Source: Brucella pseudogrignonensis
Lineage (GTDB): Bacteria > Pseudomonadota > Alphaproteobacteria > Rhizobiales > Rhizobiaceae
Length of the DNA: 64,000 nucleotides
NCBI RefSeq assembly: GCF_002252525.1
Contig: NZ_NNRM01000006.1
Coordinates: 186,001-250,000, forward strand
Direction of reading: 5' to 3'
Shown: in pieces, positions 1 to 64,000 of the stretch
How the letters are laid out: every line of letters begins with the position of its first letter
Position numbering within the stretch: the first letter of the stretch is position 1
Position numbers and translations under genes: made by a program
Notes under the pieces: model-generated
The model's database searches: none
What the model saw: the letters and a program-made list of their open reading frames with translations, nothing else
Told to the model about the DNA's origin: nothing

Positions 1-91
1 GGTAACAATCCTTGCGGCAGTTACCGCTGCCATCATCGTCGTGTTGAACATGAAACTCATCTACGACTTCTTCACAGGCGTACCGATTTGA
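1..91 (+). CDS. C-terminal end of an integral membrane transporter, possibly NRAMP/MntH family (partial)
   Basis: The last 29 codons of a gene that begins outside the window; the frame is open from base 2 to a TGA at 89-91. The residues form one hydrophobic helix rich in Ala, Val and Ile, followed by a short polar tail. The pattern VVLNMKLIYDF resembles the last transmembrane helix of NRAMP-type Mn/Fe transporters, where an 'LNxxL' motif is common. Only the tail is visible, so the family is a guess. A perfect Rho-independent terminator follows directly. Confidence 0.5.
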   Translation, partial: VTILAAVTAAIIVVLNMKLIYDFFTGVPI

Positions 92-99
92 GACGGCAC

Positions 100-133
100 A
101 GCGGCTTTCCAACCCGGAAAGCCGCTGCTTTTT
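100..133 (+). terminator. Rho-independent terminator of the upstream membrane protein gene
   Basis: A perfect 11-bp stem (AGCGGCTTTCC at 100-110 and its complement at 116-126) with a 5-nt loop, followed by a run of six T. It lies between the partial gene and the 3' end of the convergent SDR gene, whose stop codon touches the T-run. Confidence 0.85.
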
Positions 134-882
134 TACTTGACCGCTGAATTGCCACCGTCAGCATAAAGCGCTGAACCGGAAACAAAGCTCGCCATTGGCC
201 CTGCAAGAAACAGTGCCGCCTGAGCAATTTCTTCGGGCTGCGCAATCCGCTTCATTGCATGAAGGCCCGCCGCCCATTCTTTCTGCGCGTCACTGCCTGC
301 CATCGGCGTATCGACACCGCCCGGCAAAAGCGCATTGGCTCTGATGCCTTGCGCGCCATAGTCTGCGGTGATGCCCTTCACCAATCCCATTAACCCAGCC
401 TTTGCGGCACCATAGAGCGACATTCCAGGAATGCCGACACTGGTGCCAACAAAGGTCGATGTAAAAATGATCGAACCGCCGCCGGACTTGAGCATGAATG
501 GTATCTGCGATTTCGCGCCGAGAAATGCCGATGTCAGATTTCCGGCAATCACCTTGTTCCAATCATCAAGGCTTGCTTCTGTCATCGGTCCGATGGGGCC
601 GACAGTACCAGCATTGTTAAAAGCGACATCAAGACGACCGAACTCATTTTGCGCAGCGGCTATGAGTTTCTCATGTGTTTCAGCTTGTGAAGCGTCGCCA
701 GCAACATAATGTGCTTCGCCGCCAAGCTCTTTGATAGCTTGCGCTACTGGCACCAACCCCGCCTCATTGCGGGCATTTAGAATGATAGCTGCACCTTGCG
801 CAGCAAACAGCATTGCCGTAGCGCGCCCTATTCCCGACGACGCACCGATAATGATTGCGACCTTATCTTTTAAGCTCGACAT
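133..882 (-). CDS. SDR family NAD(P)-dependent oxidoreductase
   Basis: A classical short-chain dehydrogenase/reductase of 249 residues, the usual length. The N-terminal Rossmann motif reads IIGASSGIG; the NNAG motif, a catalytic Ser region (STF) and the YGAAK catalytic Tyr-Lys pair follow in order, and the C-terminus ends in a typical DGG segment. The substrate cannot be read from sequence; the closest general type is 3-oxoacyl-ACP or glucose/3-hydroxyacid dehydrogenase-like. I chose the ATG at 882 because AGGAGG sits 6 nt upstream; an in-frame ATG ten codons earlier has no such signal. It is a single leftward gene facing the terminator of its neighbour. Confidence 0.9.
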   Translation of the reverse strand: MSSLKDKVAIIIGASSGIGRATAMLFAAQGAAIILNARNEAGLVPVAQAIKELGGEAHYVAGDASQAETHEKLIAAAQNEFGRLDVAFNNAGTVGPIGPMTEASLDDWNKVIAGNLTSAFLGAKSQIPFMLKSGGGSIIFTSTFVGTSVGIPGMSLYGAAKAGLMGLVKGITADYGAQGIRANALLPGGVDTPMAGSDAQKEWAAGLHAMKRIAQPEEIAQAALFLAGPMASFVSGSALYADGGNSAVK

Positions 883-978
883 GGAAACCTCCTTGATTGG
901 GAAGTTCCGCAATAGATGTGCAACCCGAACACAACTATCCGTTTCCTGCGATCAAACAGAAATGGGGAAGGATAAAGT

Positions 979-1405
979 GTCAGTCGGTCTGTAAGCCGGG
1001 TTCTGTATGGCCGGACTTGCGTCCAACGTGGCAGCCATTCATCTGGGACGGATGTCGCCACCCGCCTCTTGCAACCCACCCGGACGGCTGATCCGGAAAC
1101 TGATTGCCGGTTCTTGCGAACCGGCGCGCCGTCCCTATTCGGTTTTGCTCCCAATGGGGTTTACCTTGCCGCCTGTGTTGCCACCGGCGCGGTGGGCTCT
1201 TACCCCACCCTTTCACCCTTACCCCGTCATCCCTGCCGCTTGACCAAGCGGTACGGAAGACGGGGCGGTCTACTCTCTGTGGCACTGTCCCTGGGGTCGC
1301 CCCCGCCGGGCGTTACCCGGCATCGTGTTTCCATGGAGCCCGGACTTTCCTCACCTGCCGCCTTTCGGCATATGACAAGCGCGGCTGCCCGACCGACTGA
1401 CGGGC
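979..1405 (-). ncRNA. rnpB: RNase P RNA, bacterial class A
   Basis: The catalytic RNA that matures tRNA 5' ends. Read on the minus strand it contains the hallmark conserved core GAGGAAAGTCCGGGC near the 5' end, the central AGAGAGTAGACCGCC segment, the GGTAAGGGTGAAA region and the closing CCCGGCTTACAG segment. The first and last bases (GTCAGTCGGTC and GACCGACTGAC) pair to form helix P1, which sets the ends to within a few bases. The length of about 427 nt fits alphaproteobacteria. Open frames crossing it on both strands are not genes. Confidence 0.97.
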
Positions 1406-1466
1406 GCGTATATAGCACGATCATGCCAAGTGGGAACCGGGTTTCGAAAAAATCTATGCACAACAG

Positions 1467-1500
1467 AAAAGCCGGCAGCGAAACCGCTACCGGCTTTTCG
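1467..1500 (-). terminator. Hairpin terminator downstream of the lytic transglycosylase gene
   Basis: AAAAGCCGG and CCGGCTTTT arms enclose a GC-rich hairpin (AGCG/CGCT inner pair), with T-rich sequence on either side. It can end leftward transcription from the transglycosylase gene before rnpB. Confidence 0.6.
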
Positions 1501-1547
1501 TTTACATCATCGGTTTGGAACTCTACGCAACCGACAACATAAATTCA

Positions 1548-1610
1548 GAGCCTATCCCGAAAAGGGCTAAACGACTTTCAGGATAGGCGTGTCAGAACAA
1601 ACATTAGAGG
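1548..1610. repeat. Divergent copy of the dispersed intergenic repeat family, overlapping a gene end
   Basis: The segment has the same order of motifs as the copy near 22.8 kb: TATCCCGAAAAG, an ACGACTTTC block, a GATA(G/C)GCGT block, an AACAA block and TTAGAG. Its arms GCCTATCC and GGATAGGC pair. The TTAGAG end supplies the stop codon of the leftward transglycosylase gene. Confidence 0.6.
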
Positions 1611-2275
1611 CCAGCCATGTAGGCCTTAACCGAGCTGCAATATTTTGCAGAGGTTGGGTTCATGCGCTTTGCGCCATGACCGGCATTGTACTTGAGGATC
1701 GTGCCGCAGGTGCTGCCGCCGCCGAGCTTCTGTGCCATTGCAAGATACTTCATGCCAAACTGGATGTTGGTCGAAGGCTCATAGAGGCCCTTTGCAGAAC
1801 CGGTATAACCGAGGCCACGAGCCGTCGAGAGCTTGATCTGCATCAGACCGATTTCACCAGCTTTGCCGCGAACATTTGGCTGGAAATTGCTTTCGTGACG
1901 AACAACCGCATGGGCGAGCGACGAAGGCACACCGTAGGTCGCTGCATAGCGATTGATAATCTGGGAGTAGCCGGTACCGCTCTTCACGGACTTTGACGTC
2001 TCACCGCGAGACTTGGACCGCTTCGCGCTCTTTGCCGTTGGTGCGGCACGCTTTGTGATGACCGAAGCCTTCTTTGCGGTTTGCTTGCGTTCTGTCTGGG
2101 CTGAGCGTGATGACTGTTCAGACTTGTTGGTTTCAGCAGCCTTGTTCTGGGCGCGAGCCTTCAGAAGATCTGCCAGATTGGTTGGTTCATTGACTGGCGC
2201 ACTCATTGCAGAATTAAGGCCAAAAGAACTCATGGCGCCAATCAGGGCGCATACAACAACAAATTTTACTTTCAT
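1604..2275 (-). CDS. Secreted lytic transglycosylase (SLT domain)
   Basis: A periplasmic enzyme of 223 residues that should cleave the glycan strands of peptidoglycan. A signal peptide (about residues 1-25) is followed by a low-complexity Lys/Arg/Ala/Ser-rich linker to about residue 105, then the SLT domain. The catalytic Glu is in VVRHESNFQ, and ARGKAGEIGLMQI, a YNAGHGAKR motif and a final Tyr-Cys region follow. The linker is highly basic and may bind the wall or LPS. The stop codon lies inside a copy of the dispersed repeat family, and a hairpin terminator follows. The start at 2275 keeps the whole signal peptide; the ribosome site is weak. It is one of four murein hydrolases in the first 9.5 kb. 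Confidence 0.9.
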   Translation of the reverse strand: MKVKFVVVCALIGAMSSFGLNSAMSAPVNEPTNLADLLKARAQNKAAETNKSEQSSRSAQTERKQTAKKASVITKRAAPTAKSAKRSKSRGETSKSVKSGTGYSQIINRYAATYGVPSSLAHAVVRHESNFQPNVRGKAGEIGLMQIKLSTARGLGYTGSAKGLYEPSTNIQFGMKYLAMAQKLGGGSTCGTILKYNAGHGAKRMNPTSAKYCSSVKAYMAGL

Positions 2276-2596
2276 AACCTACCGTCTTGGATCGTTTTTT
2301 ATGGGGCTTCGCTGGTCTTGGGGGCAGCAGAGCCGTTTGAATTATGATCCCGCATGACTGGCCAAAACCCGCCCGTCGCCGCTGGGAATGCCAGATCATT
2401 TGCTGGGGAAATGCAGCCGAAGATTGGTTGGGGAAGTAAAATAGTCTTACAGGTTGTAATAAAGACTGTCACATTTCGTGATACGCGCCATGGTGGAAAA
2501 ATACCATCGACAAAAGGTGTAATCGTTCTAATTTAATGAAATTACTACAGAAATATGAAGCCGCAAGCTATCACGCATAAGCATGAAATCTCATGC
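2276..2596. other. Intergenic region, promoter side of the lytic transglycosylase
   Basis: 321 bp without a credible gene. The right end contains an AT-rich stretch and a short GCATGA-type inverted repeat near 2580-2600 just beyond the amidase stop. An isolated CTGTCAC heptamer near 2469 has no 11-bp partner, so I do not call a Pho box. No clear promoter could be assigned. Confidence 0.5.
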
Positions 2597-3403
2597 TCAT
2601 GCGGTAACATTTTGTAGGGAAAAAATAAGCCTGTAGAGGGTATCTATAGTAGATACGTCCGCTACACCGTCCACATTTTGTGTCCGAAAATGCCGCTGAA
2701 ACGCCTTAATTACGGTCTCGGTAGCCTCATCGAACACACCGTTGATCTCGATTTTATATCCGTAAAGTGCCAGCATGGACTGCAAAGCTTCGACCGGTTG
2801 TCCTTGCTCGCCACGCGCGAGAAAGCGTCCGCCCCGGACAGCAGTTGGTTCGATCAGATGACCAATCCCTGCGGCATGAAGCTTTTTCCACGGGAAGTTG
2901 TGCCCCGGATCTGTTTTACGCTCTGGTGCGATGTCCGAATGCGCGAGTACGTTTTCGGGACGGATTTCATATCGGCTACATATGCTGCGGCAAAGCTCTA
3001 TAACTGCTTCGATCTGACGGTCCGCAAAAGGCGGATAATTTTCGAGATTGCCCGGATTGACGATTTCGATCCCGATTGATGCCGAATTGATATCTGTCTC
3101 GCCCTTCCAGAAGCTCTTTCCTGCGTGCCATGCGCGCGCCTTTTCAGAGACCATCTGCACTACGCGGCCATCTTCATGAACCAGATAATGTGCCGAGACT
3201 TCCATCTCAGGCGACTTTAGAACGTCCAGAGCCTCCTGAGCCGTAGCCAGACCCGTATAATGCAGGATCAGATAGGTCGGTGTCTTGCCGTCCTTGCGAA
3301 TGCCGAAATTCGGCGACGCATCAATCGAGGCCGCTGGATAATCGGGCTTATCCAAAACAAGTGCCGCCAAAAGTTCTGCTTCTGATACGTCTGCGCTGCT
3401 CAT
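2597..3403 (-). CDS. N-acetylmuramoyl-L-alanine amidase (AmiD type, Amidase_2 plus peptidoglycan-binding domain)
   Basis: A 268-residue zinc amidase that should cut the bond between N-acetylmuramic acid and the stem peptide, probably acting on anhydro-muropeptides or wall fragments. The Amidase_2 domain spans about residues 25-180 with zinc-ligand candidates in LILHYTG, a GIEIVN block, and VLAHSDIAPERKTDPG. A PG_binding_1 domain occupies about residues 195-262 (LQSMLALYGY...FDEATETVIKAFQRHF). No signal peptide is obvious, so it may be cytoplasmic or use another route. Its start codon overlaps the stop of the TerB/DnaJ gene upstream by 4 nt, so the two are translationally coupled. Confidence 0.92.
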   Translation of the reverse strand: MSSADVSEAELLAALVLDKPDYPAASIDASPNFGIRKDGKTPTYLILHYTGLATAQEALDVLKSPEMEVSAHYLVHEDGRVVQMVSEKARAWHAGKSFWKGETDINSASIGIEIVNPGNLENYPPFADRQIEAVIELCRSICSRYEIRPENVLAHSDIAPERKTDPGHNFPWKKLHAAGIGHLIEPTAVRGGRFLARGEQGQPVEALQSMLALYGYKIEINGVFDEATETVIKAFQRHFRTQNVDGVADVSTIDTLYRLIFSLQNVTA

Positions 3404-4110
3404 GCGGCTTCCAATTGTTTTTCTACGCTTGCCCAGGCTGCATTGATGGCAGCAAGGCGTGTATTTGCGATCTTTATAAATTCCAGCGGAAGACCTTCCG
3501 CAACAAGCCGGTCAGGATGGTGCTCTTTCACCAAAGAGCGATAGCGCTTGCGCGCATCCTCAAAAGACACACCGCGAACAAGCCCGAGGATGGCATAAGG
3601 ATCGCCCTCTCCGCGATTGACATGGCGGAGCGCGATGCGCTCGAAGCCTTCCTCGTCATAACCGAAAATCTCAGCAACGCTCGCAAGGAACGCCATTTCC
3701 TTGTCATGCACATAGCCGTCAGCGGTCGCGATATGAAAAAGACCGTCGAGAATATCTTCAAGCAGATGACAATTATCGTCGCCTTCGCGGCAAAGACCTG
3801 CCAACTGACGCGCGTAGCTTTCATAGCCCGCCACATCCTGCTGAGCGAGATTATAGAGACGAACCACATGGGCGTGCTCTTCTGGCGGCACTGAAAAAAT
3901 GCTCTGGAACGCACGAAACTCATCCTGCGTCACCACACCATCCGCTTTTGCCATTTTTGCAGACAGCGCGATCATGGCAATGGAGAATGCAACGCGACGG
4001 CGCGTATCTGCATCGCCCTCAAAAACCGTGCGCACGGCTTCGATAACGCTGGAAATAGCGTTCAGCGTTACAGAGGTGACGAACTCACCGATGCGGACCC
4101 AGATCGACAT
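3400..4110 (-). CDS. DjlA-like protein: TerB domain plus C-terminal J domain
   Basis: A 236-residue co-chaperone-type protein. The N-terminal half (about 40-150) is a TerB/DjlA all-helical domain with acidic residues (KADGVVTQDEFRAFQ and TADGYVHDKEMAFL) in the metal-binding positions of TerB. The C-terminal 65 residues form a J domain beginning DPYAILGL with the HPD tripeptide in KEHHPDRL, needed to stimulate DnaK. E. coli DjlA has an N-terminal membrane helix; here the N-terminus (about residues 5-28) is only weakly hydrophobic, so membrane attachment is uncertain. It forms an operon with the downstream amidase (4-nt overlap), which suggests a link with envelope maintenance. Confidence 0.88.
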   Translation of the reverse strand: MSIWVRIGEFVTSVTLNAISSVIEAVRTVFEGDADTRRRVAFSIAMIALSAKMAKADGVVTQDEFRAFQSIFSVPPEEHAHVVRLYNLAQQDVAGYESYARQLAGLCREGDDNCHLLEDILDGLFHIATADGYVHDKEMAFLASVAEIFGYDEEGFERIALRHVNRGEGDPYAILGLVRGVSFEDARKRYRSLVKEHHPDRLVAEGLPLEFIKIANTRLAAINAAWASVEKQLEAA

Positions 4111-4210
4111 GAATCGTTTCTATATAATTCCGTAAAGGCTGGAAACAACAACCCGTTGCAATCGACGAAAAAACAATAATTTAGAAAAATATCGCTGCCT
4201 GTGAAGACGA

Positions 4211-4651
4211 TTATTGCGCGGCCTGACGAGCCTCAAACGACTGCTGTGCAGCACTCGCCGCCGCTTCGCCTGCGGCCTGTGCCTGCTCAACGCTCTGACC
4301 CACAGCCTTGGCTGCAGCTTCGGCATTGGTGCGCGCACGCTCAATCGCTGCAGCCTTTTGTTCGGGAGTTATAACGCCAGCATTATCCTGCAAAGCCTTC
4401 ATTAAATCTGGTCCAGCCTGTGTATCACTGGATGGGGCTGGAGCAGATGTGTTTTGCTCTGGCTGAGCTGGAGCAGCAGCCTGCTCGTCCTCTCCTTTGC
4501 CGCAAGCAGCAAGGGCAACCAGAACAACAGCGGAAATCAAAAACAGAAAATGACGGCTCATAACAAAAGCCATAACCGAAGAAAGCCTGCGTTTGAACAT
4601 GGAAAACGCAGTCATACTGTCTTTATTGACGACTACTGCAGAGTTATCCAT
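4211..4651 (-). CDS. Predicted lipoprotein of unknown function, Ala/Gln-rich
   Basis: A 146-residue product with a hydrophobic segment ending in a lipobox, VALAAC, at about residue 50, so it should be a lipid-anchored envelope protein. The segment before the hydrophobic core is unusually long (about 30 residues). The mature part begins GKGEDEQ, is rich in Ala, Pro and Gln, and has a helical C-terminal half with repeated AAA/EA/QA patterns that may form a coiled coil. I chose the ATG at 4651 with AAAGGAG 8-9 nt upstream; internal Met codons just before the hydrophobic segment are alternatives. I do not recognise a family. Confidence 0.7.
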   Translation of the reverse strand: MDNSAVVVNKDSMTAFSMFKRRLSSVMAFVMSRHFLFLISAVVLVALAACGKGEDEQAAAPAQPEQNTSAPAPSSDTQAGPDLMKALQDNAGVITPEQKAAAIERARTNAEAAAKAVGQSVEQAQAAGEAAASAAQQSFEARQAAQ

Positions 4652-4743
4652 CAACTTTGCTCCTTTCGGGGAAAATGGCGGCCTGCAAAACAGACCGCCA
4701 TTCAGCCGCGAACTGATCGCGGTTCACATAAACCAACTGCAAT

Positions 4744-4944
4744 TTAGTTTGCAGGAGGTGTACCCGTGCCCGGTGTCGATGGTGCCGGTGCTGGGGTCGA
4801 CGGAGTCGTTGTCGTATCGTTATTTGCCGGCGCTGATGGCGCAGGGGTGGACGGCGCACTATTCGTATCTTTCGAATTGTCGCTGCAGGCAGCAAGTCCG
4901 AGAAACGATACGGCAGCTACCGCACTTACCAGAAACTTTTTCAT
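4744..4944 (-). CDS. Small Pro/Thr/Ser-rich lipoprotein
   Basis: A 66-residue product. Residues 1-20 are a lipoprotein signal peptide with lipobox LGLAAC. The mature 46 residues are almost only Pro, Ala, Ser, Thr, Asn and Gly (repeats of the type TPAPS), so it is probably an extended unstructured tether on an envelope lipid anchor. The start is well supported by AAGGAG 8 nt upstream. It lies 93 bp upstream of another leftward lipoprotein gene and may be cotranscribed with it. Function unknown. Confidence 0.75.
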   Translation of the reverse strand: MKKFLVSAVAAVSFLGLAACSDNSKDTNSAPSTPAPSAPANNDTTTTPSTPAPAPSTPGTGTPPAN

Positions 4945-5196
4945 AATGGCTCTCCTTCCCTAAAAATCAGCGCTGCGGGGATTTAGCCAACGCTGCTTTG
5001 GTTTTCCGTGTCTGATCGGTTCATCCGATCAATCACCTACGAAGACAGTCGCCACATCGCTCTTTAGTCCCCGGCGATGCTTTACGACGATGCCAACGTC
5101 ACAACAAAAAACGGCGAGCATGCGGAAAGGTTCTCTCAAATAGTCTTACTGCTCGTAACAAAACGCCATAATAACAAAGTTTTAACCATGATTTTC
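4945..5196. other. Intergenic DNA between lipoprotein gene and btaA
   Basis: No gene is visible. It should hold the promoter of the leftward lipoprotein gene and the upstream part of the btaA control region. A GATCGGTTCATCCGATC inverted repeat lies near 5014-5030. Confidence 0.5.
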
Positions 5197-5225
5197 CCGT
5201 AAAACTGCCGTCACGCCCCTGTCAC
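5197..5225 (+). promoter_or_regulatory. Putative Pho box upstream of btaA
   Basis: Heptamers CCGTCAC (5208-5214) and CTGTCAC (5219-5225) are separated by 4 bp, giving the 11-bp repeat period of PhoB boxes (consensus CTGTCAT-N4-CTGTCAT). A weaker third unit, CCGTAAA, begins 11 bp earlier at 5197. It lies 112 bp upstream of the btaA start. Confidence 0.65.
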
Positions 5226-5336
5226 TGGCAGATGTTTAACTTGCGCAAACAAGGTCGGATTCGCCTTTAAAACTTCGCGCATCTTGCCCGAACCAATTCA
5301 GAATTCGGGATGCGCTAAATAAACGGGGAGCATGGC

Positions 5337-6572
5337 ATGACAGGACAAGACGCCAACGGAACGATCCTTCAACGCGCCGTCACACAAAATCATGCGCTCT
5401 CACGACAGGGCTTTTCAGAGCGTCTTTTTGCCTGGTTGTTTAAGGGGCTGGTGTATCCACAAATCTGGGAGGACCCAGAAGTCGACATGGTGGCACTCGC
5501 CATTCAGCCCGGCCATCGTATCGTGACCATTGCGTCTGGCGGCTGCAACGCGCTTTCCTATCTGACCGCAGATCCGGCTCGCGTCGAGGCCGTCGATCTT
5601 AACCGTGCGCATGTGGCGTTCAATCGCCTGAAGCTTGCAGCACTCAAGCACCTGCCCGATTATGCCACCTTTTATCGCTTCTATGGCAAGGCTGATGACA
5701 AGGCCAATCTCGCCGCCTACCAACGCTTTATCCGCCCGCATCTTGATCAAGAAAGCCGCGCCTACTGGGAAAAACGCAAACTAAGTGGCCGCCAGCGCAT
5801 CTCAATCTTCTCGCGTGACCTGTATCGTCACGGTCTTCTGGGTGTCTTCATCGGCATGGGGCACCGCGTTGCCCGCCTTTATGGCATTGACCCGCGTGAC
5901 ATTCTCAAGGCACGCACAATGGAAGAGCAGCGAACATTCTTCGATACAGCACTCGCACCCTTGTTTGAAAAACGCATGGTACGCTGGGCCACCGCTCGTA
6001 AATCATCGTTGTTTGGCCTTGGCATTCCGCCGCAGCAATATGATGCGCTGGCAACCGCCGGCAATGGCGACATGGCTTTCGTCCTTCGTGCACGCCTTGA
6101 AAAACTCGCCTGCGCCTTTCCGCTGACTGAAAATTATTTCGCCTGGCAGGCCTTCGGACGTGGCTATAGCGGCAATGAGGAAACCGGCCCCCTGCCGCCC
6201 TATCTCTCCCGTGCCAATTTTGAAACCGTGCGCGCCCGTGTGGACCGCATGACGGTTCAGAACGCCAACTACACCGAGTTCCTTGCCCAGAAGCCAGCCT
6301 CATCCGTAGATCGCTATATTCTGCTCGACGCACAGGACTGGATGAACGACGGCCAGCTCAACGCGCTCTGGAGCGAAATCACACGCACAGCAGCGCCCGG
6401 TGCCCGCGTCATTTTCCGCACGGCAGCAGAACCAAGTCTGCTTCCGGGCCGTGTTGATCCGTCAATTCTGGCCCATTGGGATTACCGCGAAGATGAATCG
6501 CGCACACTACATGATCGCGACCGCTCTTCTATATATGGCGGCTTTCACCTCTACACATTAAAGGACGCTTGA
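5337..6572 (+). CDS. btaA: BtaA: SAM:diacylglycerol 3-amino-3-carboxypropyltransferase
   Basis: The first enzyme of betaine lipid (DGTS) synthesis: it moves the 3-amino-3-carboxypropyl group of S-adenosylmethionine to diacylglycerol, giving diacylglyceryl-homoserine. The 411-residue protein matches the DUF3419/BtaA family in length and in hallmark segments: FKGLVYPQIWEDPEVDM near residue 40, the nucleotide-binding-like IASGGCNALSYL and VEAVDLNRAHVAFN, and a C-terminal YREDES...RSSIYGGFHLY block. The start has GGGGAG 8 nt upstream. It is followed by btaB after a single base, so the pair is an operon. The upstream heptamer array suggests PhoB control. DGTS replaces phosphatidylcholine when phosphate is scarce in rhizobia. 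Confidence 0.93.
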   Translation: MTGQDANGTILQRAVTQNHALSRQGFSERLFAWLFKGLVYPQIWEDPEVDMVALAIQPGHRIVTIASGGCNALSYLTADPARVEAVDLNRAHVAFNRLKLAALKHLPDYATFYRFYGKADDKANLAAYQRFIRPHLDQESRAYWEKRKLSGRQRISIFSRDLYRHGLLGVFIGMGHRVARLYGIDPRDILKARTMEEQRTFFDTALAPLFEKRMVRWATARKSSLFGLGIPPQQYDALATAGNGDMAFVLRARLEKLACAFPLTENYFAWQAFGRGYSGNEETGPLPPYLSRANFETVRARVDRMTVQNANYTEFLAQKPASSVDRYILLDAQDWMNDGQLNALWSEITRTAAPGARVIFRTAAEPSLLPGRVDPSILAHWDYREDESRTLHDRDRSSIYGGFHLYTLKDA

Positions 6573-6573
6573 T

Positions 6574-7257
6574 ATGGGCGTTAATCCATTGGGCAGTCGC
6601 GGACGGGCTCAGGGCATCGACCATGCCAGCCTGATGGACCGGGTTTATAAGCGGCAACGGCATTTTTACGATGCAACGCGCAAATATTATCTCCTTGGCC
6701 GCGATACAATGATCGCTGGCCTCAATGTTCCATCCAATGGCCATGTACTCGAAATCGGTTGCGGCACAGGCCGCAATCTCGTCAAAACCGCCCAAGCCTA
6801 CCCGGACGCAAAACTGTTTGGCATCGATATTTCAGCTGAGATGCTGGAAACGGCCCACAGCGCGGCTGAGCGGGCCGGGATTGCCGAACGCACCAGCCTC
6901 GAACGCGCCGACGCCACGCATTTCGACCCCGAAGCGCTTTTTGGTCAAAGCAATTTCGACCGTATCTTCATTTCCTATGCTGTTTCGATGATCCCGCAAT
7001 GGCAACCTGTCATCCGGGAAAGCATTCGCCACCTCAAACCGGGCGGCGAACTGCACATAGTCGATTTTGGAGATCAGCAAGGTCTGCCCTACTGGTTTAA
7101 GAAAGCACTTTTCACCTGGCTTCGCTGGTTCCATGTGACGCCTCGTAGTGATCTCTTCACTGTCGCAGACCAAATGGCCGCGGAACAAGGCGCCATATCA
7201 AGACACAAAGTGCTCTATCGCGGCTTTGCATGGATCGCGACTATCCGCGCCGAATAA
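6574..7257 (+). CDS. btaB: BtaB: SAM-dependent N-methyltransferase of betaine lipid synthesis
   Basis: The second DGTS enzyme: it trimethylates diacylglyceryl-homoserine on nitrogen. The 227-residue protein has a class I methyltransferase fold: motif I VLEIGCGTGRNL near residue 56, an acidic residue at LFGIDIS that holds the SAM ribose, and a later LKPGGELHIVDFGD block. N-terminal MDRVYKRQRHFYDATRKYYL is typical of BtaB and related ubiquinone/lipid methyltransferases. The gene begins 1 bp after the btaA stop with an AAAGGA site inside the btaA end, so the two are coupled. Confidence 0.92.
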   Translation: MGVNPLGSRGRAQGIDHASLMDRVYKRQRHFYDATRKYYLLGRDTMIAGLNVPSNGHVLEIGCGTGRNLVKTAQAYPDAKLFGIDISAEMLETAHSAAERAGIAERTSLERADATHFDPEALFGQSNFDRIFISYAVSMIPQWQPVIRESIRHLKPGGELHIVDFGDQQGLPYWFKKALFTWLRWFHVTPRSDLFTVADQMAAEQGAISRHKVLYRGFAWIATIRAE

Positions 7258-7374
7258 GCCGCAACTGGTGCGACACAATCTATTTCCAGCAAAGTTTTGC
7301 CCGCTGACTGATGACGTCAGCATCGGGATCGCGTAACCCTTGTTAAGATTGATTCGCGACACCGGGACCACTGT

Positions 7375-8208
7375 ATGAACCGTATGGCCAACCGCAGCAT
7401 TCTAGCCCTTGGCATGTTACTTCTAGCCGGCTGCACCACAGTCGACTACGACTTCGCCGACGTTAAAAAGTCAGGCAATTCGATGCAGCAGATGGCGCGC
7501 CCGACAGGAGCCGTCAATGCACCGCGGTTCGGTGATCGAAAACCGTTTGAATGGACGGGCCGCACGCCATGGCATTATCCAATCCATGGTACGGATGTTT
7601 CAAAATATCAGGTCGATGTTGATTGGAATGCGGTACGCCGCAGCGGCATTTCGTTCGCCTTCATCAAGGCAACAGAAGGCGGCGACCGCTTTGATGACCG
7701 TTTCACCGAGCATTGGAATGGCGCGAAGCAGGCTGGCATTCCGCGCAGCGCCTATCATTTCTATTACTTCTGCCGCCCAGCCATCGAGCAGGCACGCTGG
7801 TACATTCAGAATGTTCCGCGCGATCCGAACGCACTGCCTCCTGTTCTCGATATGGAATGGAACGCAAGTTCGCCGAGCTGTAAGCTAAGGCCAAATGCGG
7901 TTGTGGTACGCAAGGAAATGAAGATTTTCCTTGATGCCGTCGAAAAGCACTATGGCAAACGACCGATCATCTACACAACGGTCGACTTCTTCGATGAAAA
8001 TGACCTCAACCAGATGCGGGAATATCCGTTCTGGCTGCGATCCACGGCTGGTCACCCGACAGAGAAATACGGGCCGCATCCTTGGACCTTCTGGCAATAT
8101 ACGGGTACGGGAACCATTCCGGGCATCAAGGGTGATGCAGATATCAATGTGTTTGCCGGCAGTGCCAGTGCATGGAAAAAGTGGCTGGAAAGCAACAAGG
8201 TCCGTTAA
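7375..8208 (+). CDS. Lipid-anchored GH25 muramidase (lysozyme)
   Basis: A 277-residue glycoside hydrolase family 25 enzyme, expected to cleave the beta-1,4 bond of peptidoglycan. A lipoprotein signal ends in LLLAGC at about residue 20. The GH25 barrel runs from about residue 75 to the end: HGTDVSKYQVDVDW holds the first conserved Asp, FAFIKATEGG the second strand, AYHFYYF the third, and PVLDMEW the catalytic Asp-Glu pair. GH25 is less usual in Gram-negative chromosomes than SLT or MltB; it is often phage or effector related, but no phage genes are nearby. The ribosome site is weak; ATG codons 1 and 4 are both possible. Confidence 0.9.
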   Translation: MNRMANRSILALGMLLLAGCTTVDYDFADVKKSGNSMQQMARPTGAVNAPRFGDRKPFEWTGRTPWHYPIHGTDVSKYQVDVDWNAVRRSGISFAFIKATEGGDRFDDRFTEHWNGAKQAGIPRSAYHFYYFCRPAIEQARWYIQNVPRDPNALPPVLDMEWNASSPSCKLRPNAVVVRKEMKIFLDAVEKHYGKRPIIYTTVDFFDENDLNQMREYPFWLRSTAGHPTEKYGPHPWTFWQYTGTGTIPGIKGDADINVFAGSASAWKKWLESNKVR

Positions 8209-8324
8209 CTCGGCATCAAATGAGAACTCACGCTAAGTTTCGCTTCATTTCCATGACGTGATGAGGCAATAGCTTTTGGAAATAAATGGGGAAGTTCTTT
8301 CTCTTTTAATTGTGAGTTCTCTCG

Positions 8325-9548
8325 ATGAAACTTATCGCTTCAGTGATGGCTGCCGCTTTACTGGCATCAACTGCAATTTCTCCCGCGCTCGCCTCTCCGG
8401 GCCCGGATGCCGCAACCAATGCGACCAATCTGCCTAAGCCGGAATGCGAGATCGATTACGGTCAGTGGATGGATAATCTGACCAAGGAAGCACGCGAAGC
8501 AGGCGTGGGTGAAAAGGGCATTGCCGAGCTACACAAGGCTATGCTTGAGCAAAAAGTTCTCGACCGCGACCGCAAACAGACGGTCTTCAACCTGACCTTC
8601 ACCGAATTCTCCAAGCGCTTGATTTCCGAAGCGCGCCTGAAGAACGGCCAGAGCAACCTCGTCAAATATGCCGATGTGTTCAAGAAGGTCGAAGACACTT
8701 ATGGCGTGCCGGGTCCGGTTCTTGCAGCCTTCTGGGGTCTTGAAACCGATTACGGCGCCATTCAGGGTGATTTCGATACGCTGAACGCGCTTGTGACGCT
8801 TTCCTACGACTGCCGCCGCCCAGAGCTCTTCCGTCCTCAGTTGATCGCCCTTCTCAAGCTTTTCGATACCGGTGTTGTCGATGCGGCAACTACAGGCGCA
8901 TGGGCTGGCGAAATCGGCATGATGCAGCTTCTGCCGAAGGATTATCTTGAGCGCGGCGTTGACGGCGACGGCGACGGCAAGGTCGATCTCAAGAACAGCG
9001 TGCCTGACGCGATGATGACGGCAGGCCGCATGATTTCCGAACTCGGCTGGAAACGCGGCGAGCCTTGGCTCGAAGAAGTACGCATCACCAAAGACCTGCC
9101 GTGGGAAGAATCCATCCGCACCAATCGCAAGCCGCATTCATGGTGGGCTGAACAGGGCGTTGTCGGCCTCAAGGGACCGCTTGGCCCTGATGATGGCGAT
9201 GCATCGCTGTTACTGCCACTGGGCCGCAAGGGACCAGCGTTCCTGTCTTATGCAAACTTCGATGTTTTCGTGGAGTGGAACAAGTCGATTGTTTACGCGA
9301 CCACGGCTGCTTATTTTGCCACCCGCCTTGCAGGTGCTCCAGCCTTCAATCCCGGCAACCCTGATCAGGGCTTGACGCAGGAACAGATGAAGGAACTGCA
9401 GACCAAGCTTCAGGCTCGTGGCTATGATATGGGCAAGATTGATGGTGTCTTCGGCGTATTGACCCGCGATGCAGTGCGCACCGAACAGCTGCGTCTTGGA
9501 ATGCCAGCTGATTCCTGGCCAACTCCAGAGCTGCTTGAAAAGCTCTGA
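8325..9548 (+). CDS. Lytic murein transglycosylase, MltB family, with peptidoglycan-binding domain
   Basis: A 407-residue secreted enzyme. A signal peptide of about 23 residues is followed by an SLT_2/MltB domain: VLAAFWGLETDYGAIQG holds the catalytic Glu, and WAGEIGMMQLLPKDYLERGVDGDGDGKVDL is the characteristic MltB segment with an Asp-rich loop. A PG_binding_1 domain occupies the last 65 residues (MKELQTKLQARGYDMGKIDGVFG). Unlike E. coli MltB there is no lipobox Cys after the signal, so it should be soluble in the periplasm. A strong terminator follows. Confidence 0.92.
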   Translation: MKLIASVMAAALLASTAISPALASPGPDAATNATNLPKPECEIDYGQWMDNLTKEAREAGVGEKGIAELHKAMLEQKVLDRDRKQTVFNLTFTEFSKRLISEARLKNGQSNLVKYADVFKKVEDTYGVPGPVLAAFWGLETDYGAIQGDFDTLNALVTLSYDCRRPELFRPQLIALLKLFDTGVVDAATTGAWAGEIGMMQLLPKDYLERGVDGDGDGKVDLKNSVPDAMMTAGRMISELGWKRGEPWLEEVRITKDLPWEESIRTNRKPHSWWAEQGVVGLKGPLGPDDGDASLLLPLGRKGPAFLSYANFDVFVEWNKSIVYATTAAYFATRLAGAPAFNPGNPDQGLTQEQMKELQTKLQARGYDMGKIDGVFGVLTRDAVRTEQLRLGMPADSWPTPELLEKL

Positions 9549-9562
9549 CTCTGAATAAATCC

Positions 9563-9589
9563 AAGGCGCGGATAACCCCGCGCCTTTTT
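9563..9589 (+). terminator. Rho-independent terminator after the MltB-type gene
   Basis: GGCGCGG and CCGCGCC arms with a short loop, followed by TTTTTA, 15 bp after the stop codon. Confidence 0.85.
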
Positions 9590-9596
9590 AGTTCTA

Positions 9597-9640
9597 GAGT
9601 ATTTCCAGCAAAAGCGGGAACCGCTCTATCGTTGCAAGTG
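9597..9640. repeat. Possible relic of the dispersed intergenic repeat
   Basis: The segment AGTATTTCCAGCAAAAG matches the left end of the copy near 28.9 kb (AGCATTTCCAGCAAAAG) with one change. The match decays afterwards within a GCGGGA/TCCCGC inverted repeat. Confidence 0.45.
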
Positions 9641-9648
9641 ATCCCGCC

Positions 9649-10584
9649 ATGCTCTCGACTCTGATCGTCGTCCTGCCCGTATTCGCCCTGATTTTCTCAG
9701 GCTGGCTTGCGTTCAAGCTGAAAATATTGGGCCCACATGCAATTGCGGAACTCAATCGCTTTGTCGTCTATCTCGCACTGCCGGCCCTGCTGTTCGACAT
9801 CATGGCCAACACCCATGGCAGCGATCTTTGGCAGCCGGGCTTTATCGCCGTGTTTCTGCTCAGCAGCGCCATCGCCTTTGCCCTGCCTTTTATTATCCGC
9901 CTGCGCGGCAAGCAGCCGCTCGCAGACAGCGCCATCGATGGCCTTAATGCAGCCTATCCCAATACGGGCTATATGGGCATTCCGCTTTCGATGATTGCAT
10001 TTGGTTCAGGCGTACTCGCTGCAACTACGATCACCATCATCATCACCGTTTGTGTGACCTTCGCTTTCGCCATTGTCCTGATCGAGATCGGCCTGCAAAC
10101 AGAGAAGAAGCCGCTGCATCTAGTGTGGAAGGTTACGCGTTCGCTGATCCGCAATCCGCTGCTCGTAGCACCATTCCTCGGAATGCTGGTGCCTTTAACT
10201 GGCTTTACCATTCCTGCACCTGCCGAAACTTTCCTGAAGATGTTGGGCGGCGCTGCCTCTCCTTGCGCGCTGGTTGCGCTTGGGCTTTTCCTTGCCCAGC
10301 CGCGCAAGATTGAGCGCGAAAGCGTCAATGCCATCGCTTTTCTGGTCTCGGTCAAGCTCATTGTCATGCCGTTCGCAACATGGCTGCTTGCAGTCTATGT
10401 GTTTAAGCTGCCGCCGCATCTGGCACAAAGCGCGACCCTGCTCGCAGCACTGCCCGCTGGCACCGGACCCTTCATGCTGGCCGAACATTACCGTCGTGAG
10501 GCAGCAATTACGTCGAATGTAATTCTCTATTCGACAACGATTTCGGTCGTGACTCTGTCCGTTTTTCTGGCGTTTATCAGCTGA
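9649..10584 (+). CDS. AEC family transporter (auxin efflux carrier-like permease)
   Basis: An inner-membrane permease of 311 residues with about ten hydrophobic segments in two five-helix halves joined by a basic loop near residue 150-170, as usual for the AEC (TC 2.A.69) family. Conserved-looking segments include VVYLALPALLFDIM in helix 2, LNAAYPNTGYMGIPL in helix 4 and SPCALVALGLFL in the second half. Bacterial members export or import malate, malonate or other small acids; the substrate cannot be told here. It stands alone after a terminator. The ribosome site is poor. Confidence 0.85.
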   Translation: MLSTLIVVLPVFALIFSGWLAFKLKILGPHAIAELNRFVVYLALPALLFDIMANTHGSDLWQPGFIAVFLLSSAIAFALPFIIRLRGKQPLADSAIDGLNAAYPNTGYMGIPLSMIAFGSGVLAATTITIIITVCVTFAFAIVLIEIGLQTEKKPLHLVWKVTRSLIRNPLLVAPFLGMLVPLTGFTIPAPAETFLKMLGGAASPCALVALGLFLAQPRKIERESVNAIAFLVSVKLIVMPFATWLLAVYVFKLPPHLAQSATLLAALPAGTGPFMLAEHYRREAAITSNVILYSTTISVVTLSVFLAFIS

Positions 10585-10829
10585 AACACCCCAAAAATTG
10601 TGTCAAAACCACCTCCAAAGTTGGCGGTTTCGTGGCATTTTCATGAAATGTGAACAAAATTTTACAGTTAAAAATTTCAATGACTTAGGTGGTAAACAGA
10701 AGGTTTTTTCCACGATCACCGCATATTGCAGCAAGAAATCTTCTTTTGTTTGAGACCTTTTGCGCTTAGATTCAGGTTCTCTACCAGCGCGCATTCGACT
10801 TTGTCGGATGCTTAGAAGGAGACAGACCA

Positions 10830-10916
10830 ATGGGACTTACGCGATCTTTGAATGTCCTCATGATCTGTGCAGCATTTGCATTTGTTGCCGCGTTGATAGC
10901 AGGCGTTATTCCCTGA
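10830..10916 (+). CDS. 28-residue single-helix membrane peptide
   Basis: A very short reading frame of 28 codons. The start is preceded by AGAAGGAGA 8-10 nt upstream, a strong ribosome site. After a polar MGLTRSLN head, the rest is one hydrophobic helix (about residues 9-27, rich in Ala, Val, Ile and Phe), ending Val-Ile-Pro. It sits in a 430-bp gap with AT-rich DNA upstream and a strong terminator downstream, so it can be an independent transcript. This is the layout of small membrane proteins that bind and tune larger complexes, but no partner is indicated and I recognise no family. Confidence 0.6.
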   Translation: MGLTRSLNVLMICAAFAFVAALIAGVIP

Positions 10917-10984
10917 TTGGGAACAGCCTAAGCCATTAGACGGCATCGGTTTTTGAGGATGAACCGATCCGTTTCACTTAAAAG

Positions 10985-11013
10985 AAAAGCCCGGTTTCAG
11001 ACCGGGCTTTTTT
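10985..11013. terminator. Bidirectional terminator between the small peptide gene and metF
   Basis: AAAGCCCGGT and ACCGGGCTTT arms with a 5-nt loop, followed by T-run on the plus strand and TTTCTTTT on the minus strand. It serves the peptide gene rightward and metF leftward. A second inverted repeat, ATCGGTT/AACCGAT, lies just before it at about 10945-10968. Confidence 0.8.
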
Positions 11014-11017
11014 CATT

Positions 11018-11929
11018 TCAGGCGACTTCTAACTGGGCTTCAGTTTTAGGCCGAATACCAATCATATGGCAGATCGCGTATGGAAGGTCAGCTCGGTTCA
11101 TCGTGTAGAAATGGAAGTCCTGCACGCCGCGTTCGATCAGATCCATGACCTGTTCGGCAGCAATGGCTGCTGCAACAAGCTGATGCGTCTGCGGGTCATT
11201 ATCCAGCCCGTCAAAGCGCTCTGCCAGCCATGCCGGGATATGCGTTGCTGAACGGGCGCAGAAATTGCGAACCTGCTTGAAATTGTGCACTGGCAGAACA
11301 CCTGGAACGATTGGGATATAGATGCCAGCACGGCGCACACGCTCGACATAACGCTCGTACAGATCGTTATCGAAGAAGAACTGCGTGATTGCGCGCGTTG
11401 CGCCATTATCGACCTTGCGCTTGAGCATATCGATATCGGTCGCAAAATCCGGGCTTTCCGGATGCTTTTCAGGATAGGCCGAAACAGAAATGTCGAAGTC
11501 AGCAAGCTTACGCAGACCACCGACGAGCTCAGCGCCATTCTGATAGCCGCCCGGCGTCGGAACATATTTCTCGCCGATACCGGCAGCCGGATCACCACGC
11601 AGCGCTACGAAGCGATTGACGCCAAGCGCTGCGAACTCCTGCGCCACGCGATCAACTTCCTCACTGGTCGCATCAACACAGGTGAGATGCGCAGCAGGCT
11701 GGACATCTGTTTCTTTCAGAATACGTGCAACCGTGCGTATTGTGCGCTCACGCGTAGAACCACCTGCGCCATAGGTCACGGAGACAAATTCCGGCTTGAG
11801 CGGCGCAAGCCGCGTTACCGTCTCCCACAGGCGCTGTTCCATTTCTTCCGACTTGGGCGGGAAGAATTCGAACGAAACCCGGGTGGTCTGGCCGATATCT
11901 GGTCGGCGGGAAAGACCATAGAAACCCAT
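11018..11929 (-). CDS. metF: Methylenetetrahydrofolate reductase
   Basis: Reduces 5,10-methylene-THF to 5-methyl-THF, the methyl donor for methionine synthesis, with FAD. The 303-residue protein has the usual bacterial MetF length. It begins with VSFEFFPPKS, then FVSVTYGAGGSTRERT, HLTCVDAT, FVALRGDP, ITQFFFDND, and a PIVPGVLPV segment, all family hallmarks. Its ATG overlaps the stop of the upstream ArsR/methyltransferase gene by one base (TGATG), so the two are coupled and presumably coregulated by the ArsR-type protein. An in-frame TTG one codon upstream is possible but less likely. Confidence 0.95.
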   Translation of the reverse strand: MGFYGLSRRPDIGQTTRVSFEFFPPKSEEMEQRLWETVTRLAPLKPEFVSVTYGAGGSTRERTIRTVARILKETDVQPAAHLTCVDATSEEVDRVAQEFAALGVNRFVALRGDPAAGIGEKYVPTPGGYQNGAELVGGLRKLADFDISVSAYPEKHPESPDFATDIDMLKRKVDNGATRAITQFFFDNDLYERYVERVRRAGIYIPIVPGVLPVHNFKQVRNFCARSATHIPAWLAERFDGLDNDPQTHQLVAAAIAAEQVMDLIERGVQDFHFYTMNRADLPYAICHMIGIRPKTEAQLEVA

Positions 11930-12939
11930 CAAACTGTCTCCGTCATGCTTTCATTGCGCGAAGCCGGATCAGCAATCAGCACACGCGGATCACGGGCAAG
12001 CCAGAGCTTTACCGTCAATCCGTCATCGCCATTGGCAACCTTCGGCCCCAATTCAGTCGTTGTGTCGGGCTCAAGCCCTGTTTCCTTCAGCCAGCCAAGC
12101 ATCTGCTCATCGCTGAAGCCAAGCCTCAAATGCGCGTGTTCTTCGCGCAGAAACTCAAGCTTATGCGGTGCAAAATCGACAATCAGCAATCTGCCGCCGG
12201 GGCGCAGCGCACGCGTTGCCTCGCGAATAGCAGCCTGCGGATCATCAAGAAAATGCAGAACCTGATGGATGGTTACGAGATCGAAATTCTCACGTTCGAC
12301 GGGCAGTGCATAAACATCGCCCTGCCGCACTTGCGCATTGCTCACCGTTGCAAGGTCAAGATTGGCACGCGCCACGGCAAGCATGTCGCGATTGATATCA
12401 ATGCCAAGGCCGCGAGAATAAAGCGGTGAAAACAGTTCCAGCAACCGACCGGTGCCCGTACCAACATCAAGCATCGCCTGAAATGGCTTATCACCCACAA
12501 TGGTCTTGAGCGCCGCTTCCACGGCATTCTCAGACACATGAAGCTTGCGAATTTCGTCCCAGCTTCCGGCATTCGCACTGAAATAGGCCGCAGCCTTTTC
12601 CTGACGATTGGATTTGACCTGTGAGAGCCGCTCCAGATCACGCTCAATCAGCGCATCCGTCGCATCGAGCCGGATGAGAAGATTGCGTGCAACCTCACCG
12701 CAGAGCGCATTATCGGAAAGCCGGAAATAGGCCCAGGCGCCTTCCTGATAACGGTCGATCAGATCAGCTTCACCGAGCAGCTTGAGATGGCGCGACACGC
12801 GCGGCTGCGACTGACCAAGAATTGTGGTCAGGTCAGATACCGTCAAATCGCCCTTGGAAAGAAGCGCAAGGATGCGTAAGCGGCTTGGCTCGGCCACCGC
12901 TTTTAAAACATCCACCATCTGATCGAGCTGCAAACGCAA
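11929..12939 (-). CDS. ArsR-family regulator fused to a SAM-dependent methyltransferase
   Basis: A 336-residue two-domain protein. Residues 1-85 form an ArsR-type winged helix (LKAVAEPSRLRILALLSKGDLTVSDL, then SQPRVSRHLKLL as recognition helix). No ArsR metal-binding Cys pair (CxC) is seen, so it is unlikely to sense metal that way. From about residue 125 a class I methyltransferase domain follows: MLDVGTGTGRLLEL, LGIDINRDML and LRPGGRLLIVDFAP. The TTG start is chosen because GGAGG lies 7 nt upstream; longer forms lack a site and add non-homologous residues. The operon with metF suggests it senses SAM or SAH and adjusts methionine supply (inference). Confidence 0.88.
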   Translation of the reverse strand: MRLQLDQMVDVLKAVAEPSRLRILALLSKGDLTVSDLTTILGQSQPRVSRHLKLLGEADLIDRYQEGAWAYFRLSDNALCGEVARNLLIRLDATDALIERDLERLSQVKSNRQEKAAAYFSANAGSWDEIRKLHVSENAVEAALKTIVGDKPFQAMLDVGTGTGRLLELFSPLYSRGLGIDINRDMLAVARANLDLATVSNAQVRQGDVYALPVERENFDLVTIHQVLHFLDDPQAAIREATRALRPGGRLLIVDFAPHKLEFLREEHAHLRLGFSDEQMLGWLKETGLEPDTTTELGPKVANGDDGLTVKLWLARDPRVLIADPASRNESMTETV

Positions 12940-12959
12940 TCCGCAACCTCCACGCTCTA

Positions 12960-12979
12960 AAACATATAAAGATATGTTT
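12960..12979 (-). promoter_or_regulatory. Palindromic operator in front of the ArsR/methyltransferase-metF operon
   Basis: A perfect 8-bp inverted repeat, AAACATAT and ATATGTTT with a 4-bp AAAG centre, ends 21 bp upstream of the TTG start. Imperfect ATA-rich palindromes in this position are the usual binding sites of ArsR-type autoregulators. Confidence 0.6.
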
Positions 12980-13124
12980 ATGTGAATTGCGATAATGACG
13001 CAAGCAGTTTTCGCAAACCCATACACAGCAAAACTGTCACCCGGTTCGGGTAGCCGTTTGAGCAGAATGGTAGCTGGGTTATGATTATATCGAATCTTGC
13101 TGCAGGCAGGAAAGGAAGACCGCC

Positions 13125-13448
13125 ATGGGTGCAAGCTCTGTACGACAGAAGGCAATTGCAAAATCGCTCACGCTTTTGCTTCCCGCGGTTCCTTATTCAG
13201 ACTCAGAGCCAATCCGAGCCGCAGCGCTTGCGCCTCATATGAAGACACTCCCGCCCTCAGTGGCCGTCTGGCTTGCAACGGTCGCGCATGTTCGCCACGC
13301 GCATACCGACTACGACACTCTGCGCGATGACGGATATGACAAGGATTCAGCGCGTTTCTTTGTGCTGGATGACATCAACAAAAAGCTAACCGAATGGCGC
13401 GCCACGCGTCTCGTCACCGCTGATGATGATGAGAAGGTAGAAATGTAA
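13125..13448 (+). CDS. DUF2293 domain protein
   Basis: A 107-residue soluble protein of the DUF2293 family, recognised by the central block VRHAHTDYDTLRDDGYDKDSARFFVLDDIN, which is its signature. The N-terminal half carries the PLLP..I..AAL..H segment also typical of the family. The role is unknown. GGAAGGAAG lies 7-13 nt before the ATG. It is transcribed away from the ArsR/metF operon, with 185 bp between start codons, and ends at a GC-rich hairpin shared with the convergent MFS gene. Confidence 0.8.
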   Translation: MGASSVRQKAIAKSLTLLLPAVPYSDSEPIRAAALAPHMKTLPPSVAVWLATVAHVRHAHTDYDTLRDDGYDKDSARFFVLDDINKKLTEWRATRLVTADDDEKVEM

Positions 13449-13469
13449 ACGCCGCCCAAAGGCGGCGTC
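13449..13469. terminator. Hairpin between DUF2293 gene and MFS gene
   Basis: ACGCCGCC and GGCGGCGT arms with a CAAA/AAAG loop. It lacks a strong T-run, so termination efficiency is uncertain. Confidence 0.5.
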
Positions 13470-13484
13470 TAACAAGTTCAAGTA

Positions 13485-14822
13485 TCAGTGGGTTCCGTGA
13501 CCCTGCAAATAACCGTGTTTGCGCGGATCAGGCATGACCAGACCGACGATGAACACGATCACCATCATGATGGTTACATACCAGAAGAACCCGCTTTCAA
13601 AGCCGGCCTTCTTGAACCATAGCGCCACATATTCGGCGGTACCGCCGAAGATTGCATTGGCAATGGCATAGGAAAAGCCAACACCCAAAGCACGCACTTC
13701 AGCCGGAAACAGTTCCGATTTCACGATACCGCCAATCGACGTGTACATGCTCACAATTGCCGAAGCGATGGCGATATAGACAAATGCCATTGTCGGGCTT
13801 TGCACAGAGCCAAGCACTGTGAGCAAAGGAATAGTCGTCAACACCGATACGCCGCCAAAGGCGATCATCATCGGTTTGCGACCAACCTTGTCGGAGATAT
13901 AGCCAAACAGCGGCTGCATGAGCATGAATGCAAACAGCGCGACCGTCATAACCTCGCTGGCCGTTTCCTTGTCCATACCGGCGGTATTGACCAGATATTT
14001 CTGCATATAGGTCGTGAAAGTATAGAAGGTCAGCGAACCGCCAGCCGTGAAGCCCACAACGACCAGGAATGCCTTGCGGTGATGCTTCCAGATCGTCGCA
14101 AAACTACCTGCAGCCTTGCTGTTACGTGACTCTTCGGTTGAAGTCTCGTGCAGTGTACGGCGCAGATAAAGCGCAACGATTGCAGCCAGACCGCCAATGG
14201 CAAACGGAATGCGCCAGCCCCATTCATGCAGCTGTTCCGACGTCAGGAAGAACTGCAGAATTACCAGCACCAGAACAGCAAGAAGCTGACCGCCAATCAG
14301 CGTCACATACTGGAACGACGAGAAGAAACCGCGACGCCCGGCAAGAGCCACTTCACTCATGTAAGTGGCAGTGGTGCCATATTCTCCGCCAACCGACAGG
14401 CCCTGCAACAGTCGCACCAGCAAAAGAAGAAGCGGTGCCCAAAGGCCGATGGACTCATAAGTCGGAAGGATAGCGATAGCAAAAGAACCAAGACACATCA
14501 TGCTGACCGAAATCAGCATAGAAGTACGGCGACCGAGCCTGTCAGCGAGCCGACCAAACAGCCAACCGCCAATCGGGCGCATAAGAAAACCGGCTGCGAA
14601 AATAGCCGCTGCGTTCAGCAGCTGACTGGTCTGATCTTCAGCCGGGAAAAACTGTGATGCGAAGTAAAGTGCGCCAAAAGAATAGACATAAAAGTCGTAC
14701 CATTCGACCAGATTGCCGGAGGCGCTCGCAACGATCGCATAAATCCGGCGGCGCGTATCGTGAGCGTCGTGTTTCTCTTCGATCTCACCATTGGCATCGC
14801 TGTGCATTTCTGCATTGCTCAT
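13485..14822 (-). CDS. MFS transporter, metabolite:H+ symporter type (alpha-ketoglutarate/dicarboxylate-like)
   Basis: An inner-membrane symporter of 445 residues with twelve predicted helices. It belongs to the MHS subfamily (KgtP, ShiA, ProP): [13 protein letters not shown] in helix 1, [20 protein letters not shown] in the 2-3 loop (the MFS signature), [13 protein letters not shown] in helix 4 and [12 protein letters not shown] in the 8-9 loop. The similarity pattern is closest to alpha-ketoglutarate permease, but shikimate or another carboxylate cannot be excluded. The N-terminal 25 residues are unusually rich in Asp, Glu and His. Single gene, leftward. Confidence 0.88.
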
Positions 14823-15204
14823 TCTGAAACTCCCGATAGCAGCCGAAAACGGGGAAACGACTGCATGATCACTTGCCTTGCTTGGGAGAGAGCAAAACCA
14901 GTAATCGTTGATCTCTAAATCAATATATTCGGCAGGTCGGTCGGGCCTCAGATTTCAGTCTGCAAGTCTGCATGGTTCGACCAAAAGCCGCACAGTCTCT
15001 GAAGCTAACCTTGACGCAACATCTTTGAAAAAGAGATGTCACCACTCCCAATCAAGCGATCCCAGCGGGCATCAAAAATTGTTTGGAATTACCTCCGATA
15101 CCGCAAAATCATAGGAGCAATATCGTTTGTATGCAATCTATTATCATACACTACTATTGGATTAGAAACTCTTCAGCAGGAGCATAAGTATTTGAAGTTT
15201 AAAT
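14823..15204. other. Intergenic DNA between MFS gene and tam
   Basis: No gene found. The left part should contain the MFS promoter. It contains a CTTGACGCAAC segment near 15010 that resembles a -35 element, but no clear -10 partner. The right part is AT-rich and ends at the inverted repeat listed separately. Confidence 0.45.
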
Positions 15205-15241
15205 ATTTTACCGGATAAGCGATTTGCAGACCCGGTAAAAT
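15205..15241. repeat. Perfect 10-bp inverted repeat in the tam downstream region
   Basis: ATTTTACCGG (15205-15214) and CCGGTAAAAT (15232-15241) enclose a 17-bp loop. Neither side has a clean T-run, so it may be a weak terminator for tam, which ends 56 bp away, or a protein site. Confidence 0.5.
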
Positions 15242-15296
15242 CTTTGTGAAAGATGGTCTCCGCAACAGACGAGAGAAGACTCGCTAAAGCGTTCTC

Positions 15297-16061
15297 TTAT
15301 TTTCTGGCAACGATGAAAATTCGTGGGAAGCGCAGCAGCACACGACCATCATTCAGCGTTGGATAGAATTCCAGAAGACGCGATTTGTATGCTTTCAAAA
15401 ATTCGCGCTGTTCATCATCATCCAATGGATCAAGGAAGGGACGCAGACCGGTGGATTTCACCCACTCAATGATAGCGTCCACATCAGCCAGCTGATGATT
15501 GTAAACCACATGCCAGATATCAACACGGGAAGCATGATCAATCAACGCATTGTAATAGTCGGCGACAGGCGGCAGAGGCCCCCTTCCCTTATTGCCAATC
15601 TTCGCGGCGAAGGGCTCGGACCTGGCAACTTCACGCATCAATACGTGGGTTGGCTCTGCCATATTATCCGGCATTTGCACCGCGAGATAAGCGCCGGTCC
15701 GGAGCTGCGACAAAAGCCTTTGCATCTGCTCTTTATGATCAGGAATCCACTGAAAAACCGCATTGGAAAACAGCACATCCGTCTCAACGTCAGGCTCAAA
15801 CTTCGTCAGATCACCCAGAGAAAAATCAACCTGTGGCAAGCGCTGCTTGGCTTTCGCGATCATATCCGGCGATGTGTCGAAACCCGAGACTTTTGCATTC
15901 GGCCAACGTTTGACGAGAAGCTCGGTGGAGTTTCCTGGACCGCAACCGATATCGACCACCTTGCGCGGACTATCGATCATAATCTGCGCCAGAAGATCAG
16001 CCGCCGGGCGGCTACGTTCATCTTCAAACTTCAGATATTGCTTTGCGGACCAGTCTTTCAT
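15297..16061 (-). CDS. tam: Trans-aconitate 2-methyltransferase
   Basis: Methylates trans-aconitate, a by-product that inhibits aconitase, using SAM. The 254-residue protein is of the expected length with [27 protein letters not shown] at the start, motif [27 protein letters not shown] and the [12 protein letters not shown] segment typical of Tam. [23 protein letters not shown] block near residue 200 is also diagnostic. GAGGAG lies 6 nt before the ATG. It is preceded by the ettA terminator, so it has its own promoter within a short gap. Confidence 0.93.
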
Positions 16062-16113
16062 TTTCCACTCCTCATTACACCCTCACAATTCGTGAGAGTT
16101 AAGCACATGCGAT

Positions 16114-16147
16114 CAAACAAAAAGGCCGGTGCGATGCACCGGCCTTT
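16114..16147 (-). terminator. Rho-independent terminator of ettA
   Basis: GGCCGGTGC and GCACCGGCC arms with a 3-nt loop, followed on the minus strand by TTTTTGTTT. It begins 6 bp after the ettA stop codon. Confidence 0.85.
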
Positions 16148-16153
16148 GATTTC

Positions 16154-17803
16154 TTAGCGCGTCAGCGGCTTGTAGGTTACCCGCTTCGGATTGACGCTTT
16201 CAGGTCCAAGACGGCGGACCTTGTCAGCTTCGTAATCCTCGAAGTTGCCTTCGAACCATTCAACATGGCTATCGCCTTCAAAAGCGAGGATGTGCGTTGC
16301 CAGACGATCGAGGAACATACGATCGTGGGAGATGATAACAGCGCAGCCAGCATACTTTTCAAGCGCATCTTCGAGCGCTGCCAGCGTTTCCGTATCAAGA
16401 TCGTTGGTCGGTTCGTCGAGGAGCAGAACGTTGCCGCCTGCCTGCAGCATCTTGGCAAGATGCACGCGGTTACGCTGACCACCGGAGAGATTGCCAACCT
16501 TGGCCTGCTGATCGCCGCCCTTGAAGTTGAACGCACCGCAATAAGCGCGGGAGTTCATTTCAAACTTGCCAAGCTTGATGATGTCGTTGCCGCCGGAAAT
16601 TTCTTCCCAGACGTTCTTGTTTGGGTCGAGGTGATCGCGGCTCTGATCGACGTAACCAAGATGAACCGTATCGCCGATGCGGATCGAACCGGAATCCGGC
16701 TTTTCCTGACCCGTAATCATCTTGAAGAGCGTCGACTTACCGGCACCGTTTGGACCGATAACACCAACGATACCGCCCGGAGGCAGCTTGAAGGTAAGGT
16801 TTTCAATCAGCATACGGTCGCCAAACGATTTGGTCAGACCTTCTGCTTCAATAACCACCTGACCAAGACGCTCACCAGCCGGGATCAGAATCTGGGCATC
16901 ACCCGGACGCTGATTATTGGCAGCTTCGACCAGCTGGTCATAGGCCTTGATACGTGCCTTCGATTTGGACTGACGCGCTTTCGGGCTCGCAGCAATCCAC
17001 TGGCGTTCACGCTCAAGTGCCTTCTGGCGGGAATCGTCTTCACGACCTTCCTGAATCATGCGCTTGGACTTGGCTTCCAGATAGGCAGAATAGTTGCCTT
17101 CATAAGGAATGCCGCGACCGCGATCGAGTTCGAGAATCCAGCCGGTGACATTGTCGAGGAAGTAGCGATCGTGCGTGATGAGCAGGACAGCGCCTTCATA
17201 CTCACGCAGGTGCTTTTCCAGCCAGGCGGTGGTTTCAGCGTCAAGGTGGTTGGTCGGTTCGTCGAGCAGCAGCAGATCAGGCTTCGAAAGAAGCAGCTTG
17301 CAAAGTGCCACGCGACGACGCTCACCACCCGAAAGCTTGGTGACATCAGCATCAGCAGGCGGGCAGCGCAGAGCTTCCATCGCCATTTCAACCTGACTGT
17401 CCAGATCCCAGAGGTTCTGGCTGTCGATAACGTCCTGAAGAGCCGCACCTTCGTCTGCGGTTTCATCAGAATAATTCATCATCAGCTCATTATAACGGTC
17501 GAGAATGGCCGTTTTGTCAGCCACACCTTCCATCACATTGCCGAGTACAGTCTTTTCAGGATCAAGATGCGGTTCCTGAGCAAGATAGCCACAAGTCGCA
17601 CCTTCAGCGAGCCAGGCCTCGCCGGTATAATCCTTGTCCATACCGGCCATGATCTTGAGGATCGTCGACTTACCGGCGCCGTTTGGACCAAGAATACCGA
17701 TCTTCGCATCTGGATAGAATGACAGGTGAAGGTTTTCGATAACCTTCTTAGCGCCGTAGGCCTTATTCAGCCCGGACATATGATAGATGAATTGGCGTGC
17801 CAT
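16154..17803 (-). CDS. ettA: EttA: energy-dependent translational throttle ABC-F ATPase
   Basis: A ribosome-associated ABC-F protein of 549 residues that gates entry into elongation according to ATP/ADP ratio. It contains two complete ATPase domains. The first has [20 protein letters not shown] and [14 protein letters not shown]; the second has [28 protein letters not shown] and [14 protein letters not shown]. Between them lies the arm and P-site tRNA-interaction linker ([21 protein letters not shown]), diagnostic for EttA. I place the start at MARQFIYHM; six extra in-frame codons upstream do not match the family. Its leader may hold a structured element. Confidence 0.95.
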
Positions 17804-17944
17804 AAAGCGCGTCGTCTCCACGAGTTAGAGAGCGTGTACGACTATTCGGTCGAACCGCAGATAAAATTCTGAAGGCTATGTAGGCGAAATAGAGCGCGGA
17901 AGCAAATATCATCGCGCAAAGTCCAAATGGAAATATGCCTTGAT

Positions 17945-18036
17945 AAAATGAAACCGGGCGCGGATATTTCCGTCACCCGGTTTCCCCTCTGGCCACTATT
18001 CGAGAAAGTATCCTCCCTTTCACCGAATAGCCTGCT
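17945..18036 (-). ncRNA. Candidate sRNA or structured leader upstream of ettA
   Basis: On the minus strand two hairpins occur in tandem. The first has arms CTATTCG and CGAATAG around a purine-rich AAAGGGAGGATA loop. The second has perfect 9-bp arms GAAACCGGG (17976-17984 complement) and CCCGGTTTC followed by ATTTTATC, resembling a terminator. It may be a free small RNA or an attenuator in the ettA 5' leader, which starts 142 bp further on. No clear promoter was found, so support is structural only. Confidence 0.4.
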
Positions 18037-18262
18037 AGTTATGCCTTAACGACTGGAATTCGACGCCCCTGAATTCTCTTCAAAACTCCGTCCATATCCC
18101 CTGATAAAGATAGATTTGCCTAGGATTTCGCGGTTTTCAAGCGGAATTTGCTCAAAAATTGCAAATGCCTAAAATTAGTTCATTCAACCTTTGGATGCCT
18201 TTTTTAAAGACGCTACCAAAAGACAATTTGACTATTTGCGCAGCATAAATTCAGATGATCCC

Positions 18263-19216
18263 ATGTCATTTGAAACCATCAATCGCTTGCCCCTCTCAGA
18301 CGGAACCGAACTGCCATACCGTCAGTCGTTGTCCGCTGCGCAAGACGCCCCAAAGGCTATCGTGCACATCTGCCATGGGCTTGCCGAACATTCGGCTCGT
18401 TATGCGCGCTTCGCAAAGGCGCTTAATCAAGCGGGCTACCACGTCTATGCACATGATCACCGTGGTCATGGTGCAAACATAAGTCCTCATGCACCAAGAG
18501 GAATGTTTGCACAAAAAGACGGCCATAGAGTGGCCATCGACGATATTCTCGCACTAAACCGCCATATTCATGCGGCCTATCCCGGCGTGCCTGTGGTTTT
18601 ATTCGGCCACTCGATGGGTGGACTTATCGCACTGAACTATGCGCTTGCACATTCAGATACCATCGATGCAGCTGCAGTCTGGAATGCCAATTTCAATGGC
18701 GGCATCGAAAACAGTGCTGCCATGGCGCTGTTGAAGGCGGAACGGATGTTCAAGGGCTCCGACGTTCCAAGCTCGATCCTGCCGAAGCTCACTTTCCGCG
18801 CATGGGGAACATCCATTCCCGGCCATAAAACGCCTTTCGACTGGCTCTCGCGCGATCCGGCAGAGGTTGAAGCCTATGTGAATGATCCGCTCTGCGGCTT
18901 CGACGCGAGTGTTGCACTCTGGATCGACGTCTTTCGTATGATGAAAGCTGGTGCAACCGACAGCAATTTTGCGGGTATCCGCAAAGATTTGCCTTTCAAT
19001 CTGGTTGGAGGCACTGAGGATCCTGCAACAGACAAGGCCAAAGCGACGCGTAAACTTGCGGACAGAATGCAGGCCATGGGCTTCAGCAAGGTCACTTGCA
19101 CGATTTACCCCGGCACGCGCCACGAAAGCCTCAATGACATCAACCGGGATGAAGTGACGCAGAATTTTCTGGATTGGCTTGCAGAGGTACTTCCGTCTGG
19201 ACATATGTCGGAGTAA
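18263..19216 (+). CDS. Alpha/beta hydrolase, lysophospholipase/monoacylglycerol lipase type
   Basis: A 317-residue serine hydrolase of the Hydrolase_4/PldB group. Family marks are the oxyanion block VHICHGLAEHSARYARFAKAL, YAHDHRGHG, and the nucleophile elbow LFGHSMGGLIAL; candidate triad partners are Asp in GGTEDPATD and His in YPGTRHESLND. It probably splits lysophospholipids or monoacylglycerols; the substrate is not proven by sequence. The ATG at 18263 is chosen because the family homology begins just after it. A TTG 24 codons earlier is open but lacks a ribosome site. No signal peptide, so cytoplasmic. Confidence 0.85.
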   Translation: MSFETINRLPLSDGTELPYRQSLSAAQDAPKAIVHICHGLAEHSARYARFAKALNQAGYHVYAHDHRGHGANISPHAPRGMFAQKDGHRVAIDDILALNRHIHAAYPGVPVVLFGHSMGGLIALNYALAHSDTIDAAAVWNANFNGGIENSAAMALLKAERMFKGSDVPSSILPKLTFRAWGTSIPGHKTPFDWLSRDPAEVEAYVNDPLCGFDASVALWIDVFRMMKAGATDSNFAGIRKDLPFNLVGGTEDPATDKAKATRKLADRMQAMGFSKVTCTIYPGTRHESLNDINRDEVTQNFLDWLAEVLPSGHMSE

Positions 19217-19383
19217 AAGCGGCTGATAAACAACTATCCGGTCCAACTCACGATTTCTTGAAACACTTGGTTTGCCCGGCAATCAATGTTATGGAGCCCG
19301 CCTTGCGCGCTACAGGGCACCTGTACTGAGATATTAAGCACACGATTTTACGGCAAATGCGCAAGGAATGAAGGAAGCTCCGC

Positions 19384-20115
19384 TTGGCAACACCAACGAT
19401 TTCTGTGGTCATCCCCTGCCGCAATGAGGCCGACAATCTCGCTTTTCTGCTCGACGAAGTCGATAGCGCCATGCTGGGTCGCGCGTATGAAGTGATCGTC
19501 GTTGACGATGGCTCGACAGATTCCACCAGTGATGTGCTGGCTGGTCGCATCCATGCAGGCAAGCCGCTGCGCCATATCCGCCACGACCGTTCATCCGGGC
19601 AGAGCGCTGCTTTGCGCTCCGGTGTTTTCGCAGCTCGTGGCCAGATTGTTGTGACGATGGACGGCGACGGACAGAATAATCCAGCCTATCTGCCAGCACT
19701 TGCAGACGCTTTGATCAATGCAGGCCCGGCTTTTGGTATCGCCGCCGGTCAGCGTCTCAAGCGCACCGACACCAAACTCAAGCAGCTTTCCTCACGCTTT
19801 GCCAACAATCTGCGCGGCGCGATCCTGAAGGACAAGACACGCGATTCCGGTTGCGGCCTCAAAGCACTGCACACTGAACTTTTCCGACAGCTGCCATTTT
19901 TTGACGGCTGGCATCGTTATCTGCCAGCGCTGGCCCTGCGCGAAGGCTTTGATGTCGTCCACATCGATGTCACTGACCGCGAACGCCGCCATGGCAAATC
20001 CAACTACGGCATTCTCGACCGTGGCCTGCGCGGCATTCTCGACCTTTATGGCGTATGGTGGCTGCGCAAGCGTCGCAAGGTTGTGCCGCGCGTGACGGAG
20101 ATTACCCATGACTGA
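19384..20115 (+). CDS. GT2 family glycosyltransferase, polyprenyl-phosphate sugar transferase-like (RgtE-like)
   Basis: A 243-residue family 2 transferase. The N-terminus TISVVIPCRNEADNLAFLLDEV, then VIVVDDGSTDST, ATMDGDGQNNP-type DxD (VTMDGDGQNN) and a late RERRHGKSNYG block match dolichol/polyprenyl-phosphate hexosyl transferases. It lacks the C-terminal membrane helices of DPM1-type bacterial GtrB proteins. The start is a TTG with GAAGGA 8-9 nt upstream. It overlaps the next gene (LAB_N protein) by 8 nt. In Rhizobium a similar pair, RgtE and RgtF, makes dodecaprenyl-phosphate galacturonic acid for lipid A and core modification; I infer a comparable role. Confidence 0.85.
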   Translation: MATPTISVVIPCRNEADNLAFLLDEVDSAMLGRAYEVIVVDDGSTDSTSDVLAGRIHAGKPLRHIRHDRSSGQSAALRSGVFAARGQIVVTMDGDGQNNPAYLPALADALINAGPAFGIAAGQRLKRTDTKLKQLSSRFANNLRGAILKDKTRDSGCGLKALHTELFRQLPFFDGWHRYLPALALREGFDVVHIDVTDRERRHGKSNYGILDRGLRGILDLYGVWWLRKRRKVVPRVTEITHD

Positions 20116-20437
20116 TATTTTCAACAGCCTCGCTCAATGGCTGCACGATGTGTTCGTCGCACAATGGGATGGCTGGATCATTCTGGGCTTTATCGCACAA
20201 GCCTGTTTCACAATGCGCTTCGTCGTGCAGTGGCTGGCATCTGAAAAGGCCAAGAAAAGCGTTATGCCGGTGGCATTCTGGTTCTTTTCGCTGTTTGGCG
20301 GCGCGTTGCTGCTGATTTATGCGATACAGCGCAAGGATCCGGTCTTCATCGCGGGCCAGGCTCTGGGCCTTATCGTTTATGTCCGCAATCTCTGGCTGAT
20401 TGCTAACGAGAAGAAGCGCGTGGCAGCGGCTGACTAG
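20108..20437 (+). CDS. LAB_N (lipid-A-disaccharide synthase N-terminal-like) membrane protein (RgtF-like)
   Basis: A 109-residue membrane protein consisting only of a LAB_N domain, with three hydrophobic segments (about 22-42, 55-75, 80-97). The block IAQACFTMRFVVQWLASEKAKKSVMPVAFWFFSLFGGALLLIYAI is the family signature. It is not LpxB: the catalytic glycosyltransferase part is absent. It overlaps the upstream GT2 gene by 8 nt. The arrangement fits RgtE/RgtF, where this small protein is needed for the polyprenyl-linked sugar donor. The usual third partner, an ArnT/GT83-type transferase, is not next door. Confidence 0.87.
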   Translation: MTDIFNSLAQWLHDVFVAQWDGWIILGFIAQACFTMRFVVQWLASEKAKKSVMPVAFWFFSLFGGALLLIYAIQRKDPVFIAGQALGLIVYVRNLWLIANEKKRVAAAD

Positions 20438-20460
20438 TTCGCTGTTCACAGCTCAAAATC

Positions 20461-20496
20461 AAAACGCCGATCTGATGAGTTCAGATCGGCGTTTTT
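20461..20496. terminator. Bidirectional terminator between LAB_N gene and ugd
   Basis: Perfect arms AACGCCGATCTGA and TCAGATCGGCGTT with a 5-nt loop, followed by TTTTTGTTTT rightward and TTTTGATTTT leftward. Confidence 0.9.
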
Positions 20497-20503
20497 GTTT
20501 TAG

Positions 20504-21817
20504 CTACTGGATTTTTAGAGTCCGCCCCACTGAGCGATAATCAAGTCCGGTTCCGGCCACATCATCGGCTTTATAGACATTGCGAAGATCAATCAGCACA
20601 TTGCCTTCCATCGCATTGGCGACACGCTTCAGATCAAGTGCGCGATAGGCATTCCATTCGGTGAGCAGCGCCACAACGCCTGCGCCTTTTGCGGCCTCAT
20701 AGGCGGAGCTGCACCAGATCACATCCGGCAATACTGCCTTTGCAGCATCCATCGCTTCCGGATCATGCGCACGAACAGAGAGGCCAGCCTTCTGGATAGC
20801 CGCAATGATATCGAGCGACGGCGATTCACGAATATCGTCCGTGTTCGGTTTGAAGGCGACACCAAGCACGGCAACCGTATTCGCGCCGCTTTCGCGAGCC
20901 GCTGTAACGATGCGCTCTGCCATTGCTTGCTTGCGCGCCTCATTGACCGAAATCACTTCCTCGATCAGCGACTGCGGCGCATCATATTTCTTGCCGGTTG
21001 CAGCAAAGGCGCGCGTATCTTTCGGGAAGCAGGAACCGCCAAAGCCCGGGCCAGCATGGAGGAATTTCGAACCGATGCGGTTATCCATGCCGATGGCGCG
21101 CGCGACTTCCTGCACATTACCGCCGGTCTTTTCGCAAAGATCGGCTACCTGATTGATGAAAGTCACCTTCATCGCAAGAAAAGCGTTGGCCGCATATTTG
21201 ATGATTTCCGCGTTCTCCAGCGACGTGACCACCATCGGCGTTTCACGCAGATAAAGCGGACGATAAAGCCGCTGCATCGCAGCCTTACCACGCTCATCAT
21301 CAACACCAACGACAACGCGATCAGGGCGCATGAAATCTTCAATCGCAGAGCCTTCACGCAGGAATTCTGGATTTGAAACCATCGAAAAGGCAACGCCCGG
21401 ACGCGCTTGCGCGATACGATCACGAATGCGCGCATTGGTGCCAACAACAACGGTCGATTTAATGACGACCACCGCCCCCGGCTTCATGGCAGCAGCAATT
21501 TCATCAGCAGCAGCTTCAATATATTGCAGATCGGCCTCGCCATCGCCACGCCGCGACGGCGTGCCAACGGCGATCAGGATGACATCGGCATCGGCAACGC
21601 TGCTCGCCAGATCGGTGCTGAACTCCAGCCGCCCGTCACGAATATTCCGGCCCATAAGCTCATCAAGCCCCGGCTCGAATATCGTAACCTTACCCGCTTC
21701 AAGCCGTTCGATGATCGAAGGATTCTTGTCGACACAGGTGACGTGAAAGCCGAATTCGGCAAAACACACGCCCGAAACCAGACCCACATAGCCCGTCCCG
21801 ATCATCGCCAGCTTCAT
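20504..21817 (-). CDS. ugd: UDP-glucose 6-dehydrogenase
   Basis: Oxidises UDP-glucose to UDP-glucuronate with 2 NAD+, the precursor of glucuronic and galacturonic acid in LPS and exopolysaccharide. The 437-residue protein has the usual length. Rossmann motif GTGYVGLVSGVCFAEFG at the start, ESTVVVGT-like KSTVVVGTNARIRD, the catalytic Cys in GPGFGGSCFPKDTRA, and the C-terminal KPNTDDIRESPSLDII block are all present. It converges on the GT2/LAB_N pair, which is a functional hint that the transferred sugar could be galacturonic acid. The rhizobial name rkpK is also used. Confidence 0.96.
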   Translation of the reverse strand: MKLAMIGTGYVGLVSGVCFAEFGFHVTCVDKNPSIIERLEAGKVTIFEPGLDELMGRNIRDGRLEFSTDLASSVADADVILIAVGTPSRRGDGEADLQYIEAAADEIAAAMKPGAVVVIKSTVVVGTNARIRDRIAQARPGVAFSMVSNPEFLREGSAIEDFMRPDRVVVGVDDERGKAAMQRLYRPLYLRETPMVVTSLENAEIIKYAANAFLAMKVTFINQVADLCEKTGGNVQEVARAIGMDNRIGSKFLHAGPGFGGSCFPKDTRAFAATGKKYDAPQSLIEEVISVNEARKQAMAERIVTAARESGANTVAVLGVAFKPNTDDIRESPSLDIIAAIQKAGLSVRAHDPEAMDAAKAVLPDVIWCSSAYEAAKGAGVVALLTEWNAYRALDLKRVANAMEGNVLIDLRNVYKADDVAGTGLDYRSVGRTLKIQ

Positions 21818-21875
21818 AAGTTTAGACCTTTTTGTTCATCGCAAGCCTGCTGAACCAGTTGAGATTTCGGTTATG

Positions 21876-21969
21876 GCCTGTCGAAAATGTTGGTTTTCGA
21901 GACCCGAAGCGCAGCGTACTTTGGGGTACGTGAGCACCGGAAGCTCAAAAACCGATATTTGCAGACGGC
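21876..21969. repeat. Long imperfect palindrome (about 94 bp)
   Basis: Outer arms GCCTG...AAAATGTTGGTTTTCGAG and CTCAAAAACCGATATT...GGC pair imperfectly over about 30 positions. Inside them a central hairpin CGTAC/GTACG (21915-21930) has a TTTGGG loop. It fills the gap between ugd and the downstream end of the lyxose isomerase gene. It looks like a REP or MITE-type element, or a large terminator for the isomerase. Confidence 0.55.
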
Positions 21970-21991
21970 TAGAGCCGGAATATCGCTAGGT

Positions 21992-22678
21992 TCAGAGCCA
22001 TTTATCATAATCTGATACCAGCAGATGTACTGGCTGTTCGTTTTCTTCAATATTGGAAAAACGTCCGATCGGCTCACGGAAAATATTATCTGTCAGATCG
22101 TCGTTCACTGTCGATACTTCACCGATCAGCACATCGGCGCCTTCACCCCAAAAAGCGTGCCAGTTGCCCGGCAGAAGCGTGACGCTTTCACCCGGACGCA
22201 GCTTCAGGTGAGCACCAGCCTTTTGCGTCACGAGACGGCCATCGGTTGCAACCGTTACATCGGTTTCTTCATCGACGCTGCCATCGGCGCGCGAATTGAA
22301 GAGTTCCAGTACCAACGTGCCACCACCGCGATTAATGATGTCTTCTGCTTTCACCACATGACGATGCATCGGCGAAAGCTGATTCTTGCGCGAGATCATA
22401 ATCTTTTCGGCATAAAGCATACCGCCACCGCGCTTGAGGTCCTCGGCATTGCCGTTGCGCGTGGTGAAGAGGAACAGACCAAGATCCGCAAACTTGCCCT
22501 GACCGTAATCCGTAATGTCCCAGCCAAGACGACCATCGAGAATGGCCTTTGCATCACTCGAAGTGCGCGTTTTCAGCTCTTCTGGCGACCAATAAGCAAA
22601 AGGAGGCATGACGTAGCCAAAGGAACGAATGAAGGCGTCGCTCTCGCGGATAATCTCATTGATTTCTGAACGTTTCAT
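21992..22678 (-). CDS. D-lyxose ketol-isomerase family protein (cupin)
   Basis: A 228-residue protein of the D-lyxose isomerase (Lyx_isomer) family, which interconverts D-lyxose and D-xylulose, often also D-mannose and D-fructose, with Mn. Metal-ligand candidates lie in PMHRHVVKAEDIINRGGG (His, His, Glu) and LPGNWHAFWG (His). The LGWDITDYGQGKF and YAEKIMISRKNQ segments are family-typical. The second of two in-frame ATG codons is preferred: GGGAGG lies 10 nt before it. No sugar transporter is adjacent, so the physiological substrate is unclear. Confidence 0.88.
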   Translation of the reverse strand: MKRSEINEIIRESDAFIRSFGYVMPPFAYWSPEELKTRTSSDAKAILDGRLGWDITDYGQGKFADLGLFLFTTRNGNAEDLKRGGGMLYAEKIMISRKNQLSPMHRHVVKAEDIINRGGGTLVLELFNSRADGSVDEETDVTVATDGRLVTQKAGAHLKLRPGESVTLLPGNWHAFWGEGADVLIGEVSTVNDDLTDNIFREPIGRFSNIEENEQPVHLLVSDYDKWL

Positions 22679-22811
22679 GGCCTCTGAACCTCCCATGGAA
22701 TGAAACCGAATATATTTCGCAGTTTGGTAACTGCCTTTTTAGCCTCTTGGCAATCCCACAAGAGAGAGTCTCACACAATTGCGAAGTCCGGCATCATTCT
22801 CAGCGCGTCAT
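22679..22811. other. Intergenic DNA upstream of the lyxose isomerase gene
   Basis: Short AT-rich stretch that should carry the isomerase promoter. No structured element seen before the repeat copy that follows. Confidence 0.4.
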
Positions 22812-22895
22812 TTTGGAGCATATCCCGAAAAGTATGAAGCGGTTTTCGGACAAGATACGCGTCGAAACAACGAGTTAGAGCACCGATCAGCTGGA
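22812..22895. repeat. Copy of the dispersed intergenic repeat family
   Basis: Motif order GGAGCATATCCCGAAAAG, TGAAGCGGTTTTC, GATACGCGTC, AAACAA, AGTTAGAGC. It aligns block by block with the copies at 28.9 and 59.1 kb and near 1.55 kb, differing mainly in the central CGG/GCG block. Confidence 0.7.
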
Positions 22896-24399
<1,504 letters not shown>

Positions 24400-24431
24400 A
24401 CTGTAATACGTATTGAAGAAGTGAGAAGGCC

Positions 24432-25544
24432 ATGCAGCCTCTGAAATATCTGGACGAGATGCTGCCGTGGAACGACAGGTTGCAGATGCTGCAATGCATC
24501 TCGGCCATCGAAGAAGCGCCAGACGTTATGACCTTCTCCTTCAAAACGCTGGAGGACAACTGGTTCCGCTATACGCCGGGTCAGTTCGTCACTCTTGAAC
24601 TGCCGATTGAACGGGCCGATGGATTGGGGCCGGTGCTGCGAACCTACACGCTGTCATCGACCCCTTCCCGGCCCTATCATATCTCTGTCACCGTCAAAGC
24701 GCAGAAAGATAGCATCGGCACGCGCTGGATGCTCGATCATCTGCGCCCACCGATGACCATCAAGGCCTATGGCCCAAATGGCGACTTTTCGCTCGCCAAT
24801 CATCCGAGTGAAAAATATCTCTTCATTTCGGCTGGCTCCGGCATCACACCAATGGTTTCGATGACGCGCTGGCTATTTGATTGCGCACCGGCAACCGATG
24901 TCGCCTTCATCAATTGCGCGCGCTCCCCCGACGACATCATCTTCCGCAAGGAGCTTGAATTGCTCTCTGGCCGCATGGAAGCCATGCGCCTTGCATTCAT
25001 CGTCGAGCAATCATCCGCCCGCCATGTCTGGCCCGGCCTGCATGGACGTATCGACCGTGCCCGGCTCGAACTGCTGGCGCCGGATTTTCTGCATCGCAAA
25101 GTATTCTGCTGCGGTCCTGAGCCGTTCATGAATGGCGTGCGTGGCCTTTTGGAACAATCCGGCTTCAACATGGCCAACTATCATCAGGAAAGCTTCCAGC
25201 CTGCGACCGAAATCTCTGCCGTTCCAGTGCCTTCTGCTCTGGCGGTGGATACACCGGCGGCTCCGGTAAAGCCCGCTGTCGCACCAGCCAGCGTCGTCTT
25301 CAGCCTGTCCGGCGTTGAAGTCGAATGCACTGAAAATGACACAATCCTTTTGGCAGCGCGCAATGGCGGGCTCAAAATCCCGAGCGCCTGCGAGTTCGGC
25401 ATCTGTGGCACCTGCAAGGTCAAATGCGTCGGCGGTGAAACCGAAATGAACCACAATGGCGGCATTCGTGACGACGAGATCGCGGAAGGCTACATACTTG
25501 CCTGTTGCAGCCGTCCGCGTGGTCGTGTCGAAATTGATGCCTGA
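24432..25544 (+). CDS. Hybrid flavin/[2Fe-2S] reductase partner, GbcB-like
   Basis: The electron-transfer partner of the upstream Rieske oxygenase, 370 residues. An FAD-binding domain (about 15-115) has RTYTLSSTPSRPYHISVTVK; the NAD(P)-binding domain (about 120-240) has LFISAGSGITPMVSM and VFCCGPEPFMNGV; a Pro/Ala-rich linker (about 260-285) leads to a C-terminal plant-type ferredoxin with the cysteine pattern CEFGICGTCKVKC and a final C near residue 360. This domain order is that of class IA-like reductases such as GbcB. The gene ends one base before the convergent PhnA-domain gene. Confidence 0.85.
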   Translation: MQPLKYLDEMLPWNDRLQMLQCISAIEEAPDVMTFSFKTLEDNWFRYTPGQFVTLELPIERADGLGPVLRTYTLSSTPSRPYHISVTVKAQKDSIGTRWMLDHLRPPMTIKAYGPNGDFSLANHPSEKYLFISAGSGITPMVSMTRWLFDCAPATDVAFINCARSPDDIIFRKELELLSGRMEAMRLAFIVEQSSARHVWPGLHGRIDRARLELLAPDFLHRKVFCCGPEPFMNGVRGLLEQSGFNMANYHQESFQPATEISAVPVPSALAVDTPAAPVKPAVAPASVVFSLSGVEVECTENDTILLAARNGGLKIPSACEFGICGTCKVKCVGGETEMNHNGGIRDDEIAEGYILACCSRPRGRVEIDA

Positions 25545-25766
25545 TTAGGCTTTTTTCAAAAACTCAGTACGCAGCACGAGGCCTTTGACTTGCTTTGTGC
25601 TGCAATCAACTTCGTCTGGATTTCCAGTCAGGCGAATGCCCTTGACCAGCGTACCACGCTTGAGCGTGGTTGATGTTCCTTTGACCTTCAAATCCTTGAT
25701 GAGCGTAACAGAATCGCCGTCGTTCAGCTGCGTTCCGTTGCTGTCGCGCGTGATTTCATCGGTCAT
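25545..25766 (-). CDS. PhnA-domain protein (YjdM C-terminal domain only)
   Basis: A 73-residue protein matching the PhnA family beta domain: VKDSNGTQLNDGDSV-like RDSNGTQLNDGDSVTLIKDLKVKG, then LKRGTLVKGIRLTGNPDEVDC and GLVLRTEFLKK. The zinc-ribbon N-terminal domain present in E. coli YjdM is missing, as in many alphaproteobacterial members. Despite the name, YjdM is not a proven phosphonate enzyme, so function is open. Its stop codon abuts the gbcB-like stop on the other strand with no gap. Confidence 0.87.
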   Translation of the reverse strand: MTDEITRDSNGTQLNDGDSVTLIKDLKVKGTSTTLKRGTLVKGIRLTGNPDEVDCSTKQVKGLVLRTEFLKKA

Positions 25767-25897
25767 GACTACCCCCTGTTCAAGTAAAGAAAGTAGGTCG
25801 GTAGCACCAAAGACAATGTAATACCAGAACGCGGATAATTGCTGGCAAGCACCCTTGCCGCTGATTATAATCGCATCAAAGCAGTCAGGAGCATTTT

Positions 25898-26527
25898 ATG
25901 ATCGGTCATGCCCTTCTCGTCGTTGATGTGCAAAATGATTTCTGCCCCGGTGGTGCACTGGCTGTCGATAAGGGCGATGAAATTCTGCCCGCTATCAACC
26001 GGCTGATCGATGAGAGCGAACATGTCATTCTGACACAGGACTGGCACCCTGCGGGTCACTCAAGCTTTGCCACAAGCCATTCTGGTAAGAAGCCATTCGA
26101 CACCATCGATATGCCTTATGGCCCACAAACATTATGGCCCGACCATTGTGTGCAAGGCACGCATGGAGCCGACTTTCATCCAGATTTAAATTGGACGCGC
26201 GCGCAGCTCGTTATTCGCAAAGGCTTCCGCATTGGCGTAGACAGCTATTCCTCTTTTTATGAAAACGACCGGCAGACGCCGACCGGTCTTTCCGGATACT
26301 TGCGTGACCGCAACATTGGCTCTCTGACAATCGCTGGACTGGCAACTGATTTCTGCGTTGCCTATTCCGCGCTCGACGCCGTGTCACATGGCTTTCGTGT
26401 GCGCGTTCGGCTCGACGCCTGTCGCGGCATCGACATAGGCGGATCGATGGACACCATGCTCAATCAAATGCAAAAGGCGGGCGTTGAACTCATCAACGAA
26501 CCCGCCCTTGCATCTCATTTCATCTGA
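25898..26527 (+). CDS. pncA: Nicotinamidase (bifunctional nicotinamidase/pyrazinamidase)
   Basis: Hydrolyses nicotinamide to nicotinic acid in NAD salvage. The 209-residue protein has the isochorismatase-like fold with catalytic Asp10 in LVVDVQNDF, a catalytic Lys in VIRKGF and the nucleophilic Cys in GLATDFCV; metal ligands lie in TQDWHPAGHSSF. It also should activate pyrazinamide. AGGAG lies 6 nt before the start. Single gene between PhnA-domain and DUF2165 genes; its stop is adjacent to the stop of the convergent gene (26527/26528). Confidence 0.95.
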   Translation: MIGHALLVVDVQNDFCPGGALAVDKGDEILPAINRLIDESEHVILTQDWHPAGHSSFATSHSGKKPFDTIDMPYGPQTLWPDHCVQGTHGADFHPDLNWTRAQLVIRKGFRIGVDSYSSFYENDRQTPTGLSGYLRDRNIGSLTIAGLATDFCVAYSALDAVSHGFRVRVRLDACRGIDIGGSMDTMLNQMQKAGVELINEPALASHFI

Positions 26528-27028
26528 TTATTTTTCGATCTCGCCATCCGGCAGGACGACATAGATCAGCACGGCAATGATGGTGATGAAGAAGCGGAAG
26601 GCGGATTCGATACCGTTCCAGGTTGAAGACATCCACATACCGAACCATTCGCCGCCAATCGACATGAAGCCTACCTGCCAGACGAGGAAGCCAACAGACA
26701 GGCCAGCAATTGCCCATTTCTTTGAGTGATTGAAGCTCTTTGCATCACCACTCAGGCGACCGAACATGGCAAAAGCACCAATCCAGCAAAGAATTGCCGT
26801 CAATGTCTCTGCCGCGATAATCAGAATGTATCCGGCATTATGTAGGAAGTTGCTGTCGATCGCGCGATATTTGATGGTTGCGTCCGGAAAGATCGTATCC
26901 ATCAGAAGCACATGCTGGACGAAAGCAAAATTGCTTCCGTAGTCTGTGATATTGCCGAACGAAACGAGTGTTGCGAAGAAAGCGATTGCCGCGACAAAGG
27001 CGGTTTTGCTCAAACGAGTAACGACCAT
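26528..27028 (-). CDS. DUF2165 small integral membrane protein
   Basis: A 166-residue inner-membrane protein of the DUF2165 family with four predicted helices (about 8-28, 65-92, 107-127, 142-160). The block FGNITDYGSNFAFVQHVLLMDTIFP is the family signature, and the IGGEWFGMW segment is also conserved in my recollection. No function is known. GAGGGG lies a few bases before the ATG. Leftward single gene. Confidence 0.85.
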   Translation of the reverse strand: MVVTRLSKTAFVAAIAFFATLVSFGNITDYGSNFAFVQHVLLMDTIFPDATIKYRAIDSNFLHNAGYILIIAAETLTAILCWIGAFAMFGRLSGDAKSFNHSKKWAIAGLSVGFLVWQVGFMSIGGEWFGMWMSSTWNGIESAFRFFITIIAVLIYVVLPDGEIEK

Positions 27029-27157
27029 GGAAGACCCCTCTCCAAAAAAGTCGTAGCCGCTGGCTTATAGGCTTGCGGCATATGCTGATATGCTCCGGCC
27101 TATCAGCGCCGGGAGCTCACCAAAGCTCGCTAACTCTGCTGATTCCGTCAAGCCTCA

Positions 27158-27185
27158 AGAAAAAAGGAGGCTTTCGCCTCCCTTT
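27158..27185 (-). terminator. Terminator after the DUF475 gene
   Basis: GGAGGC and GCCTCC arms with a 4-nt loop; the minus strand continues with TTTTTTCTT. Located 25 bp after the stop of the leftward gene. Confidence 0.75.
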
Positions 27186-27209
27186 CTCGTTTCGCTTGTA
27201 AGCCGTTTA

Positions 27210-28277
27210 TCAATGCAGCGCCGCTTCATCGGCCTCATTCTGCCACTCGGGGTTTTTCTTGTTGTAGCGAATGGACGACAGAAGCGAGAGACCGATCAGC
27301 ACTGCGCCGATCAGACCAGTGATGACTTCCGGAATGTGGACCAGCGTCTGCACATACATGATCACGGCCAGCACCATAATCGCGTAAAAAGCGCCGTGCT
27401 CAAGATAGCGATACTGGCCGAGCGTCTTACGCTCCACCAGCATGATGGTGAGCGAACGCACATAGAACGCACCGATGCCAAGACCGATTGCAATCACGAA
27501 CAGATTGGTGGTGAGCGCAAAGGCACCGATCACACCATCGAAAGAGAAGCTGGCATCCAGCACTTCAAGATAGATGAAAGCGCCAAGACCGCCGCGATGG
27601 ACCATGTCCACCTGTTCCTGCGAAGCGTCGAGCACTTCGCCCAAGCCCTCAACTGCAAGGAAGGTCAGCAGGCCGAACAACGCTGCGACTAGAAATGTGT
27701 GCGAATGCTCGGCATCAAGCTGATAGGAGAAGAAGAGAATGAGTGCGACGGCAACGCCGATTTCAACACCCTGAACCGACGCGAACTTCGACATGCGGCT
27801 CTCGATGATCTTGACCCAATGCACATCTTTCTCGACGTCGAAGAAGTATTTCATGCCAACCATCAGCAGGAATGTGCCGCCAAAGGCTGCGATACCCGTG
27901 TGAGACTCGGCAATGACCCGCGCATATTCATTAGGCTGCCAAATGGCGAGTTTCAGTGCGGAAATCGGGTCTGTCCACATGGCAACCGCAACGATTGCCA
28001 GCGGGAAGATGATCCGCATACCGAAAACGGCGATGATAATGCCCCAGGTCAGGAACCGATGCTGCCACTTGGGCGTCATGTCACGCAGAATGCGTGCATT
28101 CACAATGGCATTGTCGAATGAAAGGGAAATTTCGAGAACACTCAGCACCGCACAGATGATGAAGACGGAGACCATGCCCCCGACGGTGCCGGTTGTCGAA
28201 TAGCCCAGCCAGAGAGCGCAGAGAAGTCCAATGACCGTGAAAATCGCAGGCCAAATGAAATATTTATAAGTGGTCAT
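27210..28277 (-). CDS. DUF475/TerC-superfamily integral membrane protein
   Basis: A 355-residue membrane protein with about nine helices. The paired acidic motifs FDNAIVNARIL (early) and FSFDGVIGAFALT (late), each in a helix, are the hallmark of the TerC/DUF475 group, which is linked to tellurite resistance and to export or metalation with Mn. The large cytoplasmic-side loop contains AVEGLGEVLDASQEQVDMVHRGGLGAF. Substrate is unproven. The 5' leader contains three consecutive hairpins, suggesting control at RNA level. Confidence 0.87.
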   Translation of the reverse strand: MTTYKYFIWPAIFTVIGLLCALWLGYSTTGTVGGMVSVFIICAVLSVLEISLSFDNAIVNARILRDMTPKWQHRFLTWGIIIAVFGMRIIFPLAIVAVAMWTDPISALKLAIWQPNEYARVIAESHTGIAAFGGTFLLMVGMKYFFDVEKDVHWVKIIESRMSKFASVQGVEIGVAVALILFFSYQLDAEHSHTFLVAALFGLLTFLAVEGLGEVLDASQEQVDMVHRGGLGAFIYLEVLDASFSFDGVIGAFALTTNLFVIAIGLGIGAFYVRSLTIMLVERKTLGQYRYLEHGAFYAIMVLAVIMYVQTLVHIPEVITGLIGAVLIGLSLLSSIRYNKKNPEWQNEADEAALH

Positions 28278-28324
28278 CGGAAACCATCTGATTTTTATGT
28301 TTATGAGGCAGGCCGAACTATCGA

Positions 28325-28383
28325 TCTGGCAAGGAGCCAGACAAACGGCATCCTCCTGCGGGAGTTCTTCTTTATGTAAGAAG
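28325..28383 (-). promoter_or_regulatory. Structured leader with three tandem hairpins upstream of the DUF475 gene
   Basis: On the minus strand, in order: CTTCTT/AAGAAG (28367-28383), CTCC/GGAG (28353-28364) and TCTGGC/GCCAGA (28325-28341). All have loops of 4-5 nt and lie 48-106 bp before the start codon. TerC-type genes in many bacteria have a Mn-sensing yybP-ykoY riboswitch; the consensus of that riboswitch is not evident here. Confidence 0.4.
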
Positions 28384-28572
28384 CGACACCGCGGCGGACA
28401 AGAAAAACAATGGCGAAACTGTGTTCACGAAAAAACGCAAGCTTCAAGATTGCGTGATCGTTAACGGTAGCACTTCATTGCTAGCAAAAAGCCGCATGGC
28501 TTTCGTGGTTATTTGTCATAGACTTATCGACATCAGAGGCAGAAACCATGTCATCCGGATAGGAAGTTTACT

Positions 28573-28872
28573 ATGATAACAGGGCCGCAATGCCGTGCAG
28601 CACGCGCACTCGTAGAATTCTCTCGCGAGCGACTGGCACAACTATCGGGTATCGACACCGGAACCATTGAACAGTTCGAACGGAAGCTTGGAACGCCTTC
28701 CGATAAACAGATCCAAGCGCTGCAAGATACGCTGGAGAAGGTGGGCGCTCAGTTTATCTGGGAGAACGGTGGTGGACTTGGCGTGCGTCTGAAGTTTAGC
28801 CGCTCCGAAGCAAAACGAATTGCCAATCTCGAAAACGAGGGCGGAGTGGTCGGTTACGACGACGTACCATAA
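28573..28872 (+). CDS. XRE-family helix-turn-helix regulator
   Basis: A 99-residue DNA-binding protein. The HTH spans about residues 5-58: GPQCRAARALVEFSRERLAQLSGIDTGTIEQFERKLGTPSDKQIQALQDTL. The rest (VGAQFIWENGGGLGVRLKF) matches the short C-terminal tail of small XRE proteins in Rhizobiales. No linked target gene is evident. AGGAAG lies 8 nt before the ATG. A dispersed repeat copy starts five bases after the stop. Confidence 0.85.
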   Translation: MITGPQCRAARALVEFSRERLAQLSGIDTGTIEQFERKLGTPSDKQIQALQDTLEKVGAQFIWENGGGLGVRLKFSRSEAKRIANLENEGGVVGYDDVP

Positions 28873-28876
28873 TTAT

Positions 28877-28981
28877 AGCATTTCCAGCAAAAGTGCGAAG
28901 CGGTTTTGCGTCGGATAATGCGTAAAAACAAATAGTTACAGCGGTTCCGACGATTCTTTTCTAACTGGAACCGCTGTAAAA
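28877..28981. repeat. Full-length copy of the dispersed intergenic repeat family
   Basis: 105 bp. The left half has AGCATTTCCAGCAAAAGTGC and a GCAAAA/TTTTGC hairpin; the right half has a perfect 10-bp stem, CAGCGGTTCC and GGAACCGCTG, followed by TAAAA. The right half could act as a terminator for the preceding XRE gene. Confidence 0.8.
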
Positions 28982-29025
28982 GGGCGACCTGATCGGCCGC
29001 CCTCATTTTCGGAGTTCTTACCAGC

Positions 29026-30138
29026 TTACTTTTTCTCAATGAGTGAAGCTGGCTCAAGCTTAGGATGCATCTTGATCGTCTGCATATCCTTGGCATCGAG
29101 GTCCAGTTCTTTGAACGAAACGCCGCGAAGAACCGGATCATCGTAAGTCTTGATGTAATAGACCTGGTTCTTCAAATCGCCGATTGTGCTCCACTGTGTA
29201 TATTCAGCAGGCGTATTCGGCTCTTCGATCCAGCCTTTTGGAATGTCGAAGTTATTCACGATATGCTCAGCAAGTCGCACGCTTTCAACGCCACTGGCAA
29301 CCGGTTTGGCTGACAGGACATAAGCGCTAGCACGGACGAAACGCGATGGTGGTGTCGTGTCGCCCGGAATGCCCAACATGCCTGAACCCTCGCCAAGCGG
29401 CGTGATTTCAGCCCCGAGGATTTTTACTGGCTTCGCATTATTCGGCGACAATTTGACGTAATTCCGGAGATTGGTCATGTGCCAATCGAACGAAGGTGAA
29501 TTCGTCATCACGCCAAGTGGATTGTCATAAACCTTCAGCTTGCCATCAACTGGCTCGATGACAATGGATGCGCCGGTGGCATCGTGAAGGGTGTAGTGCA
29601 GCGGCGGAGCGATGCCCATATTCTTCTGAATAACCGTCACGACTGAAATATTGCTCAGCGCTTCTTTCACTTCTGCAACAGTTGCAAAATTCGTCAAAGC
29701 CCAGGTCAGAACATCCCAAGGTGCAAGGCTGTCTTCAGCTTTGGCATCTGCAGGATCGGTGTATTTTGCAAAATCAGGGAAATAAAGAACGCCGCCGGTC
29801 AGGCCTTTTTCGTTCATACCATCCGCGAGTGCAGTGACGCCGAAAGCGTTCATGCCCACCGCCGCATATTTGGCTTTCCACGACTTCGCTTCCTTGCCAT
29901 CTGCCGGTGTGGCTGAAATTTCAAAGTTGCGCGGCAGTACGATCAAATCGGAATCGATTGGGAAAGCGAATTCCATTGTGCGTCCGTAAACGACGCTACC
30001 GTCTGTTGTCGGCAATACAAAACTCGTGCAGGCTTGTGCCACCTGCGGGACGATGAGTGCCGAAGCAAGTGTTGCAACCGCTGCACCACGAGCCAACATT
30101 CGGTAAGAGGACTTCCAGATAGACCAATTCTTTTGCAT
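29026..30138 (-). CDS. Secreted choloylglycine hydrolase-family (linear amide C-N) hydrolase, copy 1
   Basis: A 370-residue Ntn-hydrolase. A signal peptide of about 36 residues ends VAQA just before Cys, so signal cleavage itself exposes the catalytic N-terminal Cys of the CTSF motif, as expected for this family. Further family marks are GRTMEF, a DGMNEKGL block, MTNSPSFDWHMTNLRNY and the final QVYYIKTYDDPVLRGVSF. The family includes bile-salt hydrolases and penicillin V acylases; periplasmic localisation is indicated. A choloylglycine hydrolase of Brucella abortus is reported to aid bile resistance. GAGG before the ATG decides the start; upstream Met codons lack a site. Confidence 0.9.
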   Translation of the reverse strand: MQKNWSIWKSSYRMLARGAAVATLASALIVPQVAQACTSFVLPTTDGSVVYGRTMEFAFPIDSDLIVLPRNFEISATPADGKEAKSWKAKYAAVGMNAFGVTALADGMNEKGLTGGVLYFPDFAKYTDPADAKAEDSLAPWDVLTWALTNFATVAEVKEALSNISVVTVIQKNMGIAPPLHYTLHDATGASIVIEPVDGKLKVYDNPLGVMTNSPSFDWHMTNLRNYVKLSPNNAKPVKILGAEITPLGEGSGMLGIPGDTTPPSRFVRASAYVLSAKPVASGVESVRLAEHIVNNFDIPKGWIEEPNTPAEYTQWSTIGDLKNQVYYIKTYDDPVLRGVSFKELDLDAKDMQTIKMHPKLEPASLIEKK

Positions 30139-30403
30139 GATAAACCTCATCACAAAATTAGATGCCTGGATTGATAAAATGCAGCCACTTGGGAGCTCGG
30201 CCACATTCGGAAGCCAGAAACATTCATTAATCCAATTGCATTGGAATAGAACGGTTGCCTCAGAGCAAAGTCAACAGATAAAACCTCTGTATTACATTCA
30301 TTTTCTGGTTTATTTCTTGTCATGATTAACATAATTATGGATTACGCCTTTAATGGCCCTGTCTTTTATATGTTTCTAAATTAGGTTCCGAGAGGATAAT
30401 GCC

Positions 30404-31264
30404 GTGAACAGAAACAATTCGCGCACCGATAGTAATAATTTACTGAATACTACTTTTAGAAATATTATATTAGCTAGCTCTTTTATATTAACGGCTGCTG
30501 GGACCACCCATGCTGCCGATATCGTCGCTGCTCCTCCTGTTCAGACCGATATTCAGGATCAACAGCGCTGGCGTGTGATTTTCAGCCCCTATGTCTGGGG
30601 TGCATCGTTGAACGGTAAAGCAGGCCTACTTGGGCTGAACACGAATGTTGACGTGCCGTTCAAAGACATTCTTGATAATCTCGATATGAGCTTCATGGGC
30701 AATATCGAAGTGACGAATGGTACATTCGGCGCCTATTTTGATGGCCAATATACCAAGACCAGTCAGGGCGCGGATGTTCTCAATGAACAGCTCGACATGG
30801 ACATCACATCGACGACCCTCTCAGGTGGCGTCTACTATCGCCTCTATGAACAGCAGCTCGAGGGCACCACACTTTTCGGCAGACAGCGCGTCTTCGCTAT
30901 TGAGCCGACTGTGGGCGTTCGCTGGACCGAACTGAAAGCCAAGGTCAATATCGGACCATTCAGCGCATCTCGTAAAGCAGATTGGACTGATCCATTCATC
31001 GGGACGCGTGTCTTCTACGATATCAATGATCGCTGGAACATCTTCGCAGAAGCGGATATTGGCGGCTTTGGCGCAGGAACCAAGCTGAGTGCGAATGGTC
31101 AGATCTATCTCGGCTATCGCACGCTGGTATTTGATGTTCCCACCACCTGGCGCGTCGGCTACCGTGCGCTCTACCAGGATTATCGCGACAATGATGGTGT
31201 CGAGAAGTTCAAATATGACGTAACCCAGCACGGTCCAGTCATCGGCCTCTCGGTCCAGTTCTGA
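30404..31264 (+). CDS. Outer membrane beta-barrel protein of unknown function
   Basis: A 286-residue secreted protein. A signal peptide ends near TTHAADIV (about residue 38), and 'AADI' after cleavage is typical of Brucella/rhizobial outer-membrane proteins. The mature part alternates polar and hydrophobic residues with many aromatic strand ends (WRVIFSPYVWGASLNG, GGVYYRLYEQ, FIGTRVFYDINDRWNIFAEADIGGFG) and ends with Phe (GLSVQF), the signal for outer-membrane assembly. The GTG start has AGAGG 9 nt upstream. A terminator follows. Confidence 0.8.
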   Translation: MNRNNSRTDSNNLLNTTFRNIILASSFILTAAGTTHAADIVAAPPVQTDIQDQQRWRVIFSPYVWGASLNGKAGLLGLNTNVDVPFKDILDNLDMSFMGNIEVTNGTFGAYFDGQYTKTSQGADVLNEQLDMDITSTTLSGGVYYRLYEQQLEGTTLFGRQRVFAIEPTVGVRWTELKAKVNIGPFSASRKADWTDPFIGTRVFYDINDRWNIFAEADIGGFGAGTKLSANGQIYLGYRTLVFDVPTTWRVGYRALYQDYRDNDGVEKFKYDVTQHGPVIGLSVQF

Positions 31265-31304
31265 TACCCATTCAGCAGTTCTGCTTTTGGTGGAGCCGTA
31301 ACTC

Positions 31305-31333
31305 AAAGCCGCTGGGGTTTCCCGGCGGCTTTT
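31305..31333 (+). terminator. Terminator after the outer-membrane protein gene
   Basis: AAAGCCGC and GCGGCTTT arms enclosing a GGG/CCC inner pair, followed by TTTGCTT, 40 bp after the stop codon. Confidence 0.7.
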
Positions 31334-31487
31334 GCTTGTCCATGGAATTGGTCAGCCAAATAACCAGGATCGAGCGCAAGCCTTTGTTTAGCAAGAAATA
31401 ATGGAAAGCCATTTCATACTTGCAAGATTTTCTAATATGGCCTCAACTACCTGAGCAGGTTATAGATTTTGGGGAACAGGGCGCGGG

Positions 31488-32252
31488 ATGACATCAATAT
31501 TCGAACTATCCGTGTATCTTTCGTTCGTAACGTTCGCGATACTCGGTGTTGCCGTCTATTTTGTGGGCCGCTTGGCACTCCACATTCTGTCTCGCCATGC
31601 CAATCACGATATTTTATCAATCCCGATCGGTGCTTTCATCAGCACTATTGCTACGGCTTGGGCGCTCTCGCTTGGGTTTGTGGCCGCAGATATCTGGACA
31701 GCGAACTCGAAGGCTGATCAGGCTACAAGCGAAGAGCGGTCATCAATCTCGCGACTGATCGGAGCTGCAAGCCCCGACATTCTCAACGCGCCTGTGCTCG
31801 TGAATTCGTTGTCCGAATATCGCTCTGCAGTCATTAAGGACGAATGGCAGGGGAACAGTAACATTTATCCCGTTCATTCCGTTGAGGTTGCACTGCAAAA
31901 TATTCGGCGTGAGATCGTACACCTCGCCAAAACTGACATTCCTGCACCGATCATATCGCAGCTCGTACGCGATTTTGATGAATTGCAGGATGCGCGCAAT
32001 GCACGGCTCTCTGTCGGCTCAACTTCGGTTGACATGTATAAGTGGTATCTACTGTTCTCACTGACGGTCCTGACGATAATTACAATTGCCGCAACACATG
32101 CGGACAGAGTAACGGCCGGGATAAAAGCTATGGTAATCTATTCGATCACGGCAGCATTTTGTCTATGGATTCTCGCCATTCATGCCAATCCTTATCAGGG
32201 GATAGAGCGTCTTGAACCATCGCTCTTATTTACAAACCAGAAGCAAACCTGA
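31488..32252 (+). CDS. DUF4239-like membrane protein
   Basis: A 254-residue inner-membrane protein. Two helices near the N-terminus (about 10-32 and 48-70), a long soluble helical middle (about 75-180) and two more helices near the C-terminus (about 185-205 and 212-230). The block ATAWALSLGFVAADIWTANSKADQATSEERSSISRL resembles the DUF4239 (bestrophin-like) family. No function is known. It may be cotranscribed with the secreted protein gene 33 bp downstream. Confidence 0.7.
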   Translation: MTSIFELSVYLSFVTFAILGVAVYFVGRLALHILSRHANHDILSIPIGAFISTIATAWALSLGFVAADIWTANSKADQATSEERSSISRLIGAASPDILNAPVLVNSLSEYRSAVIKDEWQGNSNIYPVHSVEVALQNIRREIVHLAKTDIPAPIISQLVRDFDELQDARNARLSVGSTSVDMYKWYLLFSLTVLTIITIAATHADRVTAGIKAMVIYSITAAFCLWILAIHANPYQGIERLEPSLLFTNQKQT

Positions 32253-32285
32253 TCCGCAGCTTTGAAAGCGAAATAGGAACTCGTT

Positions 32286-32849
32286 ATGAAACCGCTTGCC
32301 GTAGCAATCACTGCACTGACGCTCTTTGTAGCTGCGCCAAAGGCCGAGGCTCAAACTTTCAGTGTTTGTCATGGCTATGAATGCTATTATCGAACCAAGG
32401 TGACTTTATCTGCCCAGGATCTGCGCCGAGTTCAAAGCCTCATGCGCCAAGGAGCGCAATCGCCCGCCGCCGAACGTAAAGCGTTGCGGTCAGCAATTGC
32501 CTTGTTTGAGCAACGCAGCACGGCTTTCATCGGCGTGCGCGACAAACCACGAATGCAATTTGGCAAAGCGCGCATCAAAGGCCAGATGGATTGTATCGAT
32601 GAATCGACCAACACTGATAATTTCATCCGATATCTGGATGCACGAGGCTGGCTAAAGCATCATTCGCCAGCACGCAAAACAACACGCGGCAGCTTTATCG
32701 ACGGCCGCTATCCACACTGGACCGCCGTAATCCAAGCGAAGGATGGCGAGCGCTGGGCCGTTGATTCCTGGTATGAAGCAGGCGGCGGTCCGCCCGACAT
32801 CATGCTGCTTGCCGAATGGAAACGCCGTGGTTATGGCGGTGAGAGATAA
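32286..32849 (+). CDS. Secreted protein of unknown function with a possible Cys-His-Asp triad
   Basis: A 187-residue protein with a signal peptide (about 1-22, ending AEA). Two Cys (28 and 33) near the mature N-terminus could form a disulfide. A Cys at the start of a helix (GQMDC103IDEST), a His in a strand (YPH144WTAVI) and an Asp in the next strand (WAVD160SW) occur in the order and spacing of transglutaminase/papain-like cysteine hydrolases. This triad is my inference; I do not recognise the family by name. AGGAAC lies 6 nt before the start. It lies between a membrane protein and a choloylglycine hydrolase. Confidence 0.7.
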   Translation: MKPLAVAITALTLFVAAPKAEAQTFSVCHGYECYYRTKVTLSAQDLRRVQSLMRQGAQSPAAERKALRSAIALFEQRSTAFIGVRDKPRMQFGKARIKGQMDCIDESTNTDNFIRYLDARGWLKHHSPARKTTRGSFIDGRYPHWTAVIQAKDGERWAVDSWYEAGGGPPDIMLLAEWKRRGYGGER

Positions 32850-32948
32850 ATACCGATCAGGTGCTGCAAGAGACTGCCGTCATAGGCGTCACGAATGCGG
32901 CGCATAAAGTTGAGAAATGCGTCGACCGTTTCAACAAGGGGGTTACCA

Positions 32949-34016
32949 ATGGCTATTCTGAGAAAGTCCTTTGCCGCTGCATGCACCAGCGCTCTCGTCG
33001 CCGTCAGTATGTTTGTCGCACCTGTCGTCGAAGCCTGCACACGCGTAGTCTATCTCGGGGCGAATGATCAGGTAATCACTGCCCGCTCCATGGACTGGAA
33101 AGTTGATGTCGGCACCAATCTCTGGATTTTCCCCCGCGGAATGGATCGTTCAGGTGAAGCCGGACCAAACTCCGTCAAGTGGAAGTCTAAATACGGAAGC
33201 GTCATTTCCTCCGGCTACGACATTTCCACAACCGACGGCATGAACGAAGCCGGTCTTGTGGCCAATGTGTTATGGCTGGTTGAATCTGAATATCCGAAAT
33301 ATGACGGAACGGGTCCCGGTCTGTCCATCGCGGCCTGGGCGCAATATGTGCTCGACAATTTCGCGACCGTCGATGAAGCCGTTAAAGCGCTCAGTGCCAA
33401 CCCATTCACAATCGTCACTGACAAGGTTCCCGGTGAAAGCAGGCTAGCAACGCTGCATCTCTCCATGTCGGACGCATCAGGCGACAGCGCCATCATCGAA
33501 TATATCGACGGCAAACAGGTCATTCATCACAGCCGTGAATATCAGGTAATGACCAATTCGCCGACCTTTGATGAACAGCTGGCACTTCACTCCTATTGGA
33601 CACAGATCGGCGGAACGGTGATGCTGCCGGGCACCAATCGGGCTTCGGATCGCTTCACGCGCGCGGCCTTCTACATCAATGCTATTCCGAAGTCAGAAGA
33701 ACCAGTCGAAGCACTGGCGAGCGTTTTCAGCGTCATTCGCAACACATCAGTACCTTTCGGCATCACCACACCTGATCAGCCGAACATCTCATCGACACGC
33801 TGGCGCACAGTCGCTGATCACAAACGTAAGCTCTATTTCTTTGAATCTGCGCTTACGCCCAACATCTTCTGGGTCGATCTGAACACAATCGACTTTTCAG
33901 CCGATAAAGGAAAGGTTCAGAAACTCGATCTGGGACCAGATCAGCGCAACATCTTTTCCGGCGTCGTAAACAAAGATTTCAAGGATTCCGAACCGTTCAA
34001 GTTCCTCGGTCTTTGA
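32949..34016 (+). CDS. Secreted choloylglycine hydrolase-family hydrolase, copy 2
   Basis: A 355-residue paralogue of the enzyme near 29-30 kb. The signal peptide ends VVEA before the catalytic Cys of CTRVVYLG, so the nucleophile is again exposed by signal cleavage. ARSMDWKVD, TDGMNEAGL, VMTNSPTFDEQLALHSYW and the C-terminal RKLYFFESALTPNIFWVDL match the family. The two paralogues differ clearly (for example WDVLTW against IAAWAQYVL), so this is an old duplication or two separate arrivals, and substrate ranges may differ. AAGGGGG lies 6 nt before the chosen ATG. Confidence 0.9.
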   Translation: MAILRKSFAAACTSALVAVSMFVAPVVEACTRVVYLGANDQVITARSMDWKVDVGTNLWIFPRGMDRSGEAGPNSVKWKSKYGSVISSGYDISTTDGMNEAGLVANVLWLVESEYPKYDGTGPGLSIAAWAQYVLDNFATVDEAVKALSANPFTIVTDKVPGESRLATLHLSMSDASGDSAIIEYIDGKQVIHHSREYQVMTNSPTFDEQLALHSYWTQIGGTVMLPGTNRASDRFTRAAFYINAIPKSEEPVEALASVFSVIRNTSVPFGITTPDQPNISSTRWRTVADHKRKLYFFESALTPNIFWVDLNTIDFSADKGKVQKLDLGPDQRNIFSGVVNKDFKDSEPFKFLGL

Positions 34017-34129
34017 GTTCAACGAAACTGCAATCCGGCCAAGAGAATTTGAAAAACGGCCCAATAATCTGAACCAAACAGCCTTTGACGCGTTGTTTAA
34101 TCACAACTAACCAGAACGGAGGAAATCCA

Positions 34130-34339
34130 ATGGACTGGAATCGCGTAGAAGGTAATTGGAAACAGGCTAAGGGTAAGGTCAAGGAACAGTGGGGTAAACT
34201 TACTGACGATGATCTTGACCAGATCAATGGTCGCCGCGAACAGTTGGAAGGCAAGATTCAGGAGCGCTACGGTATCGCTAAGGACCGTGTGAAGTCCGAC
34301 ATCGATGACTGGTACAAGCACCAGCAATGGCTGTCATAG
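34130..34339 (+). CDS. CsbD family stress-response protein
   Basis: A 69-residue hydrophilic protein of the CsbD/YjbJ family. It starts MDWNRVEGNWKQAKGKVKEQWGKLTDDD, which is the family signature, and ends in a WYKHQQWLS tail. Such proteins accumulate in general stress in alphaproteobacteria and other bacteria; biochemical role unknown. GGAGG lies 9 nt before the start. A terminator follows. Confidence 0.93.
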   Translation: MDWNRVEGNWKQAKGKVKEQWGKLTDDDLDQINGRREQLEGKIQERYGIAKDRVKSDIDDWYKHQQWLS

Positions 34340-34361
34340 CCCGCCCAAGCTCTAACGAAAT

Positions 34362-34395
34362 GAAGCCCTGCCCTTTGGCGGGGCTTCATTTTTTC
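34362..34395 (+). terminator. Terminator of the csbD-like gene
   Basis: GAAGCCCTGCC and GGCGGGGCTTC arms (one G-T pair) with a 4-nt loop, followed by ATTTTTTC. Confidence 0.85.
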
Positions 34396-34399
34396 TTGC

Positions 34400-34894
34400 T
34401 TAGCAGCGATCAACGCGCTGAAGCGATGCCGACAGTCCCATAAGCGAGAATGTGTAGCGTGTCTGCGTGCCACGAACAGAAGTCGCCTGCACATTAACCG
34501 AGCGGCCAGACCGCATTGCGCTGATAATGCGCGCCTCATCGCCTTCATTCTGTGCCCAAGCCCGATTCCCTTCAGTGAAAAATGGGAACTGCGCACCGTC
34601 CACCATCACCCTCACCGTGCTATCGGCTTTAAGCTGATAACCCATAACGAGCTGGGGGCTGTAACCGCCTCCAGACTTGGAAATAATGATAAAATTATCG
34701 CCATGCCTGACGCCTGCCGGAAGGAAACTCGACGGCACAGTCAAAGCATAGCATTTATTTCCGGGCAGTTGCGTGTTCTGATAAACGCCCCAATCCCGAA
34801 ACTCACCAACATGACTTGTTTTAGCCGAAGCCGCGAAAGAACTCGCCACCAACCCTGCAAGCGCCAACGCAACAGTGGTTGTTTTTTTAGTCAT
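34400..34894 (-). CDS. Invasion-associated locus B (IalB) family secreted protein
   Basis: A 164-residue periplasmic or secreted protein. A signal peptide of about 24 residues (ASSFAASA) precedes an IalB-type domain: FRDWGVYQN, a CYALTVPSSFLP segment, the YQLKADSTVRVMVDGAQFPFF block and a final Cys. IalB was named from Bartonella, where it aids erythrocyte invasion; many free-living Rhizobiales also carry it, so virulence cannot be assumed. GGAGG lies 9 nt before the chosen ATG; nine codons upstream are not used. Confidence 0.82.
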   Translation of the reverse strand: MTKKTTTVALALAGLVASSFAASAKTSHVGEFRDWGVYQNTQLPGNKCYALTVPSSFLPAGVRHGDNFIIISKSGGGYSPQLVMGYQLKADSTVRVMVDGAQFPFFTEGNRAWAQNEGDEARIISAMRSGRSVNVQATSVRGTQTRYTFSLMGLSASLQRVDRC

Positions 34895-35029
34895 TGCCTG
34901 AAACCTCCATAATATCGCCAATCACGCAGCATAAAAAATTGTTTCATTGCGTTACTATTTCCTTAACAGACCCCTAAAAAATTGTTGAACAGGTAAAATC
35001 GTCGCGGCCATGCGTAATTCGCGCATGAG

Positions 35030-35061
35030 AAAGCCCGCCTGGCGATTAAACCGGGCGGGCT
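35030..35061 (-). terminator. Hairpin after the autotransporter gene
   Basis: AGCCCGCC and GGCGGGCT arms; the minus strand continues TTTCTC. About 100 bp after the autotransporter stop. A CATGCG/CGCATG hairpin sits just beyond it. Confidence 0.5.
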
Positions 35062-35160
35062 ACAACCGTATGAGCTTATGAAATCAACCAGATTAAATTC
35101 GGATTGAAATTCAATTCACGCTTAGAGCACGTTTCGCTCTGACTAAAGCGAGCCGGCGCA

Positions 35161-37200
35161 CTAAAAGCGGAACTGAAGACCGAGAGAGTAGCCAACCTGA
35201 TTTCCGTCGTCATGACCAAAGCGCGCATTGATTTCGCTGAAGACGCCGACCTGTTCAGTTACAGCGAGCTGAGCACCAAGCTGCGCACGTCCAAAGTCTT
35301 TATCAACATTGCCCAAATCGGCGATACGTACACCGCCATCCGAAAGGCTTGTCAGCTGGATGCTGTCAGGACGACCATCTGCAAACTCATGCACCCACTT
35401 CACGCTGGAATATGGACGGAGAACCATTCCATTGCCCAGCGCAATTGTGCCATGCAAACGCCAGCCGATACTGGCCTCGAATGAATCAAACGTTTGTTTG
35501 TCATAGCTCATGCCGGTGCGGAAATCGCTGTCTTCGTCAAAGCCGTTGATGCGATACCGCATATAATCAAGACCTGCGACCGGGCCGCTTTTTACACCGC
35601 CCAATGTAAAGTCATGGCCACCCTCAACCCGAGCGCCCCATGACAAGGTTGACGTATCTGACGAAAGCCGCTGATCGAGTAGCACTGGGCCGTCAATCGC
35701 CTGTAGGAATATCGAGCGTTTATTATCGAAGCTGCTACGCCCGATATTCAAATCACCCGCAAGCCAATTTGAAGCGCTGTCCTGAAACAACGCATAAAGG
35801 CCAGCCTGCCAGTTGTCGCTCTCGATAGAACCCTCGTGGTTGAGCTTATCGCGACTGCGTTGAAATCCGATACTGCCGCCGAAGGTCCAGGAATCGTTGT
35901 AACGATAATCACCGAGAAGATTGATGCCCAAACGCGTTGCATCGGATACGCCAGGTAGATCGAAGCCGCTACCTGGAAAGATATCGCCTTCGATACTCGC
36001 TTCGCCCTTAAACGTCCCGACAGCGCGGTCGCTTTCAAGCAAACTAAGCCAGCGGCGGTTATGAAGGTTGACCAGAGCATCATGCTGACGGCCAAGCTGA
36101 TCCGACATCTGCCTGATCATCGCGCCGCCGGAAGCTGTCGAAGCAAGAAGGTCGGCGTTGGTCAGCTCCAGCACAAGGCGGGTCAACAGTCGTGAATAAT
36201 CGCGTAGGCGCTGTTCGACACGTTCTTCGCCAAAGGCGTCCGTTAAGACCTGTTCATTATCGCGCGCCGGATTATGCCAGGTGCTGCCTCCCGGGATCGC
36301 GGGATTATCGGTCTGTGTATAGCCATCAAGATCGCCAAGTTCCCAATTGGTTGATTCCATGTAGAGGACCGGAATGCCAAGACCAAGAAAACTATCACCG
36401 TCACTACAGCAGCCTGTACCGGCCGGATATGCCGGGTCCAATCCAGGATTGGTGAAGAGCGAGATATTCAGCTCATCCGCAATTCTGAAAATCTGCTCAC
36501 GATAAGACGCTAGAGCTGGATTAGCGACGCTGTTGCGGCCTGCATGCGCATACATTTTATCGCCGGTGATCAGACTGTCGATATTGATCATGCCGAGCAT
36601 GTTGGCGCGCGCTTCAGCGCTTAACGAAGCGACATAGGCACGCGATCCGCGCAAACCTTCTTCTTCCGCACCAAAGCCAACCACTTCCAACCCGTTTTCA
36701 AGCTGGATACCGGCCATATTGCGCGCGATTTCGGTCAGAACGCCAGCGCCCGACGCATTGTCATCCAGACCCTGCAAGGTAGGCCGACCGAAGAACGTGT
36801 CGTAATGCGCGCCCACCACGAGATATTTTCCGGTCGTACCAGCTGCCGAAGCGATTACGTTCTTCGACGCACGGCTCGTGCCGCTAGCTGTCCAATTAAA
36901 GTTCTGGATTGATGTTTCATATCCCACACCAAGCCGCGACTGCATCCAGCTGGTTGCAGCTTCAAAATTAGCAGTACCGCGATATCGGCCCGGATAATCA
37001 TTTATCAGTTTATCGACTGTTTGATTGGCATACTGACCGTAATCATACGCAGCAGCACCGCTGCTCATTGATACGCCAGCGATCCCAACGGCTACAGCAA
37101 GAGCACCAGCAGCGCTGGTAAATGCCGAAGCACGCTTCAGTTTCTTACAATCAGACGCAATAATTCCCGTGGCCTGACCCTCGCCAGACCACCATCCCAT
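35161..37200 (-). CDS. Autotransporter with an M28-family aminopeptidase passenger
   Basis: About 679 residues. A long N-terminal signal region (hydrophobic core AAGALAVAVGIAGVSM) precedes a passenger that is an M28 zinc aminopeptidase: the metal ligands and catalytic residues sit in GAHYDTF, GLDDNASG, GAEEEG, NIDSL and GSTWHNP, all intact. A linker (about 375-410) leads to a C-terminal beta-barrel of about 270 residues ending LGLQFRF with terminal Phe. It should be a type Va secreted, surface-exposed or released aminopeptidase. The start is uncertain: I use the ATG, but GTG codons 4 and 8 codons upstream have a nearby AGGTGGG. Confidence 0.88.
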   Translation of the reverse strand: MGWWSGEGQATGIIASDCKKLKRASAFTSAAGALAVAVGIAGVSMSSGAAAYDYGQYANQTVDKLINDYPGRYRGTANFEAATSWMQSRLGVGYETSIQNFNWTASGTSRASKNVIASAAGTTGKYLVVGAHYDTFFGRPTLQGLDDNASGAGVLTEIARNMAGIQLENGLEVVGFGAEEEGLRGSRAYVASLSAEARANMLGMINIDSLITGDKMYAHAGRNSVANPALASYREQIFRIADELNISLFTNPGLDPAYPAGTGCCSDGDSFLGLGIPVLYMESTNWELGDLDGYTQTDNPAIPGGSTWHNPARDNEQVLTDAFGEERVEQRLRDYSRLLTRLVLELTNADLLASTASGGAMIRQMSDQLGRQHDALVNLHNRRWLSLLESDRAVGTFKGEASIEGDIFPGSGFDLPGVSDATRLGINLLGDYRYNDSWTFGGSIGFQRSRDKLNHEGSIESDNWQAGLYALFQDSASNWLAGDLNIGRSSFDNKRSIFLQAIDGPVLLDQRLSSDTSTLSWGARVEGGHDFTLGGVKSGPVAGLDYMRYRINGFDEDSDFRTGMSYDKQTFDSFEASIGWRLHGTIALGNGMVLRPYSSVKWVHEFADGRPDSIQLTSLSDGGVRIADLGNVDKDFGRAQLGAQLAVTEQVGVFSEINARFGHDDGNQVGYSLGLQFRF

Positions 37201-37425
37201 TTTATAACCCACTGTGATTCCCACCTGTTTTTATAGTTCACACAGGAATTTCTAATTAATGAAATACAATGCGTCACGCCGTTATTGCATCTAATCAACA
37301 CTTAAACTGCGACGTTGTTGATTATGACTACCGTGGTAGAAAACTATTTCAAAACCGCTCACAAGGTTCCTCCGCTTGAGTAAGCGAAACCCATTGAAAG
37401 TCGAGAATAAGTTTTGTGGAGAAAA

Positions 37426-37502
37426 TGGTGGGCCCGGAGGGACTCGAACCCCCAACCAAGCGGTTATGAGCCGCCGGCTCTGACCAATTGAGCTACAGGC
37501 CC
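37426..37502 (-). tRNA. tRNA with CAU anticodon, probably tRNA-Ile2 (lysidine type)
   Basis: A 77-nt cloverleaf with the 3' CCA encoded. The acceptor stem GGGCCTG pairs with CGGGCCC; the anticodon loop reads CTCATAA; the T arm has GGTTCGAGTCC. The anticodon CAU is shared by initiator Met, elongator Met and Ile2. The anticodon-stem context CTCATAA with CGGCGG/CCGCTTGG resembles bacterial tRNA-Ile2, in which C34 becomes lysidine; elongator tRNA-Met in this group has a different stem as I recall. The initiator is excluded because position 1 pairs normally. Confidence 0.93.
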
Positions 37503-37776
37503 ACGCAACACTGCACCTACCCTAAAGAAAGATACGACACAAGCTGTCAATTACACGAGTTGCCCTAATGCGCACATATTCGATTGTCATTCATGCAACT
37601 CAAGACACGATTCATCTGAATTGAACCGCCAGGTTGCAAATCAACTGCGTTTCAGGCCAGATATTGTGGCGTTTTGCTTTAGAGGGAACTTAAATACACT
37701 CAATGACAAAGCAGAAATGGCTTCTCAAGGAGTCTGCTTTGCACAAGCTGCCTCAACTTTCTCTACAGGAGATTTT

Positions 37777-38529
37777 ATGAACAACCGCGCTACTACCCTT
37801 CTTGCCACTTCATTTTCGGCAATCATGCTTGCAGGTGCATTTTCACTGCCAGCTGCAGCGCAGGAGAATCACATGACGAAGCAGCCAGCACGCATTGCAG
37901 TGACCGGCGAAGGCAAGATGAACTCTGCCCCGGACATGGCAATTCTGAACCTCACTGTATTGCGCGATGCTGAAACGGCGCGCGAAGCAATGACGGCCAA
38001 TAATGAAGCAATGGCCAAGGTGCTGGAAGCAATGAAAAAGGCCGGCGTCGAGGAGCGTGATCTCCAGACCAGCGGTATCAATATTCAGCCGCGTTATGTC
38101 TACCCAGACGACAAGAATGGCCTGAAAGAACCAAAAATAAGCGGTTATAGCGTATCCAACAGCCTGAGCGTGCGTGTGCGTGATCTGGCCAAGGTTGGCA
38201 ATGTTCTCGATGAATCAGTAACGCTTGGCGTCAATCAGGGCGGCGACCTTACCTTCGTGAACGATAATCCAGCTTCCACGATCAACGAAGCCCGTAAACG
38301 TGCCGTTGCTGATGCGATTGCCAAGGCAAAGACCCTTGCTGATGCAGCAGGCGTTGGCCTCGGTCGGGTCGTTGAAATCAACGAACAGAGCCGTCCGCCT
38401 ATGCCGATGCCAATCGCGCGTCAGGCCAAGATGATGGCAGCCGCTGCCCCTGAGGATTCAGTTCCAGTCGCAGCTGGTGAAAACAGCTATAATGTTTCGG
38501 TAAACGTCGTTTTCGAGATCAAGGAATAA
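37777..38529 (+). CDS. SIMPL-domain (DUF541) periplasmic protein
   Basis: A 250-residue secreted protein. Signal peptide of about 28 residues (LPAAAQA-type end), then a SIMPL domain: [51 protein letters not shown] and [23 protein letters not shown]. Relatives include Brucella BP26 (Omp28), a periplasmic antigen that forms a hexadecameric channel-like ring; this protein has the right length and repeats for it. AGGAG lies 6 nt before the ATG. A terminator follows. Confidence 0.9.
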
Positions 38530-38537
38530 CGACAAAG

Positions 38538-38562
38538 AAGGGGCGTTCACGCGCCCCTTTTA
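38538..38562 (+). terminator. Terminator after the SIMPL gene
   Basis: AAGGGGCG and CGCCCCTT arms with a short loop and TTTTAC tail, 10 bp after the stop. Confidence 0.8.
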
Positions 38563-38586
38563 CTCTACCAGTCTAAGACAACAGAA

Positions 38587-38615
38587 AAAGCCAGCCTGAG
38601 TTTCAGGCTGGCTTT
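38587..38615 (-). terminator. Terminator of the small secreted protein gene
   Basis: Perfect arms AAAGCCAGCCTGA and TCAGGCTGGCTTT with a 3-nt loop, followed by TTCTGTT on the minus strand, 22 bp after the stop of the leftward gene. Confidence 0.85.
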
Positions 38616-38636
38616 ATGTTTAGTCAGTAGGTCCGA

Positions 38637-38993
38637 TTAACGGATGATTGGGCAACCGCGTACATTGGCGAATACAACGCCGGTCGGGCGACCATGGCGG
38701 AAGCCGCGCACCTGAACCGATTTTCCGCGATAAGCAACGCGTGCGTTACGAATACCCATGCGGTGTGCCTTCATCTTGGCGCCTTCAACCGAGCAGGCCG
38801 GACCGCGATAGGCAGGACGTCCATGATGACGATTACCACGATAATCGATGTTGATCACAGGCGAATGCGCTGCGGTGCTGACCGCAGGCACGGATGCAGG
38901 CGATGCAGCATTTGCCGAAGCACCAGCGGTGAAGACGGCGGCGAAACCGATTGCAGCAGTGACAACGAATGACTTGAGCGACATTGCGGACAT
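38637..38993 (-). CDS. Small basic secreted protein of unknown function
   Basis: A 118-residue product. Signal peptide of about 28 residues (GASANA end), then a short Ala/Pro/Ser linker and a His/Arg-rich, Tyr-containing domain: YRGNRHHGRPAYRGPACS, RMGIRNARVAYRGKSVQVRGFRHGRP and a final Cys (RGCPIIR). The two Cys could form a disulfide. I do not recognise the family; short basic secreted proteins of this type are common in Rhizobiales. AAAGGG lies 7 nt before the chosen ATG; a second ATG three codons later is possible. Confidence 0.72.
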   Translation of the reverse strand: MSAMSLKSFVVTAAIGFAAVFTAGASANAASPASVPAVSTAAHSPVINIDYRGNRHHGRPAYRGPACSVEGAKMKAHRMGIRNARVAYRGKSVQVRGFRHGRPTGVVFANVRGCPIIR

Positions 38994-39241
38994 CTTAAAA
39001 CCCTTTCGAACTTTTATCAGGTGATCCTCACCCGAGACATCCGATAAGTAGTCCATCGAACATGAACGGAAAGCCAAGTTCACGTTCATATAGCGTTCAG
39101 TTTGGTAAACACCGCCAAAGATCGACACAACATGTCTTCATAAAAATAATATAAAACAATCACTTAAGTTGAAAAGTAGCGCCAAAACGAAATCGCTAAA
39201 GAGCGAAAATTAAACTTAATTAATGCACCCTGATAAGACGA

Positions 39242-39688
39242 TTAATCCAACGGCACCATGTGCTGGATGTATTCTTCTTCATCCTTGAGTTCATGATCAA
39301 AAGCCGTCACCTTGCCGCGAACGGAGACGCCGGCTTCATAGATCGTATCTGGCGAACCTGATACCAGCGGGTGCCACCAATAGAGATCAGCACCTTCTGC
39401 AACCAAGCGATAAGCACAGGTAGCCGGAAGCCAATTGACTTCATGAACGATCTCAGGCGTCAGGAACACACAATCCGGCACCGTTTTGCGACGGTTCGGA
39501 TAGTCGCTGCACTTGCAGCTCTCTGCGTCCAGAAGTGTACAGGCAACAGTCGTCCAGTAGACTTCCTCAGTGTCGTCATCCAGCAATTTATGCAGGCAGC
39601 ACTGACCGCATCCATCGCACAGGCTTTCCCATTCCTGTCGGTTGAGCTGCTCTAGAGATTTGGTTTGCCAGAAGGGTTTCTTATCCAT
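39242..39688 (-). CDS. YcgN family cysteine-cluster protein (UPF0260)
   Basis: A 148-residue cytoplasmic protein of the YcgN/UPF0260 family. The cysteine cluster [12 protein letters not shown] near residue 24 is the defining motif, with further Cys in [15 protein letters not shown] and DCVFL, and the tail block [23 protein letters not shown]. The Cys arrangement suggests a metal or Fe-S site. Role unknown. Single leftward gene. Confidence 0.93.
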
Positions 39689-39750
39689 GACGCTGCATAT
39701 AGTGCAATTAGATACTTTTGGGCATGGGCAAATCGCCGCCCTTCCCTATT

Positions 39751-39824
39751 GAATGCTGAGCATTCTTGCGTTAGACAACCTTCGTCATCCTTATGACCGT
39801 AAGCGTCTTACGTTAGGCAACGCA
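39751..39824. repeat. Cluster of inverted repeats upstream of the DUF2798 gene
   Basis: Three nested or adjacent palindromes: GAATGC/GCATTC (39751-39765), TTGCGTT with AACGCA (39766-39824 outer arms) and CGTAAG/CTTACG (39798-39812). The arrangement could fold as a multi-branched RNA or act as a DNA site. No gene is evident in 39689-39897. Confidence 0.4.
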
Positions 39825-39897
39825 TCAATTTAGCTGGGAACGGCTATCCGCTTTGATGTTTCGTTGCGCGTTCCCCGCATAATATTCAGGAATACAT

Positions 39898-40158
39898 ATG
39901 TCTCAGTTTAACGGGTCACGCAGCAGAAAACTGCCAGCGCGTTATGCATCTATTGTGATGCCATTCATTCTCTCGATCATGATGACCTTCGTCGTCTCGC
40001 TGATCGCAACGGCGAAAAGCCTTGGCTTTGCCCACCCTGATCTGGCCTACAGCTGGATGACGTCGTGGGCTCTGTCCTGGGCAATCGCCTTCCCGGTTCT
40101 GCTTGCCATCCTGCCAGTGGTTCGAAAAATGGTCGGCTTCGTCTGCCATCCGCATTAG
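39898..40158 (+). CDS. DUF2798 small membrane protein
   Basis: An 86-residue inner-membrane protein with two helices (about 20-42 and 55-78). The segments RYASIVMPFILSIMMTFVVSLIATAKSLGF and WALSWAIAFPVLLAILPVVRKMV are typical of DUF2798. Function unknown. The stop codon TAG is the first triplet of a repeat element (see the entry that follows). Confidence 0.85.
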   Translation: MSQFNGSRSRKLPARYASIVMPFILSIMMTFVVSLIATAKSLGFAHPDLAYSWMTSWALSWAIAFPVLLAILPVVRKMVGFVCHPH

Positions 40159-40194
40159 AGCGCCGTGCGTCCATTCGGACGCACAAAGGTCGCC
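40156..40194. repeat. Short repeat element with GTGCGTCC/GGACGCAC hairpin
   Basis: TAGAGCGCC, then perfect 8-bp arms GTGCGTCC (40165-40172) and GGACGCAC (40177-40184), then AAAGGTCGC. I have seen elements of this form in Brucellaceae genomes. It begins at the stop codon of the DUF2798 gene. Confidence 0.5.
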
Positions 40195-40234
40195 ATTTTG
40201 CGTAGAATAAAACGAAAAAATAACTAGGGCATAC

Positions 40235-40268
40235 AAAAAAGCCGCGCAGTGTTCATGCGCGGCTTTTT
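40235..40268 (-). terminator. Terminator of the hlyU-like gene
   Basis: AAAAAGCCGCGC and GCGCGGCTTTTT arms with a 9-nt loop; T-rich on both strands; 19 bp after the leftward gene. Confidence 0.8.
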
Positions 40269-40286
40269 CAATTTATTGTAGTTCGC

Positions 40287-40577
40287 TTAGCGGAAGATAG
40301 CTTCGCCCTGCTCATCCACGATCTGACGACCCTTATTAAGCGAAATGCTCGCGGCATCTTCAATGCCAGGGCAGCGATCAGCGCGCACAAAGCGATGTTC
40401 TTTCAGCTCACCATTGATCGTCTTCGAGATAACACCGCAAACCTGATACTGGCCGCCTTCGCTGTAAGGCGTCGCGATGATCAGAAAGTCTTTGTGTTCA
40501 AGACGCCCGGCTTCTTTTGGTGCTGCTGGGGTTTCTTCAACTGAGCCACCGCCAAAAAGACGCTTCAGAAAAGACAT
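40287..40577 (-). CDS. HlyU-family protein
   Basis: A 96-residue protein of the alphaproteobacterial HlyU (PF10115) family: MSFLKRLFGGG at the N-terminus, a Pro/Ala linker, then LEHKDFLIIATPYSEGGQYQVCGVISK and HRFVRADRCPGIEDAA. Despite the name it shows no helix-turn-helix like Vibrio HlyU, so a direct role as regulator is doubtful. GAGGGAG lies 5 nt before the start. It follows rpoD but a terminator intervenes. Confidence 0.85.
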   Translation of the reverse strand: MSFLKRLFGGGSVEETPAAPKEAGRLEHKDFLIIATPYSEGGQYQVCGVISKTINGELKEHRFVRADRCPGIEDAASISLNKGRQIVDEQGEAIFR

Positions 40578-40592
40578 AACGCTCCCTCTTTA

Positions 40593-40627
40593 TAAAAATC
40601 GCCCGAAACCGTATCCGGCATCGGGCG
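40593..40627 (-). terminator. Terminator of rpoD
   Basis: CGCCCGA and TCGGGCG arms with a GCCGGAT-type loop, followed on the minus strand by ATTTTTATA; 9 bp after the rpoD stop. Confidence 0.7.
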
Positions 40628-40635
40628 AGGAGTTA

Positions 40636-42654
40636 TCAGCTGTCGAGGAACGAACGCAGCTTGCGCGAGCGGCTCGGATGCTTGAGCTTGCGCAGTGCCT
40701 TCGCTTCAATCTGACGGATACGTTCGCGCGTTACCGAGAACTGCTGACCGACTTCTTCAAGCGTATGGTCAGTGTTCATGCCGATACCGAAACGCATACG
40801 CAGCACGCGTTCTTCACGCGGTGTAAGCGATGCGAGAACGCGGGTCGTCGTATCACGAAGGTTTGCCTGAATGGCCGCATCAATTGGCAGCAGCGCATTC
40901 TTGTCTTCGATGAAATCACCCAGGTGTGAATCTTCTTCATCACCAACTGGCGTTTCAAGCGAAATTGGTTCCTTGGCGATTTTCAGAACCTTGCGCACCT
41001 TTTCAAGCGGCATGGCCAGCTTTTCAGCCAATTCTTCCGGCGTTGGTTCACGACCGATTTCATGCAGCATCTGGCGCGAGGTACGAACGATCTTGTTGAT
41101 CGTTTCGATCATATGCACCGGAATACGGATGGTGCGGGCCTGATCGGCAATCGAACGTGTGATCGCCTGACGGATCCACCAGGTCGCATAGGTCGAGAAC
41201 TTGTAACCACGGCGATATTCGAACTTATCGACCGCCTTCATCAGACCGATATTGCCTTCCTGAATAAGATCAAGGAACTGAAGGCCACGATTGGTGTACT
41301 TCTTGGCAATCGAGATAACGAGACGAAGGTTGGCTTCCACCATTTCCTTCTTGGCGATGGTTGCTTCGCGTTCGCCCTTCTGAACCTGATTGACGATGCG
41401 GCGGAATTCGCCGATCGAAATCGCGGTTTCGGTAGCCAACATCTGAATTTCCGAACGCAGACGATCAATCGTGCGTTCTTCCTTCGTGGCGAAGTCTTTC
41501 CAGCCGCGAGCAGCCAGAGTGCCGACGCGCTCAACCCACTTTGGATCGAGTTCGTGACCCTGATATTCCTTCAGGAACTCTTCACGACGCACGCCAAACG
41601 ATTCAGCCAGACGGAGCAGCTTGCCCTCGTTCTGAACGAGACGCTTGTTGATGTCGTAAAGCTGTTCAACCAGCTGCTCGATACGATTCTGGTTCAGCGA
41701 AAGCGACTTAACCGCCTTGATCAGCTGATCCTTCAGTTCCTTGTAACGACGTTCCTGGCTGGAAGACAGATCAGCGGCAGCAGCCAGACGGCTTTCAACC
41801 TGCTGGTCCTGCAGCTTACGCAGCTTGCGATAGGTATCTGCGATCAGATCGAGTGTTTCCATGACCTGTGGGCGCAGTTCGGCTTCCATAGCCGCCAGCG
41901 ACAGGTTGGCTTCATCCTCGTCTTCTTCTTCCTCTTCCGCAGGCATGTCACCGCCGACATTGGTAATGTCGTCGTCATCACGCGAACGGCGCGGACCCTT
42001 GTCATCACGCGGCTTTTCTTCTTCCACGCGCTCGACGATCGGAGCCTGCTTGGCTTCCGGTCCGGCATAAGTGGTTTCAAGGTCAATGATTTCACGCAGC
42101 AGAATGTTGGATTCATTCAGCTGTTCACGCCAGATGATGATCGCCTGGAATGTCAGCGGGCTTTCGCAAAGCCCTGCAATCATCGTTTCACGACCGGCTT
42201 CAATGCGCTTTGCGATGGCGATTTCGCCTTCGCGTGACAGAAGCTCGACGGAACCCATTTCGCGCAGATACATGCGCACCGGATCGTCCGTACGATCAGT
42301 CGGCTCTTTCTTGGTAGTGGTGGCAGCAACAGCCGTTCCGGTCGATTCGACCAGATCGCCACCTTCTTCATTGTCGTCGTCGCTGTTGTCGTCGCGATCG
42401 TTTTCCTGTTCGTCGTCTTCAACGACGTTGATGCCCATGTCCGAAAGCATGGCCATCGTGTCTTCGATCTGCTCGGATGTCACTTCCTCGGAAGGCAGCA
42501 CGGCATTCAGCTCGTCCATAGTGACGTAGCCGCGCTTCTTCGCGAGCTTGATCATCTTCTTGACAGCATCGTCAGAAAGGTCGAGAAGCGGCCCGTCGGT
42601 CGCACCTTCGCGCTCGACTTCGGCTTCTTCGTTTTCCTTAACCTTCGTTGCCAT
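40636..42654 (-). CDS. rpoD: Housekeeping sigma factor sigma-70
   Basis: Directs RNA polymerase to housekeeping promoters. 672 residues, the alphaproteobacterial size. Region 1.1 at the N-terminus is followed by a very acidic stretch ([21 protein letters not shown]), region 1.2 with [22 protein letters not shown], a long non-conserved region, then region 2 ([34 protein letters not shown] and [15 protein letters not shown]), region 3, and region 4 with [12 protein letters not shown] and [24 protein letters not shown] precedes the ATG. The rpoD-dnaG order is conserved in the group. Confidence 0.98.
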
Positions 42655-43177
42655 ATTGCTCGTCTCCAGGCGACACCGGTCGCTTCTAAGATATATAGAG
42701 TGGTCAAACGGTTTTGCGAGAGCGCCGTTTAACTGTTGATTCTGCGAATAGCTGATTTCACGTTAATGCCGGATTAACCCTGCCGGTATTAACGGACCCT
42801 GTCGTCTCCAAATTCTTGTGGGTAGATCCGGGATCAATGGTCGCCTTCAAGGCCCTGCCCGGTCTGTTACTATCGCCCATCAAGGCTGATTTCAGGAGTC
42901 CACTTAGGGAACGTTTATCAATATCAGTTCTTTAATCCTTGCTCGAACTGTCGTGATTCCGTCATTTGTGCCGCACGTCAAGAGCGACTCACCTGATTCG
43001 GGTCCAAAAAGCGAATCATTTATTGTCGCGGCGCGTTCTCAGCCCTTTTCAACGCCCCAAATTCCCACAAACCCGCCATTTCCGGCAGTTTGAAGTCTTT
43101 CGCCGTTTCCAGGTGATTCGGGGCCTGTGACATTAAACTGTTACGCGTTTACCTGATTGCAGACAGCATGACTGAAA
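42655..43177. other. Intergenic region between dnaG and rpoD
   Basis: 523 bp without a gene. It should contain the rpoD promoter(s). AT-rich TATATAT lies near 42690-42700 and a TTGACG lies on the minus strand near 42984, but I could not build a convincing -35/-10 pair. A CTGTGAC/CTGTTAC pair near 43128 has the wrong spacing for a Pho box. Confidence 0.5.
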
Positions 43178-45124
43178 TCACGAACTTCCCGGTGCGCGTC
43201 CCGATGAAAGTCCAAACCCGTCAATGAGGGCTTCGGTTGCTTCTGCCTGAGCAATCTGTTTCTGAATATCAATAAGTCGGGCGAAAATTTCACCCGTTTC
43301 ATCACTATCAAGCGATGCTTCGACAGCGCGCAACTCCCTATGTAGGGTGCGCGCCCGCTGATGCAAGTGAAGCGCCTGTTTTAAGGCTTCACGAACATCA
43401 TCCTCGGCCGCCTGCGCCGTGGCCGTCCACTCGCGGGTACGCCTGACAACAGCTTCAAGCGTCTCGATCAATTCGACATGCCCCGCCGCAACCAGCGCCT
43501 TGCGCATCGCATAGCCATCTTCGACATGATTGGAGGCCAGCACATCCAGCATTGCCAGATGCAATACCTTCAAAGCATCGTGCTCAAGATCAAGTGCGGC
43601 CATCGTCTCAAAATCTTCTTCGATCAGACGCGGATGGTTAAGCAGCATCAAAACGATTGCCGTTTCGCGCAGCGGCGCGTTGCGGCCTTTGACCATGTTG
43701 GAGCGCGTCAGACTGTCAGAAAACGACAGACGACCGCCAAAGGCAGCACCGCCGCGACCCTGCTGAGGGCCTCGCGCCTTATCTTTGCCACGATTAAACG
43801 TATTTCCGCCATTATTTTGCCGTCGCTGCCCAAAAAATGCCTGAGCTCTGTCACGCATTTCCTGGCTATAATGGCGCCGAATGTCCTCATTTGCGATGCG
43901 GCTGGTGATTTCGCGCAAACGCGCTTCCAGCTCAGCACGCCGCTCCGGGGTGTCGTAAACGCCGCTGGCAGTCTCACGCGTCCAGACCATATCGACCAGC
44001 GGCTTAGCATCACGCAAAACGGAATAAAACGCTGATGGACCTTCTGCCTTCACCAGATCGTCCGGGTCCTGCCCTTCGGGAAGCATGGCGAAACGCAACG
44101 ATTTACCCGGTTGCAACGTAGGCAATGCCAGATCAGCCGCACGATAGGCTGCGCGAACACCTGCGCCATCGCCGTCAAAGCAGAGGATAGGTTCAGGACT
44201 GATGCGCCAAAGCAATTCAAGCTGCTCTTCTGTCAGTGCCGTCCCGAGCGGCGCCACGGCCTGCTCAATGCCCGCCTGTGCCAGCGCAATCACATCCATA
44301 TAGCCTTCAACAGCGATGATCGGCTTTGCCGGTTCGCCGCCCTGTGGCTGACACGCCTTGCGCGCACGGAGGCCATTATAAAGAATGCGGCCCTTATGAA
44401 ACAGCTCGGTTTCCGGTGAATTGAGGTATTTTGCAGGGGCATCAGCCGAAAGCGCACGACCACCAAAAGCGACAATGCGGCCGCGCAAATCCTCAATCGG
44501 GAACATGATACGATCACGGAAACGATCATAGGAAACCGCAATGCCTTCACCATGGACAACGAGGCCGCAGGCTTCGATCTGATCTTTCGCGATACCTTTG
44601 CCCGCCAGGAACTCTTTCAGCGCATTGCGCGATTCCGGCGCATAGCCAATGCGAAAAGTCTGCTGTGTTGCGCTGGAAAGTCCGCGATCGCGCAGATAAG
44701 CACGCGCCTTTGCGCCTGCAGCAACCTGCAGCTGGCTTTCAAAAAACTGCGCTGCAAGCTCCATCACATCATAAAGCGATGCGCGCTGCGCTTCGCGCTT
44801 TTCCATTTCCGGATCGCGTGCGGGCATCGGCACGCCAGCCATGTCAGCGACGCGCTCCACTGCTTCAGGAAAGCTTGCGCCTTCCAGCTCGGTCAGAAAT
44901 TTGAAGTGATCGCCGGTTACTCCGCAACCGAAACAGTGGTAACGTCCCTTACGGTCTTCGCAGTGGAAGCTTGGCGTTTTTTCGCCATGGAACGGGCAAC
45001 AGCCCCAGAAATCACCCTTCGGCGGATTGCTCTTTTTCCGATCAAACGAAACGCGCGTTCCGATCAGCGTCGAGATCGGCACGCGATCTCGGATCTCATC
45101 GAGAAAGGAAGGCGGAAAACGCAT
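43178..45124 (-). CDS. dnaG: DNA primase
   Basis: Makes RNA primers for replication. 648 residues. The N-terminal zinc-binding domain has CCPFHGEKTPSFHCEDRKGRYHCFGCG; the catalytic core has the RNAP basic motif, GRIVAFGGRAL, the TOPRIM acidic residues in IAVEGYMDVIAL and FDGDGAGVRAAYRA; the C-terminal helicase-binding domain occupies the last 150 residues. A Gln/Gly-rich basic linker (FGQRRQNNGGNTFNRGKDKARGPQ) is a lineage-specific feature. The start is at MRFPPSFLDEI, where homology begins; a 15-codon extension upstream is unlikely. Confidence 0.97.
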   Translation of the reverse strand: MRFPPSFLDEIRDRVPISTLIGTRVSFDRKKSNPPKGDFWGCCPFHGEKTPSFHCEDRKGRYHCFGCGVTGDHFKFLTELEGASFPEAVERVADMAGVPMPARDPEMEKREAQRASLYDVMELAAQFFESQLQVAAGAKARAYLRDRGLSSATQQTFRIGYAPESRNALKEFLAGKGIAKDQIEACGLVVHGEGIAVSYDRFRDRIMFPIEDLRGRIVAFGGRALSADAPAKYLNSPETELFHKGRILYNGLRARKACQPQGGEPAKPIIAVEGYMDVIALAQAGIEQAVAPLGTALTEEQLELLWRISPEPILCFDGDGAGVRAAYRAADLALPTLQPGKSLRFAMLPEGQDPDDLVKAEGPSAFYSVLRDAKPLVDMVWTRETASGVYDTPERRAELEARLREITSRIANEDIRRHYSQEMRDRAQAFFGQRRQNNGGNTFNRGKDKARGPQQGRGGAAFGGRLSFSDSLTRSNMVKGRNAPLRETAIVLMLLNHPRLIEEDFETMAALDLEHDALKVLHLAMLDVLASNHVEDGYAMRKALVAAGHVELIETLEAVVRRTREWTATAQAAEDDVREALKQALHLHQRARTLHRELRAVEASLDSDETGEIFARLIDIQKQIAQAEATEALIDGFGLSSGRAPGSS

Positions 45125-45261
45125 TACGATTGTCTCTTTCAGCTCAGCAGGCAATTTGTTCTTCAGCATATATAGGCGCGCGCGAACACGCAGTCCATGA
45201 CACAGAAGCGGCCCTCCCCGCTAATCACAGTCCGCAGTACATAGGGACTGCTTCGCCCGAT

Positions 45262-45290
45262 ATGTCATAAAACTGTCACATATCTTTCAC
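45262..45290 (+). promoter_or_regulatory. Putative Pho box upstream of the Na/Pi cotransporter gene
   Basis: Three heptamers with an exact 11-bp period: ATGTCAT (45262), CTGTCAC (45273) and CTTTCAC (45284), each separated by 4 AT-rich bases. They match the PhoB box consensus and lie 148 bp before the start codon of a phosphate transporter gene. Confidence 0.75.
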
Positions 45291-45437
45291 ATTGAAGCGA
45301 CGCCGCTTGATTTAGAGGGATTTCAGGCTCATATTCCCTCATTAATATAATTAGCCGGAACATATTTTTTCTCTTTTTGTTGTTTAGACTTAATTGAAAA
45401 ATTTGATCCCCCAATCTCCAACCCGAAAGGAGTTCCA

Positions 45438-47114
45438 ATGAACGGTTCTCTTGTCCTTTTGCATCTTGCTGGTGCTGTTGCTCTCCTTCTTTGGGCGACC
45501 CGCATGGTGCGAACGGGTGTGGAGCGCGCCTATGGTGATCGGCTACGCCGTCGTCTGCGCAATCAGATGCAGAACCCGCTGCTGGCGATAGCCTTCGGCC
45601 TTGTCATGGCAATTGCCCTGCAAAGTTCCACCGCAGTCACACTTTTGGTCGGCTCTTTTGTCGGATCAGGCATTGTGAGCGGCGTTGCGGGCTTGATGGC
45701 TGTGCGCGGCGGCGAACTTGGATCGGCGCTTGTCGTCAAGATCCTGAGCTATGATCTGACCTTGCTTGTGCCGCTCTGCCTTGTTTCAGGCACCGCCATT
45801 TTCATGACCACCGAGCGACGGGACTGGCGCCAGATTGGCCGCATCCTCGTCGGCATCGGCCTGCTCATCATGTCTCTGGAAATGACAGGACAGGCCACCG
45901 AGCCGCTGCGTCAGAGCGAGCTTCTGCCAATTATCGTAGATTATCTCTCCAGCGATCCGGTGACGACCTATCTTCTGGCCGCACTGATGACCTGGTTGTT
46001 CCATTCGAGCATTGCAGGCGTCATCCTGCTGACCACATTCGCGTCCCGTGGACTAATCACGCCCGAGCTTGCAGTTATCATGGTGCTGGGTGTCAATCTC
46101 GGCTCGTCCATTATTGCCCCAATTCTGACCCGCAACGCGCCACCCGAAACTCGCGTCGTCCCGCTCGGCAATTTGCTGATGCGCGGTGCAGGTTCGATGA
46201 TCATGCTGGTGCTGTTTGAAAGCTTCAAGCCTTCGCTCGGCTTCCTCGGCGGCGACCCTGTCTCGCAGGTGGTCAACGCGCATATCCTGTTCAATGTCAT
46301 CATCATGCTTGCGGGCATTCCATTGTCCGGCCTGGTTCTGCGAGCGACAGAAGCATTGGTGCATCTCAACTCGGACAAGAATGCCCCCGTTCAGCCAATC
46401 GAGGTCGAAGAATACAGCGCGCTCGACAATGCCGTGCTCGACCGTCCTTCGCAGGCGCTTGCCAATGCAACGCGCGAAGTTGTGGGCGTCTGCGACACGA
46501 TTGAAGTAATGCTGCGCCGCATTATCGACCTTTACGAGAAGCCGGATCAGGCACGTATTAATGAACTTGCAGCACTCGATGACCGGGTCGACAAGAAACA
46601 TGCGGCGATCAAGCTTTATCTCACCAGGCTTGCAAGCAAGGATCTTGATGAGTTTGAAGCGCTCCGTATGCAGGAGCTGATGGGTGCCTGCGTCAAGCTC
46701 GAACAGGTCGGCGACATCATCGTCCGCAACATGCTTGCGCATGTGCAAAAGAAGATGGACCACAATCTCGAATTCACCGAGGAAGGCTGGAAGGAACTGA
46801 GCCACTTCCATGCCATGGTGCTGGCCAACGCGCATATGGCTTTCAACGTGATTGTTTCGCGTGATGGTCGCACGGCGCGCCTGCTGGTGCAGGAGAAGGA
46901 CAATCTGCGCGATCTCGAAAAGCAGACGAGTATGCGTCACTTCTCGCGCCTTCGCGAAGGCTCAACGCGCAGTATCGAAACAAGCACCATCCATCTCGAC
47001 ACCATTCGCGATCTCAAGCAGATTAATTCATTGCTGGCATCGATGGCATATCCGGTTCTCGAAGAACAAGGACTGCTCAGTGCAACCCGCTTGAAGACAG
47101 CGAAACAAAGCTAA
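45438..47114 (+). CDS. Na+/Pi cotransporter family protein with PhoU-like domain
   Basis: A 558-residue membrane protein. The N-terminal 300 residues contain two Na/Pi-cotransporter II repeats, each with the QSSTA-type motif: MAIALQSSTAVTLLVGSF and LFHSSIAGVILLTTF, plus LGVNLGSSIIAPIL. About residues 330-540 form a PhoU-like helical bundle, as in the NptA/YjbB group. It should move phosphate across the inner membrane; direction is debated for YjbB (export) and relatives (import). The Pho-box array upstream argues for a role under phosphate limitation. AAAGGAG lies 5 nt before the start, and a terminator follows. Confidence 0.92.
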   Translation: MNGSLVLLHLAGAVALLLWATRMVRTGVERAYGDRLRRRLRNQMQNPLLAIAFGLVMAIALQSSTAVTLLVGSFVGSGIVSGVAGLMAVRGGELGSALVVKILSYDLTLLVPLCLVSGTAIFMTTERRDWRQIGRILVGIGLLIMSLEMTGQATEPLRQSELLPIIVDYLSSDPVTTYLLAALMTWLFHSSIAGVILLTTFASRGLITPELAVIMVLGVNLGSSIIAPILTRNAPPETRVVPLGNLLMRGAGSMIMLVLFESFKPSLGFLGGDPVSQVVNAHILFNVIIMLAGIPLSGLVLRATEALVHLNSDKNAPVQPIEVEEYSALDNAVLDRPSQALANATREVVGVCDTIEVMLRRIIDLYEKPDQARINELAALDDRVDKKHAAIKLYLTRLASKDLDEFEALRMQELMGACVKLEQVGDIIVRNMLAHVQKKMDHNLEFTEEGWKELSHFHAMVLANAHMAFNVIVSRDGRTARLLVQEKDNLRDLEKQTSMRHFSRLREGSTRSIETSTIHLDTIRDLKQINSLLASMAYPVLEEQGLLSATRLKTAKQS

Positions 47115-47115
47115 C

Positions 47116-47144
47116 AAAAAGCCCCGCAGAAGCGGGGCTTTTTT
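47116..47144. terminator. Terminator between the Na/Pi cotransporter gene and yqeY
   Basis: AAAAAGCCCCGC and GCGGGGCTTTTTT arms with a 4-nt loop, T-run in both directions. Confidence 0.9.
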
Positions 47145-47163
47145 ATTTACAACAAAGGCGCTT

Positions 47164-47616
47164 CTATTGAAGCAGTGTCTTCACCAGAGCGCTGGCTTTG
47201 GTGAAGTCCATCTGGCCTGCATAGCGTTCTTTCAATGCAGCCATGACCTTGCCCATATCGCGAAGGCCCTGCGCACCGATATCTGCAATAACCGTTTCAC
47301 AAGCCGTCTTGATCTCATCATCGCTCATCTGCGTTGGCAGGAAATCATTGAGGATCGCAATTTCCTGACGTTCGCCTTCAGCGAGCTCAATACGATTGCC
47401 TTCTTCATAGATGCGCGCGGATTCTTCGCGCTGCTTGACCATCTTTCCGAGAATGCCAAGCAGTTCCTCGTCGCCAACCGGATCTTTGCCAGCGCCGCGA
47501 TTAGCAATGTCACGGTCCTTAACCGCAGCCATAATCAGACGCAGTGTCGACAAGCGCAGCTTATCCTGTGCCTTCATTGCATTGGTAAGTGCCTGAGAAA
47601 TCTCCTGGCGAAGCAT
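47164..47616 (-). CDS. GatB/YqeY domain protein
   Basis: A 150-residue helical protein of the YqeY family, related to the tail of GatB and linked to tRNA metabolism. Family motifs are LRLSTLRLIMAAVKDRDIA, LGILGKMVKQREESARIYEEGNR and the ADIGAQGLRDMGKVMAALKERYAGQMDFTKAS block. AGGAGAG lies 5 nt before the ATG. It is next to carA in the reverse direction, a conserved order in alphaproteobacteria. Confidence 0.92.
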   Translation of the reverse strand: MLRQEISQALTNAMKAQDKLRLSTLRLIMAAVKDRDIANRGAGKDPVGDEELLGILGKMVKQREESARIYEEGNRIELAEGERQEIAILNDFLPTQMSDDEIKTACETVIADIGAQGLRDMGKVMAALKERYAGQMDFTKASALVKTLLQ

Positions 47617-47984
47617 AACGTCTCTCCTGACGGTTAGGTAAGAAATATAGCTATACAGCAATGCTGCATATCCGCCGAGCTGTCGAAACCATCATCCCAC
47701 AAGTAAAAACCCGGCAATTATCGCCGATATTACCGGAAACAATGGATCAAGACGATTGACCCCGCGCCCAACTTTCTCTATTGCTCGAGGCTTAGCAGGA
47801 CATCGGCATGTGCTCACGGCGGAAGGTTTTTAACCCCGCTGCTTTTTGGCGCGTATATGGCTCTAAAAGTTCCAGTTTTCAAGCAGCCCCTCAACTGGCT
47901 GGCTGAAAACAGGCGCATGTCGCATACTGATAAACTCGAAACGTGCGCCAGACGGCAGCCGCGAAACCACACAGGAGTGCACCT
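47617..47984. other. Divergent promoter region of yqeY and carA
   Basis: 368 bp between divergent starts, no gene. A GTTTTTAACCCCGCTGC stretch near 47827 followed by GTATAT could be a promoter for carA, but spacing is not ideal. No structured leader was recognised. Confidence 0.45.
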
Positions 47985-49208
47985 ATGACCGAAGCCACAT
48001 CGAAAACCGCACCCTGGACGACGACCAAGCGAACCGCCATTCTGGTTCTGGCAGACGGAACCGTTATCGAAGGTCAGGGCCTTGGCGCAACCGGCGCGAT
48101 TGAAGCCGAAGTGGTCTTCAACACCGCCCTCACCGGTTATGAAGAAATCCTGACCGATCCATCCTATGCCGGACAGATCGTGACCTTCACCTTCCCGCAT
48201 ATCGGCAATGTCGGTGCTAATGCTGAAGACATCGAAGACCTGACGCCAGCCAATCGCCACGGCGCAGTCGGCGCGATCTTCAAGGCAGACATCACAACGC
48301 CTTCGAACTTCCGTTCGTCGGAAGACCTCAACACCTGGCTCAAAAACCGCGGCGTTATCGCGCTCGCCGGCATCGATACCCGCGCCCTCACATCGCTGAT
48401 CCGTGAGCGTGGCGCGCAGAATGCCGTCATCGCACATGATCCTGAAGGTAAGTTCGACATCGACGCTCTCAAGGCCCGCGCTGCTAACTGGAGCGGTCTG
48501 GAAAATCTTGATCTAGCAAAAGATGTCACCATCGGTCAGAGCCTGACCTGGGACCAGACCCCTTGGACGCTGGGCGAAGGCTATAGCGAACAGGCCGACA
48601 ACCAGTATCATGTCGTAGCACTCGACTTCGGCGTAAAGCGTAACATTCTGCGTCTGCTTTCCGGCCTCGGCGCGAAGGTCACAGTTCTGCCTGCAACCGC
48701 TACTGCAGAAGATGTACTGGCCTATAATCCAGACGGCATCTTCCTTTCGAACGGCCCTGGCGATCCGGCTGCCACCGGTGAATATGCTGTGCCAACGATC
48801 CAGAAGCTGGTTGATAGCGAACTGCCTGTTTTCGGCATCTGCCTTGGACACCAGATGCTGGCACTGGCACTTGGTGCGAAAACCGAGAAGATGCATCAGG
48901 GCCATCATGGCGCAAACCATCCGGTCAAGGATTACACAACCGGTAAGGTTGAGATTGTTTCGATGAACCACGGCTTCGCGGTCGATTCCGACAGCCTGCC
49001 AGACCATGTAGAAGAAACGCATGTATCGCTGTTCGACGGCACCAATTGCGGCCTGCGCGTCATCGGCAAGCCGGTGTTCTCCGTACAGCACCATCCGGAA
49101 GCTTCTCCCGGCCCGCAGGACAGCCACTATCTCTTCCGTCGCTTCATCAATCTGATCCGTGAAAAGAAGGGCGAAGCTCTTCTGCCAGAACGCGAAGAGG
49201 CTGCGTGA
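47985..49208 (+). CDS. carA: Carbamoyl-phosphate synthase small (glutaminase) subunit
   Basis: Supplies ammonia from glutamine to CarB for carbamoyl phosphate, the precursor of arginine and pyrimidines. 407 residues. The N-terminal domain has [16 protein letters not shown] and [22 protein letters not shown]; the class I amidotransferase domain has the nucleophile in [16 protein letters not shown] and the His-Glu pair in [16 protein letters not shown] before the ATG sets the start; 14 upstream codons are not used. The stop codon lies inside the start of a dispersed repeat copy. carB is 1.4 kb away behind an inverted gene. Confidence 0.97.
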
Positions 49209-49264
49209 AAACAAACAGTTACAGCGGTTCCAACGATTCATTCTTAACTGGAACTGTTGTAAAA
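49203..49264. repeat. Right half of the dispersed intergenic repeat, fused to the carA 3' end
   Basis: TGCGTGAAAACAAACAGTTA continues through CAGCGGTTCC, a spacer, and GGAAC(T/C)G(T/C)TGTAAAA, aligning with the right half of the copy at 28.9 kb. The carA stop TGA lies in the TGCGTGA block of the repeat. Confidence 0.75.
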
Positions 49265-49280
49265 CTCTGTTAAGAAAAGA

Positions 49281-49309
49281 AAAAGCCGGGATTTGATCCC
49301 GGCTTTTTT
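49281..49309. terminator. Terminator between carA and the metallopeptidase gene
   Basis: AAAAGCCGGGAT and ATCCCGGCTTTT arms with a 3-nt loop and T-run in both directions. Confidence 0.85.
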
Positions 49310-49333
49310 CGTTGTTTATATCGGCTTTAGCGA

Positions 49334-50263
49334 TCAGACATCGCCGCTGAAAGTATCGCAGGATTCGATCTTGCCGCTCTGGAAACCGCGTTGGAACCAC
49401 TTGGCGCGCTGTGCAGACGTTCCGTGATTGAAGCTTTCAGGAACGACATAGCCCTGACTACGCTTTTGCAGCGTATCGTCACCAATCTGGTGCGCAGCAT
49501 TGATCGCTTCTTCAAGATCACCAGCTTCCAGAATGCCCTTCTGGTTTGTGTAATATCCCCAGACGCCAGCAAAACAATCGGCCTGCAATTCGACACGAAC
49601 CGACATCTGGTTGGCCTGAGCCTGACTCATCTGCTGACGCATCTGATTAAAGCGCGGCAGAATGCCGAGCAGGTTCTGAACATGGTGGCCGACCTCATGC
49701 GCAATAACATAGGCATTGGCGAAATCACCCGATGCACCGAACTTAGTGGCCAGTTCATTGAAGAAAGTCAGATCGATATAAAGCTTGCGATCACCGGGGC
49801 AGTAGAATGGCCCTGAAGCCGCCGAAGCCATACCGCAGGCTGAACGAACACCATCCGAGAATAAAACCATCGTCGGCGGTGTGTATGTCTGCCCGCGTGA
49901 CTGGAAAATTCCGCTCCATGTATCTTCGGTTTCAGCGAGAATGGTGCGAGCAAATTGTGTCGCCTCGTCATTAGCGACCTTGCCGCCCTCAGCAGGCGTG
50001 CGACCACTGCTCTGCTGCGTCTGCGTAGACTGGATACTGCCATCACCAAACAGGAATGGCAGTGGATCAATGCCAATTGCACGCAACACGAAGAACATCA
50101 CAACGAGAATGAGAATACCGGAAATGCCGCCGCCGCGAACAATGCGAAAGCCGGGTCCGCCGCCCATGCCGCCACCGCGACCAAAGCCGCCGCCGAGGCC
50201 GCCACCTTGTTGTCCACGCACATCCTCAACATTATCGCTTTGTCTACGGCCTTGCCAACGCAT
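49334..50263 (-). CDS. YpfJ-type neutral zinc metallopeptidase
   Basis: A 309-residue membrane-linked metallopeptidase of the KPN_02809/YpfJ family. A Gly/Gln/Arg-rich N-terminus with RGQQGGGLGGGFGRGGGMGGG precedes one transmembrane helix (GISGILILVVMFFVLRAIG). The zinc site HEVGHH is in VIAHEVGHHVQNLLG, with a third ligand probably in ELQADCFAGVWG. CGMASAASGPFYCP holds two Cys. Substrate unknown. It separates carA and carB on the opposite strand. GGGGAG precedes the chosen ATG. Confidence 0.92.
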   Translation of the reverse strand: MRWQGRRQSDNVEDVRGQQGGGLGGGFGRGGGMGGGPGFRIVRGGGISGILILVVMFFVLRAIGIDPLPFLFGDGSIQSTQTQQSSGRTPAEGGKVANDEATQFARTILAETEDTWSGIFQSRGQTYTPPTMVLFSDGVRSACGMASAASGPFYCPGDRKLYIDLTFFNELATKFGASGDFANAYVIAHEVGHHVQNLLGILPRFNQMRQQMSQAQANQMSVRVELQADCFAGVWGYYTNQKGILEAGDLEEAINAAHQIGDDTLQKRSQGYVVPESFNHGTSAQRAKWFQRGFQSGKIESCDTFSGDV

Positions 50264-50609
50264 GGACCAACTCCCCTTCACCGTGCCAGCCGTTAAGAAG
50301 GCAGCACCAATCTGTTGCAAGCAATTGTCGCACAAACAGTTGGCGCGGCAACAGAAAAAGTAAATGAGCGAGGATCACAAACAAACACGTATCTGCAACA
50401 AACGCACCAATGAGTGGTTGCAATCTCGACGCTTGTTTGTGATTTTCCGTAAATGCCCACATTTTCTTTTAAATAAGGGCATTTGTGGGGTTCCGCTTTG
50501 GGTCATCATTGCCTATAAGGCCAGCTTAGCCCACAGAATTTCTCTCTGCCAACCCGCCGGTAAACCGTGCGGGCTTTTCTGGCAGGCTAAGAACAAGGAA
50601 AACGCCCCC
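50264..50609. other. Divergent region between the metallopeptidase gene and carB
   Basis: 346 bp. An open frame runs through it in phase with carB but has no family homology, so I treat it as leader. A CCGGTAAACCGTGCGGG hairpin-like stretch near 50550-50575 lies 35 bp before carB. No attenuator peptide was found. Confidence 0.45.
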
Positions 50610-53600
50610 ATGCCGAAACGTACAGATATCAAATCGATCCTGATTATCGGCGCGGGCCCCATTGTTATCGGCCAGGCTTGCGAGTTCGATTATTCCGGCA
50701 CGCAGGCCTGTAAAGCGTTGAAAGAGGAAGGCTACCGCATCATCCTCGTCAACTCCAACCCAGCTACGATCATGACCGATCCTGATCTGGCGGACGCGAC
50801 CTATATCGAACCAATTACGCCTGAAGTCGTTGCTAAGATCATTGCCAAGGAACGTCCTGACGCACTGCTGCCAACCATGGGCGGTCAGACCGCGCTGAAC
50901 ACTGCATTGTCGCTCCGCCGCATGGGCGTTCTTGAGCGCTACAATGTTGAGATGATCGGCGCACATGCAGAAGCCATCGACAAGGCAGAAGACCGCGCCC
51001 TCTTCCGTGAAGCCATGGACAAGATTGGCCTCGACACACCGGAATCGCGACTGGCCAATGCGACCGAAATCAAGGACGAAGACCGCAAGCGTCACGAAGC
51101 CAAGCGCGCTGAAGTGAAGTCGCAGTATTCTGGCGATGATCTCGACAAGGCGCTCGACAAGCTGGAAACCGAATGGCAGCTGGGCGAAGTTGAGCGCAAG
51201 CAGCGCTACATGAGCCACGCGCTTGCAAAAGCTGCGCAGGCACTCGACGTGGTTGGCCTGCCTGCCATTATCCGCCCAAGCTTTACGCTCGGCGGCACCG
51301 GCGGCGGCATCGCTTATAACCGCCAGGAATTCTTCGAAATCATCGAGCGCGGTCTCGATGCATCGCCAACGACTGAAGTTCTGATCGAAGAGTCGGTTCT
51401 GGGTTGGAAAGAATATGAAATGGAAGTCGTCCGCGACAAGGCGGATAACTGCATCATCATCTGCTCGATCGAAAACCTCGATCCTATGGGCGTCCATACC
51501 GGCGACTCAATCACCGTTGCACCAGCGCTGACGCTGACCGACAAAGAATACCAGATCATGCGTAACGCCTCGATTGCGGTGCTGCGCGAGATCGGCGTTG
51601 AAACCGGTGGCTCCAACGTGCAGTTCGCGATCAACCCGGCCAATGGCCGCATGATCGTGATTGAAATGAACCCACGCGTGTCGCGTTCTTCGGCTCTCGC
51701 TTCCAAGGCAACCGGCTTCCCGATTGCCAAGGTCGCGGCAAAGCTTGCTGTCGGCTACACACTGGATGAACTCGACAACGACATCACCGGCGGCGCGACA
51801 CCTGCATCGTTCGAACCATCGATCGACTATGTCGTCACCAAGATCCCGCGCTTTGCATTCGAAAAATTCCCGGGCTCTTCGCCAATCCTGACCACTGCAA
51901 TGAAGTCGGTCGGTGAAGTCATGGCCATTGGCCGTACTTTCCAGGAAAGCTTGCAGAAGGCGCTTCGCGGCCTCGAAACCGGCCTGACGGGCCTTGATGA
52001 AATCGCCATTCCAAATATTGAAGAAGGCGATGAGAAGAACGCGATCCGCGCTGCCATCGGCACGCCTACGCCAGACCGTCTGCGCATGGTCGCTCAGGCA
52101 ATGCGCCTTGGTTTGACGACCGAGCAGGTTCACGATGCGTCCAAGATCGATCCTTGGTTCCTCGAACAAATCGAAGCCATTGTGAAGACCGAAGAGCGTG
52201 TTCGCGAACACGGTCTGCCACAGGATGCAGAAAACCTGCGTATGTTGAAGGCCATGGGCTTCTCCGATGCGCGCCTCGCCAGCCTGACGGGCAAGGACGC
52301 AGAGGATATCGCAAAGCTGCGCAGTGAACTTGATGTGCATCCGGTTTACAAGCGCATCGATACCTGCGCTGCAGAATTCGCTTCGCCAACCGCCTACATG
52401 TACTCGACCTATGAAACGCCATTCGTCGGTCAGCCTCGCTCCGAGGCACAGGTTTCGGATCGCAAGAAGGTCGTCATTCTCGGCGGCGGTCCAAACCGTA
52501 TCGGTCAGGGCATCGAATTCGATTATTGCTGCTGTCATGCCGCTTTCGCACTCGGCGATGCCGATTACGAAGCCATCATGATCAACTGCAACCCGGAAAC
52601 AGTTTCGACCGATTACGACACGTCCGACCGCCTCTACTTCGAACCGCTTACAGCTGAAGATGTGTTGGAAATCCTGCGCGTAGAGCAAGAAAAAGGCACA
52701 TTGCATGGCGTGATCGTACAGTTTGGCGGCCAGACCCCGCTCAAGCTTGCAAATGCACTGGAAAAGGCAGGCATTCCGATCCTCGGCACTTCGCCTGACG
52801 CGATTGATCTTGCAGAAGACCGCGACCGCTTCCAGAAGCTGCTCATCAAGCTCGGTCTCAACCAGCCAAAGAACGGCATCGCCTATTCGGTTGAACAGGC
52901 ACGCCTAATCGCAGCAGATCTTGGTTTCCCGCTGGTTGTTCGTCCGTCCTATGTTCTGGGTGGCCGCGCCATGCAGATCATCCATGATGAACGCAGCCTG
53001 CAGGCCTATCTGCTCGATACCGTTCCGGAACTGGTCCCTGAAGACATCAAGGCCAAGTATCCAAACGACAAGACTGGTCAGATCAACACGCTGCTCGGCA
53101 AGAACCCGCTCCTGTTCGATACCTATCTTACACAGGCCATCGAAGTGGACGTCGACTGCCTTTGCGACGGCAAGACCAGCTTCGTTTCCGGCATCATGGA
53201 GCATATCGAAGAAGCCGGTATTCACTCGGGCGACAGCGCCTGCTCGCTGCCAGTTCATTCGCTCTCCGCTGAAACCGTTGCTGAGCTGGAACGTCAGACC
53301 GAAGCTCTTGCCAAGGCACTTAATGTTGGCGGCCTGATGAACGTCCAGTTCGCGATCAAGGACGGCGAAATCTTCATTCTTGAAGTGAACCCGCGCGCTT
53401 CGCGTACGGTTCCGTTCGTTGCAAAGACCATCGGCACACCGATTGCCAAGGTTGCGGCCCGCATCATGGCTGGCGAAAGCCTTGAAGAAGCGCTCGGCGC
53501 GTATGGCGGCAAGCCGCAGGCTCCTTCGCGCCCGCACATCGCAGTCAAGGAAGCCGTGTTCCCATTTGCACGCTTCCCGGGCGTCGATACCCTGCTCGGA

Positions 53601-54098
53601 CCTGAAATGCGTTCGACCGGTGAAGTCATGGGCCTCGACTACGACTACGCACTGGCCTTCGCCAAGGCGCAGCTCGGCGCAGGCGTTGAGCTGCCGCGCG
53701 AAGGCACGGTCTTCGTCTCAGTTCGCGATGAAGACAAGGAACGCGTACTGGGTGCAGTCCGCAAGCTTGCGAGCATCGGCTTCAAGGTAATGGCAACCGG
53801 CGGAACACAGCAGTTCCTCGTCGCAAATGGCGTGGAAGCGACCAAGATCAACAAGGTCATCGAAGGCCGTCCGCACGTTGAAGACGCGATCCGCAATCGT
53901 CAGATCCATTTGGTCTTCAACACGACCGACAGCGCAAGCGCTGTTTCGGACAGCAAGTCGATCCGCCGTGCAACACTGATGCAGAAGCTGCCTTACTACA
54001 CCACCATGGCTGGTGCAGAAGCTGCTGCTGAAGCTATTGCGGCACTTAAGGCCGGTTCGATGGAAGTCCGTCCGCTGCAGGATTACTTCCGCGATTAA
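50610..54098 (+). CDS. carB: Carbamoyl-phosphate synthase large subunit
   Basis: Forms carbamoyl phosphate from bicarbonate, ammonia and 2 ATP. 1162 residues, longer than the E. coli enzyme (1073) because of an insertion near residues 155-200 ([30 protein letters not shown]) common in alphaproteobacteria. Two homologous ATP-grasp halves are visible: [24 protein letters not shown] and [21 protein letters not shown], with [10 protein letters not shown] and [10 protein letters not shown]. The last 130 residues form the MGS-like allosteric domain. AAGGAA lies 10 nt before the ATG at 50610, the start of homology. Confidence 0.97.
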
Positions 54099-54115
54099 TC
54101 AAACTGAGAGACACG

Positions 54116-54149
54116 AAAAAGGCCGCAGATGAAAATCTGCGGCCTTTTT
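54116..54149 (+). terminator. Terminator of carB
   Basis: Perfect arms AAAAAGGCCGCAGAT and ATCTGCGGCCTTTTT with a 4-nt loop, 17 bp after the stop. Confidence 0.92.
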
Positions 54150-54276
54150 CTTTGGTAGCAACCGCCAATATGACGAACTCGGCAATGCTCTATCTATTTG
54201 TTTTGGCGCGCATCTTGCTCCGGAACCTGTGCGATTTTCACTCATACCACGCTCCAAAACTAATTCTCCACAGACC

Positions 54277-56091
54277 CTAGACCGTTGCTTCTGTTTGATG
54301 CGGCAGGCGAAGTGGATCAGCCTGCAAGTCCATCTCAAGATGGAGTTGGCGTGTGAACAAACCATTATGCCCAAGACCTTTGCCGATATGAATGACGGAT
54401 GCATCTTTTAATGGGCCGGTCAAAATTGCATACGCGCGTTTGCGCGCTTCTTCATCCATACCGTCCAATGTGCCATCAATCACGATCCAGCTTGGATTTT
54501 GCAGAACAAGCCGCGCGAGTGCCAGGCTTTGCTGCTCGTCATCAGTGAGCGTCCTATCCCAGCGCAAGGTACGATCAATCTGTGGTTCCAGACGCTCCAG
54601 CCCCGCGAATTTCAGCACTTCCGCGACCTGATTTTTAGAGAAATCGGCAGCATTCAGTGGATATACAACGGCGTCATGCAGGTTGCCGGGTGGGATATAA
54701 GGCGCATGAGGGATAAACACCACGCGATCACCAGCGGGCAGCCCGATGCGTCCGCTTCCCCAAGGCCACAAACCACCGAGAGCACGGAAAAACCGGCTGC
54801 GCTCGGTCTCCGTTGCCCCTGTCACAAACAGACGTTCGCCGGGGTTGATCGCTACTTGCTTCTCAACAAGATTGAGACAGCCGTCAGGTACCGCAATCGA
54901 CAAACCGTCGATGGTCAAACGCTCGTCTTCGTTCGTTTCGAGCGTGATCTGGCGATCAATATGGCCGATATCATCCATTCGCAAGATAGCCTGACGGAAG
55001 CTTGCAACGCGCAAAAGCGTTGCACGCCAGTCTGCAATCGCGCCGAAATTATCGACGAACCAGCGCAGAGAATTATGTACCTGCGTGAAGGCACCCACAG
55101 CCATCATAAGGCCACCGAAGGTCAGCCCGCCGGAAAAATAGACCGGTGCCGCGACAAGAATCGGAGCAATAATCGTGAACCAGCCATAGCCTGCAGTTAC
55201 CCATGTGAGGTTCGTTGTCGCAATGACGATCCTCTTGATCGCGCTCAAAACGGCATCGAGATCGCGATCCAGCCTGCGGCGCTCATCAGCTTCACCGCGT
55301 GCGAGTGTTACGGCATCGATATGCTCGTTAACCCGCATCAGCGAGAAGCGGAAATCAGCCTCGCGCGCATAGCGGTTGGCATTGTGATTGACGAGGCTGC
55401 GACCGACAAACCACGAAAGCAGCGACGCAGAGCCCGCATAAAAAACAGCCGCCCAAACCATGTAACCGGGAATAGAAAAACTATAACCCCAGACATGGAA
55501 GACAAAGCCGCTTGAAAGCGACCATAAGACGCCAACGAAACTCACCAGAATGACTGTCGATTGCAGCAGATTGATGCCGAGATCGCTCGTCGTTTCGGCC
55601 AGATGGCGTGCATCTTCCTGCAAGCGTTGATCGGGATTGATGCCAATTTCGCCAGCCTTTGCCAGTCGAAACGCCCTCCCCGGCTGCAACCACTGACCAA
55701 CCAGATCACGCGCCAACCCATCGCGCAGCTTCAGCTTGAACATCTGGTTCAGCCAGGTCTGTGAGACGTTAAGGATGAGAACTGAGCCGGCAATGGCAAA
55801 GAAAATTAATAGCTGATGGAAAAACGCACTCAAATTGCGGTCCGATAACGCATTGTAAAATGGCACGTTCCAGCGGTTGATTGCCACTTGCCCGATAGCG
55901 ATCAGAACGATCAGCACGAAGATACCTGTTCCCAAGGCGATCAGCTGATTACGAACGGGGGACACCCAGAACGCGCTCATCATCATGCGAACTTGCGAGA
56001 GAAGATCGCTGCCGTCCTGCTTGCTCTTATCCGGATGACGACGAGGCGGGCGAGTAGCCCTATGCGGCTTATCCTGCTTTGATTTGGACAC
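54277..56091 (-). CDS. ABC_membrane_2 (YddA/SbmA-like) protein with a degenerate ATPase domain
   Basis: A fused membrane-ATPase half-transporter of about 604 residues. Residues 1-45 are basic and disordered; helices follow from about 50 to 330 with WNVPFYNALSDRNLSAFFHQL and WLQPGRAFRL motifs of the SbmA/BacA-YddA family. The nucleotide-binding domain (about 390-600) keeps the fold but lacks key residues: Walker A reads GATETERS (no Lys), the signature LTDDEQQ, Walker B VIDGTLDGMD (Gly instead of the catalytic Glu) and H-loop HIGKG (Lys for His). It probably does not hydrolyse ATP. The GTG at 56091 follows GAGGAAA at 8 nt; an ATG 5 codons earlier is an alternative. Confidence 0.85.
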   Translation of the reverse strand: MSKSKQDKPHRATRPPRRHPDKSKQDGSDLLSQVRMMMSAFWVSPVRNQLIALGTGIFVLIVLIAIGQVAINRWNVPFYNALSDRNLSAFFHQLLIFFAIAGSVLILNVSQTWLNQMFKLKLRDGLARDLVGQWLQPGRAFRLAKAGEIGINPDQRLQEDARHLAETTSDLGINLLQSTVILVSFVGVLWSLSSGFVFHVWGYSFSIPGYMVWAAVFYAGSASLLSWFVGRSLVNHNANRYAREADFRFSLMRVNEHIDAVTLARGEADERRRLDRDLDAVLSAIKRIVIATTNLTWVTAGYGWFTIIAPILVAAPVYFSGGLTFGGLMMAVGAFTQVHNSLRWFVDNFGAIADWRATLLRVASFRQAILRMDDIGHIDRQITLETNEDERLTIDGLSIAVPDGCLNLVEKQVAINPGERLFVTGATETERSRFFRALGGLWPWGSGRIGLPAGDRVVFIPHAPYIPPGNLHDAVVYPLNAADFSKNQVAEVLKFAGLERLEPQIDRTLRWDRTLTDDEQQSLALARLVLQNPSWIVIDGTLDGMDEEARKRAYAILTGPLKDASVIHIGKGLGHNGLFTRQLHLEMDLQADPLRLPHQTEATV

Positions 56092-56137
56092 CACGTCTTT
56101 CCTCATCGGGCTTGTGTTTGGCAGATGCAAAACTTTG

Positions 56138-56215
56138 CTAGTGGCTTGAATTTGACGTTTGAATTCCGGCTGACACTTATGTTGTTTCAAACGTCAAATT
56201 CGAAAAATCCACTAG
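56138..56215. repeat. Palindromic repeat 1 with CTAGTGG ends
   Basis: Outer arms CTAGTGG and CCACTAG; inner arms GAATTTGACGTTTGAA (56148-56163) and TTCAAACGTCAAATTC (56186-56201), a perfect 16-bp pair around a 22-bp loop. 47 bp upstream of the GTG start of the ABC-type gene. Confidence 0.8.
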
Positions 56216-56225
56216 ATAGAAATAC

Positions 56226-56307
56226 TTACTAGTGGTCCTTTTAAATTCCAACATTTGCTCAGCACATGAAACGAGGGAAGCAAATGTTGGAATCAGACCA
56301 CTAGTAA
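56226..56307. repeat. Palindromic repeat 2 with CTAGTGG ends
   Basis: Outer arms TTACTAGTGGTC (56226-56237) and GACCACTAGTAA (56296-56307), 12 bp perfect; inner arms ATTCCAACATTTGCT and AGCAAATGTTGGAAT, 15 bp perfect, around a loop of about 20 bp. It shares only the CTAGTGG ends with repeat 1, lying 10 bp to its right. Confidence 0.85.
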
Positions 56308-56593
56308 ATATAGGCGTAAATACCAAAGGTCATGGGATTGTTCTTAAACAATTCCGGCCTCACTCTGTAGCAACATTTTGGAACTTTTGTGTGAGAACCA
56401 GACCGCTCACTTTATCGGATGCTTGCACCTGCTTATCCAGCTGGCAGCATTATAAAATGCATCCCCGTTTGAGGAATAAAACCATCTCTTTTCATCTCTT
56501 CCAGGTGCATTTGGCAGACGTTAGCGATCACATCTGGATCGGAATATGAAAAAGCATTTCAAAAATAGGCCTTTAGAGATATCAAAGCCTGTC
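56308..56593. other. Intergenic DNA between palindromic repeats and the cspA promoter
   Basis: 286 bp without a credible gene or clear structure. Confidence 0.5.
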
Positions 56594-56622
56594 TTGTATT
56601 GGTCAAATTTGTCGCATATAGT
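56594..56622 (+). promoter_or_regulatory. Putative sigma-70 promoter of cspA
   Basis: TTGTAT (56594-56599), a 17-bp spacer and TATAGT (56617-56622). A start near 56629 would give a 5' untranslated leader of about 140 nt, normal for cold-shock genes, whose leaders are thermosensing. Confidence 0.5.
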
Positions 56623-56769
56623 CGGGCAATCGATTTTTCGGTCAAGTGACTTTGCGACCCGCCCGGCCTGCCGTGCTTCCTGACGATCTCCTGTCCATAA
56701 ATTCGATCCACAGGGACGTGTGCGAAGCATACGGACTACACGACTACTAATGTTACAAAGGAATTTCCC

Positions 56770-56979
56770 ATGGCTACGGGAACTGTTAAGTGGTTCAACA
56801 CGACCAAGGGCTTCGGCTTCATTCAGCCTGATCAGGGCGGCACGGACGTATTCGTTCACATTTCCGCTGTTCAGCGCGCTGGTCTGGCCACGCTCGATGA
56901 AGGCCAGAAGGTTACGTACGAAATCGTACAGGACCGTCGTTCGGGCCGTTCGTCTGCCGACAACCTCGTCGCAGCATAA
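56770..56979 (+). CDS. cspA: Cold-shock protein, CspA family
   Basis: A 69-residue single cold-shock domain. RNP1 is in KGFGFIQPD and RNP2 in VFVHISAV; the start [18 protein letters not shown] is typical. It binds single-stranded RNA and melts structures in the cold or on stress. AAAGGAA precedes the ATG by 7 nt, a terminator follows, and a long leader precedes. Confidence 0.96.
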
Positions 56980-57000
56980 TTTTTGCCGCAAGGCAGAGGA

Positions 57001-57027
57001 AAGGCGGGACTTGTCCCGCCTTTTTTA
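57001..57027 (+). terminator. Terminator of cspA
   Basis: AAGGCGGGAC and GTCCCGCCTT arms with a short loop and TTTTTT, 22 bp after the stop. Confidence 0.9.
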
Positions 57028-57054
57028 TTTGCCCGATTTCTTATTCGATAATAT

Positions 57055-57537
57055 TCAAACTTTTATCAGCGCACTCGCTCCCAGCATAAGAGCCGCGACC
57101 AACGCTGCTACGGTGCGAACATGGTTCCAAAGAGTCCAGTCGCGCACATAAGCGATCCAGACATCCGCTGATGCAGCAGCATTTGCATCCATGACGGCAA
57201 GCTGATCATTGAGCGGCACATTCAGAATCATGGTTACGCCAATGGTGCCGATCAGATAGATGCCAGCACCGATCATCGTCCACTTCGACAGGCTGCCAAA
57301 ACCCATCAGCCCGAGCGCAATTATCGCCAGACAGAGCAATGCTGTTCCGAAAAAGACGGCAAAGAATGTACCATTAATCACTGTTATGTTGATCGACTGC
57401 ATTGCCGATATACCTGCATTTGCCGGAATGCGTGCGAGAGCAGCCATCACAAAACTTGAGAACGCATAGAAAATACCGCCTGTAATCGCACTACCCCATG
57501 CCGTCAGCAGCACAAGCAGTTGAAAACTCATCGTCAT
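57055..57537 (-). CDS. DUF1772 membrane protein
   Basis: A 160-residue membrane protein with four helices (about 5-25, 50-75, 82-102, 137-157). GGIFYAFSSFVMAALARIPANAGISAMQSINITVINGTFFAVFFGTAL is the DUF1772 (anthrone oxygenase-like) signature. The fungal homologues oxidise anthrones, but bacterial roles are unknown. It overlaps the upstream NmrA-type gene by 4 nt (ATGA), so the two are coupled and probably under the TetR regulator across the divergent gap. Confidence 0.87.
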   Translation of the reverse strand: MTMSFQLLVLLTAWGSAITGGIFYAFSSFVMAALARIPANAGISAMQSINITVINGTFFAVFFGTALLCLAIIALGLMGFGSLSKWTMIGAGIYLIGTIGVTMILNVPLNDQLAVMDANAAASADVWIAYVRDWTLWNHVRTVAALVAALMLGASALIKV

Positions 57538-58373
57538 GATCCTTCCTCCCAAGCGCCTTCTTCAGCGGCCTTGCGGGCAAAATCTGCAAAGCGGCGCGGC
57601 TTTCGACCCAGAGCTTCCTCGACGCCCTTCGCCACTTTGCCGTTACGGCCATCAAAAAGCTCAGTGAAAAGATAGCGTAGAAGCGCAATGACATCTTCAG
57701 GCAGCGCCTGTTCGCGCAACGCCACTTCATAATCAGCAAACGAAACAGAATAGAACGACAGTTCCCTCCCCGTAGCGCTTGCGAGCTCGCTCACTGCATC
57801 ATTAAAACTCAGCAGTTCCGGGCCTGTTAGCTCATAGAGGCGATTGCGGTGGCTCGATTGCGTCAGGGCTGCAACCGCCACATCAGCAATATCGTCGGCA
57901 TCGATGAACGGCTCTTTTGTCTGTCCGACCGGCAACGTCAGCGAACCCGATAAAAGCTCATCCCGCATGTAGTTTTCACTGAAGTTCTGCATGAACCAAC
58001 TTGCGCGCAGCACGGTCCAGTCAAGGCCGGAGGTTTGAAGCACCTGCTCGGCAGCTTCGGCCTCCTCCTCACCTCGTCCGGAAAGAAGAACGACATGTTT
58101 CACACCCGCCGTCTTCGCGACCATCAGAAATGCGCGGATTGCATCTACCGCACCCGGCAAAGCCAGATCCGGCTGATATGTGACATAGGCCCGTGTGACG
58201 CCTTCAAGCGCCCCTGCCCAACCGGATTGATTACTCCAGTCAAAGGCAATTTCCGTGCTTCGCGATACGGCACGAACAGACAGGCCCTTCTCCCGCAATT
58301 TCTCCGCAACGCGCCTGCCGGTTTTGCCGGTCGCACCGATCACCAGATAAAGATCATTCGAGTCCGTATTCAT
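57534..58373 (-). CDS. NmrA/atypical SDR-type NAD(P)-binding protein
   Basis: A 279-residue Rossmann-fold protein with the atypical SDR motif LYLVIGATGKTGRRVAEKL at its N-terminus, and VVLLSGRGEEEAEAAEQVL, WTVLRASWFMQNFSE and FIDADDIADVAVAAL blocks of the NmrA-like group (QOR2-type quinone reductases and redox sensors). Substrate not known. GGGAG lies 9 nt before the ATG at 58373; 17 upstream in-frame codons overlap the operators and are unlikely. Divergent from the TetR gene and cotranscribed with the DUF1772 gene. Confidence 0.87.
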   Translation of the reverse strand: MNTDSNDLYLVIGATGKTGRRVAEKLREKGLSVRAVSRSTEIAFDWSNQSGWAGALEGVTRAYVTYQPDLALPGAVDAIRAFLMVAKTAGVKHVVLLSGRGEEEAEAAEQVLQTSGLDWTVLRASWFMQNFSENYMRDELLSGSLTLPVGQTKEPFIDADDIADVAVAALTQSSHRNRLYELTGPELLSFNDAVSELASATGRELSFYSVSFADYEVALREQALPEDVIALLRYLFTELFDGRNGKVAKGVEEALGRKPRRFADFARKAAEEGAWEEGS

Positions 58374-58388
58374 TTTCCATCTCCCAAA

Positions 58389-58433
58389 ATATGAGTATCC
58401 CTCATATTTGCAATATGTGAGCAATCCTCATAT
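58389..58433. promoter_or_regulatory. Tandem operators for the TetR-type regulator
   Basis: Two copies of TGAG(T/C)A(A/T)(C/T)CCTCATAT, at 58392-58407 and 58418-58433, 26 bp apart start to start. The first is a perfect palindrome, ATATGAG-TATCC-CTCATAT. They fill the 90-bp gap between the divergent TetR and NmrA-type genes. Confidence 0.65.
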
Positions 58434-58463
58434 TCTGTCAAGAGCGGATAATGTGAGTCGGTC

Positions 58464-59114
58464 ATGAAGCAGAATTCGGGTACGGAAACAGAAGTAATCG
58501 GTGCGGCAATCCTGCGACGCACGCCCAGTCAGAGCCGGGCACAGGAAAAAATCCGCCGCATAGCGGAATGCGCGACCGCGCTGATCGCCGCAAAGGGCAG
58601 CGACAGCCTGAAGATGAGCGAAATTGCCCAGCAGGCCGGCATTTCGATCGGTGCGCTCTATCAGTATTTTCCTGATAAAAGCGCCTTGATCCGGTATCTG
58701 TTTGAAAGCTGTAACGCGCAATCGCGTCAGTGCATCGAAGATGGACTTGCCGCAGCAAATTCAAGCGACGAATTGATTGCTGCATTTAACGCCTTGATTG
58801 ACGAATATCTGGCTTTGATGCGGCTGGAACCAGCAATGCGCGATATATGGTCGGCCATGCAGACCGATAAATCCCTGTCGAAGCTGGAGATTGCCGAAAG
58901 CCGCCAGAATGGCAAACTGCTAGCGGATACAATCCGCCAGATCGCCCCCGATAAAGACACCGCCCAGCTGGACGAAACAGCTTTTCTGCTGATGCATTTT
59001 GGCGAATCCACCATGCGCATTGCCGTCGAGGTTGCGGAAGATGAATGCTACGCGCTGATTGAGGCTTATAAAGTCATGGCCACGCGCAGCTTGCGAGACC
59101 TCATGAGCCATTAA
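58464..59114 (+). CDS. TetR/AcrR family transcriptional regulator
   Basis: A 216-residue repressor-type protein. The N-terminal HTH is in RIAECATALIAAKGSDSLKMSEIAQQAGISIGALYQYFPDKSALI; the rest is an alpha-helical ligand domain of TetR type. It is divergent from the NmrA/DUF1772 operon, with two operator-like sites between, so it probably represses that operon and itself. Its TAA stop is the first triplet of a dispersed repeat copy. Confidence 0.92.
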   Translation: MKQNSGTETEVIGAAILRRTPSQSRAQEKIRRIAECATALIAAKGSDSLKMSEIAQQAGISIGALYQYFPDKSALIRYLFESCNAQSRQCIEDGLAAANSSDELIAAFNALIDEYLALMRLEPAMRDIWSAMQTDKSLSKLEIAESRQNGKLLADTIRQIAPDKDTAQLDETAFLLMHFGESTMRIAVEVAEDECYALIEAYKVMATRSLRDLMSH

Positions 59115-59216
59115 AGCATTTCCAACAAAACTGCGAAGCGGTGTTGCGTGAGGATAATGCGTAAAACAAAAGATGGAGCGGTTCCAACAATTTAGTATTA
59201 ACTGGAACCGCTCTGA
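59112..59216. repeat. Full-length copy of the dispersed repeat family, starting at the TetR stop codon
   Basis: About 105 bp. TAAAGCATTTCCAACAAAAC aligns with the left end of the copy at 28.9 kb, followed by GCGAAGCGGTGTTGCG, GGATAATGCGTAAAACAA and a perfect pair GAGCGGTTCC and GGAACCGCTC. The stop codon of the TetR gene is the first TAA. Confidence 0.75.
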
Positions 59217-59219
59217 ACC

Positions 59220-59831
59220 TTAAGGCAGCCAGTCCATCGAAACATGCCCTTGATCGGCTGCTACGCGCTTAAGCCACGCATTCACTGCCGGATAGCGATC
59301 CATGTTGAAGCCGCCCCGATGCGCCTCATGCGTATAAGCATAAAGAGCAATATCAGCCACCGTCAGGCTGTCACCTGCCAGGAAAGGTGTCTTCTTCAAT
59401 TGCTCTTCCATAACGCCGAGCGCCTTGTCGCCACCGGCAAGGGTCGATGCCAGACGTTCAGGCGTCGCATCACGGGCGCGCTCCGGATAGACCATCAAGG
59501 CACGGCGCACCGCGACATAAGGCTCATGGCTGTATTGCTCGAAGAACAGCCATTGATAAACCAGCGCCCGCTCATAAGCGTCTTTAGGCAGATAGGGCGT
59601 CCCTTCAGCCAGATGGAGAAGCATGGCATTCGATTCGGCAAGGAAGCGACCATCTTCCAGTTCAAGGAGCGGAACCTTACCATTCGGGTTTTTCGCCAGA
59701 TATTCAGGTGTTCGCGTCGAACCGTCGAGGGATGAAACGGTGACGTGCTTGAAAGGCTTACCGAGTTTTGCGAGCAAAAGCCGTGGCTTATAGCAATTTC
59801 CGGAATCTGGCTGTGAATAGATCGTGAGCAT
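59220..59831 (-). CDS. Glutathione S-transferase family protein
   Basis: A 203-residue cytoplasmic GST. The N-terminal thioredoxin-like domain has MLTIYSQPDSGNCYKPRLLL and the cis-Pro/glutathione block NPNGKVPLLELEDGRFLAESNAML; the helical C-terminal domain has FLAGDSLTVADIALYAYTHEA. The active residue could be a Ser or Cys in PDSGNCYK. AGGAG lies 6 nt before the chosen ATG. The gene's stop abuts the preceding repeat. Confidence 0.92.
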   Translation of the reverse strand: MLTIYSQPDSGNCYKPRLLLAKLGKPFKHVTVSSLDGSTRTPEYLAKNPNGKVPLLELEDGRFLAESNAMLLHLAEGTPYLPKDAYERALVYQWLFFEQYSHEPYVAVRRALMVYPERARDATPERLASTLAGGDKALGVMEEQLKKTPFLAGDSLTVADIALYAYTHEAHRGGFNMDRYPAVNAWLKRVAADQGHVSMDWLP

Positions 59832-60057
59832 TTGCTTCTCCTGTACCGGCATAACATGTCCGTCAGACTGAAAGCTGTCCAATCAGTTTCATTGAACGAA
59901 TATGTGCGGATATCTGATGGATCAGAACTTTTCAGCAACACAATCGCGCGAGAAACCGGAATTTCTTGCGAAAATGCAAAGCTTTTGTTGCGATTCGTGC
60001 GCCGATGCGACATAGAAAGTCCGCAAAACCGGACCGTGCCCGGTGCCGGTTATCTGA

Positions 60058-61284
<1,227 letters not shown>

Positions 61285-61305
61285 AAGCTATAAATACAAA
61301 TGACG

Positions 61306-61328
61306 AAGGGGCCGAAAGGCCCCTTTTT
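61306..61328 (+). terminator. Terminator of the aminotransferase gene
   Basis: AAGGGGCC and GGCCCCTT arms with a GAAA loop and TTTTT, 22 bp after the stop. Confidence 0.9.
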
Positions 61329-61373
61329 CGTATCTTCACCTCAAGAGAAAAACCAAGATCAGGCGAAAAGCCA

Positions 61374-61486
61374 AAAAAAAAGCCAGACAAATGTCTGGCT
61401 TTGAGTTTTGAAGGTGCCTTCAAGGCAAACCTCCAGAGGGGAACACTCAGCGCGCGCAAATGGGAGGAGGAAACGCAGCGCTGAGA
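61374..61486 (-). ncRNA. Small RNA, probably of the alpha-r14 (NfeR) family
   Basis: Minus strand, about 113 nt. Hairpin 1 has perfect arms CTCAGCGC and GCGCTGAG around a loop with the anti-Shine-Dalgarno run CCTCCTCCC (61462-61470 complement). A second region holds GCCTTGAAGGC and a CCCCTCTGGAGG stretch. The 3' end is a strong terminator, AAAGCCAGAC/GTCTGGCTTT plus nine T. A TATATA -10 element lies 4-10 bp before the inferred start. Three hairpins with exposed anti-SD loops are the mark of the alphaproteobacterial alpha-r14 sRNAs, which repress translation of many mRNAs, mainly for nutrient uptake. Family assignment is from memory. Confidence 0.72.
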
Positions 61487-61726
61487 TGACTTATATATGC
61501 CTTGTGCTCATTGTTTTTGCAATGCAACTTTAGCGCAATACAGCTATGCGTTTTTTGCATGGCTAGAAAATCAATAAAAAGTCAATATATTCATAGAGTT
61601 AGAGATTAACCACTTATCCGACTTTCTTAACTGGCTATTATAGAGCCGCCCAAACAGAAGGCATAGCCGAACAATCACTGCCTCTAAAAATAGCAAATCA
61701 CTTCCGTAAATCGCAAGCATCCGCCG
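61487..61726. other. AT-rich intergenic DNA between the sRNA promoter and the Pho box
   Basis: Carries the inferred sRNA promoter (TATATA at about 61491-61497 on the minus strand). The rest is AT-rich with no gene. Confidence 0.5.
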
Positions 61727-61766
61727 CTGTCATGAAACTATCATGGCACTGAATCTGACTTGTCAC
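61727..61766 (+). promoter_or_regulatory. Putative four-unit Pho box array upstream of the plcP-like operon
   Basis: Heptamers at an exact 11-bp period: CTGTCAT (61727), CTATCAT (61738), CTGAATC (61749, weak) and TTGTCAC (61760). The first two match the PhoB consensus in 7/7 and 6/7 positions. The array ends 100 bp before the TTG start of the phosphodiesterase gene. Confidence 0.78.
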
Positions 61767-61866
61767 AGAAGAGGCATAGAAGCCCTCGCAAGGCCGCAGC
61801 CATCCTTTTTGAATGCCGAAACGGCACATGCTGCAGCGCACCCCTTATCCAACAAGGAGCGCCATC

Positions 61867-62718
61867 TTGCGTATCGTCCAGATTACCGACACCCACCTCA
61901 GCCCAACCAAGTCGCACTTCAACAGCAATTGGGCACCCCTTGTTGCGTGGATTGAAGAACAAAAGCCGGATCTCATCATTCACACCGGCGACCTGACGGT
62001 TGACGGTGCAGATATGGAAGCGGATCTCGCTTTCTGCCGCGAACGTATCGCCGAACTTACCGCCCCTGTGCTGAGCCTTCCCGGCAATCACGACATCGGC
62101 CACCTGCCCGGCAGCCATCAACCTGTCAACATGCAGCGCCTGAAGCGTTGGCGTGATCATTTCGGGCCAGACTACTGGGCTAAAGATCTCGGCGACTGGC
62201 GCGTCATTGGGCTTAACAGCCTGATTATCGGTGCTGACTCCGCTGAGGAAGAAGAACAGTTCCAATGGCTTGAGGCAGAGCTGAATAACAGCGATGGCAA
62301 GCCTGTTGCTATTTTTGCGCATAAGCCGGTTTTCGTCGATCAGCCAGATGAAGGGGACACGGGCTACTGGGGTATTCGTCCCGCTCCACGTCAGCGCCTC
62401 TACGATCTGTTTGCCGCCAATAATGTAAAGCTTCATGCAAGCGGCCATCTTCACCGCGCATGGGCTGGGGAAGCTTATGGTACAAGCTATATCTGGGCAC
62501 CGGCAGCAGCATTCATCGTGGGCGCCATGGAACGTGACCTGCCCGGTGAGCGTATTCTGGGAGCAGCTATCCACGACCTCGGCGAAACAGTAAAAAGTGA
62601 AATCGTCCGTATTGAAGAGCTTACACCTTACGTCATTGATGATGTGGTGCATGAAGTCTATCCGCATCACACCGGCGATGGTGAGGCGGAAAAGCTTGCT
62701 GAGGAGGCTACTCAGTGA
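61867..62718 (+). CDS. plcP: Metallophosphoesterase, PlcP-like phospholipase C
   Basis: A 283-residue cytoplasmic calcineurin-type phosphodiesterase. All metal motifs are present: ITDTHLS (DxH), IHTGDLT, LPGNHDIGH, FAHKPVF and SGHLHRAW (GHxH). The family includes CpdA, GpdQ and rhizobial PlcP; PlcP of Sinorhizobium meliloti cleaves phosphatidylcholine to diacylglycerol and phosphocholine under phosphate limitation. The PhoB-box array and a following sugar-phosphate-type ABC transporter favour PlcP over cAMP phosphodiesterase. The TTG start has AAGGAG 7 nt upstream, and homology begins there. It overlaps the next gene by 4 nt. Confidence 0.8.
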   Translation: MRIVQITDTHLSPTKSHFNSNWAPLVAWIEEQKPDLIIHTGDLTVDGADMEADLAFCRERIAELTAPVLSLPGNHDIGHLPGSHQPVNMQRLKRWRDHFGPDYWAKDLGDWRVIGLNSLIIGADSAEEEEQFQWLEAELNNSDGKPVAIFAHKPVFVDQPDEGDTGYWGIRPAPRQRLYDLFAANNVKLHASGHLHRAWAGEAYGTSYIWAPAAAFIVGAMERDLPGERILGAAIHDLGETVKSEIVRIEELTPYVIDDVVHEVYPHHTGDGEAEKLAEEATQ

Positions 62719-63893
62719 GCACGCTTGTCCTTCGCGATATCAGCAAGTCTTACGGCAACAATCAGATCCTTGACGGTATTTCCATTGAGGCCGCAGAAGG
62801 CGAGTTTATTGCACTCGTGGGTCCGTCAGGTTGTGGCAAGAGCACGTTGCTGCGCATTCTAGCAGGCCTTGATCACGCCGATGAAGGCAGCATTGCCATT
62901 GCCGGACGCGATATCACAGGCGCCCATCCTGCTGACCGCAACATGGCGATGGTCTTTCAATCCTATGCACTTTATCCGCATTTAACGGCGGCGCAGAACA
63001 TCGCGGTTCCTCTTGCCATGCGCGATATGACCACTCTGGAACGCTTTCCACTGGTCGGCGTACTCGTTCCGGGGCAACGCAAGAAGCGAGCAGCCATCCA
63101 AAAGCAGGTCAAAGCGACAGCGACCAGCCTTAAAATCGATCATCTGCTTGATCGCAAGCCGGGCCAAATGTCGGGTGGCCAGCGCCAGCGTGTTGCGCTT
63201 GCCCGTGCTCTTGTCCGTCAGCCCGGCGCGTTTCTAATGGATGAGCCGCTGTCCAACCTCGACGCCAATCTGCGTGTTCACACCCGGGCGGAAATCGTGG
63301 AGCTACATCGCCGCGCCGGCGTGCCGACAATCTATGTAACGCACGATCAGGCTGAAGCGCTGAGCATGGCCGACCGTGTGGCTGTCATGATGGGCGGTAA
63401 GCTACTGCAGATTGATACGCCAACTGCGATCTATAATGATCCAAAACATATTGAAGTCGCTCAGTTTATCGGCACACCGCGCATCAATATCCTTGACGCT
63501 CTGGTGAGCGACAATGGCATCGTCCATTTTGCTGGCCGCGCGATACTGCAAGGCATCGCGGCACATTCTGGCACGCAAATCCGCGTCGGCATCAGGCCCG
63601 AACATTTCCGCATCGTTCCACACGACAGAACCGGTATCACTGCCACGGTTTCGCGGATTGAGTTCCTGGGCTCGGAAGTGTTGATCTATGTAAAAGCTCC
63701 CGGCGCGTCACAGGATCTCACAGTCAAGCTTGATCCCGCGAACGCAAAACATATTGCAGCGGGCCTCGCCGTTGGCCTGCATTTTGATGCAGACAACGCC
63801 TATCTTTTTGGCGACGACGGTCTGCGTCTGCGTCAACCCGCCGGGAATGCAATACAACTTGCCCCGCGGGAAAAGGCGCCAGCTCATGTCTGA
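62715..63893 (+). CDS. ABC transporter ATP-binding protein, UgpC/MalK type
   Basis: A 392-residue ATPase of the sugar and glycerol-3-phosphate import class. Walker A GPSGCGKST, the Q-loop FQSYALYPHLT, signature MSGGQRQRVAL, Walker B FLMDEPLSNLD and His loop TVTHDQ-type VTHDQAEAL are all intact, and a MalK-type OB domain occupies the last 140 residues (GIRPEHFRIV). An extra segment of about 20 residues (ERFPLVGVLVPGQRKKRA) sits before the signature, where MalK/UgpC proteins usually have none. It starts with GTG, overlapping the phosphodiesterase stop. Operon position suggests import of a phospho-compound (inference). Confidence 0.9.
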   Translation: MSTLVLRDISKSYGNNQILDGISIEAAEGEFIALVGPSGCGKSTLLRILAGLDHADEGSIAIAGRDITGAHPADRNMAMVFQSYALYPHLTAAQNIAVPLAMRDMTTLERFPLVGVLVPGQRKKRAAIQKQVKATATSLKIDHLLDRKPGQMSGGQRQRVALARALVRQPGAFLMDEPLSNLDANLRVHTRAEIVELHRRAGVPTIYVTHDQAEALSMADRVAVMMGGKLLQIDTPTAIYNDPKHIEVAQFIGTPRINILDALVSDNGIVHFAGRAILQGIAAHSGTQIRVGIRPEHFRIVPHDRTGITATVSRIEFLGSEVLIYVKAPGASQDLTVKLDPANAKHIAAGLAVGLHFDADNAYLFGDDGLRLRQPAGNAIQLAPREKAPAHV

Positions 63894-64000
63894 CGCCGCT
63901 CTTCCTCACACGGGTTTAACCAACGCTCGCACGGCTGCAGAAAAGGCACGCCGGCGTGAAGAACGCCTTGCCTGGAAGCTTGCGGCACCGGCCATTCTCC
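63886..64000 (+). CDS. N-terminus of an ABC transporter permease, UgpA/MalF type (partial)
   Basis: The first 38 codons of a gene running off the window. A polar basic N-terminus (AEKARRREERLAWKL) leads into a hydrophobic helix (AAPAIL), the start typical of MalF/UgpA-type permeases. It overlaps the ATPase gene by 8 nt, so it belongs to the same operon. The rest of the transporter should lie just outside the window. Confidence 0.75.
   Translation, partial: MSDAALPHTGLTNARTAAEKARRREERLAWKLAAPAIL

What the first reader, a model, noticed from the sequence alone, without database searches (positions are those of the whole stretch)
61727..64000. PlcP-like phosphodiesterase and a sugar-phosphate-type ABC transporter behind a four-unit Pho box
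Heptamers CTGTCAT, CTATCAT, CTGAATC and TTGTCAC start exactly 11 bp apart at 61727-61766, the period of PhoB binding. They precede an operon with overlapping genes: a metallophosphoesterase with all metal motifs, a MalK/UgpC-type ATPase and a permease. S. meliloti PlcP is a phosphate-starvation phospholipase C of this superfamily. The operon form suggests that the phospho-head-group released or found outside is imported by the adjacent transporter, a salvage arrangement that may be undescribed in this genus.
Basis: partly seen in the sequence, partly recalled or inferred. Interest (0 to 1): 0.85.

Follow-up and report, generated by a model that had tools for sequence, protein, structure and literature searches.

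The report
Phosphate-starvation importer with its own phosphodiesterase
A soil bacterium carries a gene set, very probably switched on when phosphate runs out, that looks built to bring small phosphorus-containing molecules into the cell and cut them open inside, a cousin of a known uptake system whose cargo is still unknown.

Summary
The four heptamers lie exactly where stated, though the third matches the consensus no better than chance in relatives. The first pair is the best Pho-box 18-mer in the window and is conserved upstream of most orthologs. The operon has five genes, two and most of a third beyond the window: phosphodiesterase, ATPase, two permeases, binding protein. The order is intact in 78 of 80 related loci.

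The PlcP reading fails. S. meliloti PlcP is another family; its ortholog sits elsewhere in this genome beside a glycosyltransferase. The window's enzyme is a GpdQ-like phosphodiesterase, probably cytosolic. The transporter is UgpB-like but not Ugp, which this genome also has. Its binding protein keeps UgpB's phosphate-holding residues and lacks the two side chains that hold glycerol.

Best reading: a Pho-controlled module that imports a small organophosphate, most likely a phosphodiester other than glycerol-3-phosphate, and hydrolyses it inside. Many distant relatives keep the pairing in other gene orders, often beside phosphatases; not all do, and many lack a Pho box. One clade of the genus kept the enzyme and box but lost the transporter, so the enzyme has some use without it. 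The substrate is unknown. New variant of a known kind.

The parts
61727..61766 (+). heptamers 11 bp apart, putative PhoB-binding site; places 1, 2 and 4 near consensus, place 3 not
61854..61859 (+). AAGGAG ribosome-binding site, 7 bases before the TTG start
   Evidence: sequence; the 80 orthologs carry ATG, TTG or GTG (32, 24, 24) at this start
61867..62718 (+). GpdQ-like metallophosphodiesterase, 283 aa, TTG start, probably cytosolic
62715..63893 (+). UgpC/MalK-type ABC ATPase, 392 aa, GTG start, overlaps the previous gene by 4 bases
   Evidence: UgpC model 370.7 bits, cut-off 432 not reached
63886..64000 (+). start of the UgpA-like permease (310 aa; complete at L009:3887-4819). Permease 2 (L009:4830-5651) and the UgpB-like binding protein (L009:5693-6958) follow beyond the window

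Best explanation
The operon is a phosphate-starvation module for taking up and splitting a small phosphodiester. When phosphate is low, PhoB binds the box and switches on five genes (inferred from sequence). A UgpB-like periplasmic protein grips a phosphate-bearing molecule, and two permeases with a UgpC-like ATPase bring it in (inferred from family and pocket residues). A cytosolic two-metal phosphodiesterase of the GpdQ type cuts it into an alcohol and a phosphomonoester (inferred from fold and metal ligands). Other cell phosphatases then release phosphate; in several relatives a PHP or HAD phosphatase is coded beside the set. The ligand is probably not glycerol-3-phosphate. It works like UgpBAEC plus UgpQ, with an unrelated phosphodiesterase in UgpQ's place (UgpQ recalled).
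Confidence: 0.66

Rival explanations
1. The ligand is a glycerophosphodiester such as glycerophosphocholine, -ethanolamine or -inositol: a second Ugp with a GpdQ-type enzyme, feeding on deacylated phospholipids.
For: Closest solved relatives by fold are UgpB of M. tuberculosis (also solved with glycerophosphocholine) and E. coli; closest enzyme fold is the glycerophosphodiesterase GpdQ; the Roseomonas copy lies beside a PlcP-family gene.
Against: The two side chains that hold glycerol in UgpB, which PMC12718374 says are still present in the glycerophosphocholine-binding protein, are replaced in 29 of 29 family members.
Confidence: 0.3
2. The ligand is a phosphodiester without glycerol, such as a sugar phosphodiester or a dinucleotide.
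For: Phosphate residues kept, glycerol residues lost. By single sequence the binding protein's first PDB hit, level with UgpB, is 7c1b (E 1.4e-18 against 3.1e-18); like-named 7c0y is titled a dinucleotide-binding protein, and PMC12718374 describes a Thermus dinucleotide binder near UgpB. Paralogous operons L172 and L173 lie beside a sugar-type regulator and, in L173, rhamnose-type genes (by eye).
Against: By profile UgpB, not the 7c1b protein, comes first. No ligand evidence.
Confidence: 0.3
3. The enzyme acts on a phosphodiester made in the cytosol or brought in by Ugp; the adjoining transporter serves another purpose or only adds to supply.
For: One clade of the genus kept enzyme, metal ligands and box after losing the transporter, as a single event on the enzyme tree.
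Against: Pairing with the same ABC type persists in rearranged orders in many distant loci.
Confidence: 0.2
4. The enzyme is PlcP, an intracellular phospholipase C for lipid remodelling.
For: Same superfamily; a Pho box is present.
Against: Separate family (tree 100/100); the PlcP ortholog is elsewhere in this genome.
Confidence: 0.03
5. The enzyme is a CpdA-type cyclic-nucleotide phosphodiesterase.
For: Shares the wider class with CpdA (32% over 151 residues).
Against: CpdA model 47.8 bits against a cut-off of 225, SpdA 40.6 against 400; placed outside CpdA in the tree, though forks there are weak; conserved ABC partner.
Confidence: 0.05

Closest known systems
Ugp system (UgpBAEC with UgpQ)
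   Same: Carbohydrate-type ABC importer with a cytosolic phosphodiesterase and Pho control (UgpQ and its operon are recalled); binding-protein fold and phosphate-holding residues
   Different: ATPase, permeases and binding protein below the Ugp model cut-offs; the phosphodiesterase is a metallophosphoesterase; glycerol-holding side chains replaced; this genome has a separate true Ugp operon
GpdQ of Enterobacter/Klebsiella and its ABC operon
   Same: Nearest enzyme fold; also coded inside a sugar-type ABC operon
   Different: 27% identity over 173 residues; binding proteins 26% identical, and the Klebsiella one keeps an Arg at the Arg393 place; Klebsiella copy lies beside inositol genes; Pho box there not tested
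PlcP of S. meliloti
   Same: Metallophosphoesterase superfamily, Pho control
   Different: Different family, separate locus in the same genome
Phaeobacter MED193_11288-11308 (unnamed Pho-regulon proteins)
   Same: Predicted phosphodiesterase with sugar-type binding protein and ATPase, raised in phosphate starvation
   Different: Sequence kinship not tested; no name or substrate given in the table
Xanthosan uptake (XanT-XanP)
   Same: Import of a phosphodiester followed by hydrolysis inside the cell (passages of PMC12807533)
   Different: TonB-type transporter and 2H phosphoesterase, not ABC and metallophosphoesterase

Membership tests
PlcP phospholipase C | descent: groups with S. meliloti PlcP | tested here: not met
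   tree split 100/100, blastp E 0.007 to 1.4; ortholog is L093:4594-5451. That L106:3986-4831 is PlcP rests on the sinI/sinR cluster and locus tags
PlcP phospholipase C | hydrolyses phosphatidylcholine/ethanolamine | not testable with these tools
   no assay
Ugp glycerol-3-phosphate transporter | binding protein over the UgpB equivalog cut-off | tested here: not met
   83.2 of 411 bits; true UgpB at C42 scores 497.7
Ugp glycerol-3-phosphate transporter | phosphate-holding residues of UgpB | tested here: met
   29 of 29, Ser266 as Thr in 26
Ugp glycerol-3-phosphate transporter | glycerol-holding side chains Glu88 and Arg393 | tested here: not met
   replaced in 29 of 29 in three MAFFT alignments; the Glu88 column shifts between them, and HMMER puts Gln387 rather than Thr386 at Arg393
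GpdQ-type glycerophosphodiesterase | fold and two-metal ligands | tested here: met
GpdQ-type glycerophosphodiesterase | groups with GpdQ to the exclusion of other classes | tested here: inconclusive
   GpdQ falls in a weakly supported fork with CpdA and long branches
CpdA cAMP phosphodiesterase | over the CpdA equivalog cut-off | tested here: not met
   47.8 of 225 bits
SpdA 2',3'-cyclic phosphodiesterase | over the SpdA equivalog cut-off | tested here: not met
   40.6 of 400 bits
Pho regulon | PhoB box in the promoter | tested here: met
   by consensus match, consensus recalled
Pho regulon | PhoB-dependent induction in low phosphate | not testable with these tools
   only the Phaeobacter table as an indirect lead

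The most novel reading that the evidence does not exclude
The binding protein defines an unnamed, widespread branch of UgpB-like proteins that keep the phosphate grip and have given up the glycerol grip. With a resident GpdQ-like, PHP or HAD phosphoesterase they form a route for scavenging a phosphodiester that is not a glycerophosphodiester, such as a sugar phosphodiester or dinucleotide, placed under PhoB in many rhizobia and the Brucella group.
Probability: 0.35. Interest if true: 0.68.

Novelty: new variant of a known kind. Interest (0 to 1): 0.5.

Why it matters
Which organic phosphorus compounds soil and marine bacteria can use is largely read from known transporters such as Ugp, Phn and Pst. 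If this module is what it looks like, an importer now annotated only as 'sugar ABC transporter' is a phosphorus-scavenging system, and annotations of rhizobia and relatives would change. The pocket changes say which ligands to test first.

Tried and rejected
PlcP identity: rejected. CpdA or SpdA identity: rejected by cut-offs. Membership in Ugp proper: rejected. Four equal PhoB units: place 3 matches the consensus no better than any heptamer of the same regions in 17 Brucella-group loci. Strict coupling of enzyme and transporter: rejected by the transporter-less clade.

Boxes looked for and not found within two mismatches in the operon promoter: L119, L120, L121, L122, L123, L124 (L107 has a three-mismatch box about 100 bp before the enzyme), 12 of 14 distant loci L126-L139, and paralog loci L172 and L173 (scanned to three). 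Two phosphonate-type binding-protein loci of this genome, L116 and L118, were scanned too and I could not assign a box to them. The S. meliloti plcP stretch shows only four-mismatch hits in the 490 bp before the gene (one strand).

The residue mapping used a wrong numbering offset and was discarded; one search repeats it with motif-matched positions. Yuan 2006 and Zavaleta-Pastor 2010 are not held. Whether MED193_11288 and its neighbours are relatives could not be tested: one search shows no Phaeobacter among 40 listed of 92 records, while one search found binding-protein relatives in Phaeobacter inhibens, and the one opened has a metallophosphoesterase gene behind it. Of 95 plasmid records with the enzyme I opened ten contexts. 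Twenty loci (one of them this genome's own) carry too little flank to judge their neighbours.

Full report
Where it is. The window is part of contig C49 of a 5.5-Mb genome. The enzyme is 86-87% identical to those of Brucella rhizosphaerae and B. pituitosa, so the organism belongs to the Ochrobactrum group now placed in Brucella. The operon runs out of the window; the next stretch shows the whole set: phosphodiesterase, ATPase, permease, permease, binding protein, then a LysR-type gene and trxB on the other strand.

The Pho box. The heptamers are exactly as described. Among all 18-mers of the window on both strands, the one at 61727 is the only one with a single mismatch to CTGTCAT-N4-CTGTCAT; 20 Markov shuffles gave 0.05 such hits per 64 kb. 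The consensus is recalled knowledge. In the same genome, similar repeats lie upstream of pstS (one mismatch), ugpB (three) and plcP (three); for two phosphonate-type loci I could assign none. In the 300 bp upstream of 80 orthologs the best match has at most two mismatches in 14 of 80, at most three in 30 and at most four in 67; shuffles gave 0.06, 0.64 and 5.8, and 300 bp of coding sequence gave 0, 0 and 1. The sequences are related, so this is conservation, not 80 independent trials. Thirteen of 80 have five or more mismatches, among them the four Inquilinus and the R. leguminosarum types. In 17 Brucella-group loci places 1, 2 and 4 hold (1.35, 0.82, 1.12 mismatches), also when the register is set by 1 and 2 alone, while place 3 (5.12) is at the level of any heptamer there (5.36).

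Not PlcP. PMC5596199 (passage) gives sinI as SMc00168 and sinR as SMc00170; PMC3596328 (passage) gives phospholipase C as SMc00171. In an S. meliloti record the stretch with an AHL synthase and a LuxR gene holds one metallophosphoesterase-like gene, annotated UDP-2,3-diacylglucosamine diphosphatase, with a malic-enzyme-like gene (by eye) between. It matches a 285-aa protein of this genome at 61%, which is followed by an overlapping glycosyltransferase-like gene and shares malic-enzyme-like and dipeptide-epimerase-like neighbours (by eye). That plcP often stands before a glycosyltransferase is reported in PMC4796936 (passages). The window's enzyme matches the three PlcP rows at E 0.007 to 1.4, and the tree separates them at 100/100. 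PlcP acts inside the cell (PMC3972451 passage).

A conserved module. In 78 of 80 loci the order is enzyme, ATPase, permease, permease, binding protein; of the other two, L035 ends at the contig edge and L026 lacks the transporter. At 37-42% enzyme identity the partners often stay together but the order changes: binding protein then enzyme then a PHP-type phosphatase in Allorhizobium ampelinum S4 and R. ruizarguesonis, beside a PlcP-family gene and a methyltransferase in Roseomonas, divergent in Pseudosulfitobacter. Exceptions: in Rhizobium sp. 007 (L123) the enzyme lies beside another type of ABC set, and in Dietzia (L124) it is some 4 kb from one. Of 14 loci that I picked from the order sample, eight have an enzyme relative near the ABC genes and six do not, two of these six with a PHP-type gene instead. 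PitA-like, PPK2-like or PstS-like genes adjoin in single cases (by eye), and one-mismatch Pho boxes stand in the promoters of L126 and L131, two of 14. Operons of binding-protein relatives in Phaeobacter inhibens, Phyllobacterium zundukense and Cupriavidus campinensis also hold a phosphodiesterase, the last two with a HAD hydrolase; Nitratireductor L165 has none. A Rhodococcus plasmid carries a metallophosphoesterase with ATPase, binding protein and permeases. In the order sample 29 of 249 genomes have the enzyme at E 1e-20 and, counting by hand, 12 of those 29 have a strong binding-protein match within about 5 kb.

Literature. PMC10132767 (section 7 read) lists MED193_11288 predicted phosphodiesterase (3.55), MED193_11293 sugar ABC binding protein (4.03) and MED193_11308 sugar ABC ATPase (5.47) as raised under phosphate starvation. 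Enzyme and ATPase were not detected in the phoB mutant; the binding protein was still raised (3.27) but at 0.01% against 0.47% of protein. The locus-tag order fits the Pseudosulfitobacter layout; kinship was not tested. A term search of that paper's main text finds these tags only in the table. I saw no paper that names or assigns this operon in the listings (open-licence papers only; listings, not full readings).

A precedent. A Klebsiella plasmid protein 92.6% identical to a 121-residue piece of crystallised GpdQ is coded between two permeases and an ATPase of a sugar-type ABC operon, next to inositol catabolism genes. Importer plus GpdQ-type enzyme is thus a recurring kind, here with a binding protein only 26% identical to this one.

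A natural experiment. In the 35 genomes of the genus that were searched the enzyme is found in 29 and the binding protein in 24. Of the five with the enzyme but no binding-protein match, four were opened (the fifth, G542, is 69% complete): each has the enzyme between aat and lysR/trxB-side genes with no transporter. They and L026, whose enzyme is identical to that of G537, form one group on the enzyme tree (one change, in 78% of bootstrap trees). Metal ligands are intact and heptamers in the same layout remain upstream, with two or three mismatches in the best pair. So the enzyme, behind its own box, seems to have a use that does not need its transporter, perhaps on substrates entering by Ugp or arising inside.

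Verdict. An organophosphate importer with a cytosolic phosphodiesterase under PhoB is the best reading (0.66). The substrate is open between glycerophosphodiesters and other phosphodiesters. It is a new variant of the Ugp/GpdQ kind, not a PlcP salvage arrangement.

Noticed in passing
window 45262-45290: Three heptamers 11 bp apart (ATGTCAT, CTGTCAC, CTTTCAC) about 150 bp upstream of ORF 45438-47114, which looks like a Na/Pi cotransporter with a PhoU-like part (by eye): a second likely Pho box in this window.
   Followed up: partly
L093:4594-6509: The genome's PlcP ortholog overlaps a glycosyltransferase-like gene and has a three-mismatch Pho-like repeat upstream: a likely lipid-remodelling pair.
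   Followed up: partly
L168, L169, L170, L171, L026: A clade of the genus lost the four transporter genes but kept the enzyme and its Pho box at the same site.
   Followed up: yes
L172:870-8190, L173:752-8095: Paralogous operon HAD hydrolase, enzyme (48-49%), ATPase, permeases, binding protein, beside a sugar-type regulator; rhamnose-type genes adjoin in L173 (by eye).
   Followed up: partly
L162:4115-9237: GpdQ of Klebsiella is coded inside a sugar-type ABC operon next to inositol catabolism genes, which may hint at glycerophosphoinositol as its ligand.
   Followed up: no
L106 (CP090106.1): A 3.7-Mb S. meliloti record labelled pSymB carries an AHL synthase/LuxR pair and the plcP gene, whose Rm1021 counterparts bear SMc tags, so the label is probably wrong. 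The malic-enzyme-like frame beside it is split in this record.
   Followed up: no
L126:6847-9411, L127:6846-9498: In some relatives two binding-protein genes stand in tandem behind one transporter, and in L127 a PstS-like gene follows.
   Followed up: no
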